This document shows, in pieces, positions 1 through 64,000 of a DNA stretch of 64,000 bases (its first letter is position 1; every line of letters begins with the position of its first letter). Origin of the DNA: Nitrospirota bacterium (GTDB lineage Bacteria > Nitrospirota > Thermodesulfovibrionia > Thermodesulfovibrionales > JdFR-88); the NCBI GenBank assembly GCA_014874185.1, contig JACWAF010000010.1, positions 1 through 64,000 on the forward strand. Direction: 5' to 3'. The translations under genes were made by a program, and so were the position numbers. Below the pieces are notes generated by a model that searched no databases, was not told the DNA's origin, and was given only the letters and a program-made list of their open reading frames with translations.

Positions 1-115
1 ATTCTAAAAAGCCTCATTTAAGAGAAATAACCTCCTGAAATCTCAGGCTTTTGGACAGGTTTTGCTCTCGCTCCGAAATCAGGCCCCAGATGCTGTCCAA
101 AAGACGCCAGACCTT

Positions 116-165
116 GTCATTCCCGCCCCGTATCAGGTACGGGGTAGACTCCAGCGGGAATCCAG
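116..165. repeat. REP-like nested inverted repeat
   Basis: Arms CATTCCCGC and GCGGGAATC enclose a second palindrome, CCCCGTA/TACGGGG. A shorter relative with the same outer arms lies at 31056-31088. The region 1-243 shows no convincing gene; short frames through it only translate the palindrome. Confidence 0.6.
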
Positions 166-243
166 GTCCAAAAATACCTTTAAAAAGCCAATAAACTGGG
201 GTTCGTTTCAGGAGCGCAGACCCGGGAGAGGGTTTGGCCAAGG

Positions 244-1248
244 CTATTTCACCTCTATCCCCTCTTCCGAAAGTCTTTTTAATATAAGTTTTTTAAGCTC
301 GAACTGCGCGAAATTCTGCTGGTTAAAATGGGCCGCATAACAGGTGAGCACGAATTCCAGGTAGTTCTCCCCCGCGGTTGCCGGGGGCGGGTTGAAACTG
401 ACCCTGGGATCGGGCTTATTAAGCAGGCCGGGGACGTAAGCCATGCCCTTTTGGGCCTCGTCCAGCATGAGTTTTTCCACCTTTTCAGGGTCCTGTCCGG
501 CGGCCACCCTCACCTGGATATTGAAGGAGGTGCTGGGGTCGGGCAGGCTGTAATTGGTGAGGACGCTCTGGGCCAGCTTGTTATTCGGGATTACGACTAT
601 GTTATTGGTGCTCACGAGAATCCGCGTGCTCCTTATCCCGATATCATCCACGTAGCCCTCCTGCCCGGTCTCGAGCCTGACGAAGTCCCCCACCTTCACG
701 GGCTTGTCAAGGAGTATTTGGATCCCGGCGAAGAAGTTCGAAAGCGTATCCTGCAAGGCAAGGGCCACGGCCAGACCGCTCACGCCCAGGGCCGTCAGAA
801 GCGGCGCTATCGAGACACCAAGGCTGTTCAGGACTGCCAGAAAGCCCACTACATAAACCAGGAATTTTATGAAGCCGTAGGTGAGGCCTGTGGTGGGCAG
901 GGGAAGGGCGCTCTTTTCAATGTAATACCTCAGGAGTCTTGCCAGCAGGTTTGCCGCCGCAATGCTCACTGAAATTATGAGCAGGACAAGAACTACCCGC
1001 TCGATCTCAATCGAGTATCTTTCGGGCAAATCGGAGACGCGCGCACCCGCGATCAGGGCGAGGGCCACGCACCAGAAATATGTCCCCCTGCGCAGACTGC
1101 CGGAGTATATCTCCCTGAGTGCCTTGGTGCGTCTTTCGGCCCACCTGTGGAGGACAAACAGGAGAAGCCATCTTATTGCAAGCAGGACGACAAATCCGCC
1201 GCCAGCTACGATAACAGGCACGGAAAATTCCCTCAGGTCCAGGCCCAT
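244..1248 (-). CDS. MscS-family small-conductance mechanosensitive channel
   Basis: The 334-residue protein has three to four hydrophobic segments in the N-terminal 140 residues. These are followed by the MscS pore helix (about residues 146-173, Gly/Ala-rich, ending in LQDTLSNFFAG) and the beta domain with the family pattern KPVKVGDFV. The C-terminal part is the mixed alpha/beta domain that forms the cytoplasmic vestibule in this family. Its role would be to release solutes from the inner membrane on hypo-osmotic shock. It is monocistronic and points away from the dsr operon. There is nothing to tell which MscS subtype it belongs to. Confidence 0.93.
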   Translation of the reverse strand: MGLDLREFSVPVIVAGGGFVVLLAIRWLLLFVLHRWAERRTKALREIYSGSLRRGTYFWCVALALIAGARVSDLPERYSIEIERVVLVLLIISVSIAAANLLARLLRYYIEKSALPLPTTGLTYGFIKFLVYVVGFLAVLNSLGVSIAPLLTALGVSGLAVALALQDTLSNFFAGIQILLDKPVKVGDFVRLETGQEGYVDDIGIRSTRILVSTNNIVVIPNNKLAQSVLTNYSLPDPSTSFNIQVRVAAGQDPEKVEKLMLDEAQKGMAYVPGLLNKPDPRVSFNPPPATAGENYLEFVLTCYAAHFNQQNFAQFELKKLILKRLSEEGIEVK

Positions 1249-1581
1249 TGAGAAAATACCACCCCTATTTTTCGAGAGCGGAAAAAATTTTCATCTGCGC
1301 CTATTATCCCCTGTTTACGGGTGTTTTTCAAGGCGGGAATCAATATGGCTTTGTACTTAAATTGGAAAGACTGCGCCAGAAAAGGTTTAAACAGCATGAT
1401 TATCCCCCTCCATTGACGGGAGGGGTTGGGGGAGGGTGAAGCGTTTACCACCCTCACCCTCGCCCTCCCCCCTCAAGGGGGAGGGGAATAGAAAAGCGCA
1501 AAAAATTAAAGAGTCAAAATTAAAAGTTCTCTTTGGTGTCCCACGGTCCGTGGGCTTTCTCTTGCAAGAGAAAGAACAGAA
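1249..1581. repeat. Intergenic region with two palindromic repeat types
   Basis: No gene is visible. At 1402-1489 there are inverted copies of the CCCTCCCC/GGGGAGGG repeat seen again near 46.5, 48.3, 54.2, 58.9 and 60.2 kb. At 1540-1554 there is a small hairpin (CCCACGGTCCGTGGG), and at 1555-1574 the 20-base palindrome CTTTCTCTTGCAAGAGAAAG, a member of a dispersed family found at several other gaps. Confidence 0.7.
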
Positions 1582-1612
1582 ATAAAAAGAGGGCGGGTGA
1601 AAACCCGCCCTC
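1582..1612 (-). terminator. Rho-independent terminator of the dsr operon
   Basis: A perfect 10-base stem (GAGGGCGGGT/ACCCGCCCTC) with a four-base loop is followed on the minus strand by a run of T. It lies about 20 bases beyond the dsrP stop codon, the right place and orientation to end the dsr transcript. Confidence 0.9.
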
Positions 1613-1633
1613 TCTGGAGGTAATCGATAATTC

Positions 1634-2827
1634 TTAGTGGGCTTCCTCGACGGCGCCCTTAAGCGGGGCCGGGTACTCGTTGGCCACTTTCACCGATATG
1701 GCTACCTTGTAAAGGACGGTGAGGACCAGAATGCCCGCCGCGTAAACGCCCATTGTGATGAGCAGCTCTATCCCGGTGGGCCAGTACTCGGTCACGTGGT
1801 CCATCGGGCTCGGAATGAAGCCGCCGATGACAAGCCCGAACCCCTTGTCTATCCACAACGATATGAACGTGGCCACGCAAGCCACGGCCAGCAGTTTCTC
1901 CTTCCGCCTTATCTGCGGGAAGACGAGCATGCTCATGGAGACGACCGCAAGCACGCTGGAGGTCCACATCAGGGGGACAAGCTTGTTATGGCCGTCAAGC
2001 CCCATATAGAGGTACTTGAACGAGGCCATGTGCTCCGGAATATGCGAATAGAAGGCGGTAAAGAATTCCAGCCCAAGCAGGAATACGTTTACGAACATGG
2101 CATAGGTGACGATCTTGCCCAGTGTCTGTATGGCTTCCTTGCCCGCATCGAACCTGGTTATCTTTCTTACAAGCAGGGCCAGCAAAAGAAGCAGCGCGGG
2201 GCCGGCCGCGAAAGCGGACGCGAGGAACCGCGCGGCCATTACGGCGCTGAGCCAGAAGGCCCTGCCCGGAAGACCGGCGTACAGGAAGGCCGTCACGGTG
2301 TGGATGCTCACCGCCCACGGCACGGAAAGATAGGTGAGCGGCTTCGTCCACGAGGGGTGCGGCACGCCCATCTTCTCCGCGTGCAGGTTGGCCCAGCCGA
2401 TCAGGAGGTTCAAGGCCAGATAGCCAGAGAGCACGAGTGAATCCCAGAACATCACCGAGTTCGGCCTGGGGTGCAGGACGACGTTCATTATCCTCATCGG
2501 CTGCCCCATGTCCACAAAGATGAACAGTATGCACATGGTGACGGCCGATACGGCGAGGAACTCGCCCAATATGACGATCCTTCCGAAGGTCTTGTAGTTG
2601 TGCAGGTAGTAAGGTATTACCAGCATGACGGCCGAGGCCGCCACGCCGACCAGGAAGGTGAACTGTGCGATATAGAACCCCCAGCTTACGTCCCTGCTCA
2701 TGCCGGTTATGCCCAAACCGTAGTTGAACTGCTTTATGTAGGCGGCCGTCCCTATGCCGACAAGTACCAGCAGGAACAGCACCCACGCCCAGTACAGCTT
2801 GCTTCCAGTCAGCGCTTTATCCAGCAT
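1634..2827 (-). CDS. dsrP: DsrP, NrfD-like membrane subunit of the DsrMKJOP complex
   Basis: The 397-residue protein is hydrophobic throughout, with about ten membrane segments of the NrfD/PsrC family. By family knowledge it is the quinone-interacting membrane subunit that exchanges electrons with the periplasmic ferredoxin DsrO and haem protein DsrJ. It is the last gene of the operon: its ATG lies inside the end of dsrO (11-base overlap), and a strong terminator follows. Identity rests on family features plus the full syntenic order M-K-J-O-P. Confidence 0.95.
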   Translation of the reverse strand: MLDKALTGSKLYWAWVLFLLVLVGIGTAAYIKQFNYGLGITGMSRDVSWGFYIAQFTFLVGVAASAVMLVIPYYLHNYKTFGRIVILGEFLAVSAVTMCILFIFVDMGQPMRIMNVVLHPRPNSVMFWDSLVLSGYLALNLLIGWANLHAEKMGVPHPSWTKPLTYLSVPWAVSIHTVTAFLYAGLPGRAFWLSAVMAARFLASAFAAGPALLLLLALLVRKITRFDAGKEAIQTLGKIVTYAMFVNVFLLGLEFFTAFYSHIPEHMASFKYLYMGLDGHNKLVPLMWTSSVLAVVSMSMLVFPQIRRKEKLLAVACVATFISLWIDKGFGLVIGGFIPSPMDHVTEYWPTGIELLITMGVYAAGILVLTVLYKVAISVKVANEYPAPLKGAVEEAH

Positions 2828-3632
2828 TGGTCTCGCCGCCTCCTATCACATAATAAATATTGGGCCCGGTCCCAAGCTCCGGCTTTCTGCGGATTGTGTA
2901 TGTCCTGGCCAGCGCCTTCCGCACGTCGGAGTTGGGATCATCTATGTCGCCGAAGACCAGTCCTCCCGCCGGTGCGGCCTCCACGCAGGCCGGCTGCTTG
3001 CCCTGGGCTATCCGCTCGTCGCAGAAGGTGCATTTTTCCACCACGCCCTTTGTCCGGGTGGGGTATTCCATGTTCAGGTCGTTCATGTTCAGGGCGAGCC
3101 GCGGATCGCGCCAGTTGAAGCTCCTGGCCCCGAACGGGCAGGCCGCCATGCAGAACCGGCAGCCGATGCAGCGGTGATAGTCCATCATCACTATGCCGTC
3201 GGGGCGCTTGAAGGTGGCCTTTGTGGGGCAGACCCTCGTGCAGGCCGGATGGTCGCAGTGGTTGCACATGACCAGGAAGGGCATCTCCTTGAATGCCTCG
3301 TCAAGGAAGGGGCTCTCCTGGCCGGGGAACACGTGCTTGTAGGTGTCCGTCCAGATCCATTTCACCTCGTCCTTCGGGTTTCCCCAGTTGGGCACGTTGT
3401 GCGTATGGTGGCAGGCGTATATCACCTTCTGGATGTCGTCTTTGGTCTTGAACTTGGACATGTCCACGACCATGGCAAACTGTTTGGCCTTAACGGTCTC
3501 GGGGGTCTCCATGCTCTCGAAGGCCTGCGCCCGGCCGCCGGAGCCGAACCTGCCCACCACGTTCATGGCCGTAACGCCGGCAGCGGCACCCCAGCCGGCC
3601 ACCTTGAAAAACTGTCTTCTGTCTATCTTCAT
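2817..3632 (-). CDS. dsrO: DsrO, Tat-exported periplasmic iron-sulfur subunit
   Basis: The start at 3632 gives 271 residues beginning with a Tat signal (RRQFFK at residues 5-10, then a short hydrophobic stretch). Its ATG overlaps the dsrJ stop as ATGA and has a G-rich ribosome site; a longer in-frame start upstream would bury the Tat motif. Cysteines are at 123/126/131/135, 155/158/161/165 and 201/204/216, plus a single Cys74. That is twelve in all, enough for three [4Fe-4S] clusters. The protein should shuttle electrons between DsrJ and DsrP in the periplasm. The pattern of missing cysteines is discussed in the findings. Confidence 0.94.
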   Translation of the reverse strand: MKIDRRQFFKVAGWGAAAGVTAMNVVGRFGSGGRAQAFESMETPETVKAKQFAMVVDMSKFKTKDDIQKVIYACHHTHNVPNWGNPKDEVKWIWTDTYKHVFPGQESPFLDEAFKEMPFLVMCNHCDHPACTRVCPTKATFKRPDGIVMMDYHRCIGCRFCMAACPFGARSFNWRDPRLALNMNDLNMEYPTRTKGVVEKCTFCDERIAQGKQPACVEAAPAGGLVFGDIDDPNSDVRKALARTYTIRRKPELGTGPNIYYVIGGGETNAG

Positions 3633-4048
3633 GATTGGCCCCCCCGTTCCTTTGGCGCGATGTGGCAGTCCCAGCAGTAGGGCTTCACGGCCATGTAGTT
3701 GTGACATCTGTCACAGAATTCCTTCTTGTTTGAGTGGCAATGCATGCAGGTGTTCTGAAGGCTGATGGTGAACTTCCTGCCGTCCGAGGAGATATAGAGC
3801 CTCTTGTTCTGACGGAGGGCCGAATCCCTCCACTCGTTCAGAAGCCGCATGTGATTGGCCTGCATGAACGCCTTCGGCTCCACGCAGACGTCCTTCCTGC
3901 CAAGCTGGGCCTGCACTTCCTTTATTACGGGCGTGTCCAGGCTTGGTTCGGGCCTTTTGACCGCCGTCCCGATGTTGGAGAAGAAGGGCAAGGTGGCAAT
4001 CCCAAGGAAGATGGCAAGCCCGATGATTATCTTTCCTCCGTTATACAT
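3629..4048 (-). CDS. dsrJ: DsrJ, triheme cytochrome c subunit
   Basis: From the ATG at 4048 the protein has 139 residues: one N-terminal membrane anchor or signal (residues 5-24) and three CXXCH haem-binding motifs (101-105, 112-116, 125-129). Cys55, before the haem motifs, fits the unusual cysteine haem ligand known in DsrJ. I chose 4048 because GGGAGG lies eight bases upstream; the GTG at 4057 would sit on top of that site. The gene overlaps the end of dsrK by eight bases and is translationally coupled to dsrO. It is exported and needs the system II haem machinery (resB/ccsB at 60.6-63.3 kb). Confidence 0.94.
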   Translation of the reverse strand: MYNGGKIIIGLAIFLGIATLPFFSNIGTAVKRPEPSLDTPVIKEVQAQLGRKDVCVEPKAFMQANHMRLLNEWRDSALRQNKRLYISSDGRKFTISLQNTCMHCHSNKKEFCDRCHNYMAVKPYCWDCHIAPKERGGQS

Positions 4049-5660
4049 TGCCTTCACCTCCCTTGGCGGGCAGGGGCTCGCCGCGGAGATTGGTCTCCCT
4101 CGGCTTCTCGCCCTTCATGACGAGGGCATTGGCGACCATCTCGTGCACGCCGGTGACGCCCACGCCCGGACACCAGTAATTCATCGAGGTCGTGAGGGCG
4201 GCCCTGTCTATGGCGCAGATATTGGCCAGCATGTTCACTCCGTATCTTTGCTGAACGTATCTTACGGCATTGGCCCTGGCCAGTCCGCCCTTCATCCTCA
4301 GGTCCATGTCCTCGCCCGCGTTCAGCCCGGAGCCCGACCCGCAGCAGAAGGTCTTTTCGCGGATCGTGTCCTCCGGCATCTCGTAGAAGTTGTTGCAGAT
4401 GTTGCGGATTATGTACCTGGGCTCTTCGAGGATGCCCATCCCGCGCGCCGTGTTGCAGGAGTCGTGATAGGTGACCACCAGGTCGTCGTTCCTCGAAGGG
4501 TCCAGCTTCAGCTTGCCGTGCCGGATGAGGTCCGCCGTGAACTCGGCTATGTGCACCATCTTTGTGCCTTTCGCGTTCTCGAAGACCGTGCCGGTTATCG
4601 GCGAACGGGGCACCTCCAGGAAGTCGGCCGGGCCGTTCCAGGTATCCATGTACTGGTTCAGCACGCGCCACATGTGGCCGCATTCGCCGCCCAGTATCCA
4701 TTTCACCCCCAGCCTCTTGGCCTCGGCGTATATCTTGTAGTTCAGCCGTTTTGCGGTCTCGTTCGATGTGAAGAAACCGAAGTTGCCTCCCTCCGAGGCG
4801 TATGTGCTCCAGGTGTAGTTCAACCCAAGTTCGTGGAAGAGCATCAGGTAACCCATGCAGGTGTATGTGCCGGGGTCCGCAAAGAGGTCGCCCGAAGGGG
4901 TGACAAAGAGTATGTCCGCGCCTTTTTTATTAAAGGGCGGGTCTATCTTGATGCCGGTCACCGTCTCTATGTCGTCCAGCATGAACTCTACATTGCTCTT
5001 TATCGTATGCGGCTCCAGCCCCAGGTGGTTGCCCTTCATGTAGCAGGCGGAGGCCGGGCCGGCTATCCACTCTATGTTCAGGCCCAGGAGGTTCAGCATC
5101 TCCCTGCCCATGATGGTTATCTCGGCCGTGTCTATGCCGTACGGGCAGAAGACCGAGCAGCGGCGGCACTCGGTGCACTGGAAGAAGTAATACCACCACT
5201 CCTTCAGGACATTTATGTCCAGGTCGCGCGCGCCGCCAAGCTTTCCGAGGAGTTTTCCGGGGGTGGTGAAGTAGCGCCTGTAGACGCTCCTCATCAGCTC
5301 CGCCCTCAGGACGGGCATGTTCTTCGGGTCTCCGGAGCCCAGGAAGAAATGGCACTTGTCCGCGCAGGCGCCGCACCGGACGCATATGTCCATGAAGAGC
5401 TTGAACGAGCGGTATTTCTTGAGCCTGTCGGCCATGCCCTCAAGGACCGTGTCCTTCCAGTTCTCGGGCAGCTTCCAGTCCTCATGGGAGGGGTTCCAGT
5501 CCCGCGCATTGGGGAGGCCCAGAATATTCAGGCTCTTCGCCTTCGCGCCCCAGCAGAACATACCCGGCTTTATCTCCACCGGGAGTTCCATCCAGGGCTT
5601 GGCCGGGGGCGTGTAATTGATCGATTGTATTATTTCATTGGGTTTCATTTCTTTGGCCAT
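4041..5660 (-). CDS. dsrK: DsrK, HdrD-like catalytic iron-sulfur subunit
   Basis: The 539-residue cytoplasmic protein has two ferredoxin-type cluster motifs (cysteines about 93-103 and 162-172). CCG-domain segments follow, ending in FCCGSGSG near residues 438-445, the signature of the non-cubane cluster in HdrB/HdrD relatives. In known complexes DsrK works with DsrM to reduce or oxidise DsrC trisulfide or disulfide. It starts three bases after dsrM ends, so the two are co-translated. No key cysteine appears to be missing. Confidence 0.95.
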   Translation of the reverse strand: MAKEMKPNEIIQSINYTPPAKPWMELPVEIKPGMFCWGAKAKSLNILGLPNARDWNPSHEDWKLPENWKDTVLEGMADRLKKYRSFKLFMDICVRCGACADKCHFFLGSGDPKNMPVLRAELMRSVYRRYFTTPGKLLGKLGGARDLDINVLKEWWYYFFQCTECRRCSVFCPYGIDTAEITIMGREMLNLLGLNIEWIAGPASACYMKGNHLGLEPHTIKSNVEFMLDDIETVTGIKIDPPFNKKGADILFVTPSGDLFADPGTYTCMGYLMLFHELGLNYTWSTYASEGGNFGFFTSNETAKRLNYKIYAEAKRLGVKWILGGECGHMWRVLNQYMDTWNGPADFLEVPRSPITGTVFENAKGTKMVHIAEFTADLIRHGKLKLDPSRNDDLVVTYHDSCNTARGMGILEEPRYIIRNICNNFYEMPEDTIREKTFCCGSGSGLNAGEDMDLRMKGGLARANAVRYVQQRYGVNMLANICAIDRAALTTSMNYWCPGVGVTGVHEMVANALVMKGEKPRETNLRGEPLPAKGGEGNV

Positions 5661-5663
5661 GTC

Positions 5664-6656
5664 TTACTCCTTCTCCACCGGGATGCCGGCCGCCTTCATC
5701 TTCTCCCTGAAGTCGTTTTCGTACTCTTCATATGTATGTACGTGAACGGGGTAGTTCCAGGGGTTTATATGACGGACAATGCGGCTGTTGTTCGAGAGAT
5801 TTCTGGTGGGGCTCAGGAAAACCCCGCCCGAGTGCATGAGCTTTGAGAACGGGAAATAGGCGAAGAGCACGCTTATAAGGAAGAGGTGCACATAGAAGAT
5901 GGTCCCAAGCCCCTGGGGCACTACCGGGTTGAATGTGGCAAGCCCCATGGTGAGGTTCTTCACCCCGACCACGTTCACCTTCAGGAAATACCTCATCAGG
6001 ACGCCCGAGCACCCTATGCCCAGTATCAGAAAGAGCGGGAAGTAATCGGCCGCGAGCGAGATGTATTTTACCTGCGGGATGTAGAACCTTCTTATAAGGA
6101 GGAACAGCACGGCGGCCAGGAATACGACATCCGTTATGTAAAGGAGCGGGGCCCCTATCTGGAGGAAGCTGTCAAGCCTCTCCACCAGGCCCACCGCCGG
6201 CGGCACATTGAAGATGAAGAACCTCAGGTGCCGTATGAGGATTATGAGAAACGTCCAGTGGAAGGCGAGCCCGGCCATCCAGAGCCATTTGTCCGACCCA
6301 TAGGCGATCTTCGGCCCTTCCCTCAGTTCGCCTTTAAGGTTCCTGAAGAGGGAGCGGAAGAAGAAGACCTCCAGGAACATCCTAGCGAGCACGCCAAGCG
6401 TGCCCGAGGGGTTCTCTATCTTGTTCTGCTTTATCCAGGGGAGGGATTTCTGCTGTCCGCAAGTGGTCGGTATCCTGAATGGGACGGGAACGCGCCCCCA
6501 TTTCACGATGCGGGCCAGAAACCCCACAATGAAAATAGCGAGGGCGGCATAGGGTATCGCGACCCCGAAGAGCCCGGTGAGCCCGGCCCCCTTCACCCCA
6601 AGGATGGCAAGCAGAACGAGTGCTACTACAGCCGCGAATGAAACAAAAGCGCTCAT
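5664..6656 (-). CDS. dsrM: DsrM, cytochrome b-type membrane subunit (NarI-like)
   Basis: The 330-residue protein has about six membrane segments and several histidines within or beside them (for example AFHWTF and LIRHLRF), as expected for a NarI-like dihaem cytochrome b. It passes electrons between the quinone pool and DsrK. It is the first membrane-complex gene of the operon and lies just after the RsbRD-N-like gene. The C-terminal cytoplasmic tail (from about residue 280) is charged. Confidence 0.94.
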   Translation of the reverse strand: MSAFVSFAAVVALVLLAILGVKGAGLTGLFGVAIPYAALAIFIVGFLARIVKWGRVPVPFRIPTTCGQQKSLPWIKQNKIENPSGTLGVLARMFLEVFFFRSLFRNLKGELREGPKIAYGSDKWLWMAGLAFHWTFLIILIRHLRFFIFNVPPAVGLVERLDSFLQIGAPLLYITDVVFLAAVLFLLIRRFYIPQVKYISLAADYFPLFLILGIGCSGVLMRYFLKVNVVGVKNLTMGLATFNPVVPQGLGTIFYVHLFLISVLFAYFPFSKLMHSGGVFLSPTRNLSNNSRIVRHINPWNYPVHVHTYEEYENDFREKMKAAGIPVEKE

Positions 6657-6684
6657 CTGGTTACCCCTTTTCTCCTTTGATGGT

Positions 6685-7230
6685 TTAACTTGCCTCGGGG
6701 TCCGTCTCTTCTTCCCCGGCCCCGCTGATAAGCTTTGCCTGCTGTAGAAGCCTGAACACGCTCCTCTTCGTCTCCTCCGCCTTCAGGTCATATATCCTCT
6801 CGCGGCAGCCCATGTAAATATCGAAGCAGACAAGTACTACATCGTCTATGGCGGAGTCGATCTCGAAAAGCTCTTCATGCAGGTTGTTCGCCCGTATCTC
6901 TTCTGCCGCGGCCTCCCGGACAACCCCTTTCAGCGCGAGTACAAACGAGACGGCATCTCGCGCGGTGAAATCCTGGACCGCCCGGACCCTGATAACGGTG
7001 TCCAGAAAGGGAACGATCTCTTCGGTATTGGCTGGCTTGTCCTTTGAGAGGACCTGGTCGAGGACCTTCTCCAGGGCCTCGCCGATGGCGTGGCCCACGG
7101 GGTTTTGGAAGCGGTTGGCCTGGCCTTTCAGAAACCTGGCGGTCTCGGCCGGATAGGTCTCAATCACCAGGTCGAACCATTTCTCGAGGATAACGGGCTT
7201 TTTTCCCGACAGGAGCTGCTTTAAGTTCAT
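6685..7230 (-). CDS. RsbRD N-terminal-like cytoplasmic protein of the dsr operon
   Basis: The product has 181 residues from the ATG at 7230, the first start that begins directly with the conserved-looking MNLKQLL. An upstream start would add a low-complexity Arg/Gly stretch. It is all-alpha, with a globin-like helical pattern typical of RsbRD N-terminal domains, and has no membrane segment. Genes of this type commonly sit between dsrC and dsrM in dsr operons; their role is unknown, with sensing or regulation being a guess. The ribosome site is weak (AAGG four bases upstream). Confidence 0.75.
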   Translation of the reverse strand: MNLKQLLSGKKPVILEKWFDLVIETYPAETARFLKGQANRFQNPVGHAIGEALEKVLDQVLSKDKPANTEEIVPFLDTVIRVRAVQDFTARDAVSFVLALKGVVREAAAEEIRANNLHEELFEIDSAIDDVVLVCFDIYMGCRERIYDLKAEETKRSVFRLLQQAKLISGAGEEETDPEAS

Positions 7231-7299
7231 AAGCCTTGCCGGAGAACGCCGACGGGCAGGACCCCCCTGCCCGTCACGCATTCCCGATTGTCGCCTTTC

Positions 7300-7635
7300 T
7301 TATACGCAGCCGGTCGGCTTCGGCAGTCCCGCGTAGCGGCAGGCCTGCTTCGCCGGCCCGGCGGGGTACAGCTCGTAAAGATACTTCGTGTTTCCCTTCT
7401 CTGGCCCCATCGACTTTGCTATCTCCTTGACCAGGATCTTGATCATGGGGGCTATCTGGTACTTCTGGTAGTAGTCCCTCAGGAAGTTGATCACTTCCCA
7501 GTGGTTCTCAGTAAGGGTCATGCCATCCTTCGTAGCCATATCGGTGGCAAGATCGGGTGTCCAGTCCGCCAGGTTCACGAGGTAGCCGTCATCGTCTAGC
7601 TCAATCTGCTTTCCCTGGAAATCAATAATAGGCAT
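7300..7635 (-). CDS. dsrC: DsrC, sulfur-carrier protein
   Basis: The 111-residue protein has the full DsrC C-terminal arm: Cys99 and the penultimate Cys110 ten residues apart (CRYAGLPKPTGCV). Both cysteines are needed in this family to form the DsrC trisulfide that DsrK processes. TusE-type relatives that only serve tRNA thiolation usually keep just the last cysteine, so this is a dissimilatory-type DsrC. It has a strong ribosome site (GAGGAGGAG) and leads the operon dsrC-RsbRD-dsrMKJOP. dsrAB are not in the window. Confidence 0.97.
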   Translation of the reverse strand: MPIIDFQGKQIELDDDGYLVNLADWTPDLATDMATKDGMTLTENHWEVINFLRDYYQKYQIAPMIKILVKEIAKSMGPEKGNTKYLYELYPAGPAKQACRYAGLPKPTGCV

Positions 7636-7720
7636 CTTCTCCTCCTCAGTGGGTTTAATTTTTTAGAAAAAATTCCCTTTTAGTCTAACATTTCCATTTT
7701 AAAAGGCTCAAGTCTCTAAA

Positions 7721-7748
7721 CTTAAAACAGTGGCGGGGAAAGGGTCAA
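7721..7748 (-). promoter_or_regulatory. Possible sigma-70 promoter for the dsrC-dsrMKJOP operon
   Basis: TTGACC (7743-7748) and TTTAAG (7721-7726) are separated by 16 bases, about 85 bases upstream of the dsrC start. The -10 match is imperfect, so this is tentative. Confidence 0.3.
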
Positions 7749-7812
7749 ATTAAAAAAATTAATTCACCAGTTAGCAGGGCTTATAAAATGAGGATATAAA
7801 GAAACGGAAGAG

Positions 7813-7842
7813 TTTACCTTTTCACCGGAAATCTTGTAAAAT
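7813..7842 (+). promoter_or_regulatory. Likely promoter of the tolQR operon, close to the start codon
   Basis: TTTACC (7813-7818) and TAAAAT (7837-7842) are 18 bases apart. Only ten bases separate the -10 box from the ATG, and no Shine-Dalgarno sequence is seen, so the transcript would be leaderless or nearly so. Confidence 0.45.
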
Positions 7843-7852
7843 AGTCTCTGCG

Positions 7853-8476
7853 ATGAACAACAACGCATTCTACATGGTCATGCAGGCAAGCCCGCTCGTC
7901 AAGGCAGTCCTCAGCCTGCTGATGCTGTTTTCGGTCTTCTCCTGGGCCATAATCTTTTTCAAATTCAAGTACTTGTCCAGGGCGGAAAAAGAGACGGAAA
8001 ATTTCGGGCGACTCCTGGGCGGCAAAGCCGACCACGGCGAACTCCTGCTCCGGGCGAAGACGCTGACCCTGAGCCCGGCGGCCAACCTCTTCAGGGCCGG
8101 GCTTAAAAACGGCTCTTCCGAGGACTCGCTGAAGAGGGCCCTCAAAAGGCAGGAAGCAATAGAAGTGCAGAAACTTGAAAAATATTTGAACTTCCTTGCC
8201 ACCACAGGCTCCACCACCCCGTTCATAGGTCTCTTCGGGACGGTCTGGGGAATAATGAACGCCTTCAGGCATATAGGGCTGCAGGGAAGCGCCTCGCTTG
8301 CGGTGGTTGCCCCGGGCATAGCCGAGGCCCTTATCACCACGGCCATGGGCCTCATAGCCGCCATCCCGGCCGTCATGGCCTACAATTACTTCCTTGGCAG
8401 GACGAGGAAGCTAATAGCCGACACGGAAAGCTACACGGAGGAGATAGAGGCCATTCTGAAGGAGAAGCCCCGGTGA
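7853..8476 (+). CDS. tolQ: TolQ/ExbB-type proton channel subunit
   Basis: The 207-residue protein has a first membrane helix at about residues 15-38, a cytoplasmic charged loop, and the conserved MotA/TolQ/ExbB block STTPFIGLFGTVWGIM near residue 122. The last helix carries EALITTAMGLIAAIPAVMAYN. It forms the proton-driven motor with TolR in the inner membrane, energising outer-membrane constriction (Tol) or transport (Ton). The gene overlaps tolR by GTGA. Tol and Exb cannot be separated fully, but the following TonB/TolA-like gene with no receptor nearby favours Tol. Confidence 0.93.
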   Translation: MNNNAFYMVMQASPLVKAVLSLLMLFSVFSWAIIFFKFKYLSRAEKETENFGRLLGGKADHGELLLRAKTLTLSPAANLFRAGLKNGSSEDSLKRALKRQEAIEVQKLEKYLNFLATTGSTTPFIGLFGTVWGIMNAFRHIGLQGSASLAVVAPGIAEALITTAMGLIAAIPAVMAYNYFLGRTRKLIADTESYTEEIEAILKEKPR

Positions 8477-8877
8477 AGGTCGAACGGGGAAGGGGCACCC
8501 TCTCCGAGATCAACGTAACCCCCTTCGTAGACGTAATGCTCGTCCTTCTGGTCATCTTCATGGTGACCGCACCGCTTCTGCAGCAGGGCCTTGACGTGAA
8601 CCTGCCACAGGCCAAGGGCAAAGAGATAGCCCAGGAAGAGCGGGTAAACATCTCTATCAGAAAGGACGGGGCGATCTACATGGACCAGGCACCCGTTACC
8701 CTGGATCAGATGACCGAGCGCCTCCGCATGCAGAGCAAGCTGAACCCTGACGTATTCCTCAGGGCGGACAAGGACGCCCCTTACGGCAGGGTGGTGCGCG
8801 TGATGGGCAACATCAAGGACGCCGGGATAGAGAAGCTTGGCATAGTGACCGAGCCTTTGCAAGAACAAGGGCGATGA
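8473..8877 (+). CDS. tolR: TolR/ExbD-type motor subunit
   Basis: The 134-residue protein starts at a GTG overlapping the tolQ stop. It has the family pattern of one membrane helix near the N terminus with a conserved aspartate (INVTPFVDVMLVLLVIFM) and a periplasmic domain. The Asp in this helix is the proton-path residue in the family. The stop overlaps the start of the next gene (ATGA), so the three genes are translationally coupled. Confidence 0.93.
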   Translation: MKVERGRGTLSEINVTPFVDVMLVLLVIFMVTAPLLQQGLDVNLPQAKGKEIAQEERVNISIRKDGAIYMDQAPVTLDQMTERLRMQSKLNPDVFLRADKDAPYGRVVRVMGNIKDAGIEKLGIVTEPLQEQGR

Positions 8878-9617
8878 CCCTTGAAAGGTTTTTTTTCCTC
8901 TCTCTTGTCTTCCACATACTAGCTTTCACGGCTTTTTCGATCTCTTTCAGAAGGACCGTGCAGCTTCCTCCGGCTTATGAGATTACGCTTGTCTCGCCGG
9001 GCGGGGAAGGCGAAAAGTCAGAGCCCGCGCCTCCTCCTCCCTCCGGGCCGAAAAAAGAGCAGGCCGCCATGGAGGCTGCGCCCGCCCCCAAACCGGCCAC
9101 GAAACTCACGGCAACGCCCACTCCCAATAAGCCGGTCGTGGGGAAGATGGCCGTAGAAACGGAGAAGACAAGGGATGAGGATTACGAGAAGATCGTCCAG
9201 GAGAGGATCCTGGCCATGCGGGCCGTGGCCGACATTGAAAAAAAGGTGAAGCTGAAAGAGGCCATCCAGGTAAGCAGATCAACCGTGAAACCGCAAAACC
9301 AGCCTGCCCCGAAGGTCATAGCCCCGGCGGGGACGGGAAACCCCGGGACAGCCGATCCGAATTTCCTTTCGGCATACGCCTCCCGGGTAAGCCAGGAGAT
9401 AAGAAGGAACTGGTTCTATCCTGACCTGAAGGACGGGAATCTGCAAGCCGTGGTGAACGTGGTGATCCTCAAGGACGGCACCCTGATTGTGAAAGGGTTC
9501 GAGAAGAGGTCCGGCAATCAGCTCTTTGATGACTCCCTCATGAGGGCCTTGAAGAAGACCGCCCGCGTGGACCCGCCCCCATATGAGATTGACACGGGGA
9601 TGAAGTTTACGCCGTAA
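8874..9617 (+). CDS. TonB/TolA-like energy-transducing protein
   Basis: The 247-residue protein has one N-terminal membrane helix (about residues 5-24), a Pro/Lys/Ala-rich linker, a charged coiled-coil-like stretch (about 100-135) and a C-terminal TonB/TolA-type domain (about 165-245, SQEIRRNWFYP ... LKDGTL). This architecture transmits force from the TolQR/ExbBD motor to the outer membrane. It is coupled to tolR by a four-base overlap. TolB, Pal and YbgF are not adjacent in this window. Confidence 0.87.
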   Translation: MTLERFFFLSLVFHILAFTAFSISFRRTVQLPPAYEITLVSPGGEGEKSEPAPPPPSGPKKEQAAMEAAPAPKPATKLTATPTPNKPVVGKMAVETEKTRDEDYEKIVQERILAMRAVADIEKKVKLKEAIQVSRSTVKPQNQPAPKVIAPAGTGNPGTADPNFLSAYASRVSQEIRRNWFYPDLKDGNLQAVVNVVILKDGTLIVKGFEKRSGNQLFDDSLMRALKKTARVDPPPYEIDTGMKFTP

Positions 9618-9675
9618 AGCTGTCTTCTTTCAGCGGGCTTGGGTTCAACCTGACAGTTCGAAAAGAGGTTTTGGA

Positions 9676-10536
9676 GTGACACCGTTTATAGCGCTGATAT
9701 ATTCGTTCCTCTTCGGGTTGCTGCACGGGATCCTGCCCGACGAGCACACGTGGCCCATTACGTTCAGCTACGCCATAGGCGGCGCAAGCGGCAGGGAGGG
9801 GATGAAGGCAGGGCTGTACTTTTCCGCCGCCTTCACATTACAGCGTGCAATCATTTCAGAACTCGCCTACCTGGCCCTGGCCCCATTCCTGCTTGAGCCC
9901 TCGGTCAACGCCATTGTGTACATCGTCGTCGGGATCGCGATGTGCGTTGCGGGGGCGATAGTGCTGCGCAGGAACCGTTATTTGCACGTCCACCTCTTCG
10001 GCCACTGCCACGGAGAGGCATGTGAAATGGAGCAGACGGGCCGGATATTCACGAAACAGCACGAAAAACCGGCGGGACGCGTGATGATACCGCCGGTCCG
10101 GTGGGCGGTCATTCACGGGTTCATTGCCGGATTCGGTTTCGGGGGGTTTTCGATCTTTGTGAATACCGTTGCCGCCCCCGCAATGAAAAACAGCTGGGCG
10201 GGGTTCCTGCCCGGGCTGGTCTTCGGGCTGGGGACCATGGTCATGCTGGTGCTTGTCGGCGGCGTGTTTGGCGCCTCTTTGCGTTGGCTGCGCGGCCTTA
10301 CCGAAGAAGAAATCAAGCGGATCGGCTCACAAACCGCCGGGCGAACGCTGTTCTTCGGCGGAATCCTTTTCGGGGCCGCGGGAGGCGCCGCGCTGGCGGG
10401 CCTGGACCGCCGCTTGCCAGTTGACCCGGGCTACGCCGTCATCGCGCTTTTCATGACCGCCATAGCAATCCCGGCCTTTATCTACTCGTTGAAAGAGGTC
10501 CTTGCGGCGCGTAAGTCTTCCGAACACAAACCGTGA
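9676..10536 (+). CDS. NicO/RcnA-like metal transporter, putative
   Basis: The 286-residue protein starts at a GTG behind AGAGG and has six to seven membrane helices. Helix 1 carries a His-rich HGILPDEH motif reminiscent of the metal-binding motif of nickel/cobalt transporters. The loop at about residues 105-125 holds HVHLFGHCHGEAC, a likely metal-binding stretch. A second HGF motif opens the second half of the protein. The substrate cannot be told from sequence; nickel, cobalt or another transition metal is plausible. It follows the Tol genes by 58 bases and may be co-transcribed with them. Confidence 0.55.
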   Translation: MTPFIALIYSFLFGLLHGILPDEHTWPITFSYAIGGASGREGMKAGLYFSAAFTLQRAIISELAYLALAPFLLEPSVNAIVYIVVGIAMCVAGAIVLRRNRYLHVHLFGHCHGEACEMEQTGRIFTKQHEKPAGRVMIPPVRWAVIHGFIAGFGFGGFSIFVNTVAAPAMKNSWAGFLPGLVFGLGTMVMLVLVGGVFGASLRWLRGLTEEEIKRIGSQTAGRTLFFGGILFGAAGGAALAGLDRRLPVDPGYAVIALFMTAIAIPAFIYSLKEVLAARKSSEHKP

Positions 10537-10602
10537 GTGTCCGCATAAAACCAAAGCCCCTCATGCCCCTCCTGTAAAAACCAAAAGGACGGCCGGTTGC
10601 CT

Positions 10603-12717
10603 TTAAACCTTCACCCGCCAGACGGTCTCGTCCTTCTTGTCTTCCAGGATAATGCCCTTTTCTTCCAGCGATTTTCTTATCTCATCGGCGCGTGAAAAAT
10701 CCTTTGCCTTCCTGGCCTCCTGCCGCCCGGCTATCAGGCGTTCTATCTCCGGCTCTTCGATGCCGATATGGCGCACTTTTAAAAGCGCCCTCTGCCAGTC
10801 CAGCGGCGTCTTTTCGAAGAGGTTCAGGATGCCGCCCGCCTCTCTGAGCGCGGCTTCGGCCCTTCTCAATATGTCCTTCGCCCTGGGGCCGCGGGGTTTG
10901 GAGTCCAGAAAACGGTTAATTTCCTTTACCAGCTCGAATACATGGCCGATGGCCATCGCGGTATTGAAGTCGTCGTCCATTGCCTCGGTGAATTTTTTCA
11001 TCAGGCCGTCGGCGGCCTCTTCAAGGCCCTTCGGCGGCTCTTTGCCGGGTTCGTCGGGGGTTTTCTCCACGAATTCATGCACCCTCTCGACAGTCTCGTA
11101 AAAACGTCCGAGGGCAAGCTCTGCCTCCCGGAGGGGCTCGTTGGAAAACTCGATGGGGTTTTTGTAATGGGTCTGCAAGAGGAAGAGCCTCACGGCCCCC
11201 GGGTCGAACTTGTCCAGTATCTCTTCTATCGTGAAAAAATTCCCCAGGCTCTTGGACATCTTTTCCTTGTCCACTGTTATAAACCCGTTGTGCATCCAGT
11301 ATTTCACGAACGGAGACACGCCCGTATACGCCTCGGACTGCGCCCGCTCGTTCTCGTGATGGGGGAAGATGAGGTCCGCGCCGCCGGCGTGGATGTCAAA
11401 CCTCCCGCCCAGATGCTTGAGGCTCATGGCAGAGCACTCTATATGCCAGCCGGGCCTGCCCGGCCCCCACGGGCTCTTCCACGAGGGCTCTCCGGGCTTC
11501 GATGCCTTCCAGAGGGCGAAGTCCATCGGGTTCCGCTTCCGCTCGTCCACCTCTACCCTGGCCCCGGCCATCATGTCATCCGGATTGCGTTTCGAGAGCT
11601 TCCCGTAATCCTTGTAATTCTCCACGTCAAAGTAGACGTCCCCGTCCACCACGTAGGCGTAGCCCTTGTCGACGAGGCCCTTCACGATCTCGATTATCTC
11701 TTTGATGTGCCCGGTGGCGCGGGGCTCCACGTCGGCGTCCTCCACCCCAAGCCTGTGCATGTCCTCGTAATATTTGTCCGTGTATTTCTTGACGACATCG
11801 GTCCACGGTATGCCTTCCCTGTTGGCCTTGTTGATGATCTTGTCATCTATGTCGGTGAAGTTCTTTACGAACTTCACGTCGTAGCCCTTGTGGCGCAGAT
11901 AGCGCCTCGTCACGTCGAAGACTATGGCGCTTCTGGCGTGGCCTATGTGACAGACGTCGTATACCGTGACACCGCAGACGTACATCCCCACATGGCCGGG
12001 CTGAACGGGGGCGAACTCCTCTTTCCGCCCGGTGAGCGTGTTGTATATCTTCAGGCCGTCTTCTTTCTCTTTTTTCTCAAGCACCCTCTCAAGCTCCTCC
12101 AGTTTCCGTTCGAGCGTCTCGAATCTTTCCTCGTAGGGGTCCGGCATGTGCACGTGGTCCAGTTCCTCCCGCGCGCCTTCCTCATAGAACTTTATCACCC
12201 TGCGCTTCACGACCCTGCCCGGCACGCCCACAACGATGGCGTGGTCAGGCACGGCCTTCAGGACGACTGAATTGGCACCTATCTTAGCATAGTCACCGAT
12301 GCGTATCGGGCCCAGCACCTTTGCCCCCGCGCCAACAACCACGTGGTCTCCGAGGGTGGGATGCCTTTTGCCGGTCTCCTTCCCCGTGCCCCCAAGGGTC
12401 ACTCCCTGGTAGAGGAGGCAGTCCTCGCCGATCTCGGTGGTCTCCCCGATAACCACACCCATGCCGTGGTCTATGAAGAAGCCGGGGCCGATAACGGCCG
12501 AAGGGTGTATCTCTATCCCGGTAAACAATCTGTTCAGAAACGATATGAACCGCGGGATGAAGGGAACCCCAATCTCTTTCAGCCTGTGGGCCACCCTGTG
12601 GAGGAATATGGCATGGAAACCGGGGTATGTGAATATCACCTCCACGGCCCCCCTGGCGGCCGGGTCCTTCTCGAATACGGCCCTGTAATCCCGCTTAATT
12701 TCAGCAGAAAATCCCAT
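10603..12717 (-). CDS. cysE-cysS: CysE-CysS fusion: serine acetyltransferase joined to cysteinyl-tRNA synthetase
   Basis: One uninterrupted 704-residue frame carries two enzymes. Residues 1-173 are a short-form serine acetyltransferase with hexapeptide repeats and the catalytic His region [11 protein letters not shown] (about 83-93). Residues 190-220 are a charged, probably coiled-coil linker. From residue 222 a complete class I cysteinyl-tRNA synthetase follows, with zinc-site Cys248, HIGH (257-260), GWHIEC (423-428), HHENE (453-457) and KMSKS (486-490), plus a helical C-terminal anticodon domain. The CysE part makes O-acetylserine, the first step of cysteine synthesis; CysS charges tRNA-Cys. 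No start signal is needed inside, and both halves keep their active residues. A TATAAT lies six bases before the ATG. Confidence 0.95.
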
Positions 12718-12723
12718 CAGCGT

Positions 12724-12729
12724 ATTATA
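12724..12729 (-). promoter_or_regulatory. -10 box immediately upstream of cysE-cysS
   Basis: A perfect TATAAT lies six bases before the start codon; no Shine-Dalgarno sequence is present. No clear -35 is seen. A transcript from here would be leaderless. Confidence 0.5.
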
Positions 12730-12811
12730 ACAGGAAACAGGAAGGGTACTCTTTTCAAGCGGGAATGGCGGCGAAAAAAATCATTATAACCGGGGCGGCC
12801 TTGGGAAAAAT

Positions 12812-13576
12812 CTACTCCGTTATCCTCTCCGGATGCGTATAGATATTGCACCCGGCGCCCCGCAAAAAACCCACGAGGGTTATGCCCGCCTTTTCGGCGA
12901 TATCCATGGCGCGGCCTGTCGCGGCCGTCCTGCTGGCGATTATGGGTATCGCCCACTTGGCGCACTTGCCGGCTATCTCCGAGGACAGCCTTCCGCTTGA
13001 AAGCAGTATCTTGTCCTTAAGCGGCATGGCCTCCAATATGGAGTAGCCTATCAGCTTGTCCACGGCGTTATGCCGCCCGATGTCCTCCGCCAGACAGAGG
13101 ATGGCGCCTTTTTCGCAAAGGGCCGCGCTATGGATGCAGCCGGTCTCCCTGTAAAGTTTCGAGCCCTGCTGGAACCTGGTGAAGAGCTCTTTCAGGTCCT
13201 CGAAGGCTATTTTTGTCTCTCCGGCGGTCCCGGCGGGTTCGTATCTCCCGTATGTTATGCCGCCCGCGCACCCGGAGGTAATCGTGGGCCTTTCTTCAAA
13301 TTCGGCGATCTCTCCCTCCGCGGGCACATCCACAACAATCTCCTCGCCGTATTCGATGCTCATGCGCTCGGTGCAGAAGCCCCCTTTTATCAGTCCCTCG
13401 GTCGCGATGAAGCCGGTGACAAGCTCTCTTATCATCACGGGGCTCGCGTAGAGGCTGAACAGCTCCCTGCCGTTTATCTTCACCCGCACCCGCTTCTCGA
13501 TGGCGGCAAGGTCTTCAGATTCCGTCCGGCGGGCGTCTCTAACGCGCGTAATGGTCCTTTTTTCCGTGGTATGCAT
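12812..13576 (-). CDS. fdhD: FdhD, sulfurtransferase for formate dehydrogenase maturation
   Basis: The product has 254 residues from the ATG at 13576, chosen because a TATAAT lies nine bases upstream; an upstream in-frame start at 13615 lies before that promoter element. FdhD passes sulfur from a cysteine desulfurase to the molybdenum cofactor of formate dehydrogenase. Family blocks seen include TSGCAGG, the EDIGRHNAVDK motif and SGRLSSE. The loop that often holds two cysteines (CxxC) keeps only the first here. No formate dehydrogenase gene lies in the window. Confidence 0.92.
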   Translation of the reverse strand: MHTTEKRTITRVRDARRTESEDLAAIEKRVRVKINGRELFSLYASPVMIRELVTGFIATEGLIKGGFCTERMSIEYGEEIVVDVPAEGEIAEFEERPTITSGCAGGITYGRYEPAGTAGETKIAFEDLKELFTRFQQGSKLYRETGCIHSAALCEKGAILCLAEDIGRHNAVDKLIGYSILEAMPLKDKILLSSGRLSSEIAGKCAKWAIPIIASRTAATGRAMDIAEKAGITLVGFLRGAGCNIYTHPERITE

Positions 13577-13585
13577 GGACAATTT

Positions 13586-13591
13586 ATTATA
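13586..13591 (-). promoter_or_regulatory. -10 box immediately upstream of fdhD
   Basis: A perfect TATAAT on the minus strand lies nine bases before the chosen fdhD start. It shares a short divergent gap with the plus-strand membrane protein gene, whose own TAAAAT is at 13643-13648. Confidence 0.5.
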
Positions 13592-13653
13592 ACCGAATGC
13601 GCGCCCATATCTCATTTCGAGACCCGATTTTCAAATCTCTGTTAAAATTAAGG

Positions 13654-14664
13654 ATGTCTTTCTGGGAATCCGCCAAAGAGGGCTTCGGCCTTGTAAACCG
13701 CAACTGGCAGCTTGTGATCGTGCGGGTGCTGGCCTCCCTGGTCAACCTGATCGGCTTCTTCATTATCGTGGGCATCCCGGCGGCCGCGGCGATAATTTTT
13801 TTGGGGACGGAATTTGTAACCAGTGACCCGCAGGCCTTTCTGCTTGGCATAAAAGGCGCCTTCAGCGGGGGCTATGCCGCAATAGCCGTCCTTATGGTCG
13901 GCAGCATCCTGGTCTATCTGACCTTTGCGTCCTTCCTCTGGATGTATGTGCTTGCGGGGGCCTCCGGCACGCTGGGCAGGGGCATCAAAGAGGTCCCATC
14001 GCGGTTCAGGCTGAAGGATTTCCTGCGGCAGGCGAAGAGCCTTTTTTTCCCCTTTATGGGCCTTTACGCCATTGTGGGCATCGGGATGATGCTTGCCTTT
14101 ATTATCGTGGGGCTTGCGACGGGAGGCGCGTACTACATAGCCGAGGTGCTGAGGGACAGGGCGGGGCTTATAGCTCCCATTATCGGGGCCGGGCTGAGCC
14201 TCTTCACCTTTGCGATGGGGGTGCTGGTCTTTTTCTTCAGCCTTGCCGTGGGGGCATACGGCACCGCGCTCATCATCTTCGAGCACGACAAGCCATGGCA
14301 GGCCGCAAAGGGCGCTGTCCGGTTCATGCAGGAGAAGCCGGAGGGGTTCTGGGGATACAGCCTCTTTCTCCTTGCGTATGGGGTTGTAGCATTGCTCCTC
14401 TTCCTGTTCGGCTATCCATTCAAGCTGATCCCGATAATCGGCTCCTTTATAGTCCTGCCTTATCAGCTTTTCGCCTATGCGGTAAAGTGCTACATAAGCC
14501 TCGCGCTTATCGGCGCGGTCCTTTCCTTCTATTCCAAGGTCAAAGGGGTCAAAGCGGAAAGAGGTATTTCGGCAGAAGCTCCCGCGCAAGGGCCAGCTCC
14601 GCAGGACACGGTCCCTCCACCCGAAGAGCCGCCCCAAGACACTCCGCAAACTCCTCTCTCATAG
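13654..14664 (+). CDS. Multi-pass membrane protein with Pro-rich tail, unknown function
   Basis: I do not recognise a named function. From the ATG at 13654 (TAAAAT five bases upstream) the protein has 336 residues: six or so long hydrophobic helices arranged in pairs, with amphipathic loops, an overall look shared with DUF4013/YciC-like membrane proteins. The last 40 residues are low-complexity and rich in Pro/Glu/Gln. That tail lies antisense to the 3' end of the convergent lipM gene (overlap 14549-14664). A start at 13597 would add 19 residues but has no better signal. Confidence 0.7.
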   Translation: MSFWESAKEGFGLVNRNWQLVIVRVLASLVNLIGFFIIVGIPAAAAIIFLGTEFVTSDPQAFLLGIKGAFSGGYAAIAVLMVGSILVYLTFASFLWMYVLAGASGTLGRGIKEVPSRFRLKDFLRQAKSLFFPFMGLYAIVGIGMMLAFIIVGLATGGAYYIAEVLRDRAGLIAPIIGAGLSLFTFAMGVLVFFFSLAVGAYGTALIIFEHDKPWQAAKGAVRFMQEKPEGFWGYSLFLLAYGVVALLLFLFGYPFKLIPIIGSFIVLPYQLFAYAVKCYISLALIGAVLSFYSKVKGVKAERGISAEAPAQGPAPQDTVPPPEEPPQDTPQTPLS

Positions 14665-15301
14665 CCTGAACGAACCTTTCCGGGTAAAAATCCCCTCCCG
14701 ATGCCTCCTCCAGGCCTGTCATCAGTCCCGGGTCGAAGTCCGGGAATATGGCGGAAGAGAGTCCCCGGTCTATCCGGTAAGGTATCGAGCCCTGCTGCAA
14801 AAATCCGTCCGTCCACCTCTTCTGCGCCGAGCCAACCAGCTTCTTCCCGTGCGCGGTTATCTCGGCGAATGAGACGGACTGGAAACATACGGCGCTCCTG
14901 ACCCTGTCTTTTCCCCTTCCGGATTTCACCTGGACGGGAACACCTGTTTCCTTCAGTGCCTCATATATGGCGCGGCTTATGACCTCGCAGCAGGCGAAGA
15001 GCCCCCCCCGAAAAGACCCTTCATAACGGGAAGAAAAACTGTATGTGAGTTCCTCCCCGTGCAGGATGGCCCTGCCCCCCGTAGGCCTCTTCACAACCGG
15101 GACCTTTTTGCTTTTGACCGCTTCCAAATTAATGCCGTTCAGCTTCTGAAATGAGCCGATGCTCAGGGACGCCCCTTCCCATGAGTAAAGCCTCAGGGTA
15201 AAAGGGCTCTCCCCAGCCCTGACCCGCTGCGCTATGGCCTCGTCCAGCGCCATGTTGAACGCCGCCCCGCCCGGGCCTGATTCTATGACACGTAGAAGCA
15301 T
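14549..15301 (-). CDS. lipM: LipM-type octanoyltransferase / lipoate-protein ligase family
   Basis: The 250-residue protein belongs to the BPL/LplA/LipB family. It shows RPTGGRAILHGEELTYSF (about residues 72-89), a Cys in AVCFQS (about 138-143) matching the acyl-carrying cysteine of LipM, and GKKLVGSAQKR. LipM moves octanoate from acyl carrier protein to lipoyl domains. A lipoate ligase or a scavenging role cannot be excluded. Its last 39 codons overlap the tail of the convergent membrane-protein gene. Confidence 0.8.
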   Translation of the reverse strand: MLLRVIESGPGGAAFNMALDEAIAQRVRAGESPFTLRLYSWEGASLSIGSFQKLNGINLEAVKSKKVPVVKRPTGGRAILHGEELTYSFSSRYEGSFRGGLFACCEVISRAIYEALKETGVPVQVKSGRGKDRVRSAVCFQSVSFAEITAHGKKLVGSAQKRWTDGFLQQGSIPYRIDRGLSSAIFPDFDPGLMTGLEEASGGDFYPERFVQAMREEFAECLGAALRVEGPCPAELALARELLPKYLFPL

Positions 15302-15311
15302 AAGAATAAGA

Positions 15312-15460
15312 ATATTCTACTTTTCTTTTTTATAAAAAAGAAAAGTAGAGCAAAAGAAAAAATTTTTACTTTTCCCCGCTTCTAAACTAAAAATTCTCTT
15401 TGCCCCAAGGCGGATGAAATCCGCCGTATCTGAATAATTTTACCTCTTGCAGGAGAAAGA
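15312..15460. repeat. Composite intergenic repeat before the pil operon
   Basis: The gap holds a palindrome CTTTTC...GAAAAG (15315-15347), the module AAAAATTCTCTTTGCC (about 15389-15404), the module CCCCAAGGCGGATGAAAT with a trailing CCGC (15403-15424) and a degenerate CTCTTGCAGGAGAAAG. The same modules recur in 23668-23818 in another order. No gene is seen between 15302 and 15585. Confidence 0.65.
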
Positions 15461-15547
15461 AGAATTATTTATAAACTCCTTTATCTCAGCGGGCGAAGAT
15501 ACTGAAATTTCTTGATTTTTTGCCAGTGACATATTTTGACAATTTTA

Positions 15548-15577
15548 TTGACTTTAAATTGCCCCTTTATATATATT
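15548..15577 (+). promoter_or_regulatory. Likely sigma-70 promoter of the pilBTCSR operon
   Basis: TTGACT (15548-15553) and TATATT (15572-15577) are 18 bases apart. The -10 is eight bases from the pilB ATG at 15586, with no Shine-Dalgarno sequence, another near-leaderless arrangement. No sigma-54 signature is seen. Confidence 0.5.
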
Positions 15578-15585
15578 TGATTGCT

Positions 15586-17421
15586 ATGATGGCAACCGCA
15601 AAGCTTGGGCAGATGCTCCTTGCCTCTCAGGTGGTTACGGAGGAGCAGCTTAAGCAGGCACTGGCCCTTCAGAAGCGGGAGGGAAAGAAGCTGGGTTCTG
15701 CGCTTGTCAAGCTGGGCTACATAACCGAAGAAAAGCTGGTCGGTTTCCTTAGCCAGCAGTACGGCGTGCCCGCCCTGAACCTTTCAGAGGTCAGGGTGGA
15801 TTCCGGGATCATAAAGCTGGTCCCCGCCGAGATGGCGAAAAAATACCAGATACTGCCGGTCTCACGCGTGGGGGCAACCCTTACCATCGCCATGAGCGAC
15901 CCTTCCAATATCTTTGCCGTGGATGACGTGAAATTCATGACGGGTTACAACGTCGAGGTTGCCGTCACCAGCGAAAGCGCCCTTCTGAACGCCATTGGCT
16001 ACTATTTCGGGGGCGGTGCCAAGCAGGCGAGGCAGACCGAGCCCGAAAAGGCTGCAGAGCAGGACACGCAGGCCGCCTCAAAGATCCTGGAGGCCAAGGA
16101 CTTCGTCATGAATGAAGAGGAAGAGGCGCTTGACGAGGGGCCTTCGATGGAGACGATGGTCGACGTGGACGAGTTCGATAAGGTAGTCGGGAGCGCCCTG
16201 GACGACATCGAGGCCATCGAGGAGAAGGATGAAAGCGAAGGGATAAAGGAAGTCGAGGCGCCCATAGTCAAGCTGGTAAACGGCATACTGGTGAACGCGA
16301 TAAAGGCGAGGGCCAGCGACATACATGTGGAGCCTTACGAGTCCTCCCTGCGCGTGCGCTACAGGGTTGACGGCGTGCTTTACAGCGTGATGAACCTGCC
16401 GCTGAAGATAAAGGCCGCGCTCACCTCCAGGCTGAAGATAATGTCCAAGCTGGACATCGCGGAAAGGAGGCTGCCGCAGGACGGGCGCATAAAACTGAAA
16501 CTGGGCCGCAAGCGGGAGATAGACTTCCGCGTCTCCACCCTGCCCTGCCTCTTCGGCGAAAAGACCGTTTTGAGGCTTCTGGACAAGTCGAACCTCCAGG
16601 TGGACCTTACAAAACTCGGGTTCGAGGAGCTTGCCCTTCAGGACTTCATGAGCGCCCTGGACAAGCCATACGGGATGCTGCTTGTGACGGGGCCAACCGG
16701 AAGCGGCAAGACCACAACGCTTTATTCGGCCCTTAATTACCTGAACAAGCCCGGCATAAACATAATGACCTCCGAAGACCCGGTGGAATACAACTTTATG
16801 GGTATAAACCAGGTGCAGATAAAGGAGGACATCGGCCTTAACTTCGCGGCCGCCCTCAGGAGCTTCCTGCGCCAGGACCCCGATATCATAATGGTGGGCG
16901 AGATCAGGGACTTCGAGACCGCCGAGATAAGCATAAAGGCCGCCCTCACCGGCCACCTGGTCCTCTCCACCCTGCACACCAATGACGCCCCGAGCACCAT
17001 AAACAGGCTGCTGAATATGGGCATAGAGCCCTTTCTGGTCTCAAGCTCGGTGATACTTATCCTCGCCCAGAGGCTTGCCAGAAAGATCTGCCCCAACTGC
17101 AAGGCCGAGGAGAAGGTCCCCCCGCCTGCCCTGGTGAAGGTGGGTTTCACGGAGGAGGAGGCCGCCTCGCTGAAGGTCTACAAGGGAAAGGGCTGCCCGG
17201 TCTGCAACAACTCCGGCTATAAGGGCAGGATAGCCCTTTACGAGGTCATGCTGGCAAGGGACGAGATCAAGGAGTTGGTCTTGCAGGGCGCATCGACGGA
17301 CGAAATAAAAAAAGCGGCGGTCAGGGGCGGTATGAAGACCCTGCGCATGAGCGGGTTAACCAAGGTAAAAGACGGGGTGACCACGATAGACGAAGTGCTC
17401 AGGGTCACTTTTGGAGACTAG
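15586..17421 (+). CDS. pilB: PilB, type IV pilus extension ATPase
   Basis: The product has 611 residues from the first Met of the MMATAKLG stretch; an upstream frame extension lies inside the promoter. Order of parts: a GspE N-terminal/MshEN domain (residues 1-150) with the tandem KLG...L...Q motifs that bind cyclic di-GMP in relatives; an acidic linker; and the ATPase core with Walker A GPTGSGKTTTL. Asp/His boxes (IMVGEIRDFETAEI, LSTLHTND) and a four-cysteine zinc loop (CPNC...CPVC) follow. It powers pilus assembly from the cytoplasmic face. It leads an operon with pilT, pilC, pilS and pilR. Confidence 0.95.
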   Translation: MMATAKLGQMLLASQVVTEEQLKQALALQKREGKKLGSALVKLGYITEEKLVGFLSQQYGVPALNLSEVRVDSGIIKLVPAEMAKKYQILPVSRVGATLTIAMSDPSNIFAVDDVKFMTGYNVEVAVTSESALLNAIGYYFGGGAKQARQTEPEKAAEQDTQAASKILEAKDFVMNEEEEALDEGPSMETMVDVDEFDKVVGSALDDIEAIEEKDESEGIKEVEAPIVKLVNGILVNAIKARASDIHVEPYESSLRVRYRVDGVLYSVMNLPLKIKAALTSRLKIMSKLDIAERRLPQDGRIKLKLGRKREIDFRVSTLPCLFGEKTVLRLLDKSNLQVDLTKLGFEELALQDFMSALDKPYGMLLVTGPTGSGKTTTLYSALNYLNKPGINIMTSEDPVEYNFMGINQVQIKEDIGLNFAAALRSFLRQDPDIIMVGEIRDFETAEISIKAALTGHLVLSTLHTNDAPSTINRLLNMGIEPFLVSSSVILILAQRLARKICPNCKAEEKVPPPALVKVGFTEEEAASLKVYKGKGCPVCNNSGYKGRIALYEVMLARDEIKELVLQGASTDEIKKAAVRGGMKTLRMSGLTKVKDGVTTIDEVLRVTFGD

Positions 17422-17422
17422 G

Positions 17423-18502
17423 ATGGCGACTTTATACGACCTCTTGAAGGCGATGATAGAAAAGGGGGCATCCGACCTGCACATCACAACCGGAAGCCCG
17501 CCCAGGCTTAGGATAGACGGAAAGCTGATACCGATAGACCATCCTGTCCTTGAAGGGGCCGAGACAAAGGCCCTCTGCTACAGCGTGCTCACGGATGCCC
17601 AGAAACACAAGTTCGAAGAGCAGAACGAACTGGATTTCTCGTTCGGCCTCAAGGGGCTGGCCCGGTTCAGGGGGAACCTGTTCGTGCAGCGCGGGGTTGT
17701 GGCTGGCGCATTCAGGCTGATCCCCTTTCAGATAAAGAGCTTTATCGAGCTGGGGCTCCCCCCGATAGTGGCCGAGGTTGCCAAAAAGCCCAAGGGCCTT
17801 GTGCTGGTTACCGGGCCAACCGGAAGCGGAAAGTCCACTACCCTGGCCACCATGGTGGACAAGATAAACTCCGAGCGCAGCTGCCATATAATGACCATTG
17901 AGGACCCCATCGAATACCTGCACTCGCATAAAAAATCCCTTATCAACCAGCGGGAAGTGACCTCGGACACCCAGAGCTTCAAAAATGCGCTCAGGCACAT
18001 ACTGAGGCAGGACCCCGATGTGGTCCTGATCGGCGAGATGCGCGACCTGGAGACCATAGAGGCCGCCCTTACCGTGGCCGAAACGGGTCATCTGACATTC
18101 GCAACCCTGCACACCAACTCGGCCGTGCAGAGCCTGAACCGCATCATAGACGTCTTCCCCTCGCATCAGCAGGAGCAGGTGCGCGTGCAGCTTTCGTTCG
18201 TGCTGGAGGGGGTGCTGGCCCAGCAGCTCATACCCAGAAAGGGCGGCCAGGGCAGGGTGCTCGCCGTAGAGGTCCTGATACCGAACCCGGCGGTAAGGAA
18301 CCTTATCCGCGAGGACAAGATACACCAGATATATTCGGTAATGCAGACGGGGCAGGCGCAATCGGGGATGTACACAATGAACCAGGCCCTTGTCGAGCTT
18401 TTCAGCAAGGGGCTCATCTCTTATGATGACGCGCTGGGCCGTTCACCCAGCACGGAGGAATTTCTGGCCATGCTCAAGAAAGCGCCGGCCGCAAGGAGGT
18501 AA
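17423..18502 (+). CDS. pilT: PilT, type IV pilus retraction ATPase
   Basis: The product has 359 residues from the ATG at 17423, behind GGAG and one base after the pilB stop. It has a short N-terminal PAS-like half, Walker A GPTGSGKSTTL, an Asp box with LIGEMRDLETIE and a His box with FATLHTNSA. The PilT C-terminal signature includes LIPRKGGQGRVLAVEVL. It depolymerises pili for twitching. The length fits canonical PilT rather than PilU. Confidence 0.95.
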   Translation: MATLYDLLKAMIEKGASDLHITTGSPPRLRIDGKLIPIDHPVLEGAETKALCYSVLTDAQKHKFEEQNELDFSFGLKGLARFRGNLFVQRGVVAGAFRLIPFQIKSFIELGLPPIVAEVAKKPKGLVLVTGPTGSGKSTTLATMVDKINSERSCHIMTIEDPIEYLHSHKKSLINQREVTSDTQSFKNALRHILRQDPDVVLIGEMRDLETIEAALTVAETGHLTFATLHTNSAVQSLNRIIDVFPSHQQEQVRVQLSFVLEGVLAQQLIPRKGGQGRVLAVEVLIPNPAVRNLIREDKIHQIYSVMQTGQAQSGMYTMNQALVELFSKGLISYDDALGRSPSTEEFLAMLKKAPAARR

Positions 18503-18504
18503 AC

Positions 18505-19731
18505 ATGGCAACGGTTTTCCAGTGGTCCGGCAAGAACCGGATGGGTGCCGTCGAGTCAGGCGAGCTCACGGCGGCCTCGAGGGACGACGTAATCTCCCAG
18601 CTGAGAAGAAGGAACATAGTCCCAACGGCAATCGCCGAAAAAACCAAAAAATCCTCTCTCTCGCTCAATTCCTTCCTTGGCGGCACGGTAAAGGAAAAGG
18701 ACGTGGTCGTCTTCACCAGGCAGTTCTCCACGATGATAGACGCCGGGCTCCCCCTGGTGCAGGCCCTGGACATACTGGCCTCTCAGGTGGCCAGCAAGAA
18801 ATTCGCCTCGGTGATCACACAGATTAAAAATGACGTGGAAGGCGGCACCACCTATGCGGACGCCCTTCACAAGCACCCCAGGGTGTTCAGCGAGCTTTAC
18901 GCCAACATGGTGGCGGCGGGCGAGGCGGGCGGCATCCTGGACACGGTCCTCAACAAGCTTGCCAATTACATGGAAAAGAGCATCAGGCTAAAGAGGAAGG
19001 TAAAGGGCGCCATGATCTACCCCTCCGTGGTCACGGCCGTGGCCGCCCTGGTCATAGTGATCATCATGGTTTACGTCGTCCCCACTTTCCAGCAGATGTT
19101 CGCGCAGCTTGGGGGCAACCTGCCCGCACCGACAAAAATAGTCATAGGGATGAGCCATTTCCTCGGGGGCATCGGCGGCCTGCTGACGCTGGCCTTCCTG
19201 GCCGCGGTAGGCGTCGGGCTCTTCCAGTTCAGGAGGACCCCCAAGGGAAAATACATTACGGACAGGATATTCCTCAAGCTGCCCATATTCGGCCCGCTTT
19301 TGCTGAAAGTGGCCGTGGCCAAGTTCACAAGCACCCTTGGCACCCTGGTGGCAAGCGGCGTCCCTATCCTGGAAGGGCTTGAGATAACGGCCAAGACGGC
19401 CGGCAATAAAGTAATCGAGAAATCGGTCATGAACGTCAAGACGGCCGTCCAGGAAGGCAAGACCCTGGCCGAGCCCCTGGGCAAGGAAAAGATATTCCCC
19501 AATATGGTGGTGCAGATGATCTCGGTGGGCGAGTCGGCGGGCGCCCTGGACTCGATGCTCTCCAAGATAGCCGAGTTCTACGACGAGGAAGTGGACACGG
19601 CCGTATCGGGCCTCACGGCCATGATCGAGCCCCTGCTGATGGTCTTCCTGGGCGGGGCGGTGGGCTTCATAATCATCGCCATGTACATGCCCATATTCAA
19701 GATCATGCAGCTGGTCGGAAATCAGGCCTAA
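18505..19731 (+). CDS. pilC: PilC, type IV pilus platform protein
   Basis: The 408-residue protein has two repeated GspF domains (about residues 70-195 and 275-400). Each has the family pattern F-x-R-Q-x-x-x-M-I-x-A-G-x-P and GE-x-x-G-x-L, and there are three membrane helices. It sits in the inner membrane and couples the PilB/PilT motors to the growing pilus. It is two bases downstream of pilT with AAGGAGG as ribosome site. Confidence 0.95.
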   Translation: MATVFQWSGKNRMGAVESGELTAASRDDVISQLRRRNIVPTAIAEKTKKSSLSLNSFLGGTVKEKDVVVFTRQFSTMIDAGLPLVQALDILASQVASKKFASVITQIKNDVEGGTTYADALHKHPRVFSELYANMVAAGEAGGILDTVLNKLANYMEKSIRLKRKVKGAMIYPSVVTAVAALVIVIIMVYVVPTFQQMFAQLGGNLPAPTKIVIGMSHFLGGIGGLLTLAFLAAVGVGLFQFRRTPKGKYITDRIFLKLPIFGPLLLKVAVAKFTSTLGTLVASGVPILEGLEITAKTAGNKVIEKSVMNVKTAVQEGKTLAEPLGKEKIFPNMVVQMISVGESAGALDSMLSKIAEFYDEEVDTAVSGLTAMIEPLLMVFLGGAVGFIIIAMYMPIFKIMQLVGNQA

Positions 19732-19746
19732 GAACTCCCGGCCAGA

Positions 19747-21336
19747 ATGGAGTCTCTGACCAGAAGGCTCAAGTACCTTGTAGCTTACAGGCTGGTCTTC
19801 ACGACGGCCCTGCTGGGCTCTTTCATTTTTTTCGAGATAGGCCATAACGCATTCCCCTATACGGAATACATATTCAAGCTGGTAGTCTTCCTCTACGCCG
19901 TAAACATAGTCTACCTGGCCGTCCTGAACCGGGTGAAGCCGCTGGTGCTGGCCTATGTCCAGTTCCTGATAGACGTCCTCTCCGTCATAAGCCTGATATT
20001 TTTCACCGGCGGTATTGAGAGCTGGTTTTCGTTCATCCTGCCGCTGGTGGTAATAGCCGCAAGCATAGTGCTGAACAGGAGGGCGGGGTTTGTAACCGCA
20101 ATCCTGGGCAGCATCCTGTACGGGGTGATGCTGGACCTTCAATATTACGGACTGATAAGACTGCCCTACAGTCCGGCCTTTCAGGAGAAGGATTTCCTTT
20201 ACAATATCTTCTCCCATTTCCTGGCCCTGTTCCTTTCGGCATACCTGATGGGCTATTTATCCAGCCGCCTGGAGAGCACCACCGAGAGCTACGAGCAGAA
20301 GGTGATAGATTACAGGGACCTTTCCCTTTTCAACAAGGAAGTGGTGGACAACGTCCCCAGCGGGCTCCTCACGACCGACCTCGTGGGAAGGCTGCTTTTT
20401 TTCGACAAGGCCGCCGAGGAGATAACCGGGAAGATGGCCTCCGCCATCAGGGGAGAGGACATACGGAACATCTTTCATTTCCTGCAGGATGACCTTGAGA
20501 TAAACCGCACGGACGGCGAGATACCCTATGGACAGTCCAGGCGGGTGGTGGGGCTTACGGTCACAAAACTCAGGAACTCGGAGGGCGTGCATACCGGCTA
20601 CATAGGGATATTCAAGGACCTGACCGAGGTAAAACGGATGCAGGAGGAGATGAGGAGGCAGGAGAAGTGGGCGATGATAGGCGAGATGTCGGCCAATATG
20701 GCCCACGAGATCCGGAACCCGCTCGCCTCCCTGAGGGGATCGGTGGATATGCTGAAGAACTCCAGTCTGACAACAGAGCAGAAGAATTCTCTTATGGAGA
20801 TAGCCCTCTCGGAGATGGACAGGCTGAACCGGATAATCACGGACTTCCTCAGCTACTCGAAGCCCACCCGGCCCGAGATGGAGCACCTGGACCTGAGGGA
20901 ATCCCTCGATGAGATGCTTGAGGTCCTCGGGGCCGCGGTCCCTGAAAAAGTCAGGCTTGATACCGACTTCGAGGACGAGGTGCAGATATACGGCGATCCG
21001 CACAGGCTGCGCCAGGTCTATCTGAACCTCGCCCTGAACGCCTTCGACGCAATGGGGGGCGAGGGCACGCTCTCCATACGGAGCTACAAACTCGGGAAAT
21101 ACGCGGGCGTCTGCTTCAGCGACACCGGCCCGGGGGTGCCTTATGAGAACAGGGAAAAGATATTTTTCCCTTTTTTCACGACAAAGGAGACGGGGACCGG
21201 ACTGGGGCTTTCCATAGCGGCCCGCATAGTGGAGGACCATGGCGGAATGATAAGGCTGGATTCCGATGCATGCGAGGGCAGCGCTTTTACCGTGTTCCTG
21301 CCCTTGAACGGGGAGAAGACGAATGGGAGGCAATAG
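19747..21336 (+). CDS. pilS: PilS-like membrane sensor histidine kinase
   Basis: The 529-residue protein has six N-terminal membrane helices (residues 1-170), a short coiled stretch, a PAS domain (about 190-290), a HisKA helix with the phospho-His in NMAHEIRNPLASL, and an HATPase domain with GTGLGLS. It is the membrane partner of the next-gene response regulator and, in known systems, senses pilin level to control pilA through sigma-54. The gene overlaps pilR by 14 bases. pilA is not in the window. Confidence 0.9.
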   Translation: MESLTRRLKYLVAYRLVFTTALLGSFIFFEIGHNAFPYTEYIFKLVVFLYAVNIVYLAVLNRVKPLVLAYVQFLIDVLSVISLIFFTGGIESWFSFILPLVVIAASIVLNRRAGFVTAILGSILYGVMLDLQYYGLIRLPYSPAFQEKDFLYNIFSHFLALFLSAYLMGYLSSRLESTTESYEQKVIDYRDLSLFNKEVVDNVPSGLLTTDLVGRLLFFDKAAEEITGKMASAIRGEDIRNIFHFLQDDLEINRTDGEIPYGQSRRVVGLTVTKLRNSEGVHTGYIGIFKDLTEVKRMQEEMRRQEKWAMIGEMSANMAHEIRNPLASLRGSVDMLKNSSLTTEQKNSLMEIALSEMDRLNRIITDFLSYSKPTRPEMEHLDLRESLDEMLEVLGAAVPEKVRLDTDFEDEVQIYGDPHRLRQVYLNLALNAFDAMGGEGTLSIRSYKLGKYAGVCFSDTGPGVPYENREKIFFPFFTTKETGTGLGLSIAARIVEDHGGMIRLDSDACEGSAFTVFLPLNGEKTNGRQ

Positions 21337-22678
21337 AACGCAGATCCTCATAGTGGAAGACGAAAAGCACATGCGGGAGATACTGAAGATGCTCCTTGAG
21401 GGGGAGGGTTATTCGGTCTTCACCGCGGAGGACGGCGGCAGGGGGCGGGACCTGCTGGAGAAGGAGATATTCGACCTGGTGATAACCGACATCAAGATGC
21501 CTGACCTGGACGGCTACGGCATACTGAAGAAGGCCCTGCAGGTATCGCCGGAGACCCCGGTGATAATGATAACCGCCTTCGGCACGGTGGAGAACGCCAT
21601 CGAGGCGATGAAGCTTGGCGCCTACGATTACATTCACAAGCCATTCAAGATAGACGAGATAAGGCTCATCATAAAAAAGGCCCTGGAGAAAAAAGACCTG
21701 GCCCGCCAGGTCACGCTGCTGAAGGAGCGCGCCATAACGGGCCTTGAGCACATCGTGACCGCAAACCCCTCGATGCGCGAGATTTTGAAGAACCTTTCCC
21801 GGATAGCCCAGAGCAGGGCCAACGTGCTGATAACCGGCGAGTCCGGCACGGGGAAGGACCTTGTCGCCAACGCCATCCACAACCTGAGCGACCGGAAAGA
21901 CCAGAACTTCGTGGCCATAAACTGCGCCACACTGCCCGAGGGCCTGCTTGAAAGCGAGCTTTTCGGCTACATGAGGGGCGCATTCACCGGGGCGGCCCAG
22001 AACAAGCAGGGCCTCTTCGAGATAGCCGACAAGGGGACGCTCTTTCTGGACGAGATGGCGGAGATGCCCTTTCAGCTCCAATCGAAGCTCCTGCGGGTCA
22101 TCGAGACCGGCTCCTTCAGAAGGCTTGGCGGCACGACGGACCTGACGGTGGAGGTCAGGATAGTCTCGGCCACCAACAAGGACCTGAAAGAGGCCGTCTC
22201 GAACGGGCTCTTCAGGGAAGACCTTTTTTACAGGCTGAACGCCATACCCGTGCACGTCCCCCCGCTCAGGGAAAGGAGGGAGGACATCCCCCTGCTGATA
22301 GACCACTTCCTTAAGCGGCGCGATTCCAGGAAGCGGTTCTCAAAGAAGGCGACCGAGCTGCTGATCAATTACCCCTGGAAAGGCAATATCCGCGAGCTTG
22401 AAAACGTGGTAGACCGGATGCTCCTCTTCTCGGACGCGGAGATTATAAGGGACAGCGAGATACCCCAGGAGATAACGGCTGGGCTTTTGCCCAAGCCCGG
22501 TCCGGCTGCTGAAATCGGGCAGGGCATCGAGCTGGAGCCTTACCTGGAAGACATAGAGAAATCCTACCTCATAAAAGCGCTGGACAGGACGGGGGGCAAG
22601 AAGATAGAGGCGGCCCGGCTCCTGGGGCTCAGTTTTCGCTCCTTCCGCCACAGGCTGGCCAAATATGGTATAAAATAG
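21323..22678 (+). CDS. pilR: PilR-like sigma-54 dependent response regulator
   Basis: The 451-residue protein has a receiver domain (phospho-Asp in VITDIKMP), an AAA+ domain with Walker A GESGTGKD and the sigma-54 contact loop GAFTGA, Walker B LFLDEMAEM, and a C-terminal Fis-type helix-turn-helix. It activates sigma-54 promoters when phosphorylated by PilS. It starts inside the 3' end of pilS and ends three bases before the next gene. Confidence 0.93.
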   Translation: MGGNRTQILIVEDEKHMREILKMLLEGEGYSVFTAEDGGRGRDLLEKEIFDLVITDIKMPDLDGYGILKKALQVSPETPVIMITAFGTVENAIEAMKLGAYDYIHKPFKIDEIRLIIKKALEKKDLARQVTLLKERAITGLEHIVTANPSMREILKNLSRIAQSRANVLITGESGTGKDLVANAIHNLSDRKDQNFVAINCATLPEGLLESELFGYMRGAFTGAAQNKQGLFEIADKGTLFLDEMAEMPFQLQSKLLRVIETGSFRRLGGTTDLTVEVRIVSATNKDLKEAVSNGLFREDLFYRLNAIPVHVPPLRERREDIPLLIDHFLKRRDSRKRFSKKATELLINYPWKGNIRELENVVDRMLLFSDAEIIRDSEIPQEITAGLLPKPGPAAEIGQGIELEPYLEDIEKSYLIKALDRTGGKKIEAARLLGLSFRSFRHRLAKYGIK

Positions 22679-22681
22679 CCT

Positions 22682-23653
22682 ATGGCCAGCGTCGGCGAAG
22701 CCCTTGTCAAAAGCGGATTGGTCACCAAGGAACACCTGCGTCTGGCCCTGGAGAGGCAGGTGGTCTTCGGGGGCAGGATAGGCACCAACATAGTGGAGCT
22801 TGGCATCCTCCGGGAGGAAGAGCTTGCCAGGTTCCTGAGCAGCCATCTGAAAGTGCCTTCGGTCTCCACAAGCCAGATGCTGAGTATAGACGAGGAGACC
22901 ATAGCCTGCATAGATGCCAGGCTCGCTGACAAGTACAAGGTGGTCCCTTTCAAAAAAGAGAAGAACCGCATCCACCTTGCCATGCTGGACCCAAAGAGCT
23001 TCCAGAACATAGAGGAACTCCGTTTTGTTACCGGCAGCGACATAATCCCCTATATAGCATCCGAACTGAGGCTCTTGTACTGCCTGGAGCGCTATTACGG
23101 GATAAAGCGCGACCTCCGGTTCGTAAGCATCCTTGACAAGGAGGAGCAGTCCGGCCCCAAAAAATCCAAAGGCGCCGAGCCAGGCGAGATAAGCAAGCTG
23201 AAAGAGGCGTTCGCCTCGATAAGGGACCGCGAAGAGATTGCCGGTCTCCTGATCTCCGAGAGCGGAAGGGTGGCCAGGCGGACGGCCCTTTTCGTGCTGA
23301 AAGGCAAGGAATTTACCGGCTGGGTCTCGAAGGACATTGACATAAAGAAATTCAGTCTGAATTCGGCCGTGCCCAGCATCTTCAGCGAAGTTGTGATGCG
23401 CCGGGCGTATTACCGGGGTCCCCTGCTCCAGATACCAGGCAATTCTGATCTGATAGAGCTGCTTGGCGGGGCGCCAAACGACTGCCTTATGGAACCGGTC
23501 AATATACGGGACAGGGTAATCTGCCTCCTCTACGCCGACAACGGCAACAACGGCGTCTTGGACGCCAATGTGACCTATATAGACAAGATTGCCGGGATGG
23601 CCGCCCTTTCTTTCGAGATATTGATAATCAGGAAAAAACTGATGGAGCTGTAA
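22682..23653 (+). CDS. ATPase-less MshEN-domain protein of the pil operon
   Basis: The 323-residue protein shares the PilB/GspE N-terminal fold (residues 1-150). It has two motif copies, SVGEALVKSGLVT...L...Q and RIGTNIVELGIL, the arrangement that binds cyclic di-GMP in MshE relatives. It then departs: no Walker A, no zinc loop. A linker with a charged stretch (about 155-175) leads to a C-terminal domain of about 145 residues that looks GAF-like (VICLLYADN, then a helix), resembling regulator domains rather than ATPases. It lies three bases after pilR, so it belongs to the pilus operon. A cyclic di-GMP-responsive regulator of pilus dynamics is an inference. Confidence 0.7.
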   Translation: MASVGEALVKSGLVTKEHLRLALERQVVFGGRIGTNIVELGILREEELARFLSSHLKVPSVSTSQMLSIDEETIACIDARLADKYKVVPFKKEKNRIHLAMLDPKSFQNIEELRFVTGSDIIPYIASELRLLYCLERYYGIKRDLRFVSILDKEEQSGPKKSKGAEPGEISKLKEAFASIRDREEIAGLLISESGRVARRTALFVLKGKEFTGWVSKDIDIKKFSLNSAVPSIFSEVVMRRAYYRGPLLQIPGNSDLIELLGGAPNDCLMEPVNIRDRVICLLYADNGNNGVLDANVTYIDKIAGMAALSFEILIIRKKLMEL

Positions 23654-23667
23654 TTATACTGATCCTA

Positions 23668-23818
23668 CTTTCTCTTATAAGAGAAAGCAGCAAAGAGAAT
23701 TTTTAGTTTTTTGCGGGGCTTTTCTTCACAAAAAAGGTAAAAATTTTTTCTTTTGCCCCAAGGCGGATGAAATCCGCAGTATTTAATGTTTCTCTCTTTT
23801 TTATAAAAAAGAGAAGTA
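23668..23818. repeat. Composite intergenic repeat after the pil operon
   Basis: It contains palindrome CTTTCTCTTATAAGAGAAAG (23668-23687) followed by GCAAAGAGAATTTTTAG, then an AAAAATTTTTTC module. After these come the GCCCCAAGGCGGATGAAATC module (23755-23774) and a final TCTCTTTTTTATAAAAAAGAGA palindrome, written here in part. Shared modules recur at 15312-15460 and 32731-32774. Confidence 0.7.
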
Positions 23819-23822
23819 GTCT

Positions 23823-24098
23823 TTACTCTTTTTTCCCTCCGCCCAGGACGGCCATCCCCAAGGCGATGAAGACCAGCAGGAAGACCAGCCCGAAGGCGGC
23901 CGCGAGGCCGAATTTCAGGACCAGCCAGGCCCAGGCCGGAAGGCCCATCTTCACCGCGTGAATGATCTCGATTATATCGCCCCTGGAACTGAGCCACCAG
24001 GCCAGATACAGCCCGCCCAGCACGCCGGCAGCTATGATCAGAAAGCCCAGCAGGGTCCTTGTGTAATATCCTATATGGTTCTGTGAATTTCCGGACAT
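23823..24098 (-). CDS. Small two-helix membrane protein, unknown function
   Basis: The 91-residue protein has two hydrophobic helices (about residues 15-37 and 54-85) joined by a short loop (SSRGDIIEIIHAVKMG). The C terminus ends GGGKKE. I do not recognise the family. A perfect TATAAT at 24114-24119 lies 15 bases upstream of the ATG. It lies just downstream of dsrEFH in the same direction, so a membrane role linked to that cluster is possible but not shown. Confidence 0.6.
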   Translation of the reverse strand: MSGNSQNHIGYYTRTLLGFLIIAAGVLGGLYLAWWLSSRGDIIEIIHAVKMGLPAWAWLVLKFGLAAAFGLVFLLVFIALGMAVLGGGKKE

Positions 24099-24147
24099 TT
24101 TAAATCGCGGTCTATTATATCAAATCTGGAAGGTCAGCCCTCCAAGA

Positions 24148-24429
24148 TTAAAAAATACCCATTACCTTTACTTCTTTTTCCAGCAGATCGATCAATTCCC
24201 CGTAGTCCAGCACTTTTACTTCTTTTTCCAGCTCATCCGGTCTGACGCCCCTAAGCTCAAGGTCATCCTTAACGGCGTACCCCATCCCGCAGAAACCCTC
24301 GAGCGCGTTCTTCCGGGCGTAATAGACCGCGTCCTGCATGAATACTATATCGGCTGCAAGCTCGCGGGCGATCCGCACCCCCCGCTTTGCTTCCGGGGTG
24401 CCCGGCGCGTTTTTTATAAAAACCAGCAT
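24148..24429 (-). CDS. dsrH: DsrH/TusB-like sulfur relay subunit
   Basis: The 93-residue protein is of DsrH/TusB size with the fold markers VFMQDAVYYAR (about 29-39), a YAVKDDLELRG stretch and a terminal DYGELIDLLEK motif. In DsrEFH and TusBCD the H/B subunit joins E/D and F/C in a heterohexamer. The cysteine often found near residue 20 is absent; the only Cys is in GFCGMG. It starts three bases after dsrF ends. Confidence 0.78.
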   Translation of the reverse strand: MLVFIKNAPGTPEAKRGVRIARELAADIVFMQDAVYYARKNALEGFCGMGYAVKDDLELRGVRPDELEKEVKVLDYGELIDLLEKEVKVMGIF

Positions 24430-24432
24430 GGG

Positions 24433-24789
24433 CTAAAAGATGAAGCTTGCGCGGGCCTCCGCGATAATGCCGGCAAGCTCGTATCCGTCCATCACCTTCG
24501 CCCCCTCGATCAACTCTTCCTCGCCCATCTTCTGCTCGCCAAGGGACATCCTCTCCGCGATCACGTCAATGCCCAGCCGGATGGCGTTCCTCATAGCGGC
24601 CTCCAGGTCTTCAAACCCGGCCTCCTCCGTCTTCTGCCCCTTTTTTGCCGCGAATACACCGCCGTCATAGAGCAGGAGGACGGTCTTTTCCCCGTTTGAG
24701 GCGCCAGAGGCGCTCCCGATGGCATGGCGCAGGGCCTCGGCGGCTTCCATTGAACCGTAAGGGGGCTTTCTTAGGATAATCACGTTCAT
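24433..24789 (-). CDS. dsrF: DsrF/TusC-like sulfur relay subunit
   Basis: The product has 118 residues from the ATG at 24789, which overlaps the dsrE stop as ATGA; an upstream in-frame start would run antisense to no known signal and would duplicate dsrE sequence. It has the DsrE/F fold: an N-terminal beta strand and KPPYGSMEAAEAL, a central VLLLYDGGVFAA strand, and a C-terminal MDGYELAGIIAEA. It has no cysteine, so it is probably structural in the complex. Confidence 0.8.
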   Translation of the reverse strand: MNVIILRKPPYGSMEAAEALRHAIGSASGASNGEKTVLLLYDGGVFAAKKGQKTEEAGFEDLEAAMRNAIRLGIDVIAERMSLGEQKMGEEELIEGAKVMDGYELAGIIAEARASFIF

Positions 24790-25130
24790 ATATTGAGCCA
24801 GATATCGGCCGTTTCGGCCATGGCGAAGATGCCCTTCAATGTGCCAAATTCCACGCCGTCCAGGTAGTCCTCCTTCCGCGCCCGGCGGAACGTGAGGCAT
24901 GTGCCTCAGAGATACGCCCTGAGCCCCTTTTTCATAAGCTCACCGAACCGTTCACCGGCATTGGGAACCCCTTTTGCCTTCTGCTCCTTTAAAAAGCAAT
25001 ATATCCCGTCGCCGGAGGCGATAAGGGTAACCTTGTGGCCTGCCTCCAAAGCGGCACCCGCAAGGGAGAGGGCCGTCGCGGCGTCCCCGCCGGAATAAGG
25101 GGAACTCTTTAAAAAGAGGGCAATTTCCAT
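24786..25130 (-). CDS. dsrE: DsrE-like sulfurtransferase with in-frame UGA, probable selenoprotein
   Basis: A plain reading stops at TGA (24906-24908) after 74 residues, too short for DsrE. Reading through, the frame continues GTCLTFRRARKEDYLDGVEF and on to residue 114. It then stops in an ATGA overlap with dsrF. The TGA (residue 75) stands where DsrE/TusD proteins have the sulfur-binding cysteine (Cys78 in the known A. vinosum DsrE and E. coli TusD), giving a U-G-T-C redox motif. Other parts of the fold are normal: a KSSPYSGGDAATALSLAGAA helix and TLIASGDGIYCF. Hairpins follow the TGA at once. Sec insertion is an inference; a sequencing error or true pseudogene would be the alternatives. Confidence 0.85.
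24874..24908 (-). promoter_or_regulatory. Candidate bacterial SECIS hairpins at the dsrE UGA
   Basis: Directly at the UGA is a perfect stem TGAGGC/GCCTCA (24893-24908). It is followed by TTCCGC-CGGGC-GCGGAA (24874-24890), a six-pair stem whose loop lies about 24-28 bases after the UGA. That position matches the known placement of bacterial SECIS loops. SelB binding cannot be judged by eye. Confidence 0.55.
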
Positions 25131-25178
25131 TTAAGTTACAATTCCCCCGGCCTCAGCCGGGGCCCTTAATAATTGATT

Positions 25179-25733
25179 TTAGCAGGAATCAGCCCCGAAT
25201 AGCCGGTGCCATTCGTCAAAGACGCGGAGCTTGTCAGCACCGTATTTTTTTATTGACGCCCTGACCTCGGCAAGGGGTTTTTCCCTCTCCGGATCGCCTC
25301 CCTTCGAGAAGAACTTGTCGGCATAGGAGATGATCTTCTCCTCTAATGTATGCGGGGCCATGTTCCTCAAGGGCAAGGGAAGGCCCTGCGCCTTTATGTC
25401 CTCCACTGTAAGCCCCACGCCAATGTGGGTCTCGCAGACCAGGGCGTGACGGGGCAGGCCCTCTTTTTCGAGCAATTCGCGCCCCCGGAAGCCGTGGCAG
25501 ATATAGGGCTTATCACCGTGGCAGCCGATCTCTGGAGCGTTAGTAAAAAATATGCCGATATCGTGCAGGATGGCTGCCTCAAATATGAAGTCCAGGTCTA
25601 ATCTCTCCTTCGCGGAGAGCCTTTTTGCCGCCTCAAGGGCCTTCCCGGCCACCTTGCGGGAGTGCGCCTCCAGCAGGTTTCTTGCTTTCGAGCCCTCCCC
25701 GTAATACCTTCCAATGATCTCAAATGGCTCCAT
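25179..25733 (-). CDS. HD-domain phosphohydrolase-like protein
   Basis: The 184-residue protein has an HD pattern: His in EAHSRKVA (about 23), the HD pair in AAILHDIGIF (about 55-60), and a later Asp in SYADKFF (about 138). A Cys/His-rich insert (GCHGDKPYICHG, CETHIG) sits between them. HD proteins bind metals and hydrolyse phosphoesters; the substrate is unknown. A TATAAT lies 11 bases upstream. It faces the same way as dsrEFH, 49 bases before dsrE. Confidence 0.8.
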   Translation of the reverse strand: MEPFEIIGRYYGEGSKARNLLEAHSRKVAGKALEAAKRLSAKERLDLDFIFEAAILHDIGIFFTNAPEIGCHGDKPYICHGFRGRELLEKEGLPRHALVCETHIGVGLTVEDIKAQGLPLPLRNMAPHTLEEKIISYADKFFSKGGDPEREKPLAEVRASIKKYGADKLRVFDEWHRLFGADSC

Positions 25734-25744
25734 AAGGAAAGGTT

Positions 25745-25750
25745 ATTATA
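25745..25750 (-). promoter_or_regulatory. -10 box upstream of the HD-domain gene
   Basis: A perfect TATAAT lies eleven bases before the ATG. A transcript from here could continue into dsrEFH, 49 bases downstream of the HD gene. Confidence 0.45.
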
Positions 25751-25901
25751 ATCCTTTCTTCCGGACTTGATAAAGCGGCAAAAATAATCTAAGATGCTTC
25801 AAAGGGCAGTTGCCTGAGCATTCCATGAGCAAGTCCCCGGGTTTTTAATTTATCTCAAACGGGTTTGAGAAACGGACGGCCTTTCTGGTATATTAAAAAC
25901 G

Positions 25902-26624
25902 ATGCTTATCTTCTGGTGCATCTATCTCCTGGCAGCCATAATTTTAATCCCCGGTTCAGCCTTCGCATGGGGGCCCCTTACGCATATTTACCTGGGTTCG
26001 GAGGTCTATTTCATGGGCGCGGCCCTGCCGCCCTCCGTTTATGGCCTGATAAGGAAATTCAAGCAGGATTACCTGTACGGAAACGTCATGGCGGATGTCA
26101 TCTTCGCCAAAAAATATCTCCCCGCGGAGAAGAACCCGCACAACTGGCGGGTGGCCCTGGAGATGCTGGACGATGCCGCTGCGGAACCCGAGCGGGCCCT
26201 TGTCCTGGGCTACATGAGCCACCTTGCGGCGGATACGGTGGCGCATTCCCGGCTTACCAATGGCAAAAAGAACCTTGGCCACAGCATAATGGAACTGCGG
26301 GCCGAGGGCCTCATAGACAGGCATTACCTGATGATCGCAATGAGCATAGACCCGGCCGTCCAGAAGCGCGGGGATATTTTCCTGAAGCGCGCGCTCGAAA
26401 GCCCCATTTTCTCATTCAAGACCAATAAGCGCATCCTTAAAGGCGCGGTGCTCATATCCGCCCTCAGCAACCCGGGCCTTCCGGACCTGGCCTTCAACCA
26501 GGAGGACGCCGGCCTTATAGAAGACCTGCATGAGGAATCCCTGGACAGGATGCTGGACGTGCTTCAGAAGGGGAGCTTCTCGAAGGTCCTGAAGAAGGAC
26601 CCGATGGGCGGGCTTCTGCATTAG
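25902..26624 (+). CDS. Exported zinc-dependent phospholipase C-like protein
   Basis: The 240-residue protein has a clear signal peptide cut after AFA, leaving Trp as the mature N terminus (WGPLTHIYL). This is the hallmark of zinc-dependent phospholipase C, in which the N-terminal Trp is a zinc ligand. Further likely ligands lie in THIYLG, NVMADVIF, HNW and GYMSHLAADTVAHS. It may hydrolyse phospholipids or related phosphoesters outside the cytoplasm. A TATATT lies seven bases before the ATG. moeA follows by 16 bases. Confidence 0.78.
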   Translation: MLIFWCIYLLAAIILIPGSAFAWGPLTHIYLGSEVYFMGAALPPSVYGLIRKFKQDYLYGNVMADVIFAKKYLPAEKNPHNWRVALEMLDDAAAEPERALVLGYMSHLAADTVAHSRLTNGKKNLGHSIMELRAEGLIDRHYLMIAMSIDPAVQKRGDIFLKRALESPIFSFKTNKRILKGAVLISALSNPGLPDLAFNQEDAGLIEDLHEESLDRMLDVLQKGSFSKVLKKDPMGGLLH

Positions 26625-26640
26625 TCCGGCCAGCCGCCAA

Positions 26641-27888
26641 ATGAAAGACATGCTCGGAAGGGGCGAGGCCGTCTCCCCCGAAGAGGCGCTGAAAAGAATT
26701 GTTTCCGCCCTGCCGGATGTCCTCCCAAAAACCGAAAACGTTCTGATAGAAGACGCCCTGGACAGGATAGTTGCCCATGAAATAGCCTCGCCTGAGGACA
26801 TGCCCCCGTTCACGCGCTCTACGGTGGACGGCTATGCCGTGGACGCGCGGGACACCTTCGGGGCTTCTGAGACCGCCCCGGCCTACATTGCCTTCAAAGG
26901 AGAAATCCTCATGGCCCAGGCCGCCCCGTTCCCCATAAGCCGCGGCGAAGCGGCCAGGATACCCACCGGAGGCATGCTGCCCGAAGGGGCGGACGCCGTT
27001 GTCATGCTGGAACACGCGAATGAGACAGGCGGAATGCTGGAGGTAGTGAAGCCGGTTGCCCCAGGAGAAAACCTGATAAAACGCGGTGAGGACGCCCGGA
27101 AGGGCGAGGGGCTCATTTCGAAAGGCCACTGCCTGCGCCCCCAGGACCTGGCCGCCCTTGCCGGGACAGGAATTACGGAGATGGCCCTTTTTAGCAGGCC
27201 GGTTGTCTCGATAATAATTACCGGGGACGAAATAGCCCCGGCGGGTGAAACGGAACTGAAGCCCGGCTTCGTAAGGGACATGAACTCGTACACTCTCTCC
27301 GCAATGGCAAAAAAAGCGGGCGGGATTGCCGTAAAAGAGGGGATTGTCGGGGATGATTTCCCTCTCTTGAAAGGGGCGTTCGAGCGGGCGCTTTCCCGCA
27401 GTGATATGGTGCTTATAACGGGCGGAAGCTCTGTGGGGACAAGGGACTACACGGAGAGGCTTATCTCCGAAGGCGGAAAAGTCCTTTTCCACGGGGTTGC
27501 GATGAAGCCCGGAAAGCCGATGCTTGCGGGCATGGTTGAGGGAAAGCCCGTCTTCGGGCTTCCGGGCCACCCCGCGGCCGTGGCCGTCTGCTTTGATGTC
27601 TTTGTGAAACCGGTCCTGAGGCGGCTTGCGGGCCGGGCCGGGAGCTTGAGAGACCGGGCAGGGACAGTGCAGGCGAGGCTTTCAAAAGGCGTGGGTTCCG
27701 GCGCTGGCGGCAGGACCCAGTACATACGGGTTGCCCTTTTTGAAAAGGACGGGGGGCTATGGGCGGAACCGGTCCTGGGGCCCTCCGGGCTCATAAGGAC
27801 GCTTGTCCACGCGGACGGGGTGATAATCATTCCGGCGGGCCGCCCCGGCATGAACAGGGGAGAGGAGGCAGCGGTAAGGATTTTTTGA
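26641..27888 (+). CDS. moeA: MoeA, molybdopterin molybdenumtransferase
   Basis: The 415-residue protein has all MoeA domains: STVDGYAV (about residues 61-68), IPTGGMLPEGADAVV, and the MoCF-binding ITGDE...ITGGSSVG segments. The C-terminal domain starts after the GLPGHPAAV motif. It inserts molybdate into adenylated molybdopterin. With fdhD in the same window it points to molybdo- or tungsto-enzymes such as formate dehydrogenase. It seems to be in one unit with the preceding phospholipase-like gene. Confidence 0.95.
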   Translation: MKDMLGRGEAVSPEEALKRIVSALPDVLPKTENVLIEDALDRIVAHEIASPEDMPPFTRSTVDGYAVDARDTFGASETAPAYIAFKGEILMAQAAPFPISRGEAARIPTGGMLPEGADAVVMLEHANETGGMLEVVKPVAPGENLIKRGEDARKGEGLISKGHCLRPQDLAALAGTGITEMALFSRPVVSIIITGDEIAPAGETELKPGFVRDMNSYTLSAMAKKAGGIAVKEGIVGDDFPLLKGAFERALSRSDMVLITGGSSVGTRDYTERLISEGGKVLFHGVAMKPGKPMLAGMVEGKPVFGLPGHPAAVAVCFDVFVKPVLRRLAGRAGSLRDRAGTVQARLSKGVGSGAGGRTQYIRVALFEKDGGLWAEPVLGPSGLIRTLVHADGVIIIPAGRPGMNRGEEAAVRIF

Positions 27889-27960
27889 ACGTGGAGCAGG
27901 GGGGAAAGCGGCAGAAAAAGCTGTTCGAATCCTGAGGAGACCGGACCCCGAGGCCAAACC

Positions 27961-28596
27961 TTACGCCTTTATGGCGTCCAGTATCTCCAGGGCAAGCTCT
28001 CCGAGGGTGGTTTCCGCAAGCTCGCCGCCGTTGTAATAGGTGAAGGAATTTCTGTCTCCGGAAAGCTCTTTTATGGAGCTGGCATATGTATCGGCCTTCA
28101 GGCCCCTGAGCAGAAGGAGGGCATTGCCCCTGCATGGCGGGCTTGGATGCTTGAGATACAAGAACGCCAGTTCGCGGTAGGGCATGGCGAGCTTCTCGTC
28201 GGCGGAGGCTATCCGGGAGAGGGCGTAGAGGATCCCGGCGCAGAAGATCTCCTCCTCGCGGAAAGAGACCAGCATGGGCACAAGATGGCCGAGTTTCTCC
28301 GGCCTGTTCCTGATCATCTCGCCAAGGATCTCCGGTGCGCTCCAGGCGTTGCCGCCAGACTCATCGCGCATCATCCAGAACACGCGGTCCGCCGAATCCC
28401 TGGCTTCCTGCGGGGTCATCCGGGCGACTATCAGCCCCGAGGCCTCTATGGCCCGCCAGCACAGTATGCCGGATTTGTCATAGGTGAGCGAGATAAGCTG
28501 TCTCAATACGCCTTTGTTCCCGGATGCCATCCCCATCAGGATTTCATACTCGCGGCCGGCGAGGAGTTCGATTATTTTATTTCTGGATTGGGCCAT
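27961..28596 (-). CDS. HEAT-like helical protein (DVU0298-type), unknown function
   Basis: The 211-residue soluble protein is built of short amphipathic helices in HEAT-like pairs. It includes WRAIEASGLIVAR, FWMMRDESGGNAWSAPEILG and FCAGILYALSRIA. It resembles the DVU0298-type proteins known from sulfate-reducing lineages, but the match is from memory of motifs and not proven. Such repeats usually bind proteins. It is convergent with moeA. Confidence 0.55.
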   Translation of the reverse strand: MAQSRNKIIELLAGREYEILMGMASGNKGVLRQLISLTYDKSGILCWRAIEASGLIVARMTPQEARDSADRVFWMMRDESGGNAWSAPEILGEMIRNRPEKLGHLVPMLVSFREEEIFCAGILYALSRIASADEKLAMPYRELAFLYLKHPSPPCRGNALLLLRGLKADTYASSIKELSGDRNSFTYYNGGELAETTLGELALEILDAIKA

Positions 28597-28715
28597 TCGG
28601 AAGTTTCCAATAATCCTTTTTTATCACTTCCATAATAACATAAAATTTCTGCCCCCGACTTGACTAACACATCCGGTATGATAGCTTTAAAATAGGGGTT
28701 TTTGAAGGAGGGCAG

Positions 28716-28868
28716 ATGCCGCGTAAGGCCGGCGCCGGAATTCCGAAAGCCGCTAAAACGGATGGGAGGGCCGCTTTCTGCCCTCCTTTCGAGAGCTTCT
28801 TTATGCCATATAAGAATACCTGGAATCCCAGTGGATGGACAATAAACTCTGAAAGGATGCCGAAATGA
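28716..28868 (+). CDS. Candidate small open reading frame before tpx
   Basis: This is a 50-codon frame with a strong ribosome site (GAAGGAGGG, five bases before ATG). It starts MPRKAGAGIPKAAK and ends in ATGA overlap with tpx. A TTGACT lies upstream at 28660-28665. The region is also an inverted repeat (GGAGGGCAG/CTGCCCTCC, 28708-28716 and 28780-28788), so it may be a leader RNA and not a protein. Composition gives no clear coding evidence. Confidence 0.3.
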   Translation: MPRKAGAGIPKAAKTDGRAAFCPPFESFFMPYKNTWNPSGWTINSERMPK

Positions 28869-29392
28869 AAAAAGACCTGAAGATGACCTTCAAAGGCAAG
28901 CCGGTCACGCTGAAAGGGGCCGTGCCCTCAATTGGCGACAAGGCCCCGGACTTCGTGGCCGTTGACAAGGACCTGAACGATGTGCGGCTTAGCGACTTCA
29001 AGGGCAAGGTGAGGATAATAAGCTCCGCCGTCTCGCTGGACACCTCCGTATGCAGCCCCCAGTTACGGAAATTCAATGAAGAGGCGGCAAAGCTGGGTGA
29101 GGAAGTAGTGGTCCTGAACATAACCATGGACCTGCCATTCGCCATAGCCCGGTTTTGCGCCACGGAGGGAATAGACCGGGTGATAGCGCTCTCGGATTAC
29201 AAGTACCACTCCTTCGCGGACGCATACGGCCTGATGGTGAACGAGCTTGGGCTTCTGGCGAGGGCCGTCTTCGTCATTGACCGGGAGGACACCGTACAGC
29301 TTGCCCAGATAGTGAGCGAACTCGCCAGCGAACCCGATTACAAATGCGCGGTTGAAGAAACGCAAAAGCTCCTCGCCCACGCGGGGCGCTAA
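28865..29392 (+). CDS. tpx: Tpx, atypical 2-Cys thiol peroxidase
   Basis: The 175-residue protein has the peroxiredoxin Tpx signature SLDTSVCSPQLRKFN (peroxidatic Cys about residue 63) and the resolving Cys in ARFCATEGI (about 97), in the right spacing. The fold also shows KVRIISSAVSLDT. It reduces hydrogen peroxide and organic peroxides in the cytoplasm. It precedes a superoxide dismutase gene by 21 bases, so the two form an oxygen-defence unit. Confidence 0.95.
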   Translation: MKKDLKMTFKGKPVTLKGAVPSIGDKAPDFVAVDKDLNDVRLSDFKGKVRIISSAVSLDTSVCSPQLRKFNEEAAKLGEEVVVLNITMDLPFAIARFCATEGIDRVIALSDYKYHSFADAYGLMVNELGLLARAVFVIDREDTVQLAQIVSELASEPDYKCAVEETQKLLAHAGR

Positions 29393-29413
29393 TCTAAAAA
29401 CGGAGGAACTTAC

Positions 29414-30022
29414 ATGGTAACCAAAACGGCGCCATATACGGCAAAAGACTATTCCGGGCTGTTGGGCATGGACGGTTTCAGCGACGACCTCCTGAACAAC
29501 CATTTCGCCCTGTACCAGGGATACGTGAACAACACGATAAGGCTCCTGGACATGATAGCCGACATGCCCAGGGACGCGAAGGACCCGCGCTTCGCCGAGC
29601 TTAACAGGAGGCTGGGGTTCGAATGGGACGGCATGCGGATGCACGAATACTATTTCGATGCCCTGGGCGGCAACGGGAAAATCAACAAAAGCGGTCCACT
29701 GGCCAACAAGCTCTCACAGGAGTTCGGCAGCTTCGACGAGTGGCAAAAAGCCTTCAAGGCCGTGGCCGGCATCAGGGGCGTGGGCTGGGCCGCCCTCTAC
29801 CATGACCCCAACACCGGCAGGTGCATGAACTTCTGGATAAACGAGCACCATGTCGCGCACCCCGCAAGCTGTCAGCTCCTGCTGGCCTGCGACGTCTGGG
29901 AGCACGCCTTCATGCTGGATTACGGCCTCAACAGGGCGGACTACCTGGACGCCTTCTTCATGAATCTGAACTGGGACGTTGTTGAACAGAGACTGGAAGC
30001 CGGCGCCCATGTCTGGAAATAA
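29414..30022 (+). CDS. Iron/manganese superoxide dismutase
   Basis: The 202-residue protein has metal ligands in NNHFALYQGYVN, MRMHEYYFDAL and CDVWEHAFMLDY, and the family ending NWDVVEQRL. The second-sphere position that is usually a Gln (in NQD) is here in NEHHVAH, so it may be His. The ribosome site is GGAGG. It has no signal peptide, so it acts in the cytoplasm. It follows tpx closely. Confidence 0.9.
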   Translation: MVTKTAPYTAKDYSGLLGMDGFSDDLLNNHFALYQGYVNNTIRLLDMIADMPRDAKDPRFAELNRRLGFEWDGMRMHEYYFDALGGNGKINKSGPLANKLSQEFGSFDEWQKAFKAVAGIRGVGWAALYHDPNTGRCMNFWINEHHVAHPASCQLLLACDVWEHAFMLDYGLNRADYLDAFFMNLNWDVVEQRLEAGAHVWK

Positions 30023-30041
30023 ACACTGGAAATAAACGTAG

Positions 30042-30063
30042 GGGGGCGGGACTTCCCGCCCCC
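30042..30063 (+). terminator. GC-rich hairpin after sod
   Basis: A ten-base perfect stem (GGGGGCGGGA/TCCCGCCCCC) lies between sod and the cytochrome gene. Only a weak pyrimidine run follows, so it may attenuate transcription or stabilise the mRNA rather than stop it fully. Confidence 0.55.
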
Positions 30064-30079
30064 TCTCCAATTCGGGGAG

Positions 30080-30418
30080 ATGATGAAAAAATCCATGGCG
30101 GTTCTTTCCATTCTGCTCATGACCGCAGTCCAGGCACTGGCGGCCGTAGTGCCTACGGACAAGGCCAGCATAGAGGCCGGGAATAAGATATTTGAGCAGT
30201 ACTGCTCTGGCTGCCATACCACCAGGAGCACAAAAACCATAGTGGGGCCGGGCTTGAAGGGGATACTGAAGCGGAAGACCCTTCCGGTAAGCGGCAGGCC
30301 CGCCACGCCGGAGGACATCGTGGACCAGATAAAAAATCCTTACCGGAACATGCCCGCTTTCCGGCAGTTCTCCAAGAAGCAGTTGGAGGACATACTTGCG
30401 TACCTGAATACGGTCTAG
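30080..30418 (+). CDS. Small exported monohaem cytochrome c
   Basis: The 112-residue protein has a signal peptide of about 21 residues ending ALA, one CSGCH haem motif (about residues 43-47) and a likely axial Met in RNMPAF. It is a soluble periplasmic electron carrier. It needs the ResB/CcsB system found at 60.6 kb. It follows sod; the stop overlaps the convergent purS stop by a shared CTAG. Confidence 0.88.
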   Translation: MMKKSMAVLSILLMTAVQALAAVVPTDKASIEAGNKIFEQYCSGCHTTRSTKTIVGPGLKGILKRKTLPVSGRPATPEDIVDQIKNPYRNMPAFRQFSKKQLEDILAYLNTV

Positions 30419-30660
30419 TCCGCCAGATCGAAGTTGTATTCCTCTATGACGGTGTTGGCGAGGAGCTTTTCGCACATCTCCTTAACCTCGCCAGCGGCCT
30501 TGGCCCTGTTCGCGCCGGGGGCGAAGGTGATCTCCACCAGTTTCCCCACCCGCACGTCTTCCAGCCCCTTGAACCCCAGGCTCTCAAGCCCGGCAAGCAC
30601 CGCCTTGCCCTGCGGGTCCAGCACGCTCTCCTTTAGACGGATGTAAATCCTTGCTTTCAT
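30415..30660 (-). CDS. purS: PurS subunit of FGAM synthase
   Basis: The product has 81 residues from the ATG at 30660, behind GGAGG; a longer frame upstream runs through repeats and is not real. It has the ferredoxin-like PurS fold (ARIYIRLKESVLDPQGKAV ... VEITF ... LLANTVIEEYNFD). It forms the formylglycinamide ribonucleotide amidotransferase complex with PurL and PurQ, neither of which is in the window. It points the same way as purB upstream. Confidence 0.92.
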   Translation of the reverse strand: MKARIYIRLKESVLDPQGKAVLAGLESLGFKGLEDVRVGKLVEITFAPGANRAKAAGEVKEMCEKLLANTVIEEYNFDLAD

Positions 30661-31155
30661 TAAACCTCCATTAGACGGGGCTCCAGCCCCGTACCCCGGC
30701 TTCTTTCTCTTGTAAGAGAAAGAAGCAAAGAGAACTTTTACCTTTGAGCAGGTCAAAGTTTGTCCTTTCTCCTTTTTCTGAAAAAATCTCTTTTGATTCC
30801 GAAGCGGGACCCCTTCGAAAATTCAGGCGGGTAAGGGAGGGCGGAGCGATTAGAGGGGCGAGGCCCCGTAAGGCGGTTAAATTTTCATGTTTGAGCCCCG
30901 AAGGGGCGAGTTTGAAAATTTTAGCGGAGCCGACCGAACCCGCCGCCCGGAATTTTCGCGGGGCCGCTTCTTCTTTGGTACCTTTCTTCTTGGGGTAAGA
31001 AGAAAGGTACCGGGGTATGGGGCGGAGCCCCATAAATGAGAAATAATTCATTAAACCTGGATTCCCGCTTAAGGACTGCGGGAATGACGACTGAAAAGAA
31101 GTGCAGTAGTCCAGAAAGGTGCCGCGATATGGGGTGGCACCCCATATTAATATCG
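30661..31155. repeat. Repeat-dense gap between purB and purS
   Basis: No gene is seen. It holds hairpin ACGGGGCTCCAGCCCCGT (30674-30691), palindrome CTTTCTCTTGTAAGAGAAAG (30703-30722), and a long imperfect inverted repeat (30801-30832 with 30938-30970). A smaller repeat is nested inside that. A perfect 15-base hairpin (30977-30991 with 30997-31011) is followed by GGGGCGGAGCCCC (31019-31031), a REP-like element (31056-31088) and a final hairpin ATATGGGGTG/CACCCCATAT. Confidence 0.75.
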
Positions 31156-32451
31156 TCATTCCCCGAAGACCCTCTTGAATATGTAATCCACATTCTTCAG
31201 GTAATAATCCAGATCGAATATCTCTTTTATTTCCTTCGCGCCCAGATATTTCCTTATTTCCTTGTCTTTTAAGAGGAGCCCCATGAACTCCGCCCCTTTC
31301 TTCCAGCTCTGCATGGCATTCTGCTGCACAAGACGGTAAGCGTCTTCCCTGGTAAGCCCTTTCCCGGTGAGGGCCAGCAGGACGCGCTGAGAGTTATAGA
31401 GTCCATGACTGAGTTCCATGTTCCGTTTCATCCGCAGCGGATAGATGACAAGCCCTTCCAGTATCCCCCTGAGCCGCACAAGCATATAGTCAACCAGGAT
31501 GGAGCTGTCCGGGATGACAACCCTCTCCACGGAGGAATGGGAGATATCGCGCTCGTGCCAGAGGGCTATGTCCTCGAAGCCCGCAAGGGCGTTTGCGCGC
31601 ACCACGCGGGCCAGGCCGGAGAGGTTCTCCGCCCCAACCGGGTTCCGCTTGTGGGGCATCGCCGAAGAGCCTTTCTGCCCCTTGGTGAACGGCTCCTCCG
31701 CCTCCAGCACCTCAGTCCTCTGGAGGTGCCTTATTTCTATCGCTGTCTTCTCCACCCCCGCCGCGATAAGGGCCAGTGTGGAGAGGTACTCGGCGTGCCT
31801 GTCGCGCTGGATTACCTGGGTGGCGACCGGTTCCGGTTTCAGGCCGAGCTTCTTGCAGACCTTCTCTTCAAGGGCGGGCGGGATGTTTGAGAACGTGCCC
31901 ACCGCTCCGGAGAGCTTGCCCATGCTGATTACCGCCTTCGCGCGCCTCAGCCTTTCAAGGTTTCTTAAATTGTCCTCATACCAGAGGGCGAATTTAAGTC
32001 CCATCGTGGTGGGCTCCGCGTGAACTCCGTGGCTTCTGCCCATGGCGACCGTATGTTTGTGCTCCAGGGCGCGGGCCTTCAAAACGGAGATCAGTTCCTT
32101 CAGGTCTTTTTCTATTATTCCAGCGGCGTCCCTCATCTGGAGGGCGAGGGCCGTGTCCACCACGTCGGAAGACGTCAGCCCCTTGTGGATGTAGCGGGAA
32201 TCTGGACCCACGTGCTCGGCCACCGAGGTGAGGAAGGCGATGACGTCGTGCTTTACGGTTTTTTCTATCTCATCTATCCGCGCCGGGTCGAACGCGGCTT
32301 TTTCCTTTATGGTGGCGAGGGCCTTGGCCGGTATCTGCCCAAGCTCGGCCCATGCGTCGCAGGCGGCAAGCTCCACCTCAAGCCATTTCTCGTACTTCGA
32401 GCGAAGCTCCCATAGCCTGCCCATTTCCCTGCGCGTGTATCTTTCGATCAT
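31156..32451 (-). CDS. purB: PurB, adenylosuccinate lyase
   Basis: The 431-residue protein has the fumarase/lyase superfamily signature SSAMPHKRNPVGAEN (about residues 263-277), with GRSHGVHAEPTT and TSSDVVDTA in the expected places. It acts twice in purine synthesis, releasing fumarate from SAICAR and adenylosuccinate. It is monocistronic or reads through the repeat gap to purS. The start at 32451 matches the usual N terminus MIERYTRREMG. Confidence 0.95.
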   Translation of the reverse strand: MIERYTRREMGRLWELRSKYEKWLEVELAACDAWAELGQIPAKALATIKEKAAFDPARIDEIEKTVKHDVIAFLTSVAEHVGPDSRYIHKGLTSSDVVDTALALQMRDAAGIIEKDLKELISVLKARALEHKHTVAMGRSHGVHAEPTTMGLKFALWYEDNLRNLERLRRAKAVISMGKLSGAVGTFSNIPPALEEKVCKKLGLKPEPVATQVIQRDRHAEYLSTLALIAAGVEKTAIEIRHLQRTEVLEAEEPFTKGQKGSSAMPHKRNPVGAENLSGLARVVRANALAGFEDIALWHERDISHSSVERVVIPDSSILVDYMLVRLRGILEGLVIYPLRMKRNMELSHGLYNSQRVLLALTGKGLTREDAYRLVQQNAMQSWKKGAEFMGLLLKDKEIRKYLGAKEIKEIFDLDYYLKNVDYIFKRVFGE

Positions 32452-32784
32452 GCCCGAATCTCCGCAAGCGTTTATTTTGAAGGCTTATTTTACACTTATT
32501 CTTTTTCTGCTGTAAAATCGGCGCGGGTTGGGCCGAAATTAAGAGGTATCGGCGGAGTCCCTTCGGGGGAGGAGATACATTTTATCTAATCCCGCCCACC
32601 CCCCTTTTATTGAATGGGCGGAGCCCCCATTCCCCCAAAAAGAAAAAATATACCTTTTTAAAATGAAAGCTTGGAGATAGTCCAGGGCTAAAATCCCTTT
32701 GGGTCTTTTTTGCGGGGCAGCGCCCCCGCGAAAAACTAAAAATTCTCTTTGCTTCTTTCTCTTATAAGAGAAAGAAGACTTTTT
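32452..32784. repeat. Intergenic region with repeats before purB
   Basis: It holds the module TTTATCTAATCCCGCCC followed by a GGGC/GCCC hairpin and CCCCC (32581-32642), shared with 50192-50260. A GCGGGGCAGCGCCCCCGC hairpin follows at 32712-32729, then TAAAAATTCTCTTTGC and the 20-base palindrome CTTTCTCTTATAAGAGAAAG at 32755-32774. No gene is seen. Confidence 0.7.
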
Positions 32785-32817
32785 TTAAAAAAGGGGCCGG
32801 CGGAGGGCCAGCCCCTT
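32785..32817 (-). terminator. Rho-independent terminator of the HhH protein gene
   Basis: An eleven-base stem (AAGGGGCTGGC/GCCGGCCCCTT, one wobble) with a five-base loop is followed by six T on the minus strand. Confidence 0.85.
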
Positions 32818-32844
32818 TCCAGCCAAACCAGACAGGGGGGGTTA

Positions 32845-33102
32845 TTACCAGTCCCCTCCTCCCTCTTCTTCCTCTTCCGCTGCTTCCGTCCCCAGGGTGG
32901 CCCCGCTGTTTTCAATGTCATCGACCAGTTTTTCGTCGAAGCCCTGGATATTCAGCAGGTCGCTCCAGTCTTCGAAGGGGCCGTTCTGGTTCCGGTACTT
33001 GATCAGGTCTTTGGCCCTTTTGGGGCCTATCATCTCCATGCTCGCAAGTTCCTGCTCGCTGGCTGCATTGATATCTATTTGCGCTGTCTTCTGCCTGGGC
33101 AT
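32845..33102 (-). CDS. Small helix-hairpin-helix (ComEA-like) protein
   Basis: The 85-residue protein has the ComEA-type HhH core IDINAASEQELASMEMIGPKRAK followed by LLNIQGFDEKL, written here in parts to keep it short. An acidic tail (EEEEEGGG) ends it. It has no signal peptide or membrane helix, unlike ComEA itself, so it should bind DNA in the cytoplasm or act as a small adaptor. It has a strong ribosome site (AGGAGG) and its own terminator. Confidence 0.8.
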   Translation of the reverse strand: MPRQKTAQIDINAASEQELASMEMIGPKRAKDLIKYRNQNGPFEDWSDLLNIQGFDEKLVDDIENSGATLGTEAAEEEEEGGGDW

Positions 33103-33241
33103 TTTTCCTCCTTTAGGCCTGATTGCCTTTCTCCTTTCCGGGAGAGGATGAGATCATGGCCTCGTTCCATCCCGGTCTCCTTTTCCTGATTAAATGCTAT
33201 CACCCATGCTTTGTAGCTTCAAAAACGGTATGGGAAGGGGG

Positions 33242-33784
33242 CTAGATTATTTCCCGCGGGTCCAGAAAGGTTACATCCTGGTTTTCTGAGAGCATCTTCC
33301 AGCCGAGGTTTTCAGGGGGAACCGAATCCGGCATGAGGGCAATGGAGATGTGCAGATGGCAGGGGACTTTCATGTTTCCCGCTTCGGAAAGGGCAGCGAT
33401 CACGGCCCCCTCCGGGAGCGCCGTATTCAGAATTCCCGCTGCCGGGACCACGTGCCCGTACAAGGTGAAAAGCCTGCGGCCTGCCTCTGTAATGCCGTGG
33501 CGAACGAAGATGCTCTGACCGAGGAAGTCCGGAACGCATCTTACCACCAGGCCGGGGTAGATGAGCGGTACTTCCGCGTGCCTGTCCAGGGCCAGTATTC
33601 TGCCATCCGGATCGTTATAAAAGCGCAGGTCCAGGCCGTTATGCGCCTCCTTGCGGTCATTTCCGTCAGACCACCATTTTACGCGTGAGCCGAACTCCAT
33701 CCCCGGCAGTATCCGCCATTCCGCGAAACGGAGGGAATTCAGGCGGACCATGTTTTGTGTGAAACGGGATTTTTTCAGTTCCAT
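33242..33784 (-). CDS. M23/LytM-like metallopeptidase domain protein
   Basis: The product has 180 residues from the ATG at 33784; an ATG at 33790 is only two bases from a TATAAT box and so is less likely to be used. The M23 ligand pattern is present: HNGLD (near residue 48) and HLH near residue 148, plus a central LYGHVVP that fits the second half of the active site. No signal peptide is visible, so it may not be exported, or may be an inactive lytic fold. The function is a guess. Confidence 0.65.
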   Translation of the reverse strand: MELKKSRFTQNMVRLNSLRFAEWRILPGMEFGSRVKWWSDGNDRKEAHNGLDLRFYNDPDGRILALDRHAEVPLIYPGLVVRCVPDFLGQSIFVRHGITEAGRRLFTLYGHVVPAAGILNTALPEGAVIAALSEAGNMKVPCHLHISIALMPDSVPPENLGWKMLSENQDVTFLDPREII

Positions 33785-33794
33785 TTCCATTGAT

Positions 33795-33837
33795 TATAAA
33801 AGACAAGCGGGGGCCGGCTTTGCCCGCCCCCGCTTGT
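33795..33837 (-). terminator. Hairpin terminator after the Lys-rich mini protein
   Basis: An eleven-base stem (ACAAGCGGGGG/CCCCCGCTTGT, 33803-33813 and 33827-33837) is followed on the minus strand by CTTTTATAATC. Its T-run overlaps the TATAAT that seems to start the next gene (M23-like), so terminator and promoter are fused. Confidence 0.7.
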
Positions 33838-33852
33838 TTGAAACTGGTCCAG

Positions 33853-33945
33853 CTACTTCTTAGCGGTCTTTTTCTTGGCCGGTTCCTTCTTTGCGGTTTC
33901 CTTCTTGGTCGCCGTCTCTTTTCCCTTGCACTTTCCGCAAGCCAT
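33853..33945 (-). CDS. Lys-rich 30-residue mini protein
   Basis: MACGKCKGKETATKK is followed by three more short Lys/Glu/Ala-Thr repeats, 30 residues in all. The start at 33945 has AAGGAGG seven bases upstream, one of the best ribosome sites here, and a hairpin terminator follows. A CGKC pair near the N terminus and a highly basic tail suggest a nucleic-acid or metal-binding peptide. It resembles histone H1-like or AlgP-like tails. Function unknown. Confidence 0.65.
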   Translation of the reverse strand: MACGKCKGKETATKKETAKKEPAKKKTAKK

Positions 33946-34050
33946 CCGAAACCTCCTTTTCAAAAGGGATATGTCTTCAACATATAAAATTTCAAGTGCC
34001 CGAGTCAATTGAAAAGCATCTCCCCCGGGCCGCTGGACTCCATCGAATAG

Positions 34051-34083
34051 AAAAAGGGCCAGGCAAAGCCTGGCCCTTTTTTT
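34051..34083 (-). terminator. Terminator after tRNA-Ala (bidirectional)
   Basis: A stem (AGGGCCAGGC/GCCTGGCCCT) with a three-base loop is flanked by A-run and T-run, so it can work on both strands. It lies just after the tRNA-Ala 3' end on the minus strand. Confidence 0.85.
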
Positions 34084-34090
34084 GTCCAAG

Positions 34091-34163
<73 letters not shown>

Positions 34164-34254
34164 TTTATGGGAATTTACCGAAATCGCCGGGCCTCTTTCC
34201 TCCACCCGGCCAAAGAGCGCGGACAACCCTATTGGGAATCGTCCTCAACGGTCT

Positions 34255-34284
34255 ATAATATCGTCCATTTGCCTGTAATGTCAA
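34255..34284 (-). promoter_or_regulatory. Promoter for tRNA-Ala
   Basis: TTGACA (34279-34284) and TATTAT (34255-34260) on the minus strand have an 18-base spacer. Divergent from the ihfA promoter at 34317-34345. Confidence 0.65.
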
Positions 34285-34316
34285 TAAGTTAGGCCCGAAA
34301 ATAACGGAGTTTTCCC

Positions 34317-34345
34317 TTGACAATCGCATATCCCATTAATATAAT
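34317..34345 (+). promoter_or_regulatory. Consensus sigma-70 promoter of ihfA
   Basis: TTGACA and TATAAT, both perfect, have the optimal 17-base spacer. The -10 ends 30 bases before the ATG, and AGGAG lies between, so this is a normal leadered gene. Confidence 0.9.
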
Positions 34346-34375
34346 TAGAAAAAATAAACTCCGGGACAGGAGAAC

Positions 34376-34678
34376 ATGACCAAGGCAGACCTGGTAGAGA
34401 TAATATTCGAGAAAGTGGGCCTCTCCAAGAAGGAGGCGCAGAACATAGTAGAGACGATCTTTGACACTATAAAGGAGTCTTTCGTAGAGGGCGAGAGCGT
34501 GAAGCTCTCCGGCTTTGGCACCTTCAACGTAAGGCAGAAGCGTTCCAGGAGGGGCAGAAACCCCAAGACCGGCGCCGAGCTGGAGATCACCCCGCGCAAG
34601 GTGCTCACTTTCAGGGCCAGCAATCAGCTAAAGGAAATGATCGAGAAAAATGGCGCAAAGAGCCTCGGCGAGAGATAA
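34376..34678 (+). CDS. ihfA: Integration host factor alpha / HU-family DNA-bending protein
   Basis: The 100-residue protein has the HU/IHF fold: MTKADLVEIIFEKVGLSK, KLSGFGTFNVRQK, and the DNA-contact arm GRNPKTGAELEITPR. The neighbouring MerR gene (overlapping by 29 bases) is the order typical of ihfA. It bends DNA and helps sigma-54 promoters such as those the PilR-type regulators would use. A perfect consensus promoter drives it. Confidence 0.92.
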   Translation: MTKADLVEIIFEKVGLSKKEAQNIVETIFDTIKESFVEGESVKLSGFGTFNVRQKRSRRGRNPKTGAELEITPRKVLTFRASNQLKEMIEKNGAKSLGER

Positions 34679-35024
34679 GGCCCCGGAGGCCAAAAAGCCT
34701 TTCCCTGACAAGCTCTTCTACAAGATCGGCGAGGTCAGCCGTATTACAAACACGGAGTCCTATGTGTTAAGATACTGGGAGACGGAGTTCCCGAGCTTGA
34801 GGCCCAGGAAGAACAAGTCCGGGCAGAGGGTTTACGTGAAGAAGGACCTTGAGCAGGTCCTCCTGATAAAAAAGCTCCTCTACGAGGAAAAATATACCAT
34901 AGAGGGCGTTAGGAAGAGGCTCGATGCCGAAGGGGCCAGGAAAGAAGAGCCCCAGGCCGTCCCGCAGGCAACCCTCAGCCGGGTCAGGGAAGCTCTCCGT
35001 TCCATTTTAGAGAAACTAAGGTAA
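34650..35024 (+). CDS. MerR-family transcription regulator
   Basis: The 124-residue protein has a MerR winged helix (YKIGEVSRITNTESYVLRYWE, given here in parts: KIGEVSRITN and VLRYWE) and a DNA-contact RVYVKKDLEQV block. A short C-terminal helix follows but no effector domain. It overlaps ihfA by 29 bases and ends one base before tRNA-Pro. Confidence 0.88.
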   Translation: MAQRASARDKAPEAKKPFPDKLFYKIGEVSRITNTESYVLRYWETEFPSLRPRKNKSGQRVYVKKDLEQVLLIKKLLYEEKYTIEGVRKRLDAEGARKEEPQAVPQATLSRVREALRSILEKLR

Positions 35025-35025
35025 T

Positions 35026-35103
35026 CGGGGCGTAGCGCAGTTTGGTTAGCGCACTCGCTTGGGGTGCGAGAGGTCGGCCGTTCGAATCGGCTCGCCCCGA
35101 CCA
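35026..35103 (+). tRNA. tRNA-Pro(GGG)
   Basis: The cloverleaf has acceptor CGGGGCG/CGCCCCG, an anticodon loop TTGGGGT carrying GGG, a T loop GTTCGAATC and an encoded CCA. It starts one base after the merR stop, so it is most likely processed from the ihfA-merR transcript. Confidence 0.95.
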
Positions 35104-35170
35104 TTTCAAAAAATGAAGGGGGTTGGCCCGGTTTTTCCAGTGCCAAGCCCTCTTTTGATTTTGGCGGCCC

Positions 35171-36094
35171 ATGTTTTACAGAACCCGGCCTGATAAGGGC
35201 GTCTTCCTCATAATCCCGGTCCTTGCCGTAGTGCTTTTCTTTACGGCCCCTCCCACCCATGCCGAACAGGCGATGAAGAGCGGCGACGCGACGATCATAT
35301 TCCCCGACGGCCTCTTCAAGCCCGCCCTCGAAGTGAGAAAGATCTATCCGGGGCTGGAGAAAGATATCGAGCGGAAGCTGCATCTATCCGCCGATATCCA
35401 CCCCAAAATCATCCTGGTGAACAGGGGCGATTTCCTGAGGATGGCGGGCACACCCGTTGCCGTGGCATTCGCCCAGCCGGAGCGCGGCATAATCGTCCTG
35501 GATATCTCGCGCGTGTATGCGAAGCCGTTCAACCTGAATTCGTCGCTCTCTCATGAGCTGTGCCACCTTGTCCTGCACGGCAATATAAAAAGCGAGAACC
35601 TCCCCAGGTGGATAGACGAGGGCGTATGCCAGTGGTTCTCGGACGGGGTGGACGAGATAGAGGCAGGGGAGAGGATAGTCCTTTCCGGCACTGAAATGAG
35701 CCCGCTGAGCAGGCTATCGCGGTTCCCGGAAGACGATGCCGGGGTCCGCAACGCCTACGCCGAAAGCAGGAGCGTGGTGGAGTACATTGTAAAAGAATAC
35801 GGCAAAAACGGGCTTTACCGGACGCTGGAGGGCTTGAAGCAGGGCCGTTCGCCCGACGAGGCGCTTAAAGCGGCAATCTCCCTGGACACGGACGGGCTTT
35901 ACGCCAGGTGGCGCCGCTATATGGAGAGGAAAAACACGGTCTTTCTGTTCCTCTCCCGTGAGGTCTACCCGGTCCTGTTCTTCCTGGCGGCGCTCGCCAC
36001 CATCTGCGGCTACGCCAGGTTCGTCAAAAGGAGAAAAGAATACAAGGACGAGGACGAGAACGATGAGGAAGACGATCAGGGAAGGCCTTTTTAA
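35171..36094 (+). CDS. Membrane-anchored gluzincin (peptidase MA-like)
   Basis: The 307-residue protein has a signal or anchor (residues 10-32), a metallopeptidase domain with HELCH (about residues 131-135) and the downstream Glu in RWIDEGVCQWF. A C-terminal membrane helix (about 258-280) and acidic tail follow. It would act in the periplasm, tethered to the inner membrane. The substrate is unknown. A related domain appears in the gene at 44502-45713, with a different anchor plan. Confidence 0.75.
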   Translation: MFYRTRPDKGVFLIIPVLAVVLFFTAPPTHAEQAMKSGDATIIFPDGLFKPALEVRKIYPGLEKDIERKLHLSADIHPKIILVNRGDFLRMAGTPVAVAFAQPERGIIVLDISRVYAKPFNLNSSLSHELCHLVLHGNIKSENLPRWIDEGVCQWFSDGVDEIEAGERIVLSGTEMSPLSRLSRFPEDDAGVRNAYAESRSVVEYIVKEYGKNGLYRTLEGLKQGRSPDEALKAAISLDTDGLYARWRRYMERKNTVFLFLSREVYPVLFFLAALATICGYARFVKRRKEYKDEDENDEEDDQGRPF

Positions 36095-36166
36095 TCTTCC
36101 GAAAGGATCCGGCCCGGCCCCCTCAGCCACATATGTCTTTGGCGGTTTTCAATGTAAAATCTGGTT

Positions 36167-36508
36167 ATGCGGATAACCGGCTATTCCTTCGGCAGCATCA
36201 CGATAGAGGGGAAGACCTATACCTCGGACGTGCTTATCTGCAATAAAAAGGTGGACCCTTCGTGGTGGCGGCTGGAGGGGCACTTGTTGCAGCCCGAGGA
36301 CCTGGAGACCGTCTTCAAGAACAAACCTGAGATACTTGTTATCGGCACCGGGCACGACGGGGTCATGAAGGTGCCTGGAAAGACCATCCTGGCCATAAAG
36401 GAAAGGGGAATAGAGGTTTTTATCTCCAGGACCGGTGAGGCCGTAAATATCTTCAACAGCCTCTCGGACGGCAAAAAAATCGCCGCCGCGCTTCACCTTA
36501 CCTGCTGA
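36167..36508 (+). CDS. Mth938-domain protein
   Basis: The 113-residue protein has the Mth938/NDUFAF3-like pattern: ITGYSFGSITIEGKTYTSDV, WWRLEGHLL, and ILVIGTGHDG. Members in other lineages are linked to respiratory complex assembly, but the bacterial role is not set. A TAAAAT box lies six bases before the ATG. The stop overlaps the next convergent gene. Confidence 0.8.
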   Translation: MRITGYSFGSITIEGKTYTSDVLICNKKVDPSWWRLEGHLLQPEDLETVFKNKPEILVIGTGHDGVMKVPGKTILAIKERGIEVFISRTGEAVNIFNSLSDGKKIAAALHLTC

Positions 36509-36782
36509 GGAATTTCTCCAGTACCAGGTAACCCCCGCACGGGTTTGCCCCGGAGCCGGCCCTGAAACCGCAGCCTTCCAGAAACCTGCATTGGTTGCAG
36601 GCAAGCTCTTTGATTTTCAGGTCGTTTTCATGGCTGTCATTTCCATTGGTGCGGATGGGTTTAATCTCGCCAAGGGTCAGGTTCTTCCTGATGAACTCAT
36701 AAGAGCCGCACTTGGGCCTTTCCGGGCCCGGTTTGAACTTCTTGCAGTGCGGTTTACAGACGGCTTCGGTGTACTTCTCCAT
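36498..36782 (-). CDS. Cys-rich small protein, possible iron-sulfur or zinc protein
   Basis: The 94-residue protein has seven cysteines in two groups: CKPHC...KCG near the N terminus and CNQC...GCGF...PCGG near the C terminus. I do not recognise the family. It could bind a metal or cluster. It overlaps the Mth938 gene tail by eleven bases and lies downstream of the nfi-cutA unit in the same direction. Confidence 0.65.
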   Translation of the reverse strand: MEKYTEAVCKPHCKKFKPGPERPKCGSYEFIRKNLTLGEIKPIRTNGNDSHENDLKIKELACNQCRFLEGCGFRAGSGANPCGGYLVLEKFLSR

Positions 36783-36816
36783 TTAAGGCCTTTTTCTCCT
36801 TCCCTTTTTCAAAAGT

Positions 36817-37527
36817 CTACTTGCCTTTTTGCGCCCGCTCAAGGGCCTTTTTCAGTACCTTTGTCTTCCGGTCCGTGCACCTCACGGGCTCTATTATCCG
36901 GAACCCGCGGGCGCAGGAGAGCACAATCCGGACGGCGTCTTTTATTGTCGTCTTGTGCCCAGGCGAAACAAGGAGGACTTTGGCGCCCTCTCTCGTCCGG
37001 AGAGCGGCCCCGACCGCCCTCTTCTTGTATTTTAACACCGAGCGGCTCCCTTTTTTCCGCCCCGGCTCCCTGTACTCCCCAACCAGGCGGCTCTTCGCGC
37101 AGCCTATGGTGGGCATATCCAGCAGGATGCCAACCTGCGAGGCCAGCCCCATCCCCTCCGGGTGGGCTATGCCCTGCCCGTCCAGTATGACGAGATCGGG
37201 CCTCTGTTTCAACTTCCTTATTGCCTTTATCACGGCCGGGCCTTCCCGGAAGGCAAGAAACCCGGAGATATACGGGAAGGTCACTTTCTCTATCACAACC
37301 GATTCGGCGAGGAATTCAAGTCTGGGATAGCTGAAAAGGCAGGCCACCGCGACAACCTTGTCCTCCGTAAACGCGGCATCGGCGGCGGCGATTATCTTTG
37401 GCCTCTTCTGAAGAGGGATGAGTTCCAGTCTTGCTTTGAGGGCCCTCTGGACAGCCCTCGCCTCGCGGACGTCTTTAGGCCGTGGAATCCGCAAGCCAGC
37501 CAAGATATTCCCTGGAGCCCCCGGCAA
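36817..37527 (-). CDS. nfi: Endonuclease V
   Basis: The 236-residue protein has the Endo V blocks PYISGFLAFREGP, DGQGIAHPEGMGLASQVG and GCAKSRLVGEY, with catalytic Asp/Glu in the expected places (Asp in AAADAAF, Glu in FREGP, Asp in ILDGQG). It cuts DNA next to deaminated bases such as hypoxanthine. It overlaps cutA by 53 bases; a shorter start inside would remove part of the overlap, so the N terminus is not certain. Confidence 0.9.
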   Translation of the reverse strand: MPGAPGNILAGLRIPRPKDVREARAVQRALKARLELIPLQKRPKIIAAADAAFTEDKVVAVACLFSYPRLEFLAESVVIEKVTFPYISGFLAFREGPAVIKAIRKLKQRPDLVILDGQGIAHPEGMGLASQVGILLDMPTIGCAKSRLVGEYREPGRKKGSRSVLKYKKRAVGAALRTREGAKVLLVSPGHKTTIKDAVRIVLSCARGFRIIEPVRCTDRKTKVLKKALERAQKGK

Positions 37528-37792
37528 TGGGGATGGCGATCACCTCCGGCACGGCGTAACTGTGCAACTCTTTCACCTTCTTCTCCAGCTCCTCAAACAG
37601 CGTGCGCCTGGTCTTTGCGATAAGGAGAAATTCCCCCTCGTCCTCCACCTTCCCCTGCCATTTATAAATGGAGCGGATATTCCTTACGATATTCACGCAG
37701 GCGGCAAGGGAGCCTTCGACAAGGGCATGGGCGATTTTGGCCCCCTCCTCTTCGCTGGGGACAGTGATAAGCACTATTAAAAAATCCTCCAT
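37475..37792 (-). CDS. cutA: CutA1 divalent-ion tolerance protein
   Basis: The 105-residue protein has the CutA1 trimer fold: VLITVPSEEEGAKIAHALVEG, the conserved LAACVN(I) strand, and IYKWQGKVEDEGEFLL. Its link to copper tolerance in bacteria is by name only. It lies inside a unit with the upstream aminopeptidase (stop and start share one base at 37792). Confidence 0.92.
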   Translation of the reverse strand: MEDFLIVLITVPSEEEGAKIAHALVEGSLAACVNIVRNIRSIYKWQGKVEDEGEFLLIAKTRRTLFEELEKKVKELHSYAVPEVIAIPIAGGSREYLGWLADSTA

Positions 37793-38928
37793 CAGGCCTG
37801 GAGTTCCCCGTCTTTAATTACATATCCGGTTTCGCCTTTTTGAGTGGTAACTGTCACGGTGGGGCCGAAGAAGACGAAGTCCTGGTGATAAGGCGCCTTC
37901 ACCTTTCCTCCAAAGGTGATGTTTGCGCCCAGGGCCACGTGCGCAGTGCCCAGTATCTTCTCGGATTCCAGTATATTGTCCGGCCTTTTTGCAAGGGGGT
38001 TTATGCCTATTCCAAGCTCCGCGATGTTTCTGTTTTCAGGGGCCTGGGCCAGCCTCTCCGAAAGCTCCTTTACAAAGGGCTCGTCCCCCTGCACATCCGC
38101 CGCGTTCCCTTCCTGTATCTTTACCCGCACGGGTGATGCCAGTTTTCTGGTCGGCCCCCATTCGATTACAAGCTCGCCCTCGGCGGTGCCCTCTACGGGG
38201 GCCAGATAGACCTCGCCCGCGGGCAGGTTGCCGAAAGAGCCGGGTTTTTTCAGGTCGCCCGCGTCCCGCAGGACAGGGCGGCCCCCGGCCTCAAAAAATA
38301 GCTTCGTCCCATTTGGCGCGGTGAGTTCTATCTGTGCCGCGCCTTTAAGCATCTTCGCAACCGCCTGGGCGCGTTTTTTCATCCCGGCGTAGTCTGCCTG
38401 CATCGGCCCTTCCAGCATCCCGGCGTCGAAGAGGGGCATGCTCGCGTAACGGGTCAGGCAGACCCTGGTCAGGAGTTTTCTGAAGAGCGTATGGCTTGTG
38501 GACCAGTTGGAAAGGGCAATCACCGCGTTCACCGCGTCCGGGGCGCTTTTTTTAATGATCGCCTCCGCCCGCTTCGTGCCGTCTTCGTCTATCCGTTTTT
38601 TGAATATCTCTTTAAGGAGACCGCTTTTTATCAGGGCCTGGACCGCTTCCTTGCCGAAGGCCGCCTCCCACAACGCCTCCGGGGGCTCTAGGGCGGGCCC
38701 CCCGCCGGAGGGGTACTCCAGATAGATGACCTCGCGCGCGGAGTACTCAATCCCAATGTCGGCCGCGGCGCGGGCTATCTCCGGAAGCACCTCTCTCCGG
38801 GCTGTCTCCGCCTCCGAAAGGCCCGCCCGCTCTTTTTTCGTGAGCTTGTCGGTGAAGACCAGCACCTTTTCGCCTGGCTTCACCCCAAGGTTCTGACTGT
38901 AAATCCTCCTCAGCGCGTCAATGTTCAT
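37792..38928 (-). CDS. M29-type metallo-aminopeptidase, putative
   Basis: The 378-residue protein resembles thermophilic M29 aminopeptidases. Conserved C-terminal metal-site blocks are NLPAGEVYLAPVEGTAEGE, NIAELGIGINP, ESEKILGTAHVALG and HQDFVF. The ribosome site AAGGA lies six bases before the ATG. It would trim peptide N termini in the cytoplasm. It leads the aminopeptidase-cutA-nfi unit. Confidence 0.8.
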   Translation of the reverse strand: MNIDALRRIYSQNLGVKPGEKVLVFTDKLTKKERAGLSEAETARREVLPEIARAAADIGIEYSAREVIYLEYPSGGGPALEPPEALWEAAFGKEAVQALIKSGLLKEIFKKRIDEDGTKRAEAIIKKSAPDAVNAVIALSNWSTSHTLFRKLLTRVCLTRYASMPLFDAGMLEGPMQADYAGMKKRAQAVAKMLKGAAQIELTAPNGTKLFFEAGGRPVLRDAGDLKKPGSFGNLPAGEVYLAPVEGTAEGELVIEWGPTRKLASPVRVKIQEGNAADVQGDEPFVKELSERLAQAPENRNIAELGIGINPLAKRPDNILESEKILGTAHVALGANITFGGKVKAPYHQDFVFFGPTVTVTTQKGETGYVIKDGELQA

Positions 38929-39144
38929 TGGATTGTCCTTTTTGGGTTCATGTTCAAAGTTATAGCTATTTGCCGGTTGCAGTCAAGTGCAATCGGAAGA
39001 ATGGATGGATTGAACCGAAAGGACAAAGAGAAATTTGTTTGTATGGGGGCTGCCGCCCCCTACCCCCAAAAAAAATCAAATACAAGATTGCCACGGGCTT
39101 TCAGCCCTCGCAACGACATCCATGGATCAATCAAAATCAATAGA
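38929..39144. repeat. Intergenic region with hairpin repeat
   Basis: A GGGGGCTGCCGCCCCC hairpin with flanking TGTATG and TACCCCCAAAAAA (39038-39068) is the same module as at 50224-50260. Short direct frames here only translate it. No gene is seen. Confidence 0.6.
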
Positions 39145-39175
39145 TAAAAAAAGGGGAGGCATTAGCCTCCCCTTT
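39145..39175 (-). terminator. Terminator of groESL
   Basis: A stem (AAGGGGAGGC/GCCTCCCCTT) with a four-base loop is followed by seven T on the minus strand. Confidence 0.9.
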
Positions 39176-39203
39176 CAAGGCCTTTTTGGCTGTTTGGCGG
39201 CTT

Positions 39204-41116
<1,913 letters not shown>

Positions 41117-41160
41117 AAACGCCTTTCTCCTTTCTGCTGATCCCGCCTAGGGCGGGATTG

Positions 41161-41187
41161 TTAGCACTCTATATAGACGAGTGCTAA
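41161..41187 (-). promoter_or_regulatory. CIRCE operator (HrcA site)
   Basis: A perfect TTAGCACTC-N9-GAGTGCTAA inverted repeat lies between the groESL promoter and the groS start. HrcA repressor binds this element in known systems. Confidence 0.98.
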
Positions 41188-41190
41188 GAC

Positions 41191-41219
41191 AATATAAACC
41201 AGATTGGACGGGCTGGCAA
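41191..41219 (-). promoter_or_regulatory. Sigma-70 promoter of groESL
   Basis: TTGCCA (41214-41219) and TATATT (41191-41196) are 17 bases apart on the minus strand. The predicted transcript start falls at the edge of CIRCE, as in classic heat-shock units. Confidence 0.75.
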
Positions 41220-41288
41220 GTTCATATTTGGTGGAATTTACGTGAATAGGACCGTATTTTGAGGAATAGAGGGGATTTTCTGCTAAAA

Positions 41289-42362
41289 TCAAACCCCCAA
41301 GGTTTTTTTCTTGTTCTCTATGAAATCCTCTATTGCCTGTTTGAAGAAATCGCCCATCTGGCGCACGTCCTGGGGGATGCGCATGTCATAGAGCTTTTTG
41401 CCCTCTTTCAGTTCCATGCCGAAGGCGGCGTAAAAATTCCCGTTCCGGACGGCATTGTCCACCTTTTCGGGGCTGTAGAGGTTGATGTCGGCCACTATGG
41501 TGCGGGCAAGGCGTTTTGCCTTCACCACCATCTGGTCACTTTCGGGGGTTGCTTTCGGGGCATCCGGAGTCGCTGAAGGCGGCTCCGGGGCCGCTGCGGG
41601 CCTTTCGTGCCGGACCTCGTCCTGCGCTTCCGGCGGCTCGGCCTTTTCTCCAAAGCCGGAGGATGCCGGTACGGCACGGGGCCTTGCAGGAGGCATCCCC
41701 TGGGGCTCCGTGGCCTCGGCGGGGGCCGCCGCGGGGTGAGGATTGAAAGCCGCCTCGGGCTTGGCCGCTTCCGGTCCGGACTTTGGAGCAAGTGCCCGGA
41801 CTTTTTCCATCAGAAGGCCCTCGATCTCGTGCTCGTCAAGATAATCGTCCGCGTCATAGAGCGAAGCGGGCTCCCGGCGGTATCTGCGTTTGTCGTATAT
41901 CGAACTTAAAAGTATCGCTTTTATGCCCCCCGTTTCCGGGCGGGCCTTGAGCCTTTTCACCACCTCGAAGCCGTATATCCGGGGCAGGGCCACGTCTACA
42001 AGCAGCAGAAACGGGCGCTCTTTCATGGTATCCACCATGGCCTGCACACCGTCAGCGGCGGAAAGCGCATGATATCCGTTTTTCACAAGGATGTCCTTGA
42101 TCTTTTCCACAACCGCCTCTTCCCCATGGGCCACCATGACCTTTTTCGGTTCGAGGGGAGCGGACTGGGGCTGCGGTTTAGGGGCCGGCTCAGGTGTTTT
42201 CGGGAATGCGGGCGGCTTTGGCGCCGACTGGCCCGGCTGCGCCGGTCTTTTTACAAGAAGCACCGCCTGGCACTTCGGGCACTTGAACCGCGTGCCCTGG
42301 GGGGTTATCTTGTCATCCTGGATTTTAAGCCTTGCCCGGCACTTCGGACAAATTACGACCAA
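41289..42362 (-). CDS. Zinc-ribbon plus receiver-domain protein
   Basis: From a TTG at 42362, behind GAGAGGCAGAGG inside the rhomboid gene, the protein has 357 residues. An N-terminal zinc ribbon (CPKCRARL ... CPKCQAVL, residues 5-40) is joined by a Pro-rich linker to a response-regulator receiver domain (about 75-190) with phospho-Asp in LLLVDVALPRIYG. A long low-complexity Pro/Ala/Glu linker follows. A small conserved C-terminal domain (VVKAKRLARTIVADINLYSPEKV, cut here to KAKRLARTIVADI) ends it. There is no DNA-binding domain, so it may act by protein contact. The longer frame upstream runs inside rhomboid and is not used. Confidence 0.75.
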   Translation of the reverse strand: MVVICPKCRARLKIQDDKITPQGTRFKCPKCQAVLLVKRPAQPGQSAPKPPAFPKTPEPAPKPQPQSAPLEPKKVMVAHGEEAVVEKIKDILVKNGYHALSAADGVQAMVDTMKERPFLLLVDVALPRIYGFEVVKRLKARPETGGIKAILLSSIYDKRRYRREPASLYDADDYLDEHEIEGLLMEKVRALAPKSGPEAAKPEAAFNPHPAAAPAEATEPQGMPPARPRAVPASSGFGEKAEPPEAQDEVRHERPAAAPEPPSATPDAPKATPESDQMVVKAKRLARTIVADINLYSPEKVDNAVRNGNFYAAFGMELKEGKKLYDMRIPQDVRQMGDFFKQAIEDFIENKKKTLGV

Positions 42363-43036
42363 CCTCTGCCTCTCCTCCGCCTTTTTGGCAACATAAGCTT
42401 TATGAGCAACAGCCCGAAGACGAACCCGCCGACATGGGCGAACCAGGCAATGCCGCCGCCCTGCTCCATCGGCCTTGTCAGGAGTCCGTTTGCGAGTTGT
42501 ATAATAGCCCAAAAGCCAATAACTATCAAGGCGGGAAGCCTTATCACCTGCACGAATATGCCAAGGAAAACAATCGTATAGACCTGCGCCCTTGGGAAAA
42601 GAAGGATATAGGCCCCCAGTATGCCCGCTATCGCCCCGCTTGCCCCGATCATGGGGGTAAGGGAGGTCGGGTCAGACATCGAATATGCATAGACCGCAAC
42701 TATCCCGCAGAGGAGATAGAAGATTATGAACTTGAAATGCCCCAGCTGGTCCTCTATGTTGTTGCCGAATATCCAGAAATAGAGCATATTGCCCGCGATG
42801 TGCAGGAAGCCCCCGTGCATGAACATGGAAGTGAAGATCGTGACCACGGGGCTCACGGGCTGGAATGACTGAAATGTCATAAGGCTGTACGGGATGGCCC
42901 CGTAATTTACCACAAGCTCCTTGATGCCCTCTGGGTTCACCAGCTCAAATATGAAGATGACGACGTTCAGGGCTATTATGGCGATGGTTACATACGGGGT
43001 GGAGCTTAGGGGGTTGTCGTCCTTATATGGAATCAT
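42353..43036 (-). CDS. Rhomboid intramembrane serine protease
   Basis: The 227-residue protein has six membrane helices. It carries the catalytic Ser in GASGAIAG (about residues 131-138), the second-site His in FAHVGGF (about 200-206), and the HIAGNMLYFWIFG loop. It cuts membrane proteins within the bilayer. It overlaps the gene on each side (DUF523 upstream by 14 bases, zinc-ribbon receiver downstream by ten). Confidence 0.92.
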   Translation of the reverse strand: MIPYKDDNPLSSTPYVTIAIIALNVVIFIFELVNPEGIKELVVNYGAIPYSLMTFQSFQPVSPVVTIFTSMFMHGGFLHIAGNMLYFWIFGNNIEDQLGHFKFIIFYLLCGIVAVYAYSMSDPTSLTPMIGASGAIAGILGAYILLFPRAQVYTIVFLGIFVQVIRLPALIVIGFWAIIQLANGLLTRPMEQGGGIAWFAHVGGFVFGLLLIKLMLPKRRRRGRGWS

Positions 43037-43460
43037 CGCTTATAAGCTTTATGCCCTCTCTGGCCAGCAGGGCCGCGGCAACGCCCATCCCCCCGGCCTT
43101 TCCACCGCCCGAGTGCACCCTGGTCACGCCGCACGAGGGGCTGCCTTCCTTGAGGATTGCGGCCTTTGCGCCGTAGAGCCTTGCTATCCTCAGGCATTCC
43201 CAGGCGCCGCGGAGGAAGCTGGCCGTGAGGTCCTGGCCGGATTCCACGGTGACCGCCTTACCAGTCCCGTCCAGCACGCCCATTCCATCGCCTTCCGCAA
43301 ACTCCACAGGCGGCCTCGGGGTGGCGAGGCCGCCAAGCTGCTCCGGGCAGACCGGTATGGCTATGCCCTCAAGCACCATCGCGCGCACTTTTTCGTTCAG
43401 GGAGTTCGTGCCGTCATAGCGGGTATTGAAGCCGGCAAGGCACGCGCTGACCAGATACAT
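43023..43460 (-). CDS. DUF523-family protein
   Basis: The 145-residue protein has family blocks VSACLAGFNTRYDG at the N terminus, CPEQLGGLATPRPPVE, and a Cys-containing GSPSCGV. No function is known. A perfect TATAAT lies six bases before the ATG. It is the first gene of the rhomboid unit. Confidence 0.88.
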   Translation of the reverse strand: MYLVSACLAGFNTRYDGTNSLNEKVRAMVLEGIAIPVCPEQLGGLATPRPPVEFAEGDGMGVLDGTGKAVTVESGQDLTASFLRGAWECLRIARLYGAKAAILKEGSPSCGVTRVHSGGGKAGGMGVAAALLAREGIKLISDDSI

Positions 43461-43526
43461 GGAAAAATTATATCACGGAAAGAAGACCCCTTTTGGAAAT
43501 CCCCGCATGATGAGATAATATGGCCG

Positions 43527-44342
43527 ATGCCCTGCGAAAAGGAACTGGAACTGGCCAAAGCCGAGGTGAAGCGCCTTAAAAAGCTCCTCAATGAGCTCAC
43601 CCCTCCATTGGAGACGCTTTTACGGCACCGGGGGTTCCGGGTATTCCGGAAAGAGCCGCCAGACGACCTCCTCCTGCCCGCCCCGCCCTTTATCGACGAT
43701 TATTACGAAAAAATGAAAAAATACTCCTTCCGCCTCTTTCTGCGGGACGTGATAAAGCACCAGGAGTTCTTCCGGGAGAAGGACGTCACACGGTACGCGA
43801 CCGCCGGCGTTACCAGGGAGTACATGGATTACCTTGCCTGCTGCGGCCTGATGGAGAATTTTGGAAACGGCCACAGGCTCGTAAAACGGCCCGTGAAAAG
43901 TTTCGGGGCCACTCTGGAATGGTTCACGGCCGAGGTCCTTAAAAGGGAGTTCTCTTCCGAGGCCATCTGGGGGATAAAGTTCAAGGGACATAAGGAGGGG
44001 GGCGATTACGACCTGATTGCGAAGGTGGACGGCGCAAGGATCCTCTACATGGAGGTGAAGTCCTCGCCGCCGAAGCAGATCTACCAGAACGAGATAAAGG
44101 CGTTTCTGGGCAGGACAGGCGAATTGGCGCCGGACCTGGCCGTTTTCTTCATGGACACCGAGCTTCGGATGAAGGACAAGATTGTGCCCATGTTCGAGCT
44201 TGAGCTTCCGGGGCGGCCGGTGGAGAGGCTTTACAAGGAGATTTTCCGGATCGAAGGGAAAGTATTTATAATAAACGCGAAGGACTCGGTCCCGGGCAAC
44301 CTGGAACGGGTGCTTAGTTTTTACCTGAGGAGGAAGAGTTGA
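43527..44342 (+). CDS. Orphan PD-(D/E)XK nuclease-like protein
   Basis: From the ATG at 43527 (GATAAT seven bases upstream) the protein has 271 residues. The N-terminal part is a helical coiled stretch (residues 1-28) and a wHTH-like helical region (about 60-110). From about residue 130 a PD-(D/E)XK fold is seen: Glu in FSSEAIWG, GGDYDLIA, then YMEVKSSPPKQ and a Gln/Lys helix. This resembles Mrr-type or repair nucleases. No methylase or helicase lies nearby, so a restriction role is not supported. A TTG-started small gene overlaps its stop. Confidence 0.65.
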   Translation: MPCEKELELAKAEVKRLKKLLNELTPPLETLLRHRGFRVFRKEPPDDLLLPAPPFIDDYYEKMKKYSFRLFLRDVIKHQEFFREKDVTRYATAGVTREYMDYLACCGLMENFGNGHRLVKRPVKSFGATLEWFTAEVLKREFSSEAIWGIKFKGHKEGGDYDLIAKVDGARILYMEVKSSPPKQIYQNEIKAFLGRTGELAPDLAVFFMDTELRMKDKIVPMFELELPGRPVERLYKEIFRIEGKVFIINAKDSVPGNLERVLSFYLRRKS

Positions 44343-44500
44343 ACGCAAAAGACATCTGCTCCGTATGCGCCTGGAGAGAGCCTTGCAACAAGAAATTCTC
44401 GGTCTCCGGCAGGGATATCCGCTGTCCGGAGTTCGTGGAAGATGTTAGGATGAAAGAAGGGGAGAAGAAAGGGGCGAAAGAAAAAAAGAAGGAGGGCTGA
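44339..44500 (+). CDS. Small four-cysteine protein
   Basis: The TTG at 44339 overlaps the preceding TGA and has GGAGG about six bases upstream. The 53 residues start with DICSVCAWREPCNKKF and RCPEF, four cysteines that could bind zinc or an iron-sulfur cluster. A basic tail (KEKKKEG) follows. It is too short for most gene finders. Its end, through a run of seven A, runs into the next frame; a one-base slip there would fuse it to the next protein. Confidence 0.6.
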   Translation: MNAKDICSVCAWREPCNKKFSVSGRDIRCPEFVEDVRMKEGEKKGAKEKKKEG

Positions 44501-44501
44501 T

Positions 44502-45713
44502 ATCCGCCACCGCCTTCTCATCTGCTCTGTCCTGCTCGTTGCCTCATTCATTCCCGGCTATTACCTTTTAAAGGCGGCCCGGCAGACCCCGTCAGGCCCG
44601 CGCGAAGCCTCAGCACAAAAACCACGGGTTTTAGAGATTGAACAGAAGAAGCGGACCGGTCCTGAGGCGGCTCCTGGGCCCCCCGCACAGAACAAGTCCG
44701 TAATCGCCCTGAACGCAAGGGGAGGCCAGGACGAGTTTGCCGCCGCCCGGAAGGCCTTTATGGAGGGCAGGTATGGAGAGGCGGCCCCGCTCTTCCGGCA
44801 ATTGGCGCCCACACGGCCTGAAGCCCTCCTTGGACTTGGCCTTTCCCTTTACAGGCTTAAAGAGTATCAGGATGCAGCCAAGGCCCTGGAGGCTTACGCG
44901 GAGGTCGGGAAAGGGGAAGAAAAATTCCTGGCCTGCCAAACGCTGTTTTCCATTTATTACGAAACGGACCACCTGAACAAAGCCTTAAGATATGCCGAAG
45001 AGGCCCTCCTGGTAAAAGACGACCCCAATCTGAAGGCCCTTTATCAGCGCGCCCTAGCCGACAGGCGTGCGAGGGGGAACGCCATCAGGGAAGAAAGCGC
45101 CCACTTCACCGTGATATTCGACGGGTATGCGCAGGGGCGGGTCTCGAGGACCGTCCTCTCCATTCTTGAAGATGCCTATTCCGAGATAGGGGGCGAGTTC
45201 AGAAAGTACCCCTCCGGGCCGGTCATCGTCCTCCTTTACAGCAAGAGGGATTTCGATGAGATACTGCAGGCGCCGGAGTGGGCCGGGGGCTCGTATGACG
45301 GCAGGATAAGGATCCCCGTAAGGGGGATAGACCTGACCAGAGAGGGCCTCCTCAGGCGGGTCTTGTTTCACGAATATACGCACGCGCTGGTTCATAGCAT
45401 GATTGGAGATGCGAGCCTCCCGGTGTGGATAAACGAGGGCCTGGCCGAATATTTCTCTGAACGCAACAGCCCCGTAACGGGCCATGTGGTCCCGCTAAAG
45501 ATGCTGGAAGGGCCATTTGTAAACCTGGGCATGCCGCCCGAGGCGGCGTATGCCGAAAGCTATTCGGCTGTGAAATACCTCATAGACAGGTACGGGCTGT
45601 ACCGGATGCAGGAATTCCTTGAGAATATCGGCGGCGGGGAAGGCCTGAACGAGGCCTTTAACGATGCGTACTCCATGGATTACAACCAGTTCGTTGCAAG
45701 TTGGGGGAAATAG
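44502..45713 (+). CDS. Membrane-anchored TPR-peptidase MA protein
   Basis: The frame is open from 44454 to the stop, yet no ATG, GTG or TTG starts it before 44760. The clear membrane anchor (RHRLLICSVLLVASFIPGYY) lies upstream of 44760, so the true N terminus must be there. An ATC at 44502 follows GGAGG by six bases, or the protein is fused by frameshift to the preceding small protein. After the anchor come a Pro/Lys linker, two or three TPR-like helix pairs (about residues 75-190), and a gluzincin domain with HEYTH and WINEGLAEYF. It would process periplasmic substrates. The function is unknown. Confidence 0.7.
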   Translation: MRHRLLICSVLLVASFIPGYYLLKAARQTPSGPREASAQKPRVLEIEQKKRTGPEAAPGPPAQNKSVIALNARGGQDEFAAARKAFMEGRYGEAAPLFRQLAPTRPEALLGLGLSLYRLKEYQDAAKALEAYAEVGKGEEKFLACQTLFSIYYETDHLNKALRYAEEALLVKDDPNLKALYQRALADRRARGNAIREESAHFTVIFDGYAQGRVSRTVLSILEDAYSEIGGEFRKYPSGPVIVLLYSKRDFDEILQAPEWAGGSYDGRIRIPVRGIDLTREGLLRRVLFHEYTHALVHSMIGDASLPVWINEGLAEYFSERNSPVTGHVVPLKMLEGPFVNLGMPPEAAYAESYSAVKYLIDRYGLYRMQEFLENIGGGEGLNEAFNDAYSMDYNQFVASWGK

Positions 45714-45750
45714 TGATTTCCCGCACTTAGGGCCAAACTCCTTCTACTCT

Positions 45751-46500
45751 CTATCTGGAAATCTCAAAAAGGCCGTCCAGCAGGCCGCCCCCAAGCCCGG
45801 TTCCCAGGAACCTCTTTAGAAACGGCTTTTTGGGTCTCACGAATACCGCGCGCTCCTTCTTCACGCCGGTTGCGCGGCAGAGATCTTCCAATGCCTCGTC
45901 AAACCCTTTCACGGCGTCTATCAGGCCAAGCTCCCGCGCCTTTTCAGCCGGGTACATGGCCCCTGTCGCAAGTTCCAGGGCCTTTTCGCGCGGCAGATTT
46001 CTCCTTTCTGAAACCAGATCGACAAATCTCCTGTAAACGGCCTCGTTCAGGGCGTCCATGCTCTCCCGCTCTTCTTCGGTGAACCCCCGGTGAAAGAGGC
46101 TCATGTCCTTCATGCGGCCTTTTTTTATCACCTCCAGATCCAGCCCCACTTTTTCGAAAAGCTCCTTCAGGACGGGTTTCAGGGAGATGACGCCGATGCT
46201 CCCTATTGCGGCCGTGCGCGGGGCATATATCCTGGCTGCGGCAAGGCTTGCCAGATACCCCCCCGATGCGGCGAAGGTGCAAAAGGCGTAGAGGGGCTTC
46301 TTGTTTGATATGGCAAGCAGGCGCTCGTAGATGAGTTCGGACGCGGTGGCCCCTCCGCCAGGGCTTTCCACCATCATCAGCACGCCGCGGACCTTGTCTT
46401 CCCTTTCCAGCCATCTGAAAATCCCGTACCATGCCTCAAAGGTTTTGGAGCCGATCGCCCCGGAGAAGGGCAGGACGGCAAGACGCTGTTTCAAAAGCAT
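45751..46500 (-). CDS. S49 (SppA-like) signal peptide peptidase
   Basis: The 249-residue protein has S49 blocks: SPGGGATASELIYE, the nucleophile Ser in AASGGYLAS, GSIGVI, and a Lys in the later helix. It is a short form without a clear N-terminal membrane helix, so it may work in the cytoplasm or with a partner. It degrades signal peptides or other short peptides in relatives. Confidence 0.82.
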   Translation of the reverse strand: MLLKQRLAVLPFSGAIGSKTFEAWYGIFRWLEREDKVRGVLMMVESPGGGATASELIYERLLAISNKKPLYAFCTFAASGGYLASLAAARIYAPRTAAIGSIGVISLKPVLKELFEKVGLDLEVIKKGRMKDMSLFHRGFTEEERESMDALNEAVYRRFVDLVSERRNLPREKALELATGAMYPAEKARELGLIDAVKGFDEALEDLCRATGVKKERAVFVRPKKPFLKRFLGTGLGGGLLDGLFEISR

Positions 46501-46540
46501 GTCGAAAGTCTATCAGAAAGGGCCGGGTCTTTAAAGGGGT

Positions 46541-46570
46541 GCCCTCCCCTTAAGGGAGAAAGGGGAGGGC
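46541..46570. repeat. CCCTCCCC hairpin repeat
   Basis: A nine-base stem (GCCCTCCCC/GGGGAGGGC) encloses a further small TTAAGGG element. Same family as 1402-1489, 48308-48371, 58848-58873. Confidence 0.6.
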
Positions 46571-46601
46571 CTTGGATAAGAGAGGGATGAAGCTTGTTTT
46601 G

Positions 46602-47012
46602 TTATATGAATAAGCTGTTCTGGGACTCCTGAGCGAATTCTATGAACTTGTCCGCATCGGCGACTTCGACGTTATCAACCAGGTCTTCCTTCTTGTAGCC
46701 CATCATCTGCATGGTGGCCGAGCAGGCTATGAACTTCACGCCGGCATCCCTGCACATCTGGAGCATCTCCGGCACGGTGGACCAGTTGATCTTCTTCGCA
46801 AGCTGCGGAAGCACTTCCATTCCCGCGGGCGGAGGGAGCTGTTTGTTCATCTCCTTGTGCAGAATGTTTATCCCGCCGAAGGCGAAGAATATCCGCACGT
46901 CCGTGTCCAGGGCCGCCGCGGTCGCGCCCAGCACCAGGGGGGCATAGGCCATGTCCAGCGTGCCCTTGCTGGCTATTATGGCCATCCTCTTGCCGTTTCC
47001 GTTTCCAGACAT
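46602..47012 (-). CDS. DsrE2-like (DsrE/F superfamily) protein
   Basis: The 136-residue protein is of the DsrE2 or peroxiredoxin-like DsrE family, distinct from DsrE at 24.8 kb. Conserved Cys in ACSATMQMMG (about residue 96) sits at the switch position; a second Cys lies in MLQMCRDAGV. It has a hydrophobic N-terminal half but no clear membrane anchor. DsrE2 members move sulfane sulfur in known systems. The gene faces away from a Crp/Fnr regulator. Confidence 0.82.
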   Translation of the reverse strand: MSGNGNGKRMAIIASKGTLDMAYAPLVLGATAAALDTDVRIFFAFGGINILHKEMNKQLPPPAGMEVLPQLAKKINWSTVPEMLQMCRDAGVKFIACSATMQMMGYKKEDLVDNVEVADADKFIEFAQESQNSLFI

Positions 47013-47137
47013 TTCCCGTATCCTCCTTCTTTAAACTTCGTTTTATTCATATTACCGAAACGGCATACATTTGTCAAGCAATTGCGAAACTAATGGATTA
47101 TTTGTTAATTGGGCGCGGTTTCAATTATTTTATAACG

Positions 47138-47809
47138 ATGGCCGGGATAAGGCATGCAAGCATGTTCAGGGGGCTGGGACCTGAAGAGCTGCGGGAGATA
47201 GAGGGGCGCCTCCGCATCGAGAAGCGGAAGAAACGCGACGTGATATTCTCCGAAGGGGACAGCCCGGACTGGCTCTACATAGTCATGGAGGGCAAGGTGA
47301 AGATAACCAAGCTCTCGCAGGAGGGAAAGGAGCTGATACTGGAGGTCATCTCCCCCGGGGAGATGTTCGGCGGCGTGGCCGTGGTGAAGGGTTTCCCCTA
47401 TCCGGGAAACGCGGTGGCCATGGAGGACTCGGCCCTCATCAAGATAGCCCGTCCTGATTTCCTGGAATTCCTGAAAAAATTCCCCACCCTGCTGGAAAGG
47501 GTGCTCGAAGAGCTTGGCGCGAGACTCCAGGACTCACACGAGAGCAGGAAGAACATCGCCCTGGAGAAGGTCATCTCCCGGATAGCGGCCCTGCTCGTGA
47601 AACTCTCCGAGAAGGCCGGGCGCTCCGTCCCCGGCGGCACCGCAATAGACCTGAAGCTCACCAAGCAGGACATAGCCGAGATGGTGGGCACCACCGTCGA
47701 GACCTCCATACGCACCATGAGCCGCCTCAAAAAACAGGGGATAATCGAGGAGAGGGACGGCACGATAATCATAAAAGACCTCCCCGGCCTTAAAGACCTG
47801 TCCGCCTGA
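47138..47809 (+). CDS. Crp/Fnr-family transcription regulator
   Basis: From the ATG at 47138 the protein has 223 residues: a cyclic-nucleotide-type sensor barrel (residues 10-130) and a winged helix (LTKQDIAEMVGTTVETSIRT). The N terminus has no Fnr cysteines, so it does not sense oxygen by a cluster; haem or small-molecule sensing is possible. A TATTTT lies six bases before the ATG. It lies between DsrE2 and a small haem-copper-like gene, both on the minus strand, and may control them. Confidence 0.85.
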   Translation: MAGIRHASMFRGLGPEELREIEGRLRIEKRKKRDVIFSEGDSPDWLYIVMEGKVKITKLSQEGKELILEVISPGEMFGGVAVVKGFPYPGNAVAMEDSALIKIARPDFLEFLKKFPTLLERVLEELGARLQDSHESRKNIALEKVISRIAALLVKLSEKAGRSVPGGTAIDLKLTKQDIAEMVGTTVETSIRTMSRLKKQGIIEERDGTIIIKDLPGLKDLSA

Positions 47810-47816
47810 AAAATTC

Positions 47817-48230
47817 CTACTGGCTGGGCGTCTGCTTCGCGAATACCGAACCCAGTATGTTGTAGAAGAACAGCCCTATCGAGACCACCTCCATTATGCC
47901 GAATATGGCCGAGACCCTCATGAGCCCCTTTGCGGGATAGAAGCTGACCAGCACGTAGAACCCCGTCATCCCTACAAGGCCGATATTGGCCAGCCAGAAC
48001 TGAAGCTCGGCCATCTTCCTGCTCTTCAGCGGCCTTCCCGCAAAACGGGGCAATATGTGATAGCCCACGCCGTATATCATCATGGACACCCACCCCAGAA
48101 GCATCAAATGCGAATGCGGGAACTTCAGCACAAGGTAGCCGGGGTCCCAGAGCATGAGTATCCCGAGGAAAGAGGCCATGAGCAGGTAGATTATGCTCAT
48201 CAGGATGAAGTTCTTTACGAATCTGTCCAA
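47817..48230 (-). CDS. Small haem-copper oxidase subunit I-like membrane protein
   Basis: The 137-residue protein starts at a TTG behind AAAGGAGG and has four membrane helices. It matches one part of a cbb3/NorB subunit I: FPHSHLMLLGWVSMMIYGVGYHILPRF (in parts: PHSHLMLLGW and GVGYHILPRF), with histidines in helices 2 and 3. It is too short to be a terminal oxidase, and resembles orphan mini-subunits found near NorB/Crp genes. The role is open: haem or NO sensing, or electron transfer. Confidence 0.65.
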   Translation of the reverse strand: MDRFVKNFILMSIIYLLMASFLGILMLWDPGYLVLKFPHSHLMLLGWVSMMIYGVGYHILPRFAGRPLKSRKMAELQFWLANIGLVGMTGFYVLVSFYPAKGLMRVSAIFGIMEVVSIGLFFYNILGSVFAKQTPSQ

Positions 48231-48307
48231 GTTGCCGCCTCCTTTTTTCTTTTAATTTAAACCGGCACGGACGAAACCACAATGATAAAGGTCATATTTT
48301 AGCCGGA

Positions 48308-48371
48308 ATCACCCTCACCCTCCGCTTCGCTCCTCCCTCTCCCATCGGGAGAGGGGCCGGGGTGAGGGGAA
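48308..48371. repeat. CCCTCACCC/GGGTGAGGG inverted repeat
   Basis: ACCCTCACCC and GGTGAGGGG flank an inner CCCTCTCCC/GGGAGAGGG hairpin. A widespread intergenic type in this window. Confidence 0.6.
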
Positions 48372-48409
48372 TTATTTGTATTTGCCCCGGTTTCCTTTAA
48401 AATAGGGTA

Positions 48410-49006
48410 ATGCTCCGTTCGGTCCTATATATCCTGCCCGGCACATTCATCCCGCTCTTCGTGGCCATGGACGTCTTCGTGGCACTGGGCATCTTCATAA
48501 ACCTTACCGAGGACATGCCCAGGGAGCGCGTGAAAGTGGTGATCAGGGATTCCATAATAACGGCCCTGGTTGTGGGGCTCGGTTTCATGGCGCTGGGCGA
48601 GGCGATATTCAATATCCTGGGGATAACCACCAGCGACTTCAAGATAGCTGGCGGACTGGTGCTCCTTACCTTCGCCCTGCTGGACCTTGTAGGGCAGGCA
48701 CAGAGGAAGAGGCCTGCTGGCAAGATGGGGGTAGTGCCCCTTGGGGTGCCCCTTCTGGTGGGGCCGGCCGTGCTGACCACCCTGATAGTCCTGGTGGACC
48801 ATTTCGGCGTCATCCCAACCATTATAGCTTTACTTCTGAATCTTATAATAGTATGGATAAGCTTTATCAAAGCGGAATCGGTGGTGAAAAAATTCGGAAA
48901 GGGCGGCATAGAGGCCATATCGAAGATAATGGCCCTCCTCCTGGCGGCGATTGCCATAATGATGATAAGGCTGGGCCTGGAGGGAATCCTGGCCGCGCAC
49001 AAATAA
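48410..49006 (+). CDS. MarC-family integral membrane protein
   Basis: The 198-residue protein has six membrane helices in the MarC (UPF0056) pattern, including VPLGVPLLVGPAVLTTLI. Function is not known; the former antibiotic-resistance link is disputed. A TAAAAT box lies six bases before the ATG. The stop shares one base with deoB (TAATG). Confidence 0.85.
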   Translation: MLRSVLYILPGTFIPLFVAMDVFVALGIFINLTEDMPRERVKVVIRDSIITALVVGLGFMALGEAIFNILGITTSDFKIAGGLVLLTFALLDLVGQAQRKRPAGKMGVVPLGVPLLVGPAVLTTLIVLVDHFGVIPTIIALLLNLIIVWISFIKAESVVKKFGKGGIEAISKIMALLLAAIAIMMIRLGLEGILAAHK

Positions 49007-50169
49007 TGCGGGCGATAGTTATAGTGATGGATGGCACGGGGTGCGGGAATGCCCCGGATGCCGCCAAATACGGCGATACGGGTGCGAACACCCTGGGGCA
49101 CGTGGCAAGGGCCGCGGGCGGCCTCGAAGTGCCCGTTCTGGAAGGCTTGGGGCTGGGCAATATAGCCCCGCTGGAAGGCGTGCGGAAGAATCCCGGCGCA
49201 TCTGCCTCCTGGGGCGCCATGCGAGAGCTTTCGGCCGGGAAGGACACGGTGACCGGCCATTGGGAGATGATGGGGGTTGTGAACGAGACCCCGTTTCCCA
49301 CCTATCCGCACGGCTTCCCGCCCGGGGTGATCAGGGAGTTCGAAACGCGCATAGGCAGGAAATCCCTGGGCAACAGGGCCGCCTCCGGCACGGAGATTAT
49401 AAAAGAGCTTGGCGAAGAGCACCTGGAAACGGGTTGCCCCATTGTATATACCTCCGCGGACAGCGTGTTCCAGGTTGCCGCGCATGAGGAAGTCATCCCG
49501 GTTGACGAACTTTACGATATCTGCCAGGCCGCGCGCGAGGTCCTCGTGCATCCAAACCATGTGTGCAGGGTGATAGCCCGGCCGTTCCGGGGCTCGGACA
49601 GAGGCCATTTCCAGAGGATGAACGAACTGAGAAGGGATTTTTCCCTGCCTCCACCCGGCAGGACGGTCATCGACCTTCTGGCCGAAAACGGCGTCCCCGT
49701 CTACTCGATGGGCAAAGTGGCGGACATGTTCTCGATGCGGGGGTTTACGGAGAAGATAAAGACGAAAGACAACCTGGACAATATCGAGAAGACCGGCAGG
49801 CTCCTCATGAAGAGTGATAAGTGTTTTATATTCTCCAACCTCTCTGATTTCGATACTGTTTACGGGCACCGGAACGACCCGGCGGGTTTCGCCCGCGCGC
49901 TTGCGGAATTCGATGCGGCGCTTGGGAAGATTATCCTTCCGGCATTGGAAGATGACGATTACCTCTTCATAACGGCGGACCACGGCTGTGACCCGGTATT
50001 CCCCGGCACCGACCATACCAGGGAGATGGTGCCGATGCTGTTCTATAACCGGAATATTAAAGCGCGGGCGCTTGGCACAAGGGAAGGGTTTGCCGGCCTG
50101 GGGGCCACGATAGCGGATATCTTCGGAATGGGGTTTCCGGTTGGGAAGAGTTTTCTAAAAGACCGATGA
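49006..50169 (+). CDS. deoB: DeoB, phosphopentomutase
   Basis: The product has 387 residues from the ATG at 49006. It has the alkaline-phosphatase superfamily core: IVMDGTGCGNAPDA, KDTVTGHWEMMG (the phospho-acceptor Thr), DNLDNIEKTGRLL, and FITADHGCDP. It interconverts ribose-1- and ribose-5-phosphate with two metal ions. It is coupled to marC. Confidence 0.93.
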   Translation: MRAIVIVMDGTGCGNAPDAAKYGDTGANTLGHVARAAGGLEVPVLEGLGLGNIAPLEGVRKNPGASASWGAMRELSAGKDTVTGHWEMMGVVNETPFPTYPHGFPPGVIREFETRIGRKSLGNRAASGTEIIKELGEEHLETGCPIVYTSADSVFQVAAHEEVIPVDELYDICQAAREVLVHPNHVCRVIARPFRGSDRGHFQRMNELRRDFSLPPPGRTVIDLLAENGVPVYSMGKVADMFSMRGFTEKIKTKDNLDNIEKTGRLLMKSDKCFIFSNLSDFDTVYGHRNDPAGFARALAEFDAALGKIILPALEDDDYLFITADHGCDPVFPGTDHTREMVPMLFYNRNIKARALGTREGFAGLGATIADIFGMGFPVGKSFLKDR

Positions 50170-50191
50170 GGATTAAGAAGCAGAAAGAGAC

Positions 50192-50338
50192 CTTTTAATC
50201 TAATCCCGCCCGCCACCCTTCATTTGTATGGGGGCTACCGCCCCATGCCCCCGAAAAAGAACTGCTCGACGAGATTTTGTCGAATTATTTCCCCGAGTAA
50301 AAGTTCTTTTTGGTTCTTTTTCTTACAAGAAAAAGAAC
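50192..50338. repeat. Composite repeat after deoB
   Basis: TTTTAATCTAATCCCGCCC and a GGGGGC/GCCCC hairpin (50192-50260) match 32581-32642. Then come TAAAAGTTCTTTTTGG and palindrome GTTCTTTTTC/GAAAAAGAAC (50313-50338), relatives of the CTTTCTCTT palindromes. No gene is seen. Confidence 0.65.
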
Positions 50339-50354
50339 GATTCTTTTTGGAATT

Positions 50355-50383
50355 TAAAAAAGGCGGGGCATTCGCCCCGCCTT
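50355..50383 (-). terminator. Terminator of rpoD
   Basis: A ten-base stem (AAGGCGGGGC/GCCCCGCCTT) with a four-base loop is followed by a T-run on the minus strand. Confidence 0.88.
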
Positions 50384-50409
50384 CGCCTTGTAAACGGCTT
50401 TCCCCCCGC

Positions 50410-51858
50410 TTAGGGTTTCTCGATAAAATCTTTCAGCCACTTGCTCCTTGAGGGATGGCGCAGCTTTCTCAGCGCCTTCACCTCTATCTGCCTTATCCGC
50501 TCCCTGGTTACGGAGAACTCTTTCCCCACCTCTTCCAGCGTGTGCGGGTCGTCCCCGATGCCGAAGCGTTTCTTTATGATTATCTGCTCCTTCGGGTTCA
50601 GGGACTCTATCACCTTGGCTATCTGCTTTTTGAGGTCGTCCAGGATGACGTCATCCAGAGGCGAAGGGGCCGCCTTGTCCTCGATGAAGTCCCTCAGGTG
50701 GCTGTCCTCCTCCTCGCCCACGGGCGTCTCAAGGGAGATGGGCTCCTTGGCCACTTTCAGTATGGACTTCACCTTGTCGGCTGGCAGTTTCAGCCGCACC
50801 GCAACCTCTTCGGGCTGGGGCTCTTTGCCGTACTCCTGCACCAGCTCCCTTGATACCCTTGTGATGCGGTTTATGGTCTCCACCATGTGGACGGGTATCC
50901 TTATCGTGCGGGACTGGTCGGCAAGGGCGCGGGTGATCGCCTGCCTTATCCACCACGTGGCGTAAGTGGAGAACTTGTAGCCCCTCTGATACTCGAACTT
51001 GTCCACGGCCCGCATCAGGCCGATGTTGCCTTCCTGGATGAGGTCGGGCAGGGAAAGCCCTTTCCCCATGTACCTTTTTGCGATGCTTATGACCAGCCGG
51101 AGGTTGCTCTCTATGAGCTGGCGCTTGGCCTCCATCAACTCGGCCTCGGCGTTCATTATCTCATTCAGCACCTTTTTCATCTCGCCCGTACCGGTGCCGA
51201 AGGTGTCAGCTATATGGTCCAGCTCTTTCTTGAGGAGCAGCCTCTCTCTGCCTTTGGACTTGTTCTTTATCTCCGCCTTGTACAGGCCGTCTATCTCCAG
51301 GGCCCTGTCAAGGAGTCCGCTGAACTGCTCTGAGAAGAGCAATATGGTGTCCTCCTTGAGCCTGAACTCCGCTATCTTCTGCGCTATATCGGCATCAAGC
51401 TTCTCGCTGGCCTTTCGTTTCCTGGGGGTCTCGTCCTCTTTGCCGTTATTCGAGAGCTTCCTCTTCCAGAGTTTTTTAAGTGTCAGGGTCTGCTCGTAGA
51501 AGCGCCGCTTTTCAGAGAGCAGGTCCTCTTCGGTTATGTCATCCCCGTTCTGGATGAGTTCGGTAAAAGGGGCCTCGCCCCTCTCGACCAGTTCGCCCAG
51601 GTCGATAAGCTTTTTCAACGCCAGGGGGAGAGTGAACACGGCCATCGCAAGCCTCTGCCGCGCGCTGTCGATCTTCTTGGCTATTTCCACCTCCCCCTCC
51701 TTGGTAAGCAGAGGGACATTGGACATCTCCTTGAGGTAGAACTTTATGGGCTCGTACTCGCCCTCTATGGCGTCCTGGTGTTCGTGAGGCTTTTGGGCGG
51801 CTTCCTCCTCGGTCTCCTCATAATCGTCCGTTACTATCTCGTCAAATTCCTTGTCCAT
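50410..51858 (-). CDS. rpoD: RpoD, primary sigma-70 factor
   Basis: The 482-residue protein has a short region 1.1, regions 1.2-2.4 ([46 protein letters not shown]), regions 3 and 4 with a C-terminal [20 protein letters not shown] helix-turn-helix. The middle holds the variable non-conserved region (about residues 100-240). It directs RNA polymerase to the TTGACA/TATAAT promoters seen here. It lies four bases after dnaG. Confidence 0.97.
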
Positions 51859-51862
51859 GCCC

Positions 51863-53521
51863 CTAAGGACCTCCTTTCAATTCCTGTTTCTCCCTGTAAA
51901 GTTCTTTCAGGAGGCGTGCGTCTCCGCTCTGGGCCGCCGCCCCGATATTTTTTTCCAGCTTCCTGAGTTTAAGCTTGTTCAAGCAGTCTTTTATGGTGTT
52001 TTCGGCTTCCCCGGGCATGAAGCCGGGCTCGATTGCTACCTTGGCAAGAAGGGATTTCTCCTCTTCAGTAAGAATATCAGAGTCTTTAAGTTTCATGAAG
52101 AGGTTTTTTGCGGCCTCGTTTGTCAGGTCATCAAGCTCCAGTTCAGCCGAGATACCGGCCCTCATCCCGGGCATATTGACGAAGACGCTTAAGAGCAGGC
52201 TCTCCTCGTCATGCCTGAATGCGCCGGGCCTTCCGGCGCTGGCCCCTTTACCGTTCGGCCCGCCCTCAGCACGGCCCGATTTCCTCAGGACCTGCTGCCT
52301 TACCGCCTCCTCGCGCACCCTTGCAAGCTCGGAGAGTTCCCTGATAAGCTCCTCCTGCATTATGGGCTCTTTCACAGAGGCAATCACCCCGGCGGCCTCC
52401 CTGACGGCGTCCACCTTCGGCCCCTTAGAGGTTTTTATGATGAACTCCAGCGGGCTGTACGCCTGTGCCAGGTGCCTCTTCAGGGCCGCCGCGCCTTTTG
52501 CGCGGAGCAGGCTGTCCGGGTCTTCGCCAGCCGGAAGGAGGGCAACCTTCACCCGGAAATCGTTCTCCAGGGCCAAAGCCGCGCCTCTCTTTGCCGCGCT
52601 CATGCCCGCCTGGTCGCCGTCAAAAAGGAGCACGGTTTTATTGGTAAGCCTGCCTATCTTCTTCAGGTGCCCCGGCGTGAGGGCGGTGCCAAGCGGCGCC
52701 ACCGCGTGCGAAAACCCCTCCTTATGGCACATTATCACGTCCAGGTAGCCCTCGGTGAATACGGCATAACCTTTCCTCTTTATAGCGTCCTTTGCCAGGT
52801 TCAGCCCGTACAGGGTCTCCCCCTTTTTAAACAGCATGGTATCCGGGGAGTTCAGGTATTTGGGGAGCGAATTGTCCATCACCCTGCCCCCGAATGCGAT
52901 GGGCTCTCCCTGCGCATCGAATATAGGGAATACGACCCGGCCCCGCAGAAAATCATACGGGCCTTTTTTGCCGCTCTGGGCCACCCCTGCCGATATCATT
53001 GCCTGTCCGGAAAAATTCTTTGTTTTCAAATAATTGCACAATGCCCCCCAATCGTCAGGGGCATAGCCCAGGGCGAATTTCGTGACCGTCTGGGCATCCA
53101 GGCCTCTTTTCGCCAGGTACTCCCCGGCCCTGGGGTTTGCCTCCAATTGAGATTTATAGAATTCGCCCGCCGCCTTCAGTACCGCCCTTACGGAGCTTTT
53201 TTCGTCCGAGTGCTTCCGGTAATCGCCGGTCTCGTAGTCTTCCGGCCTCAGGCCCGCTTTTCTGGCCAGGAAGTGAAGGGCCTCGGGGAAGCTCATGGAT
53301 TCCTGCTTCATCACGAAGCTCACCATATCGCCCCCCGCCCCGCACCCGAAACAATAGAACATCTCCTTGTCAGGGTTTACCGTGAAAGACGGGGTTTTTT
53401 CAGTATGAAACGGGCAGAGACCTTTATAGTTTACGCCGGCCTTCTTAAGCTGGACGTAATCGGAGATTACATCCACGATGTCCAGCCGCCCCTTCAGCGC
53501 CTCAAGAAGTCCACTCGCCAT
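51863..53521 (-). CDS. dnaG: DnaG, DNA primase
   Basis: The 552-residue protein has an N-terminal zinc finger (CPFH...CFGC, about residues 36-60), a Toprim core ([24 protein letters not shown]), and a short helical C-terminal domain for helicase contact. It makes RNA primers. TATAAT boxes lie eight and thirteen bases before the ATG. It heads a dnaG-rpoD unit, the classic macromolecular synthesis pair. Confidence 0.96.
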
Positions 53522-53611
53522 AAATTCAAATTATATTATAGAAAAAATAAAAATAAAGGTTCTTTTTAGGAAATGGAACACGGCGTTGTAAAGCCGGACA
53601 GTTGCGGGTTT

Positions 53612-54082
53612 TTAGTATCTAAGGCCGGCCTTGATGCGCTTGGGGGCGAGGAGGAGGCCGAGGGCGTCCAGGGCGGAGCGCACGTGGATGTCTGCCGCGA
53701 CGAGGGCATGGACGGCGCACCCCTCTCCTTCGGTTACGGCTATGCCCAGGCGGGCCATCTTGAGCATCAGGCGGTCGTTGTTGCCGTTTCCAAGGGCGCA
53801 GACCCGCTCCGGCCCCAGGGCGTCCACATACCTTTCCTTTTTGCGGTCCAGGTCCGGCTCGGCGAGTATATGGACGGCGCAGTCGATGCCCTTAAGTTCG
53901 CCGTGGGCCATGCCGAATGTGTCCGCCGTGAGGACGTGGATCTTTAAAAATTTGGCGATCTCGTTCAGTTTCTCGCGCACGCCGGGAATAAGCTTCCCGT
54001 CCACCGAGAGCGTGCCGGTGAAGTCCGAAACCAGGTGCTCCAGTTTTACGAAACCGAATCCGGGGACGTCTATCTCGAGCAT
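53612..54082 (-). CDS. HAD-superfamily hydrolase, P-type ATPase-like
   Basis: The 156-residue protein has HAD motif I as VSDFTGTLSVDG (DxTGT, as in P-type ATPase P domains), motif II in VLTADTFG, and motif III/IV GNGNNDRLML. It has no cap or membrane part. It would hydrolyse a phosphomonoester; the substrate is unknown. Confidence 0.82.
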   Translation of the reverse strand: MLEIDVPGFGFVKLEHLVSDFTGTLSVDGKLIPGVREKLNEIAKFLKIHVLTADTFGMAHGELKGIDCAVHILAEPDLDRKKERYVDALGPERVCALGNGNNDRLMLKMARLGIAVTEGEGCAVHALVAADIHVRSALDALGLLLAPKRIKAGLRY

Positions 54083-54162
54083 TTTTCACCCTCCAATTTA
54101 TCGTCCTTTACCCTATTCGATTATAAACGGTCTCGTATAACGTGGATATTGATTTATAAAAA

Positions 54163-54232
54163 TCCCTCTTTACCTCCTTTGTCAAAGGGAGGGATGTTCC
54201 CCCCTTTGGCGAAGAGGGGCGAGGGGAGATTT
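54163..54232. repeat. CCCTC...GAGGG repeat before dnaE
   Basis: CCCTCTTTACCTCC-like and TTTGTCAAAGGGAGGGATG elements plus a CCCCTTTGGCGAAGAGGGG element. Same class as the other CCCTCCC repeats. Confidence 0.5.
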
Positions 54233-54314
54233 TCCAAATAAATGTCTGTCCAATCAGAAGGTCTTTAATATAAAAATTGCAAGCCGCGAGAATGAAAATC
54301 CCCCCTCCTGCGGT

Positions 54315-54344
54315 TTGACTAACCCCCTGCCGGGCGGGTAAACT
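54315..54344 (+). promoter_or_regulatory. Likely leaderless promoter of dnaE
   Basis: TTGACT (54315-54320) and TAAACT (54339-54344) are 18 bases apart. The -10 ends five bases before the dnaE ATG, so transcription would start at or next to the A of ATG. No Shine-Dalgarno sequence is seen. Confidence 0.55.
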
Positions 54345-54349
54345 TTACC

Positions 54350-57300
54350 ATGCGAAAGCACGCTGATTACGTGCCCCTTCACCTGCATACCGAGTACAGC
54401 CTTTTAAACGGGGCCATAAAGATAAAGGAGCTGGTGGAGACGGCGAAGGAATGGGGCCTTCCAGCCGTAGCCATGACGGACCACGGCAACCTCTTCGGCG
54501 CGGTGGACTTCTACAAGCAGTGCACCAAGGCCGATATCAAGCCCATAATAGGCTCTGAGGTTTATCTCACCACAAAAAGCAGGCTGGACAGGCAAAAAGA
54601 GGAATCCCCCTTCCATCTGGTGCTTCTGGCCAGGGACAATGACGGCTACAAGAACCTGGTCACGCTGGTCTCCAAGGCCTTCATCGAGGGTTTTTACTAC
54701 AAGCCGCGAATAGATAAAGAGATTTTGGAGCAGTACTCCGGAGGGCTGATAGCCCTCAGCGCCTGCATGAAGGGCGAAGTGCCCTGGCACCTCATGCGCA
54801 ATGCAATGGACAGCGCCCGCGAGGCCGCCCTCTGGTACAAACACGTCTTCGGCCCTGAAAATTACTATATGGAGTTGCAGGAGAACGGCCTTCCGGAGCA
54901 GGCCATTCTGAATAAAAAGCTCCTGGAGCTGGCAAGGGAGCTTAATATCCGGGTTGTCGCCACCAACGACTGCCATTATCTTAAAAAAGAAGACGCCAGG
55001 GCGCACGACATACTGGTCTGCATCCAGACCGGAAAGACGGTAAACGACCCCAACAGGCTCAAGTTTCAGGGTGATGGGCTGTATTTCAAGAGCCCCGAGG
55101 AGATGGGCCGCGCCTTCGCAGACCTGCCCGAGGCGATAAGCAATACGATGGAAATAGCCGAAAAATGCAATGTGGAGTTCCACCTGAAGGGCCATTACCT
55201 GCCAAAATTCGAGTCCGAGGACGGCTCCCCGCCCGGAAAGATACTTGAGGCCCTGGTTAAAAAGGGCATGGAGGAGCGGTTCGGGCCGAACCCGGCGGAG
55301 GCATACCAGAAGCGCCTCTCCCATGAGATGGCGGTAATAAAGAAGATGGGCTATGAATCGTACTTCCTGATCGTCAGCGATTTCATAAACCACGCCAAGC
55401 GCAACTTCATCCCGGTGGGGCCGGGCAGGGGCTCGGCCGCGGGAAGCCTTGTTGCCTATGCGCTTGCGATAACCGAGATAGACCCCATCCGCTACGGTCT
55501 GCTGTTCGAGCGTTTTCTGAACCCTGAGCGCGTGAGCATGCCCGATATAGACACGGACTTCTGCAAGGACAGGCGCCAGGAGATCATAGATTACGTGGCC
55601 AAAAAGTACGGGGCGGGGCACGTGGCACAGATTATCACATTCGGGACGCTGGGGGCGAAGGCCGCCATCCGGGACGTGGCGCGCGCGCTGGACATCCCCT
55701 ACCAGGAGGCGGACAAGATAGCCAAGCTGGTCCCTGACGGGCTGAACGTAAGCCTCGATCATGCCCTGCGCATGGAGCCCAGGCTGAAAGAGATGTACGA
55801 GACCGAGGCCAGCGTAAAAGAGCTTATCGATATAGCAAAGAGGCTTGAAGGGCTCTCCCGTCACGCGTCCACCCATGCGGCGGGCGTGGTCATATCGCCC
55901 GAGCCGCTCACCGAGATCGCGCCTTTATACAAGAACCCCACTGACGGCACGATAACCACGCAATTTGACATGGTATCGATAGACAGCCTGGGGCTTGTGA
56001 AATTCGATCTCCTGGGCCTGAAGACCCTTACCATAATAGACAAGACCGTCCGCTTCATAAAGGAAAGAGGAGAGGACTTCTCGCTCAAGGAAATACCCTT
56101 GGACGACCCGGCCACATACGCGCTTCTTTCGGCGGGGCACAGCACCGGGGTATTCCAGCTTGAAAGCGCGGGCATGCGGGACATTCTTATCAAGCTCGGC
56201 CCGGAGCGCTTCGAAGACCTGATAGCCCTGGTGGCCCTCTACCGTCCGGGCCCGATAGGAAGCGGGATGATAGACGACTTCATAAACCGCAAGAAGGGCC
56301 GCATCCCGATAAAGCACGACCTTCCGGGCCTGAAAGACATCCTTGGCGAGACCTATGGCGTCATCCTCTACCAGGAGCAGGTGATGGAGATAGCCCACCG
56401 GCTTGCCGGGTTCTCCCTGGGGCAGGCCGATATCCTCAGGAAGGCGATGGGCAAAAAAATGCCCGAGGAGATGGAGAAGCAGAAAGAGGCCTTCATAAAA
56501 GGGGCGAAGGCGAACAACACAGCCGAGGCCAAGGCCAGGAAGCTTTTCGAGCTGATGGCCAAGTTCGCCGAGTACGGGTTCAACAAGTCCCACTCGGCGG
56601 CATACGCCTACGTGGCCTACCAGACCGCGTATCTGAAGGCCCATTACGGGGCGGAGTTCATGGCCGCAACGATGAGCGTCGAGCTTGACAACACGGACAA
56701 GATAATGAAGTTCATCAAGGAATGCCAGGCGATGGGCATAAAGGTCCTGCCGCCGGACATAAACGTCTCGGACACGGAGTTCAAGATAATTGGCGGCGCG
56801 GTAAGGTTCGGGATGGGGGCGGTGAAGGGCGCGGGGGCCCAGGCGATAGAGCAGATCGTGGGCGAGCGCACCCTGAACGGGCCATTTGAAACCTTCGAGG
56901 ACTTCCTCGAAAGGACCAACAAAAAGGTAAACAAGAAAGTGCTGGAGGCCCTTGTGAAGGCGGGCGCGTTCGATTCACTTGGGATTACCAGGAAGGGCTG
57001 CGCGGGGCTCCTTGAGACCCACCAGAGGGGCGAGTCCATCTTCCAGCAGAGCTTCTTCGGCGGGGTGGCCGAACCGGCCCTGAAGGGGCAGGCCCCGGCC
57101 GCAAGGGACGAATGGGACGAGCAGGAGATGCTCCGGAATGAGAAAGAGGCGCTTGGGTTTTACGTCTCCGGCAACCCGCTTACCAGGTTCAAAGACGCGC
57201 TCCTTTTGAATGACGCGAAGAACACGGCCGCCCTCCTGGATATGGAGGACAAGACGGAGATAGCCGTTGCGGGGATCATCTCCGCCGTGAAAAAGATAAA

Positions 57301-57739
57301 GACCAGGGAAAAGGGGCTGATGGCTTCCTTGCAGATTGAAGACGACGAGGGCTCGGTGGACGTGGTCGTCTTCCCGGACCTGTACAAGGAAAACGGAGAG
57401 CTTTTAAAGAAGGACGTGCCGGTTTTTGTGAGGGGCACGCTGGAGAAATCCGACAAGGGGCCGAAGGTGATCGCAAGGCAGATAATGCACCTGGAGGAAG
57501 CGGTGAACTCAAAGCCTAACGGAAAGAAGCTGGAGCTTTCGGTCCCGCCGCATGCCGATTTGAAGAAATTAAAAGAGTACATCGAAGATAAAAACGGGGG
57601 CATGCCCCTTTTCATCAGGATTAAAACCCCCCGGCTTCAGGTTATAATAGAGACTTCGTTCAAGGTGCCCCATGACGGCGCTTTCAGGGGCGGGCTTATG
57701 CAGCTTTTGGGAGATGAGGCCGAGGTGAAGTTCATCTGA
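54350..57739 (+). CDS. dnaE: DnaE, DNA polymerase III alpha subunit
   Basis: The 1129-residue protein has a PHP domain at the N terminus ([15 protein letters not shown]), the palm with catalytic Asp in [12 protein letters not shown] (about residues 399-410), and a [16 protein letters not shown] block. It continues with thumb and finger blocks ([13 protein letters not shown]-like region near 624-636, in [18 protein letters not shown], cut here), a helix-hairpin-helix and an OB domain ([19 protein letters not shown]). It is the main replicase. It precedes accA by one base, a known pairing. Confidence 0.97.
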
Positions 57740-57740
57740 A

Positions 57741-58727
57741 ATGAAATACTACCTGGATTTCGAAAAGCCCCTTCAGGAAATCGAACTGAGGATCGAAGAC
57801 CTTAGGCGTCTAAGCAGCGGGAAAGAGCCGTCTGCCAATTCGGAGATAAAAAAACTGGAGCGCAAGGCAAGGGACATGCGGCAGGAGATTTTTTCCTCCC
57901 TTACTCCCTGGCAGAGTACGCTTGTCGCCCGCCATCCGGAGCGGCCTTATACCCTGGATTATATCAATATGATGGCCCAGGACTTCATCGAGCTGCACGG
58001 GGACAGGCGGTTTGCGGACGACCCGTCCATCGTGGGCGGGTTCGCGAGCATAGGCCCCCATTCCGTGCTGGTGGTGGGCCATCAGAAGGGCAGGGGCGTC
58101 AAGGAGCGCATCGGCAGGAACTTCGGACAGCCGCACCCGGAGGGCTACCGGAAAGCCCTTCGCCTGATGAAGCTTGCGGAGCGGTTCGGCAAGCCGGTGA
58201 TCACCTTGATAGACACGCCCGGCGCCTACCCCGGCCTGGGGGCCGAGGAGAGGGGCCAGGCGGAGGCGATCGCCGCCAACCTGATGGAGACATCCTCCCT
58301 GCGGACGCCCGTCATATCCGTGATTATAGGGGAGGGCGGAAGCGGCGGGGCCATTGCCATAGGGATCGCAGACAAGCTGATGATGCTGGAGCACTCGGTC
58401 TATTCCGTCATCTCCCCGGAAGGGTGCGCCGCGATACTCTGGAAGCGGGACGGGGCGGAGATCGGCCCCGGCGAATACGCCCAGGCCGCGGACAGTCTCA
58501 AGATGACGGCACAGGACCTGCTCTCCGCGAAGATTATAGACGAGATAATACCGGAGCCCCTGGGCGGCGCCCACAGGGAGCCGGAGTCGGCGGCAAGGGC
58601 CCTTCAGGATGCGCTTCTGAAATCCATAGAGGAGCTTTCCGCCAAGACCCCTTCAAAACTCGTCGAAGACCGCTATAGAAGGCTCAGAAAAATAGGCGGT
58701 TTTATAGTGCCCAGAAAAGAGCCGTAG
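57741..58727 (+). CDS. accA: AccA, carboxyltransferase alpha subunit of acetyl-CoA carboxylase
   Basis: The 328-residue protein has the crotonase-like core: [36 protein letters not shown] (in parts) and [15 protein letters not shown]. It pairs with AccD, which is not in the window. It starts one base after dnaE and is likely co-transcribed from the dnaE promoter. Confidence 0.96.
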
Positions 58728-58847
58728 TTTTTCTTGAGCCGGGCGTCTTCTCTCTTGCACGCCAGCCGAACCGTCCCCCGGTTTACCCTGGTGAAAACCT
58801 TTCTTCCTGACAGCACGAAGCAATCCGGCTTCTTTGAAATCAATGAT

Positions 58848-58893
58848 ATTCCCTCCCTTAAGGGGAGGGGAATGGTTTGACCCTCACAGGGAG
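58848..58893. repeat. CCCTCCC palindrome and repeat
   Basis: The perfect-looking palindrome ATTCCCTCCC/GGGAGGGGAAT (58848-58873) is followed by CCCTCACAGGGAGGG. Same class as the other CCCTCCCC repeats. Confidence 0.55.
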
Positions 58894-58924
58894 GGCGGTG
58901 GTTTTGACTTTTACGCCCAACCCG

Positions 58925-59722
58925 CTATTGGCCCGCGCCCGCCGCCAGGGATTGCTCCGGCCCCCTCCGGAGCATGCTCTGGTAAAGTGCCGGCGTGAGC
59001 CCGGTCACCTTCTTGAACTGGTTGTTGAAGGTGTTCAGGTTGTTGAAACCGGTGTTATAGGCCACCTTGGAGACGTTCAGGCCCTTCTTCCTGAAGAGCT
59101 GGATGGCCTTTTCTATCCGCCTCATGCCGACGAACTTCATGGGCGTCATCCCGGTGTACTTGTAAAAATACCGGCAGAAATGGTATTTGCTCAAGGCGGC
59201 CTCACTGGCCAGCATCTCCAGCGTTATGTCCTCGGAGAGGTTCTCCTCGATGAACTTCATCACCCGGAGGATGCTCGCGGGCTTGTCCGAGGTGGCCTGC
59301 TCCACAAACCCGCCGTCCTCTTGCGGGGACCTGAGTATGAGCGGTTCGCGCCTCTCCCTGGCCGTCCTCTTTATCTTCAGGATGGCCTTCACGGACTCCT
59401 GAAGCTCGAAGATGTTCACCGGCTTCGCGAAGTACTGCCTGGCCCCGGCGCGGAAGGCCTCGGCCGCGCTCTCGACGGAATCCTCGGCCAGCAGGAAGAC
59501 CGGTATCTCCGGATGGGCCTCCTTCAGCTCCCGGAGGAGCTTCAGTCCCTTCCTGGCCTCGTACCCGCAATCGATCATGATCAAGTCCGCACCGCACCGG
59601 CCCAGAAGGCCCGCGGCCTGCCCGAAATAAAGCTTTTCAACCTGCTCGCCCTTAAGGTTCAAGGCGTCAAAAACTTCCTCAAAACCCCTCTCCACCAGAT
59701 AAAGCACATGACCTCTGTTCAT
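58925..59722 (-). CDS. Receiver plus AraC-type DNA-binding response regulator
   Basis: From the ATG at 59722 (GGTGAG five bases upstream) the protein has 265 residues: a receiver domain (residues 1-120, phospho-Asp in LIMIDCG, Lys in FAKPVN), a short linker, and a C-terminal AraC double helix-turn-helix (ITLEMLASEAALSKYHFCRYF, in parts; TGFNNLNTFNNQFKKVTG). No paired kinase is adjacent. It controls unknown genes. Confidence 0.85.
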   Translation of the reverse strand: MNRGHVLYLVERGFEEVFDALNLKGEQVEKLYFGQAAGLLGRCGADLIMIDCGYEARKGLKLLRELKEAHPEIPVFLLAEDSVESAAEAFRAGARQYFAKPVNIFELQESVKAILKIKRTARERREPLILRSPQEDGGFVEQATSDKPASILRVMKFIEENLSEDITLEMLASEAALSKYHFCRYFYKYTGMTPMKFVGMRRIEKAIQLFRKKGLNVSKVAYNTGFNNLNTFNNQFKKVTGLTPALYQSMLRRGPEQSLAAGAGQ

Positions 59723-59792
59723 ATACACTCACCCGCCTTTTCGTGTATTCAAAGGATATTTTTAGCAGATTAACAGGATTTTGCGATAAGAG

Positions 59793-60131
59793 TTATTGCC
59801 TTTCTTGTTTTATTTTTTGCGTTTTCAACGCATCCGGGCTGAAAAGGAACATCTGGGAAAGGCCGGCCCGGAGCATCTGGCGCGTCTTGGAGCATGCTGA
59901 GTCCGCACCGCTCTCCGGGCCGCAATCGATTATGGCCAGGTCCGTTCTGCCCGAATCCAGCCTGCTCAGCAAATCCTTTAGAGGATGGGTCCCGATCGTC
60001 TCGCCCCTCAGACAGAAGCCCTGATACAGGTCCTGATGCCATCTGCCCGCGAAGACGGCGATTGGCGCCTTTATAAAACCGGCGCCTGAAGCGATTGGGA
60101 CTTTCCCCCTCCTGTCTCCCAATTCACTCAT
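59793..60131 (-). pseudogene. Receiver-like fragment, possibly a degenerate paralogue of the next gene
   Basis: The 112-residue frame has LKDLLSRLDSGRTDLAIIDCG, which parallels the AGLLGRCGADLIMIDCG part of the adjacent AraC-type regulator. It lacks the second half of a receiver and any DNA-binding domain. It could be a small single-domain protein or the relic of a duplicated regulator. It is a low-confidence gene. Confidence 0.4.
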
Positions 60132-60577
60132 TGCTGTTTTATATGAAAAATATTTCTACCGGCCTAAGGATATACAACCATGGGCCTTTATGCAAGCATT
60201 TTTTTTAGACCAGGGGACGCGGGTTTTGTTCCACCCTCCCCTAACCCCCTCCCGTCAAGGGAGAGGGCCATTTTTTGAGGTTTGCCGGTTTGTTATGTCC
60301 CCTCCCTTTTGAAAAGGAGGATGGGGTGGGGGTGCCAGGGCGGGCCACGCCCCTCAGTTGTGAAGCATCTCCCGCACCCGGCAGATATACCCGTTCATGC
60401 CCAGGGGGGGCCGGGACCAGCGGGCCGGCAGATGAGGCGTTACAGGAGACCGGGATTCTTTTTCATAAACCGGGGAAATCCCTTTTGATTCCAGTAAGTT
60501 AAGGGTTTATGGCATCTCCGCGCGCGCTCCCCTTAATTGCTATTTCCCGAATGAAAATATTATTATAATCTGATTTT
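60132..60577. repeat. Intergenic region with CCCTCCC repeats before resB
   Basis: CACCCTCCCCTAACCCCCTCC with CAAGGGAGAGGG (60230-60268, shown in parts) and CCCCTCCC/GGAGGATGGGG (60299-60327). No gene is seen; short frames here only translate the repeats. An AT-rich stretch with TATAAT-like words near 60560-60570 may be the promoter of resB. Confidence 0.55.
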
Positions 60578-60610
60578 TTGCGACTTATTACAGTTTCAGG
60601 GAGACGCATT

Positions 60611-62158
60611 TTGGAACAAAAAAGCCTATCAGACAGGATTTGGAAGTTCTTCTCGTCCGTAAAGCTCGCCATAGTGGTCTTCTCTCTTATCGCGCTTACC
60701 TCGATTGTGGGCACAATCATAGAGCAGCAGGCCCCCATGGAAACGAACATGAAGGTGCTGGGCCGCATTGTAGGCGAAAGCGCTGCCCCGGCGGTGTACT
60801 CGGTGCTGAACGCCCTTGGGTTCATGAACATGTACCGTTCATGGTGGTTCCTCTCGCTCCTGGCGCTCTTCGCGCTTAACCTGCTTGTATGCTCCATAGA
60901 GAGGTTCCCGGCCATCTGGCGGATAGCCAGGACGCCGATAAAGCCCCTTCCCCCCGATACGTTTAAAAGCATGCAGATGAAGGCGGAGCTGTCCCTGGGC
61001 GAAAAGCCCGACCTTGCCAGGGAGAAGGCGATTGCGGCGATGAAGTCCATAGGGTTCAATGCGTCATTGTCCGGTGAGGAAGGCGGGGGCTGGCAGTTGT
61101 ACTCCCAAAAAACTCCCTGGAGCAGGTTCGGCATCTACATGGCCCATTTCAGCATAATAATCATCCTGGCGGGCGCGGTCCTGGGGAAGTTCCTTGGTTT
61201 CGAGGCCTTCATGAACATCCCGGAGGGCTCCGGCTATTCCGTAGCCATCTCCACGGGCGGCGTTTCGCAGTCGGTAGAGGCCGAACGCGACACATACATG
61301 CAGGCCATAGACGCCAGCAACGGCGATTACGCCCAGGCCGCCCAGAGCCTGAACATGCCCGTCAAGGACCTTAAAACCCAGCTCCTTAAAGCCGGCATAA
61401 TCCCCCTCGGTTTCACCGTGAAATGCCTGGAGTTCGACGTGGACTATTACCCGAACACGGACATGCCCAAGGCATATAAGAGCCACCTCCAGGTTATAGA
61501 CGGGGGGCAGGTGGTGGTGGACCAGTGGATAGGGGTGAACAAGCCCCTGAGGTATAAAGGGGTGACCTTTTATCAGTCCAGCTACGGCCCGATGGGCAAT
61601 TACGCAAACGGCATAGCGATGCTTACCCTGAAGTCCGCAACCGGCCAGACCCAGGACGTCTCACTGGGGCTTGGGCAGAGCGCAACCATCCCCGGAACCA
61701 AAACCGTGGTGAAGGTGGGCGACTTTACCCCGGCACTCGCGTTCGACGACAGCCAAAGGCCGTATACGTATTCCAAGATGATGGTGAACCCGGCCATAAG
61801 GCTGGACGTGACCGGCCCTTCAGGCAGCTACTCGGAATGGGTGCTGCAGAGGTTCCCGGAGTCCTGGCGCCTTACAGACGGCAACATAGCGCAGTTCAAC
61901 CATTTCTGGGGGGTGCAGTACACGGGGCTCCAGACAAGGAAAGACCCCGGCGTGGCGTTAGTGTATTTAGGCTGCATCGCGCTGGCACTGGGCCTGTTCA
62001 TGGCGTTTTTCATGTCTCACAGGAGGCTCTGGGTGAGAGGCATCCCCGAAAAGGGCGGCACCCGGCTTATGGTCGCCGGCTCCGCCAGCAAGAACAAGCC
62101 CACCCTAGAAAGACAGATAGAGAAAATGATTTCGCTTCTTAAAGAAGGAGGAAGATAG
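60611..62158 (+). CDS. resB: ResB/Ccs1-like cytochrome c biogenesis protein
   Basis: From a TTG at 60611, eight bases after AGGGAG, the protein has 515 residues. It has four membrane helices (the first with VKLAIVVFSLIALTSIVG, the last near residues 455-475 of the chain) and a large periplasmic domain between helices 3 and 4. With CcsB it forms the system II haem delivery and ligation unit. A TTG further upstream (60578) lacks a ribosome site. It overlaps nothing and meets ccsB at the next base. Confidence 0.92.
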   Translation: MEQKSLSDRIWKFFSSVKLAIVVFSLIALTSIVGTIIEQQAPMETNMKVLGRIVGESAAPAVYSVLNALGFMNMYRSWWFLSLLALFALNLLVCSIERFPAIWRIARTPIKPLPPDTFKSMQMKAELSLGEKPDLAREKAIAAMKSIGFNASLSGEEGGGWQLYSQKTPWSRFGIYMAHFSIIIILAGAVLGKFLGFEAFMNIPEGSGYSVAISTGGVSQSVEAERDTYMQAIDASNGDYAQAAQSLNMPVKDLKTQLLKAGIIPLGFTVKCLEFDVDYYPNTDMPKAYKSHLQVIDGGQVVVDQWIGVNKPLRYKGVTFYQSSYGPMGNYANGIAMLTLKSATGQTQDVSLGLGQSATIPGTKTVVKVGDFTPALAFDDSQRPYTYSKMMVNPAIRLDVTGPSGSYSEWVLQRFPESWRLTDGNIAQFNHFWGVQYTGLQTRKDPGVALVYLGCIALALGLFMAFFMSHRRLWVRGIPEKGGTRLMVAGSASKNKPTLERQIEKMISLLKEGGR

Positions 62159-63253
62159 ATGCAAAGCCCCCTCTTTTTCGGCATCTCAAGCATATCTTAC
62201 GTGGTCGCGATGATGGTCTACATAACCTATCTCGCATTCAGAAAAAATTCCATCGGGGTGACGGCAACGGCGGTAACCATCTTCGGCTTCGCCTGCCAGA
62301 CCCTTGCCATAGGACTCAGGTGGATCGAGTTCCATGACACCTTCGGGATGAGCTGGCTCAGGTCCATCCCGCTGACGAACCTTTACGAGTCCCTCATCTT
62401 TTTCGTCTGGTGCCTCATCCTTGGATACCTGATAGTGGAGTTCAAGTTCAAGAACCGCTCGTTCGGGGCCTTTGTTACGCCGGTTGCCGCGCTGGCCCTC
62501 TTGTTCATAAACCTTTCGGGGATGAGCACGGAGATAGAGCCCCTGGTGCCGGCCCTGCAGAGCAACTGGCTTCTGGCGCACGTCATGATGAGCTTCATCT
62601 CCTATTCCACATTCGCGCTCTCATTCAGCACCGCTCTCATGTACCTGATAATTACCACGGACAAGAAGAGCGAGGCGTCGTATATCTTCTGGACGGCTGC
62701 CCTTGGCATTTTCGGGGCCGTGCTCATCGCCATGGGAATAGATTTCATCGTCAATTTCAAGGCGATGTCCGGGATGAAGCCGGAGATGTTCATACACAGC
62801 TACCTCTTTAAAAGCACGTTCCTGGACGCCAACGGCGCGGTGCGGCTCGTTAGCTATCTGGCCGCGCTCGGCCTTGTCCTCTTCGTATGGAGGTTCGGCT
62901 CCTCACTGAAACGGGTGATAGGCAACTTCAATCTCTCGGCTGAGATGCTGGACGAGATCACTTACAAGAGCATCGCGGTCGGGTTCCCCATCTTTACGCT
63001 TGGCGGGCTCATATTCGGGGCCATCTGGGCGGACCAGGCCTGGGGCGTCTACTGGAGCTGGGACCCGAAGGAGACCTGGTCCCTGATAACCTGGCTGGTC
63101 TACGCCTTCTATCTGCACGCAAGGCTCCTGAGGGGCTGGCGCGGGCACAAGATATCGGTGGTGGCGGTCTTCGGGTTCGTGGCGGTCATTTTCACCTACC
63201 TGGGCGTGAACCTGCTCCTGAGCGGGCTTCATTCCTACGGCAGCATGAAATAG
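62159..63253 (+). CDS. ccsB: CcsB/CcsA (ResC), system II haem lyase subunit
   Basis: The 364-residue protein has eight membrane helices and the WWD-type haem-handling block WADQAWGVYWSWDPKETWSL (20 residues), plus flanking histidines. It exports and attaches haem to CXXCH motifs with ResB. Targets in this window include DsrJ and the small cytochrome at 30.1 kb. The ribosome site is GGAGG. Confidence 0.95.
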   Translation: MQSPLFFGISSISYVVAMMVYITYLAFRKNSIGVTATAVTIFGFACQTLAIGLRWIEFHDTFGMSWLRSIPLTNLYESLIFFVWCLILGYLIVEFKFKNRSFGAFVTPVAALALLFINLSGMSTEIEPLVPALQSNWLLAHVMMSFISYSTFALSFSTALMYLIITTDKKSEASYIFWTAALGIFGAVLIAMGIDFIVNFKAMSGMKPEMFIHSYLFKSTFLDANGAVRLVSYLAALGLVLFVWRFGSSLKRVIGNFNLSAEMLDEITYKSIAVGFPIFTLGGLIFGAIWADQAWGVYWSWDPKETWSLITWLVYAFYLHARLLRGWRGHKISVVAVFGFVAVIFTYLGVNLLLSGLHSYGSMK

Positions 63254-63278
63254 CGGAATACAGTTTTTTGGACAACCC

Positions 63279-63310
63279 AAAGGGCCCCGGATTGCTCCGG
63301 GGCCCTTTGC
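63279..63310 (+). terminator. Terminator after ccsB
   Basis: A 12-base stem (AAAGGGCCCCGG/CCGGGGCCCTTT) with a six-base loop is followed by a weak T-rich stretch. Confidence 0.75.
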
Positions 63311-63390
63311 TTTCAGTCATTTAAAAGCCCGGGCGCATCCACTTTCGAAACTTGTTTCTTCTCTTTTGCTATTGTTATACTTTTTCGGCC

Positions 63391-64000
63391 ATGGGTAAAG
63401 CCAAAATCCTTGTCGTGGACGACGAAAAACTCCTGAAGTGGTCCCTGGAGCAGAGCCTTTTGAAGGAAGACTACGAGGTCTTCACCGCCGAAAAAGGTCT
63501 TGAGGGGCTCGGCGTCTTCAAGGACGAGTCCCCTGACCTCACCGTCCTGGACATCCACCTCCCCGACATCTCCGGAATAACCGTGCTTGAGGCCATAAAG
63601 GAGATAAACAGGGACGCGGCCGTGCTGATGATAACCGCCTTCGGCGACGTGCGCACCGCCGTCAAGGCGATAAAGCTTGGCGCTTACGACTTCATAGAAA
63701 AGCCCTTCAATATGGACAAGCTGAAGCTCACGGTGGCCAAGGCGCTGGAGACCCGGTCGCTTAAAAAGGAAGTAATGCACCTGCGCTCGCAAATGAGGTC
63801 CAGATACGGCTTTGAGAGCCTGATAGGCACTTCCGCGGCCATGGGGAAGATAACGGAGCTTATAAAGAAGGTGGCGAAGAGCGATGCCTCTACGGTCTTT
63901 TTGCAGGGTGAAAGCGGCTCCGGGAAGGACTTGGTGGCAAAGGTAATACATTACCAGAGTTCCCGGGCGGACAGGCCCTTTGTGGAGATAAACTGCACGG
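63391..64000 (+). CDS. Sigma-54 dependent response regulator, cut by the window end
   Basis: The visible 203 residues show a receiver domain (phospho-Asp in LTVLDIHLPDI, Lys in IEKPFN) and the start of the AAA+ domain with Walker A GESGSGKD. The GAFTGA loop and HTH lie beyond the end. TATACT at 63376-63381 lies nine bases before the ATG. It is a second NtrC-type regulator in addition to PilR; its kinase is not visible. Confidence 0.88.
   Translation, partial: MGKAKILVVDDEKLLKWSLEQSLLKEDYEVFTAEKGLEGLGVFKDESPDLTVLDIHLPDISGITVLEAIKEINRDAAVLMITAFGDVRTAVKAIKLGAYDFIEKPFNMDKLKLTVAKALETRSLKKEVMHLRSQMRSRYGFESLIGTSAAMGKITELIKKVAKSDASTVFLQGESGSGKDLVAKVIHYQSSRADRPFVEINCT

What the first reader, a model, noticed from the sequence alone, without database searches (positions are those of the whole stretch)
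24786..25130. DsrE subunit with UGA in place of the sulfur-carrying cysteine: a probable selenoprotein in a DsrEFH relay
Seen: in the dsrE frame an in-frame UGA (24906-24908) is codon 75, followed by Gly-Thr-Cys and 36 more residues of normal DsrE sequence, ending in an exact ATGA overlap with dsrF. Known: Cys78 of DsrE/TusD carries the persulfide in DsrEFH/TusBCD relays, and DsrE-like selenoproteins have been reported in other bacteria. Inference: Sec75 would form a U-G-T-C redox motif and turn the relay into a selenium-dependent one, feeding DsrC at the head of the dsrMKJOP operon in the same window. A Sec-based sulfane carrier coupled to DsrC and DsrMKJOP is, to my knowledge, little described.
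Basis: partly seen in the sequence, partly recalled or inferred. Interest (0 to 1): 0.92.

Follow-up and report, generated by a model that had tools for sequence, protein, structure and literature searches.

The report
Selenocysteine DsrE in a sulfur relay
A small sulfur-carrying protein in a sulfur-cycling Nitrospirota bacterium uses the rare amino acid selenocysteine where its relatives use cysteine, and the same arrangement is kept across dozens of related species next to a sulfide-oxidising enzyme, pointing to a little-described selenium-dependent branch of sulfur metabolism.

Summary
dsrE runs 25130→24786, with in-frame UGA as codon 75 and 39 further codons before its stop, which overlaps dsrF by ATGA.

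The UGA is almost certainly selenocysteine:
- The genome has SelA, SelB, tRNA-Sec(UCA) and a SelD that is itself a selenoprotein.
- About 60 orthologues in the phylum keep exactly this one UGA in a U-G-x-C motif. A separate scan of named genomes gave 74 of 76.
- One family has Cys in that column and lacks the hairpin.
- A conserved stem-loop lies 14 nt past the UGA.
- Selection is about equally strong on both sides of the UGA.
- The column aligns with Cys78 of A. vinosum DsrE.

DsrE-F-H synteny is nearly universal, but dsrC and tusA are next to it in 0 of 41 relatives. A sulfide:quinone oxidoreductase (SQR) is in 39 of 41. The genome holds a second Sec-DsrEFH operon carrying that SQR, and a Cys-type DsrEFH–TusA cluster.

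Best reading: a selenium-using DsrEFH-like sulfane-sulfur carrier working with SQR. DsrE-like UxxC selenoproteins were known, without a function; DsrEFH 'type II' (2026) mentions no selenium. A new variant of a known kind.

The parts
24786..25130 (-). dsrE(Sec), 114 aa plus TGA stop
   Evidence: Translation with TGA=U; Pfam DsrE 1.3e-17 over the UGA; AlphaFold2 model pLDDT 91, best PDB matches E. coli YchN and A. vinosum DsrE/DsrF
24906..24908 (-). In-frame UGA, codon 75 = Sec of the U-G-T-C motif
   Evidence: Sequence; column conserved as TGA in orthologues; aligns with Cys78 of 2HY5 chain A
24874..24890 (-). SECIS-like hairpin UUCCGC-CGGGC-GCGGAA, loop about 24 nt after the UGA
   Evidence: MFE -10.3 kcal/mol, reached by 1% of 2000 synonymous recodings; best hit in the window of a covariance model built without this sequence: 24908-24867, 13.6 bits, E 0.019
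24433..24789 (-). dsrF-like, 118 aa, ATGA overlap with dsrE; the longer 155-aa ORF from 24900 runs over the Sec part of dsrE in another frame
   Evidence: Pfam DsrE 2.6e-12, TIGR03010 3e-7, below its cut-off; syntenic in relatives
24148..24429 (-). dsrH-like, 93 aa
   Evidence: Pfam DsrH 4e-9, TIGR03011 41.8 bits against cut-off 49.2; PDB match TM0979
7300..7635 (-). dsrC with both C-terminal cysteines (CRYAGLPKPTGCV), possible but unproven sulfur acceptor
   Evidence: TIGR03342 161 bits, Pfam DsrC; sequence
1634..6656 (-). dsrM, dsrK, dsrJ, dsrO, dsrP region, separate from dsrEFH
   Evidence: ORF order and sequences; gene names from order, not each tested by HMM

Best explanation
The gene encodes a selenoprotein: DsrE whose sulfur-carrying cysteine is selenocysteine 75, made by SECIS-dependent read-through of UGA. 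With the next two genes it forms a DsrEFH/TusBCD-like complex. Shown by sequence: the Sec codon, the hairpin, the machinery, the synteny and the column homology. Inferred: the selenolate of Sec75 takes sulfane sulfur (from polysulfide or persulfide made by SQR, whose gene follows dsrEFH in nearly all relatives and follows the second Sec-DsrEFH operon in this genome) as an Se-S adduct. It then hands the sulfur to a thiol acceptor, DsrC or a TusA/DsrE2-like carrier. Cys78 three residues on resolves oxidised forms. The net effect would be to let a reductive-type Dsr bacterium oxidise or disproportionate sulfide.
For: Sec: tRNA-Sec UCA, SelB 360 bits, SelA 627 bits, Sec-containing SelD SSCAGUAAK. 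One internal TGA in about 60 orthologues and in the 39%-identical paralogue; 74 of 76 named-genome loci. Over 62 Sec genes the hairpin is 87% paired against 33-57% when slid; mean MFE -7.7 against -1.6 +/- 0.2 for synonymous recoding (0 of 500); the Cys homologues give -0.03. Compensatory changes in 17 cells, 0 of 500 shuffles as high. Of 92 Sec-DsrE genomes, 88 have SelB against 89 of 304 without. Function: F and H beside E in 40 and 41 of 41 loci, SQR in 39. The SQR matches A. aeolicus SQR at 1e-94 with catalytic cysteines aligned. Profile match to A. vinosum DsrE and fold matches to A. vinosum DsrE and E. coli TusD. dsrA in 83 of 92.
Against: No experiment shows Sec incorporation or sulfur transfer. 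The window copy is a long branch (0.87), its hairpin has 6 bp and GG instead of the usual GU in the loop, and its covariance-model score is weak (E 0.019). In this genome SQR sits with the paralogue, not with the window copy. The acceptor is unknown; dsrC is never adjacent in relatives. Presence of dsrA does not separate Sec-DsrE genomes from other SelB genomes (Fisher p 0.33). The UxxC motif also fits a thiol-redox role.
Confidence: 0.72

Rival explanations
1. It is a selenoprotein but a thiol-disulfide or polysulfide reductase: the UxxC pair works like a thioredoxin-type redox site, reducing persulfides or polysulfides made by SQR, rather than passing sulfur on to DsrC.
For: U-G-[GT]-C is kept in nearly all orthologues; E. 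coli YchN, the nearest solved structure, has CKTC at the same place; A. vinosum DsrE lacks the second Cys (CVAA); SQR is the conserved neighbour.
Against: DsrF and DsrH are nearly always kept with it, as in the TusBCD and DsrEFH transferases. The genome's own Cys-type DsrE beside TusA also has CxxC. One orthologue has U-G-T-S (L058).
Confidence: 0.17
2. It is a selenium-handling protein, like YedF or the SelD-linked DsrE/SirA proteins: Sec75 takes part in selenium delivery or detoxification instead of sulfur oxidation.
For: DsrE-domain YedF is tied to selenium metabolism (PMC5322559); weak YedF match (E 0.034); strong co-occurrence with SelB.
Against: No sel gene was found among the recurrent neighbours in 76 loci; the recurrent ones are DsrF, DsrH, DsrE2-like, SQR, RND and LolA-like. 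SelB co-occurrence follows from the need for Sec alone.
Confidence: 0.06
3. The UGA is a real stop or a decayed codon: the gene makes a 74-residue fragment, or is a pseudogene in this genome, and only the relatives are selenoproteins.
For: Window copy on a long branch, weaker SECIS, and no SQR beside it.
Against: Frame intact after the UGA with all invariant residues kept, including C78, R82 and N113. Own hairpin stronger than 99% of synonymous recodings. Intact ATGA coupling to dsrF and dsrH.
Confidence: 0.05

Closest known systems
DsrE-like UxxC selenoproteins (Sargasso Sea and GOS metagenomes, Desulfovibrio vulgaris; PMC1088965, PMC2398784, PMC1794560; listed in the 2026 review PMC13188914)
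   Same: Pfam DsrE domain with Sec in a UxxC motif and a bacterial SECIS
   Different: Those reports list the family as uncharacterised and the passages read give no DsrF/DsrH or SQR operon.
DsrEFH of Allochromatium vinosum (type I, 2HY5) and E. coli TusBCD (2D1P)
   Same: Three-gene set, fold (TM 0.89 to 2HY5 chain A), carrier residue column = Cys78
   Different: Sec instead of Cys, extra Cys at +3, about 20% identity; scores far below the TusD/TusC equivalog cut-offs; no conserved Cys column in DsrH
DsrEFH type II of cable bacteria and sulfate reducers (PMC13293266) / YTD cluster (PMC13047784)
   Same: DsrEFH-like complex in organisms with reductive-type Dsr; proposed to allow sulfur oxidation
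   Different: Type II uses Cys67 and sits with tusA and yedE; neither paper mentions selenium. The Sec operon sits with SQR, not tusA. The Cys-type H-E-F-TusA cluster of this genome is the likelier type II member.
E. coli YchN (1JX7)
   Same: Best profile and fold match; CxxC at the Sec position
   Different: From general knowledge, not encoded with DsrF/DsrH partners; cysteine only

Membership tests
Bacterial selenoprotein | In-frame UGA with conserved coding sequence on both sides | tested here: met
   dN/dS 0.066 before and 0.088 after
Bacterial selenoprotein | Homologues with Cys in the UGA column | tested here: met
   CGTC in L048-L051 and L168; Cys78 of 2HY5 chain A; C77 of L180 DsrE
Bacterial selenoprotein | SECIS stem-loop just downstream with G at the start of the loop | tested here: met
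   for the family; the window copy itself is weaker but the best hit in its window
Bacterial selenoprotein | SelA, SelB, SelC and SelD in the genome | tested here: met
Bacterial selenoprotein | Selenium shown in the protein | not testable with these tools
   Needs 75Se labelling or mass spectrometry
DsrEFH/TusBCD sulfurtransferase complex | Three syntenic DsrE-fold genes E, F, H | tested here: met
DsrEFH/TusBCD sulfurtransferase complex | Carrier residue at the Cys78 position of DsrE | tested here: met
   Position conserved, residue is Sec
DsrEFH/TusBCD sulfurtransferase complex | Scores above the TIGR03012/TIGR03010/TIGR03011 cut-offs of the canonical (type I) subunits | tested here: not met
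   15.3 against 89.25, 30.4 against 94.15, 41.8 against 49.2 bits
DsrEFH/TusBCD sulfurtransferase complex | Sulfur transfer to DsrC/TusE, hexamer formation | not testable with these tools
   Biochemistry needed
DsrEFH type II (PMC13293266) | Synteny with tusA and yedE | tested here: not met
   tusA beside Sec-dsrEFH in 0 of 41 loci; yedE not searched for by itself but not among the recurrent neighbours
DsrEFH type II (PMC13293266) | Match to the published type II HMMs | not tested
   Models not available here
DsrEFH type II (PMC13293266) | Co-occurrence with reductive-type dsrAB | tested here: inconclusive
   dsrA in 83 of 92 genomes. In this genome a DsrD-like gene follows dsrB but scores 23.8 bits against the 24.2 cut-off

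The most novel reading that the evidence does not exclude
A third, selenium-dependent type of DsrEFH sulfur relay exists across the class around Thermodesulfovibrio: Sec-DsrEFH encoded with SQR. Surveys keyed on intact DsrE genes would miss it because standard annotation cuts DsrE at the UGA, and it would make sulfide oxidation in these bacteria depend on selenium supply.
Probability: 0.55. Interest if true: 0.78.

Novelty: new variant of a known kind. Interest (0 to 1): 0.63.

Why it matters
DsrEFH is used as a genomic marker of sulfur oxidation, and its Cys-type variant in sulfate reducers was reported only in 2026. A Sec version kept in about a quarter of the sampled genomes of one phylum, joined to SQR, gives the long-listed but unexplained 'DsrE-like selenoprotein' a concrete pathway. 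It predicts a selenium requirement for sulfide or sulfur oxidation and explains why annotation would miss it.

Tried and rejected
Read error, true stop, and UGA reassignment were considered. Against reassignment: window genes use TAA 9, TAG 8 and TGA 3 as stops, the long ORFs of the window (e.g. 39204-40838, GroEL-like, and 54350-57739, DnaE-like, named from sequence only) are open without internal TGA, and the in-frame TGAs found sit in DsrE and SelD, both known Sec families.

Rfam found no SECIS in the window at gathering score; bacterial SECIS elements are not well modelled there (own knowledge). A single-sequence genome-contig scan found nothing; the alignment scan worked but its two peptide patterns reach only close relatives, so absence from other phyla is not shown.

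dsrA co-occurrence within SelB-positive genomes is not informative (p 0.33). The tree is too weakly supported to say whether Cys or Sec came first.

Full report
What is there. The feature lies on the minus strand. Reading TGA as U, window 25130→24786 gives MEIALFLKSSPYSGGDAATALSLAGAALEAGHKVTLIASGDGIYCFLKEQKAKGVPNAGERFGELMKKGLRAYL-U-GTCLTFRRARKEDYLDGVEFGTLKGIFAMAETADIWLNI. Codon 75 is TGA at 24908-24906. The final TGA overlaps the dsrF start as ATGA, and dsrF (24789→24433) is followed by dsrH (24429→24148). Pfam DsrE matches the read-through protein at 1.3e-17 over residues 1-109, dsrF matches DsrE at 2.6e-12 and dsrH matches DsrH at 4e-9. Standard ORF calling splits this into a 74-aa fragment and an over-long 155-aa dsrF.

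Is UGA read as Sec? The genome (G000, 2.4 Mb, 42 contigs) has tRNA-Sec with a UCA anticodon, SelB, SelA and SelD, and that SelD carries its own UGA in the usual SSCAGUAAK site. Searching the read-through protein in 396 genomes of the phylum gave about 60 orthologues at 44-63% identity, each with exactly one TGA, and four with none. Extracting 70 loci showed that the TGA is always in the same column, in U-x-x-C (mostly U-G-x-C) with rare exceptions, and that the four without TGA (one family, L048-L051) read C-G-T-C there. A separate scan of named genomes returned 76 loci, nearly all labelled Nitrospirota or Thermodesulfovibrionia: 74 TGA, one TGC, one unresolved. Selection is similarly strict before and after the UGA (median dN/dS 0.066 and 0.088 over 122 pairs). 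Of 92 genomes with a Sec-DsrE, 88 have SelB, against 89 of 304 without. Three of the four exceptions lack SelA too (completeness 74, 77 and 96%) and one has it. These counts were copied by hand from the tool tables, and related genomes are not independent.

SECIS. Fourteen bases after the UGA lies a hairpin, typically CUUUCGCC-GUGC-GGCGAAAG. Over 62 distinct Sec genes its 8 pairs form in 87% of cells, against 33-57% when the partner strand is slid. Mean folding energy of the segment is -7.7, against -1.6 +/- 0.2 for synonymous recodings (0 of 500 as low); in the Cys homologues it is -0.03. On 25 diverse sequences 17 cells change on both sides and still pair, 0 of 500 shuffles as high. A covariance model made without the two copies of this genome finds the second copy at 7e-6. 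Its best hit in the 64-kb window is exactly at the UGA, but weakly (13.6 bits, E 0.019). The window copy has 6 pairs, a loop CGGGC with GG rather than GU, and an energy reached by 1% of synonymous recodings. So the element is present but less typical than in relatives.

Carrier position. A profile of the family matches E. coli YchN (3e-8; CKTC at the Sec column) and A. vinosum DsrE (0.0012), whose Cys78 falls on the Sec column. The AlphaFold2 model (pLDDT 91) best matches YchN, both A. vinosum DsrE and DsrF, and also E. coli TusD. Profile comparison with the genome's own Cys-type DsrE (L180:5849-6208) puts Sec on Cys77 of C-E-A-C (97%, P 4e-11).

Surroundings. In 41 relatives with 12 kb of sequence, dsrF is found in 40, dsrH in 41, an SQR in 39, an RND/MMPL transporter in 27 and a LolA-like protein in 18; dsrC, tusA and dsrA are in none. 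DsrE2-like genes recur as well. The SQR is a good one: A. aeolicus SQR at 1e-94, with Cys159 and Cys341 of the L047 protein on the cysteines at the active site (which cysteines are catalytic is from general knowledge). In this genome that SQR-RND-LolA operon follows a second Sec-DsrEFH (L047, motif U-T-G-C, with an ArsR-type regulator upstream), while the window copy stands alone. The genome also has a Cys-type H-E-F-TusA cluster, dsrAB followed by a DsrD-like gene, and in the window dsrC with both C-terminal cysteines ahead of dsrMKJOP. dsrC is 17 kb from dsrEFH in a separate operon.

Mechanism. Shown: a selenoprotein gene, its hairpin, its partners and its neighbours. Inferred from established knowledge of DsrEFH/TusBCD and SQR: SQR makes sulfane sulfur, Sec75 accepts it, and the E-F-H complex passes it to a thiol acceptor; Cys78 (in UxxC) may reset the site. 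That DsrC is the acceptor is plausible but unproven, since another DsrEFH in the cell sits beside TusA. A redox (persulfide-reducing) role is the main rival.

Relation to the literature. DsrE-like UxxC selenoproteins have been listed since 2005 (PMC1088965, PMC1794560, PMC2398784), and the 2026 review still calls their functions largely uncharacterised (PMC13188914). DsrEFH type II (PMC13293266) and the YTD cluster (PMC13047784) are Cys-based and neither paper mentions selenium. The type II survey required three syntenic genes and found Cys in 99.3% of sequences, so Sec forms cut at the UGA would drop out; this last point is inference. Searches for selenoproteins in Nitrospirota or Sec with DsrC found nothing relevant in the held library, which lacks most subscription papers. 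Verdict: real, Sec assignment about 0.95, sulfur-carrier role with SQR about 0.7, DsrC as acceptor about 0.4.

Noticed in passing
L047 (G000:C38), E 5094-5435, F 4720-5073, H 4428-4706, SQR 3188-4375, RND 840-3173, LolA-like 55-843, ArsR 5491-5838, all minus: A second Sec-DsrEFH operon in the same genome (U-T-G-C motif, 39% identical), followed by SQR, RND and LolA-like genes.
   Followed up: yes
L059 and L060 (genomes G025, G016): A third kind of UGA-containing DsrE (U-G-T-C, 33% identical) with no DsrF/DsrH match beside it, in another family of the phylum.
   Followed up: partly
L048-L051 (family f23): Cys forms of the same gene that lack the SECIS hairpin; at least three of these genomes still have SelA, so the switch is not just loss of Sec machinery.
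   Followed up: partly
L061 and L062: Sec-DsrE with an extra cysteine-rich insert (ERGGCADGRCS...) after the Sec motif.
   Followed up: no
L058: Sec motif U-G-T-S: the second cysteine is lost, which would test whether it is needed.
   Followed up: no
L180:5458-6903 (G000:C30): Cys-type DsrH-E-F-TusA cluster, probably DsrEFH type II, in the same genome.
   Followed up: partly
window 6685-7281, minus: An RsbRD N-terminal domain protein lies between dsrC and dsrM.
   Followed up: no
window 46602-47012, minus: DsrE2-family protein (PF13686, 121 bits) standing apart from other dsr genes.
   Followed up: no
L047:3188-4375: The SQR also hits NCBIfam 'type III SQR, selenoprotein subtype' (96 bits, cut-off 525) although it has no UGA itself.
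   Followed up: no
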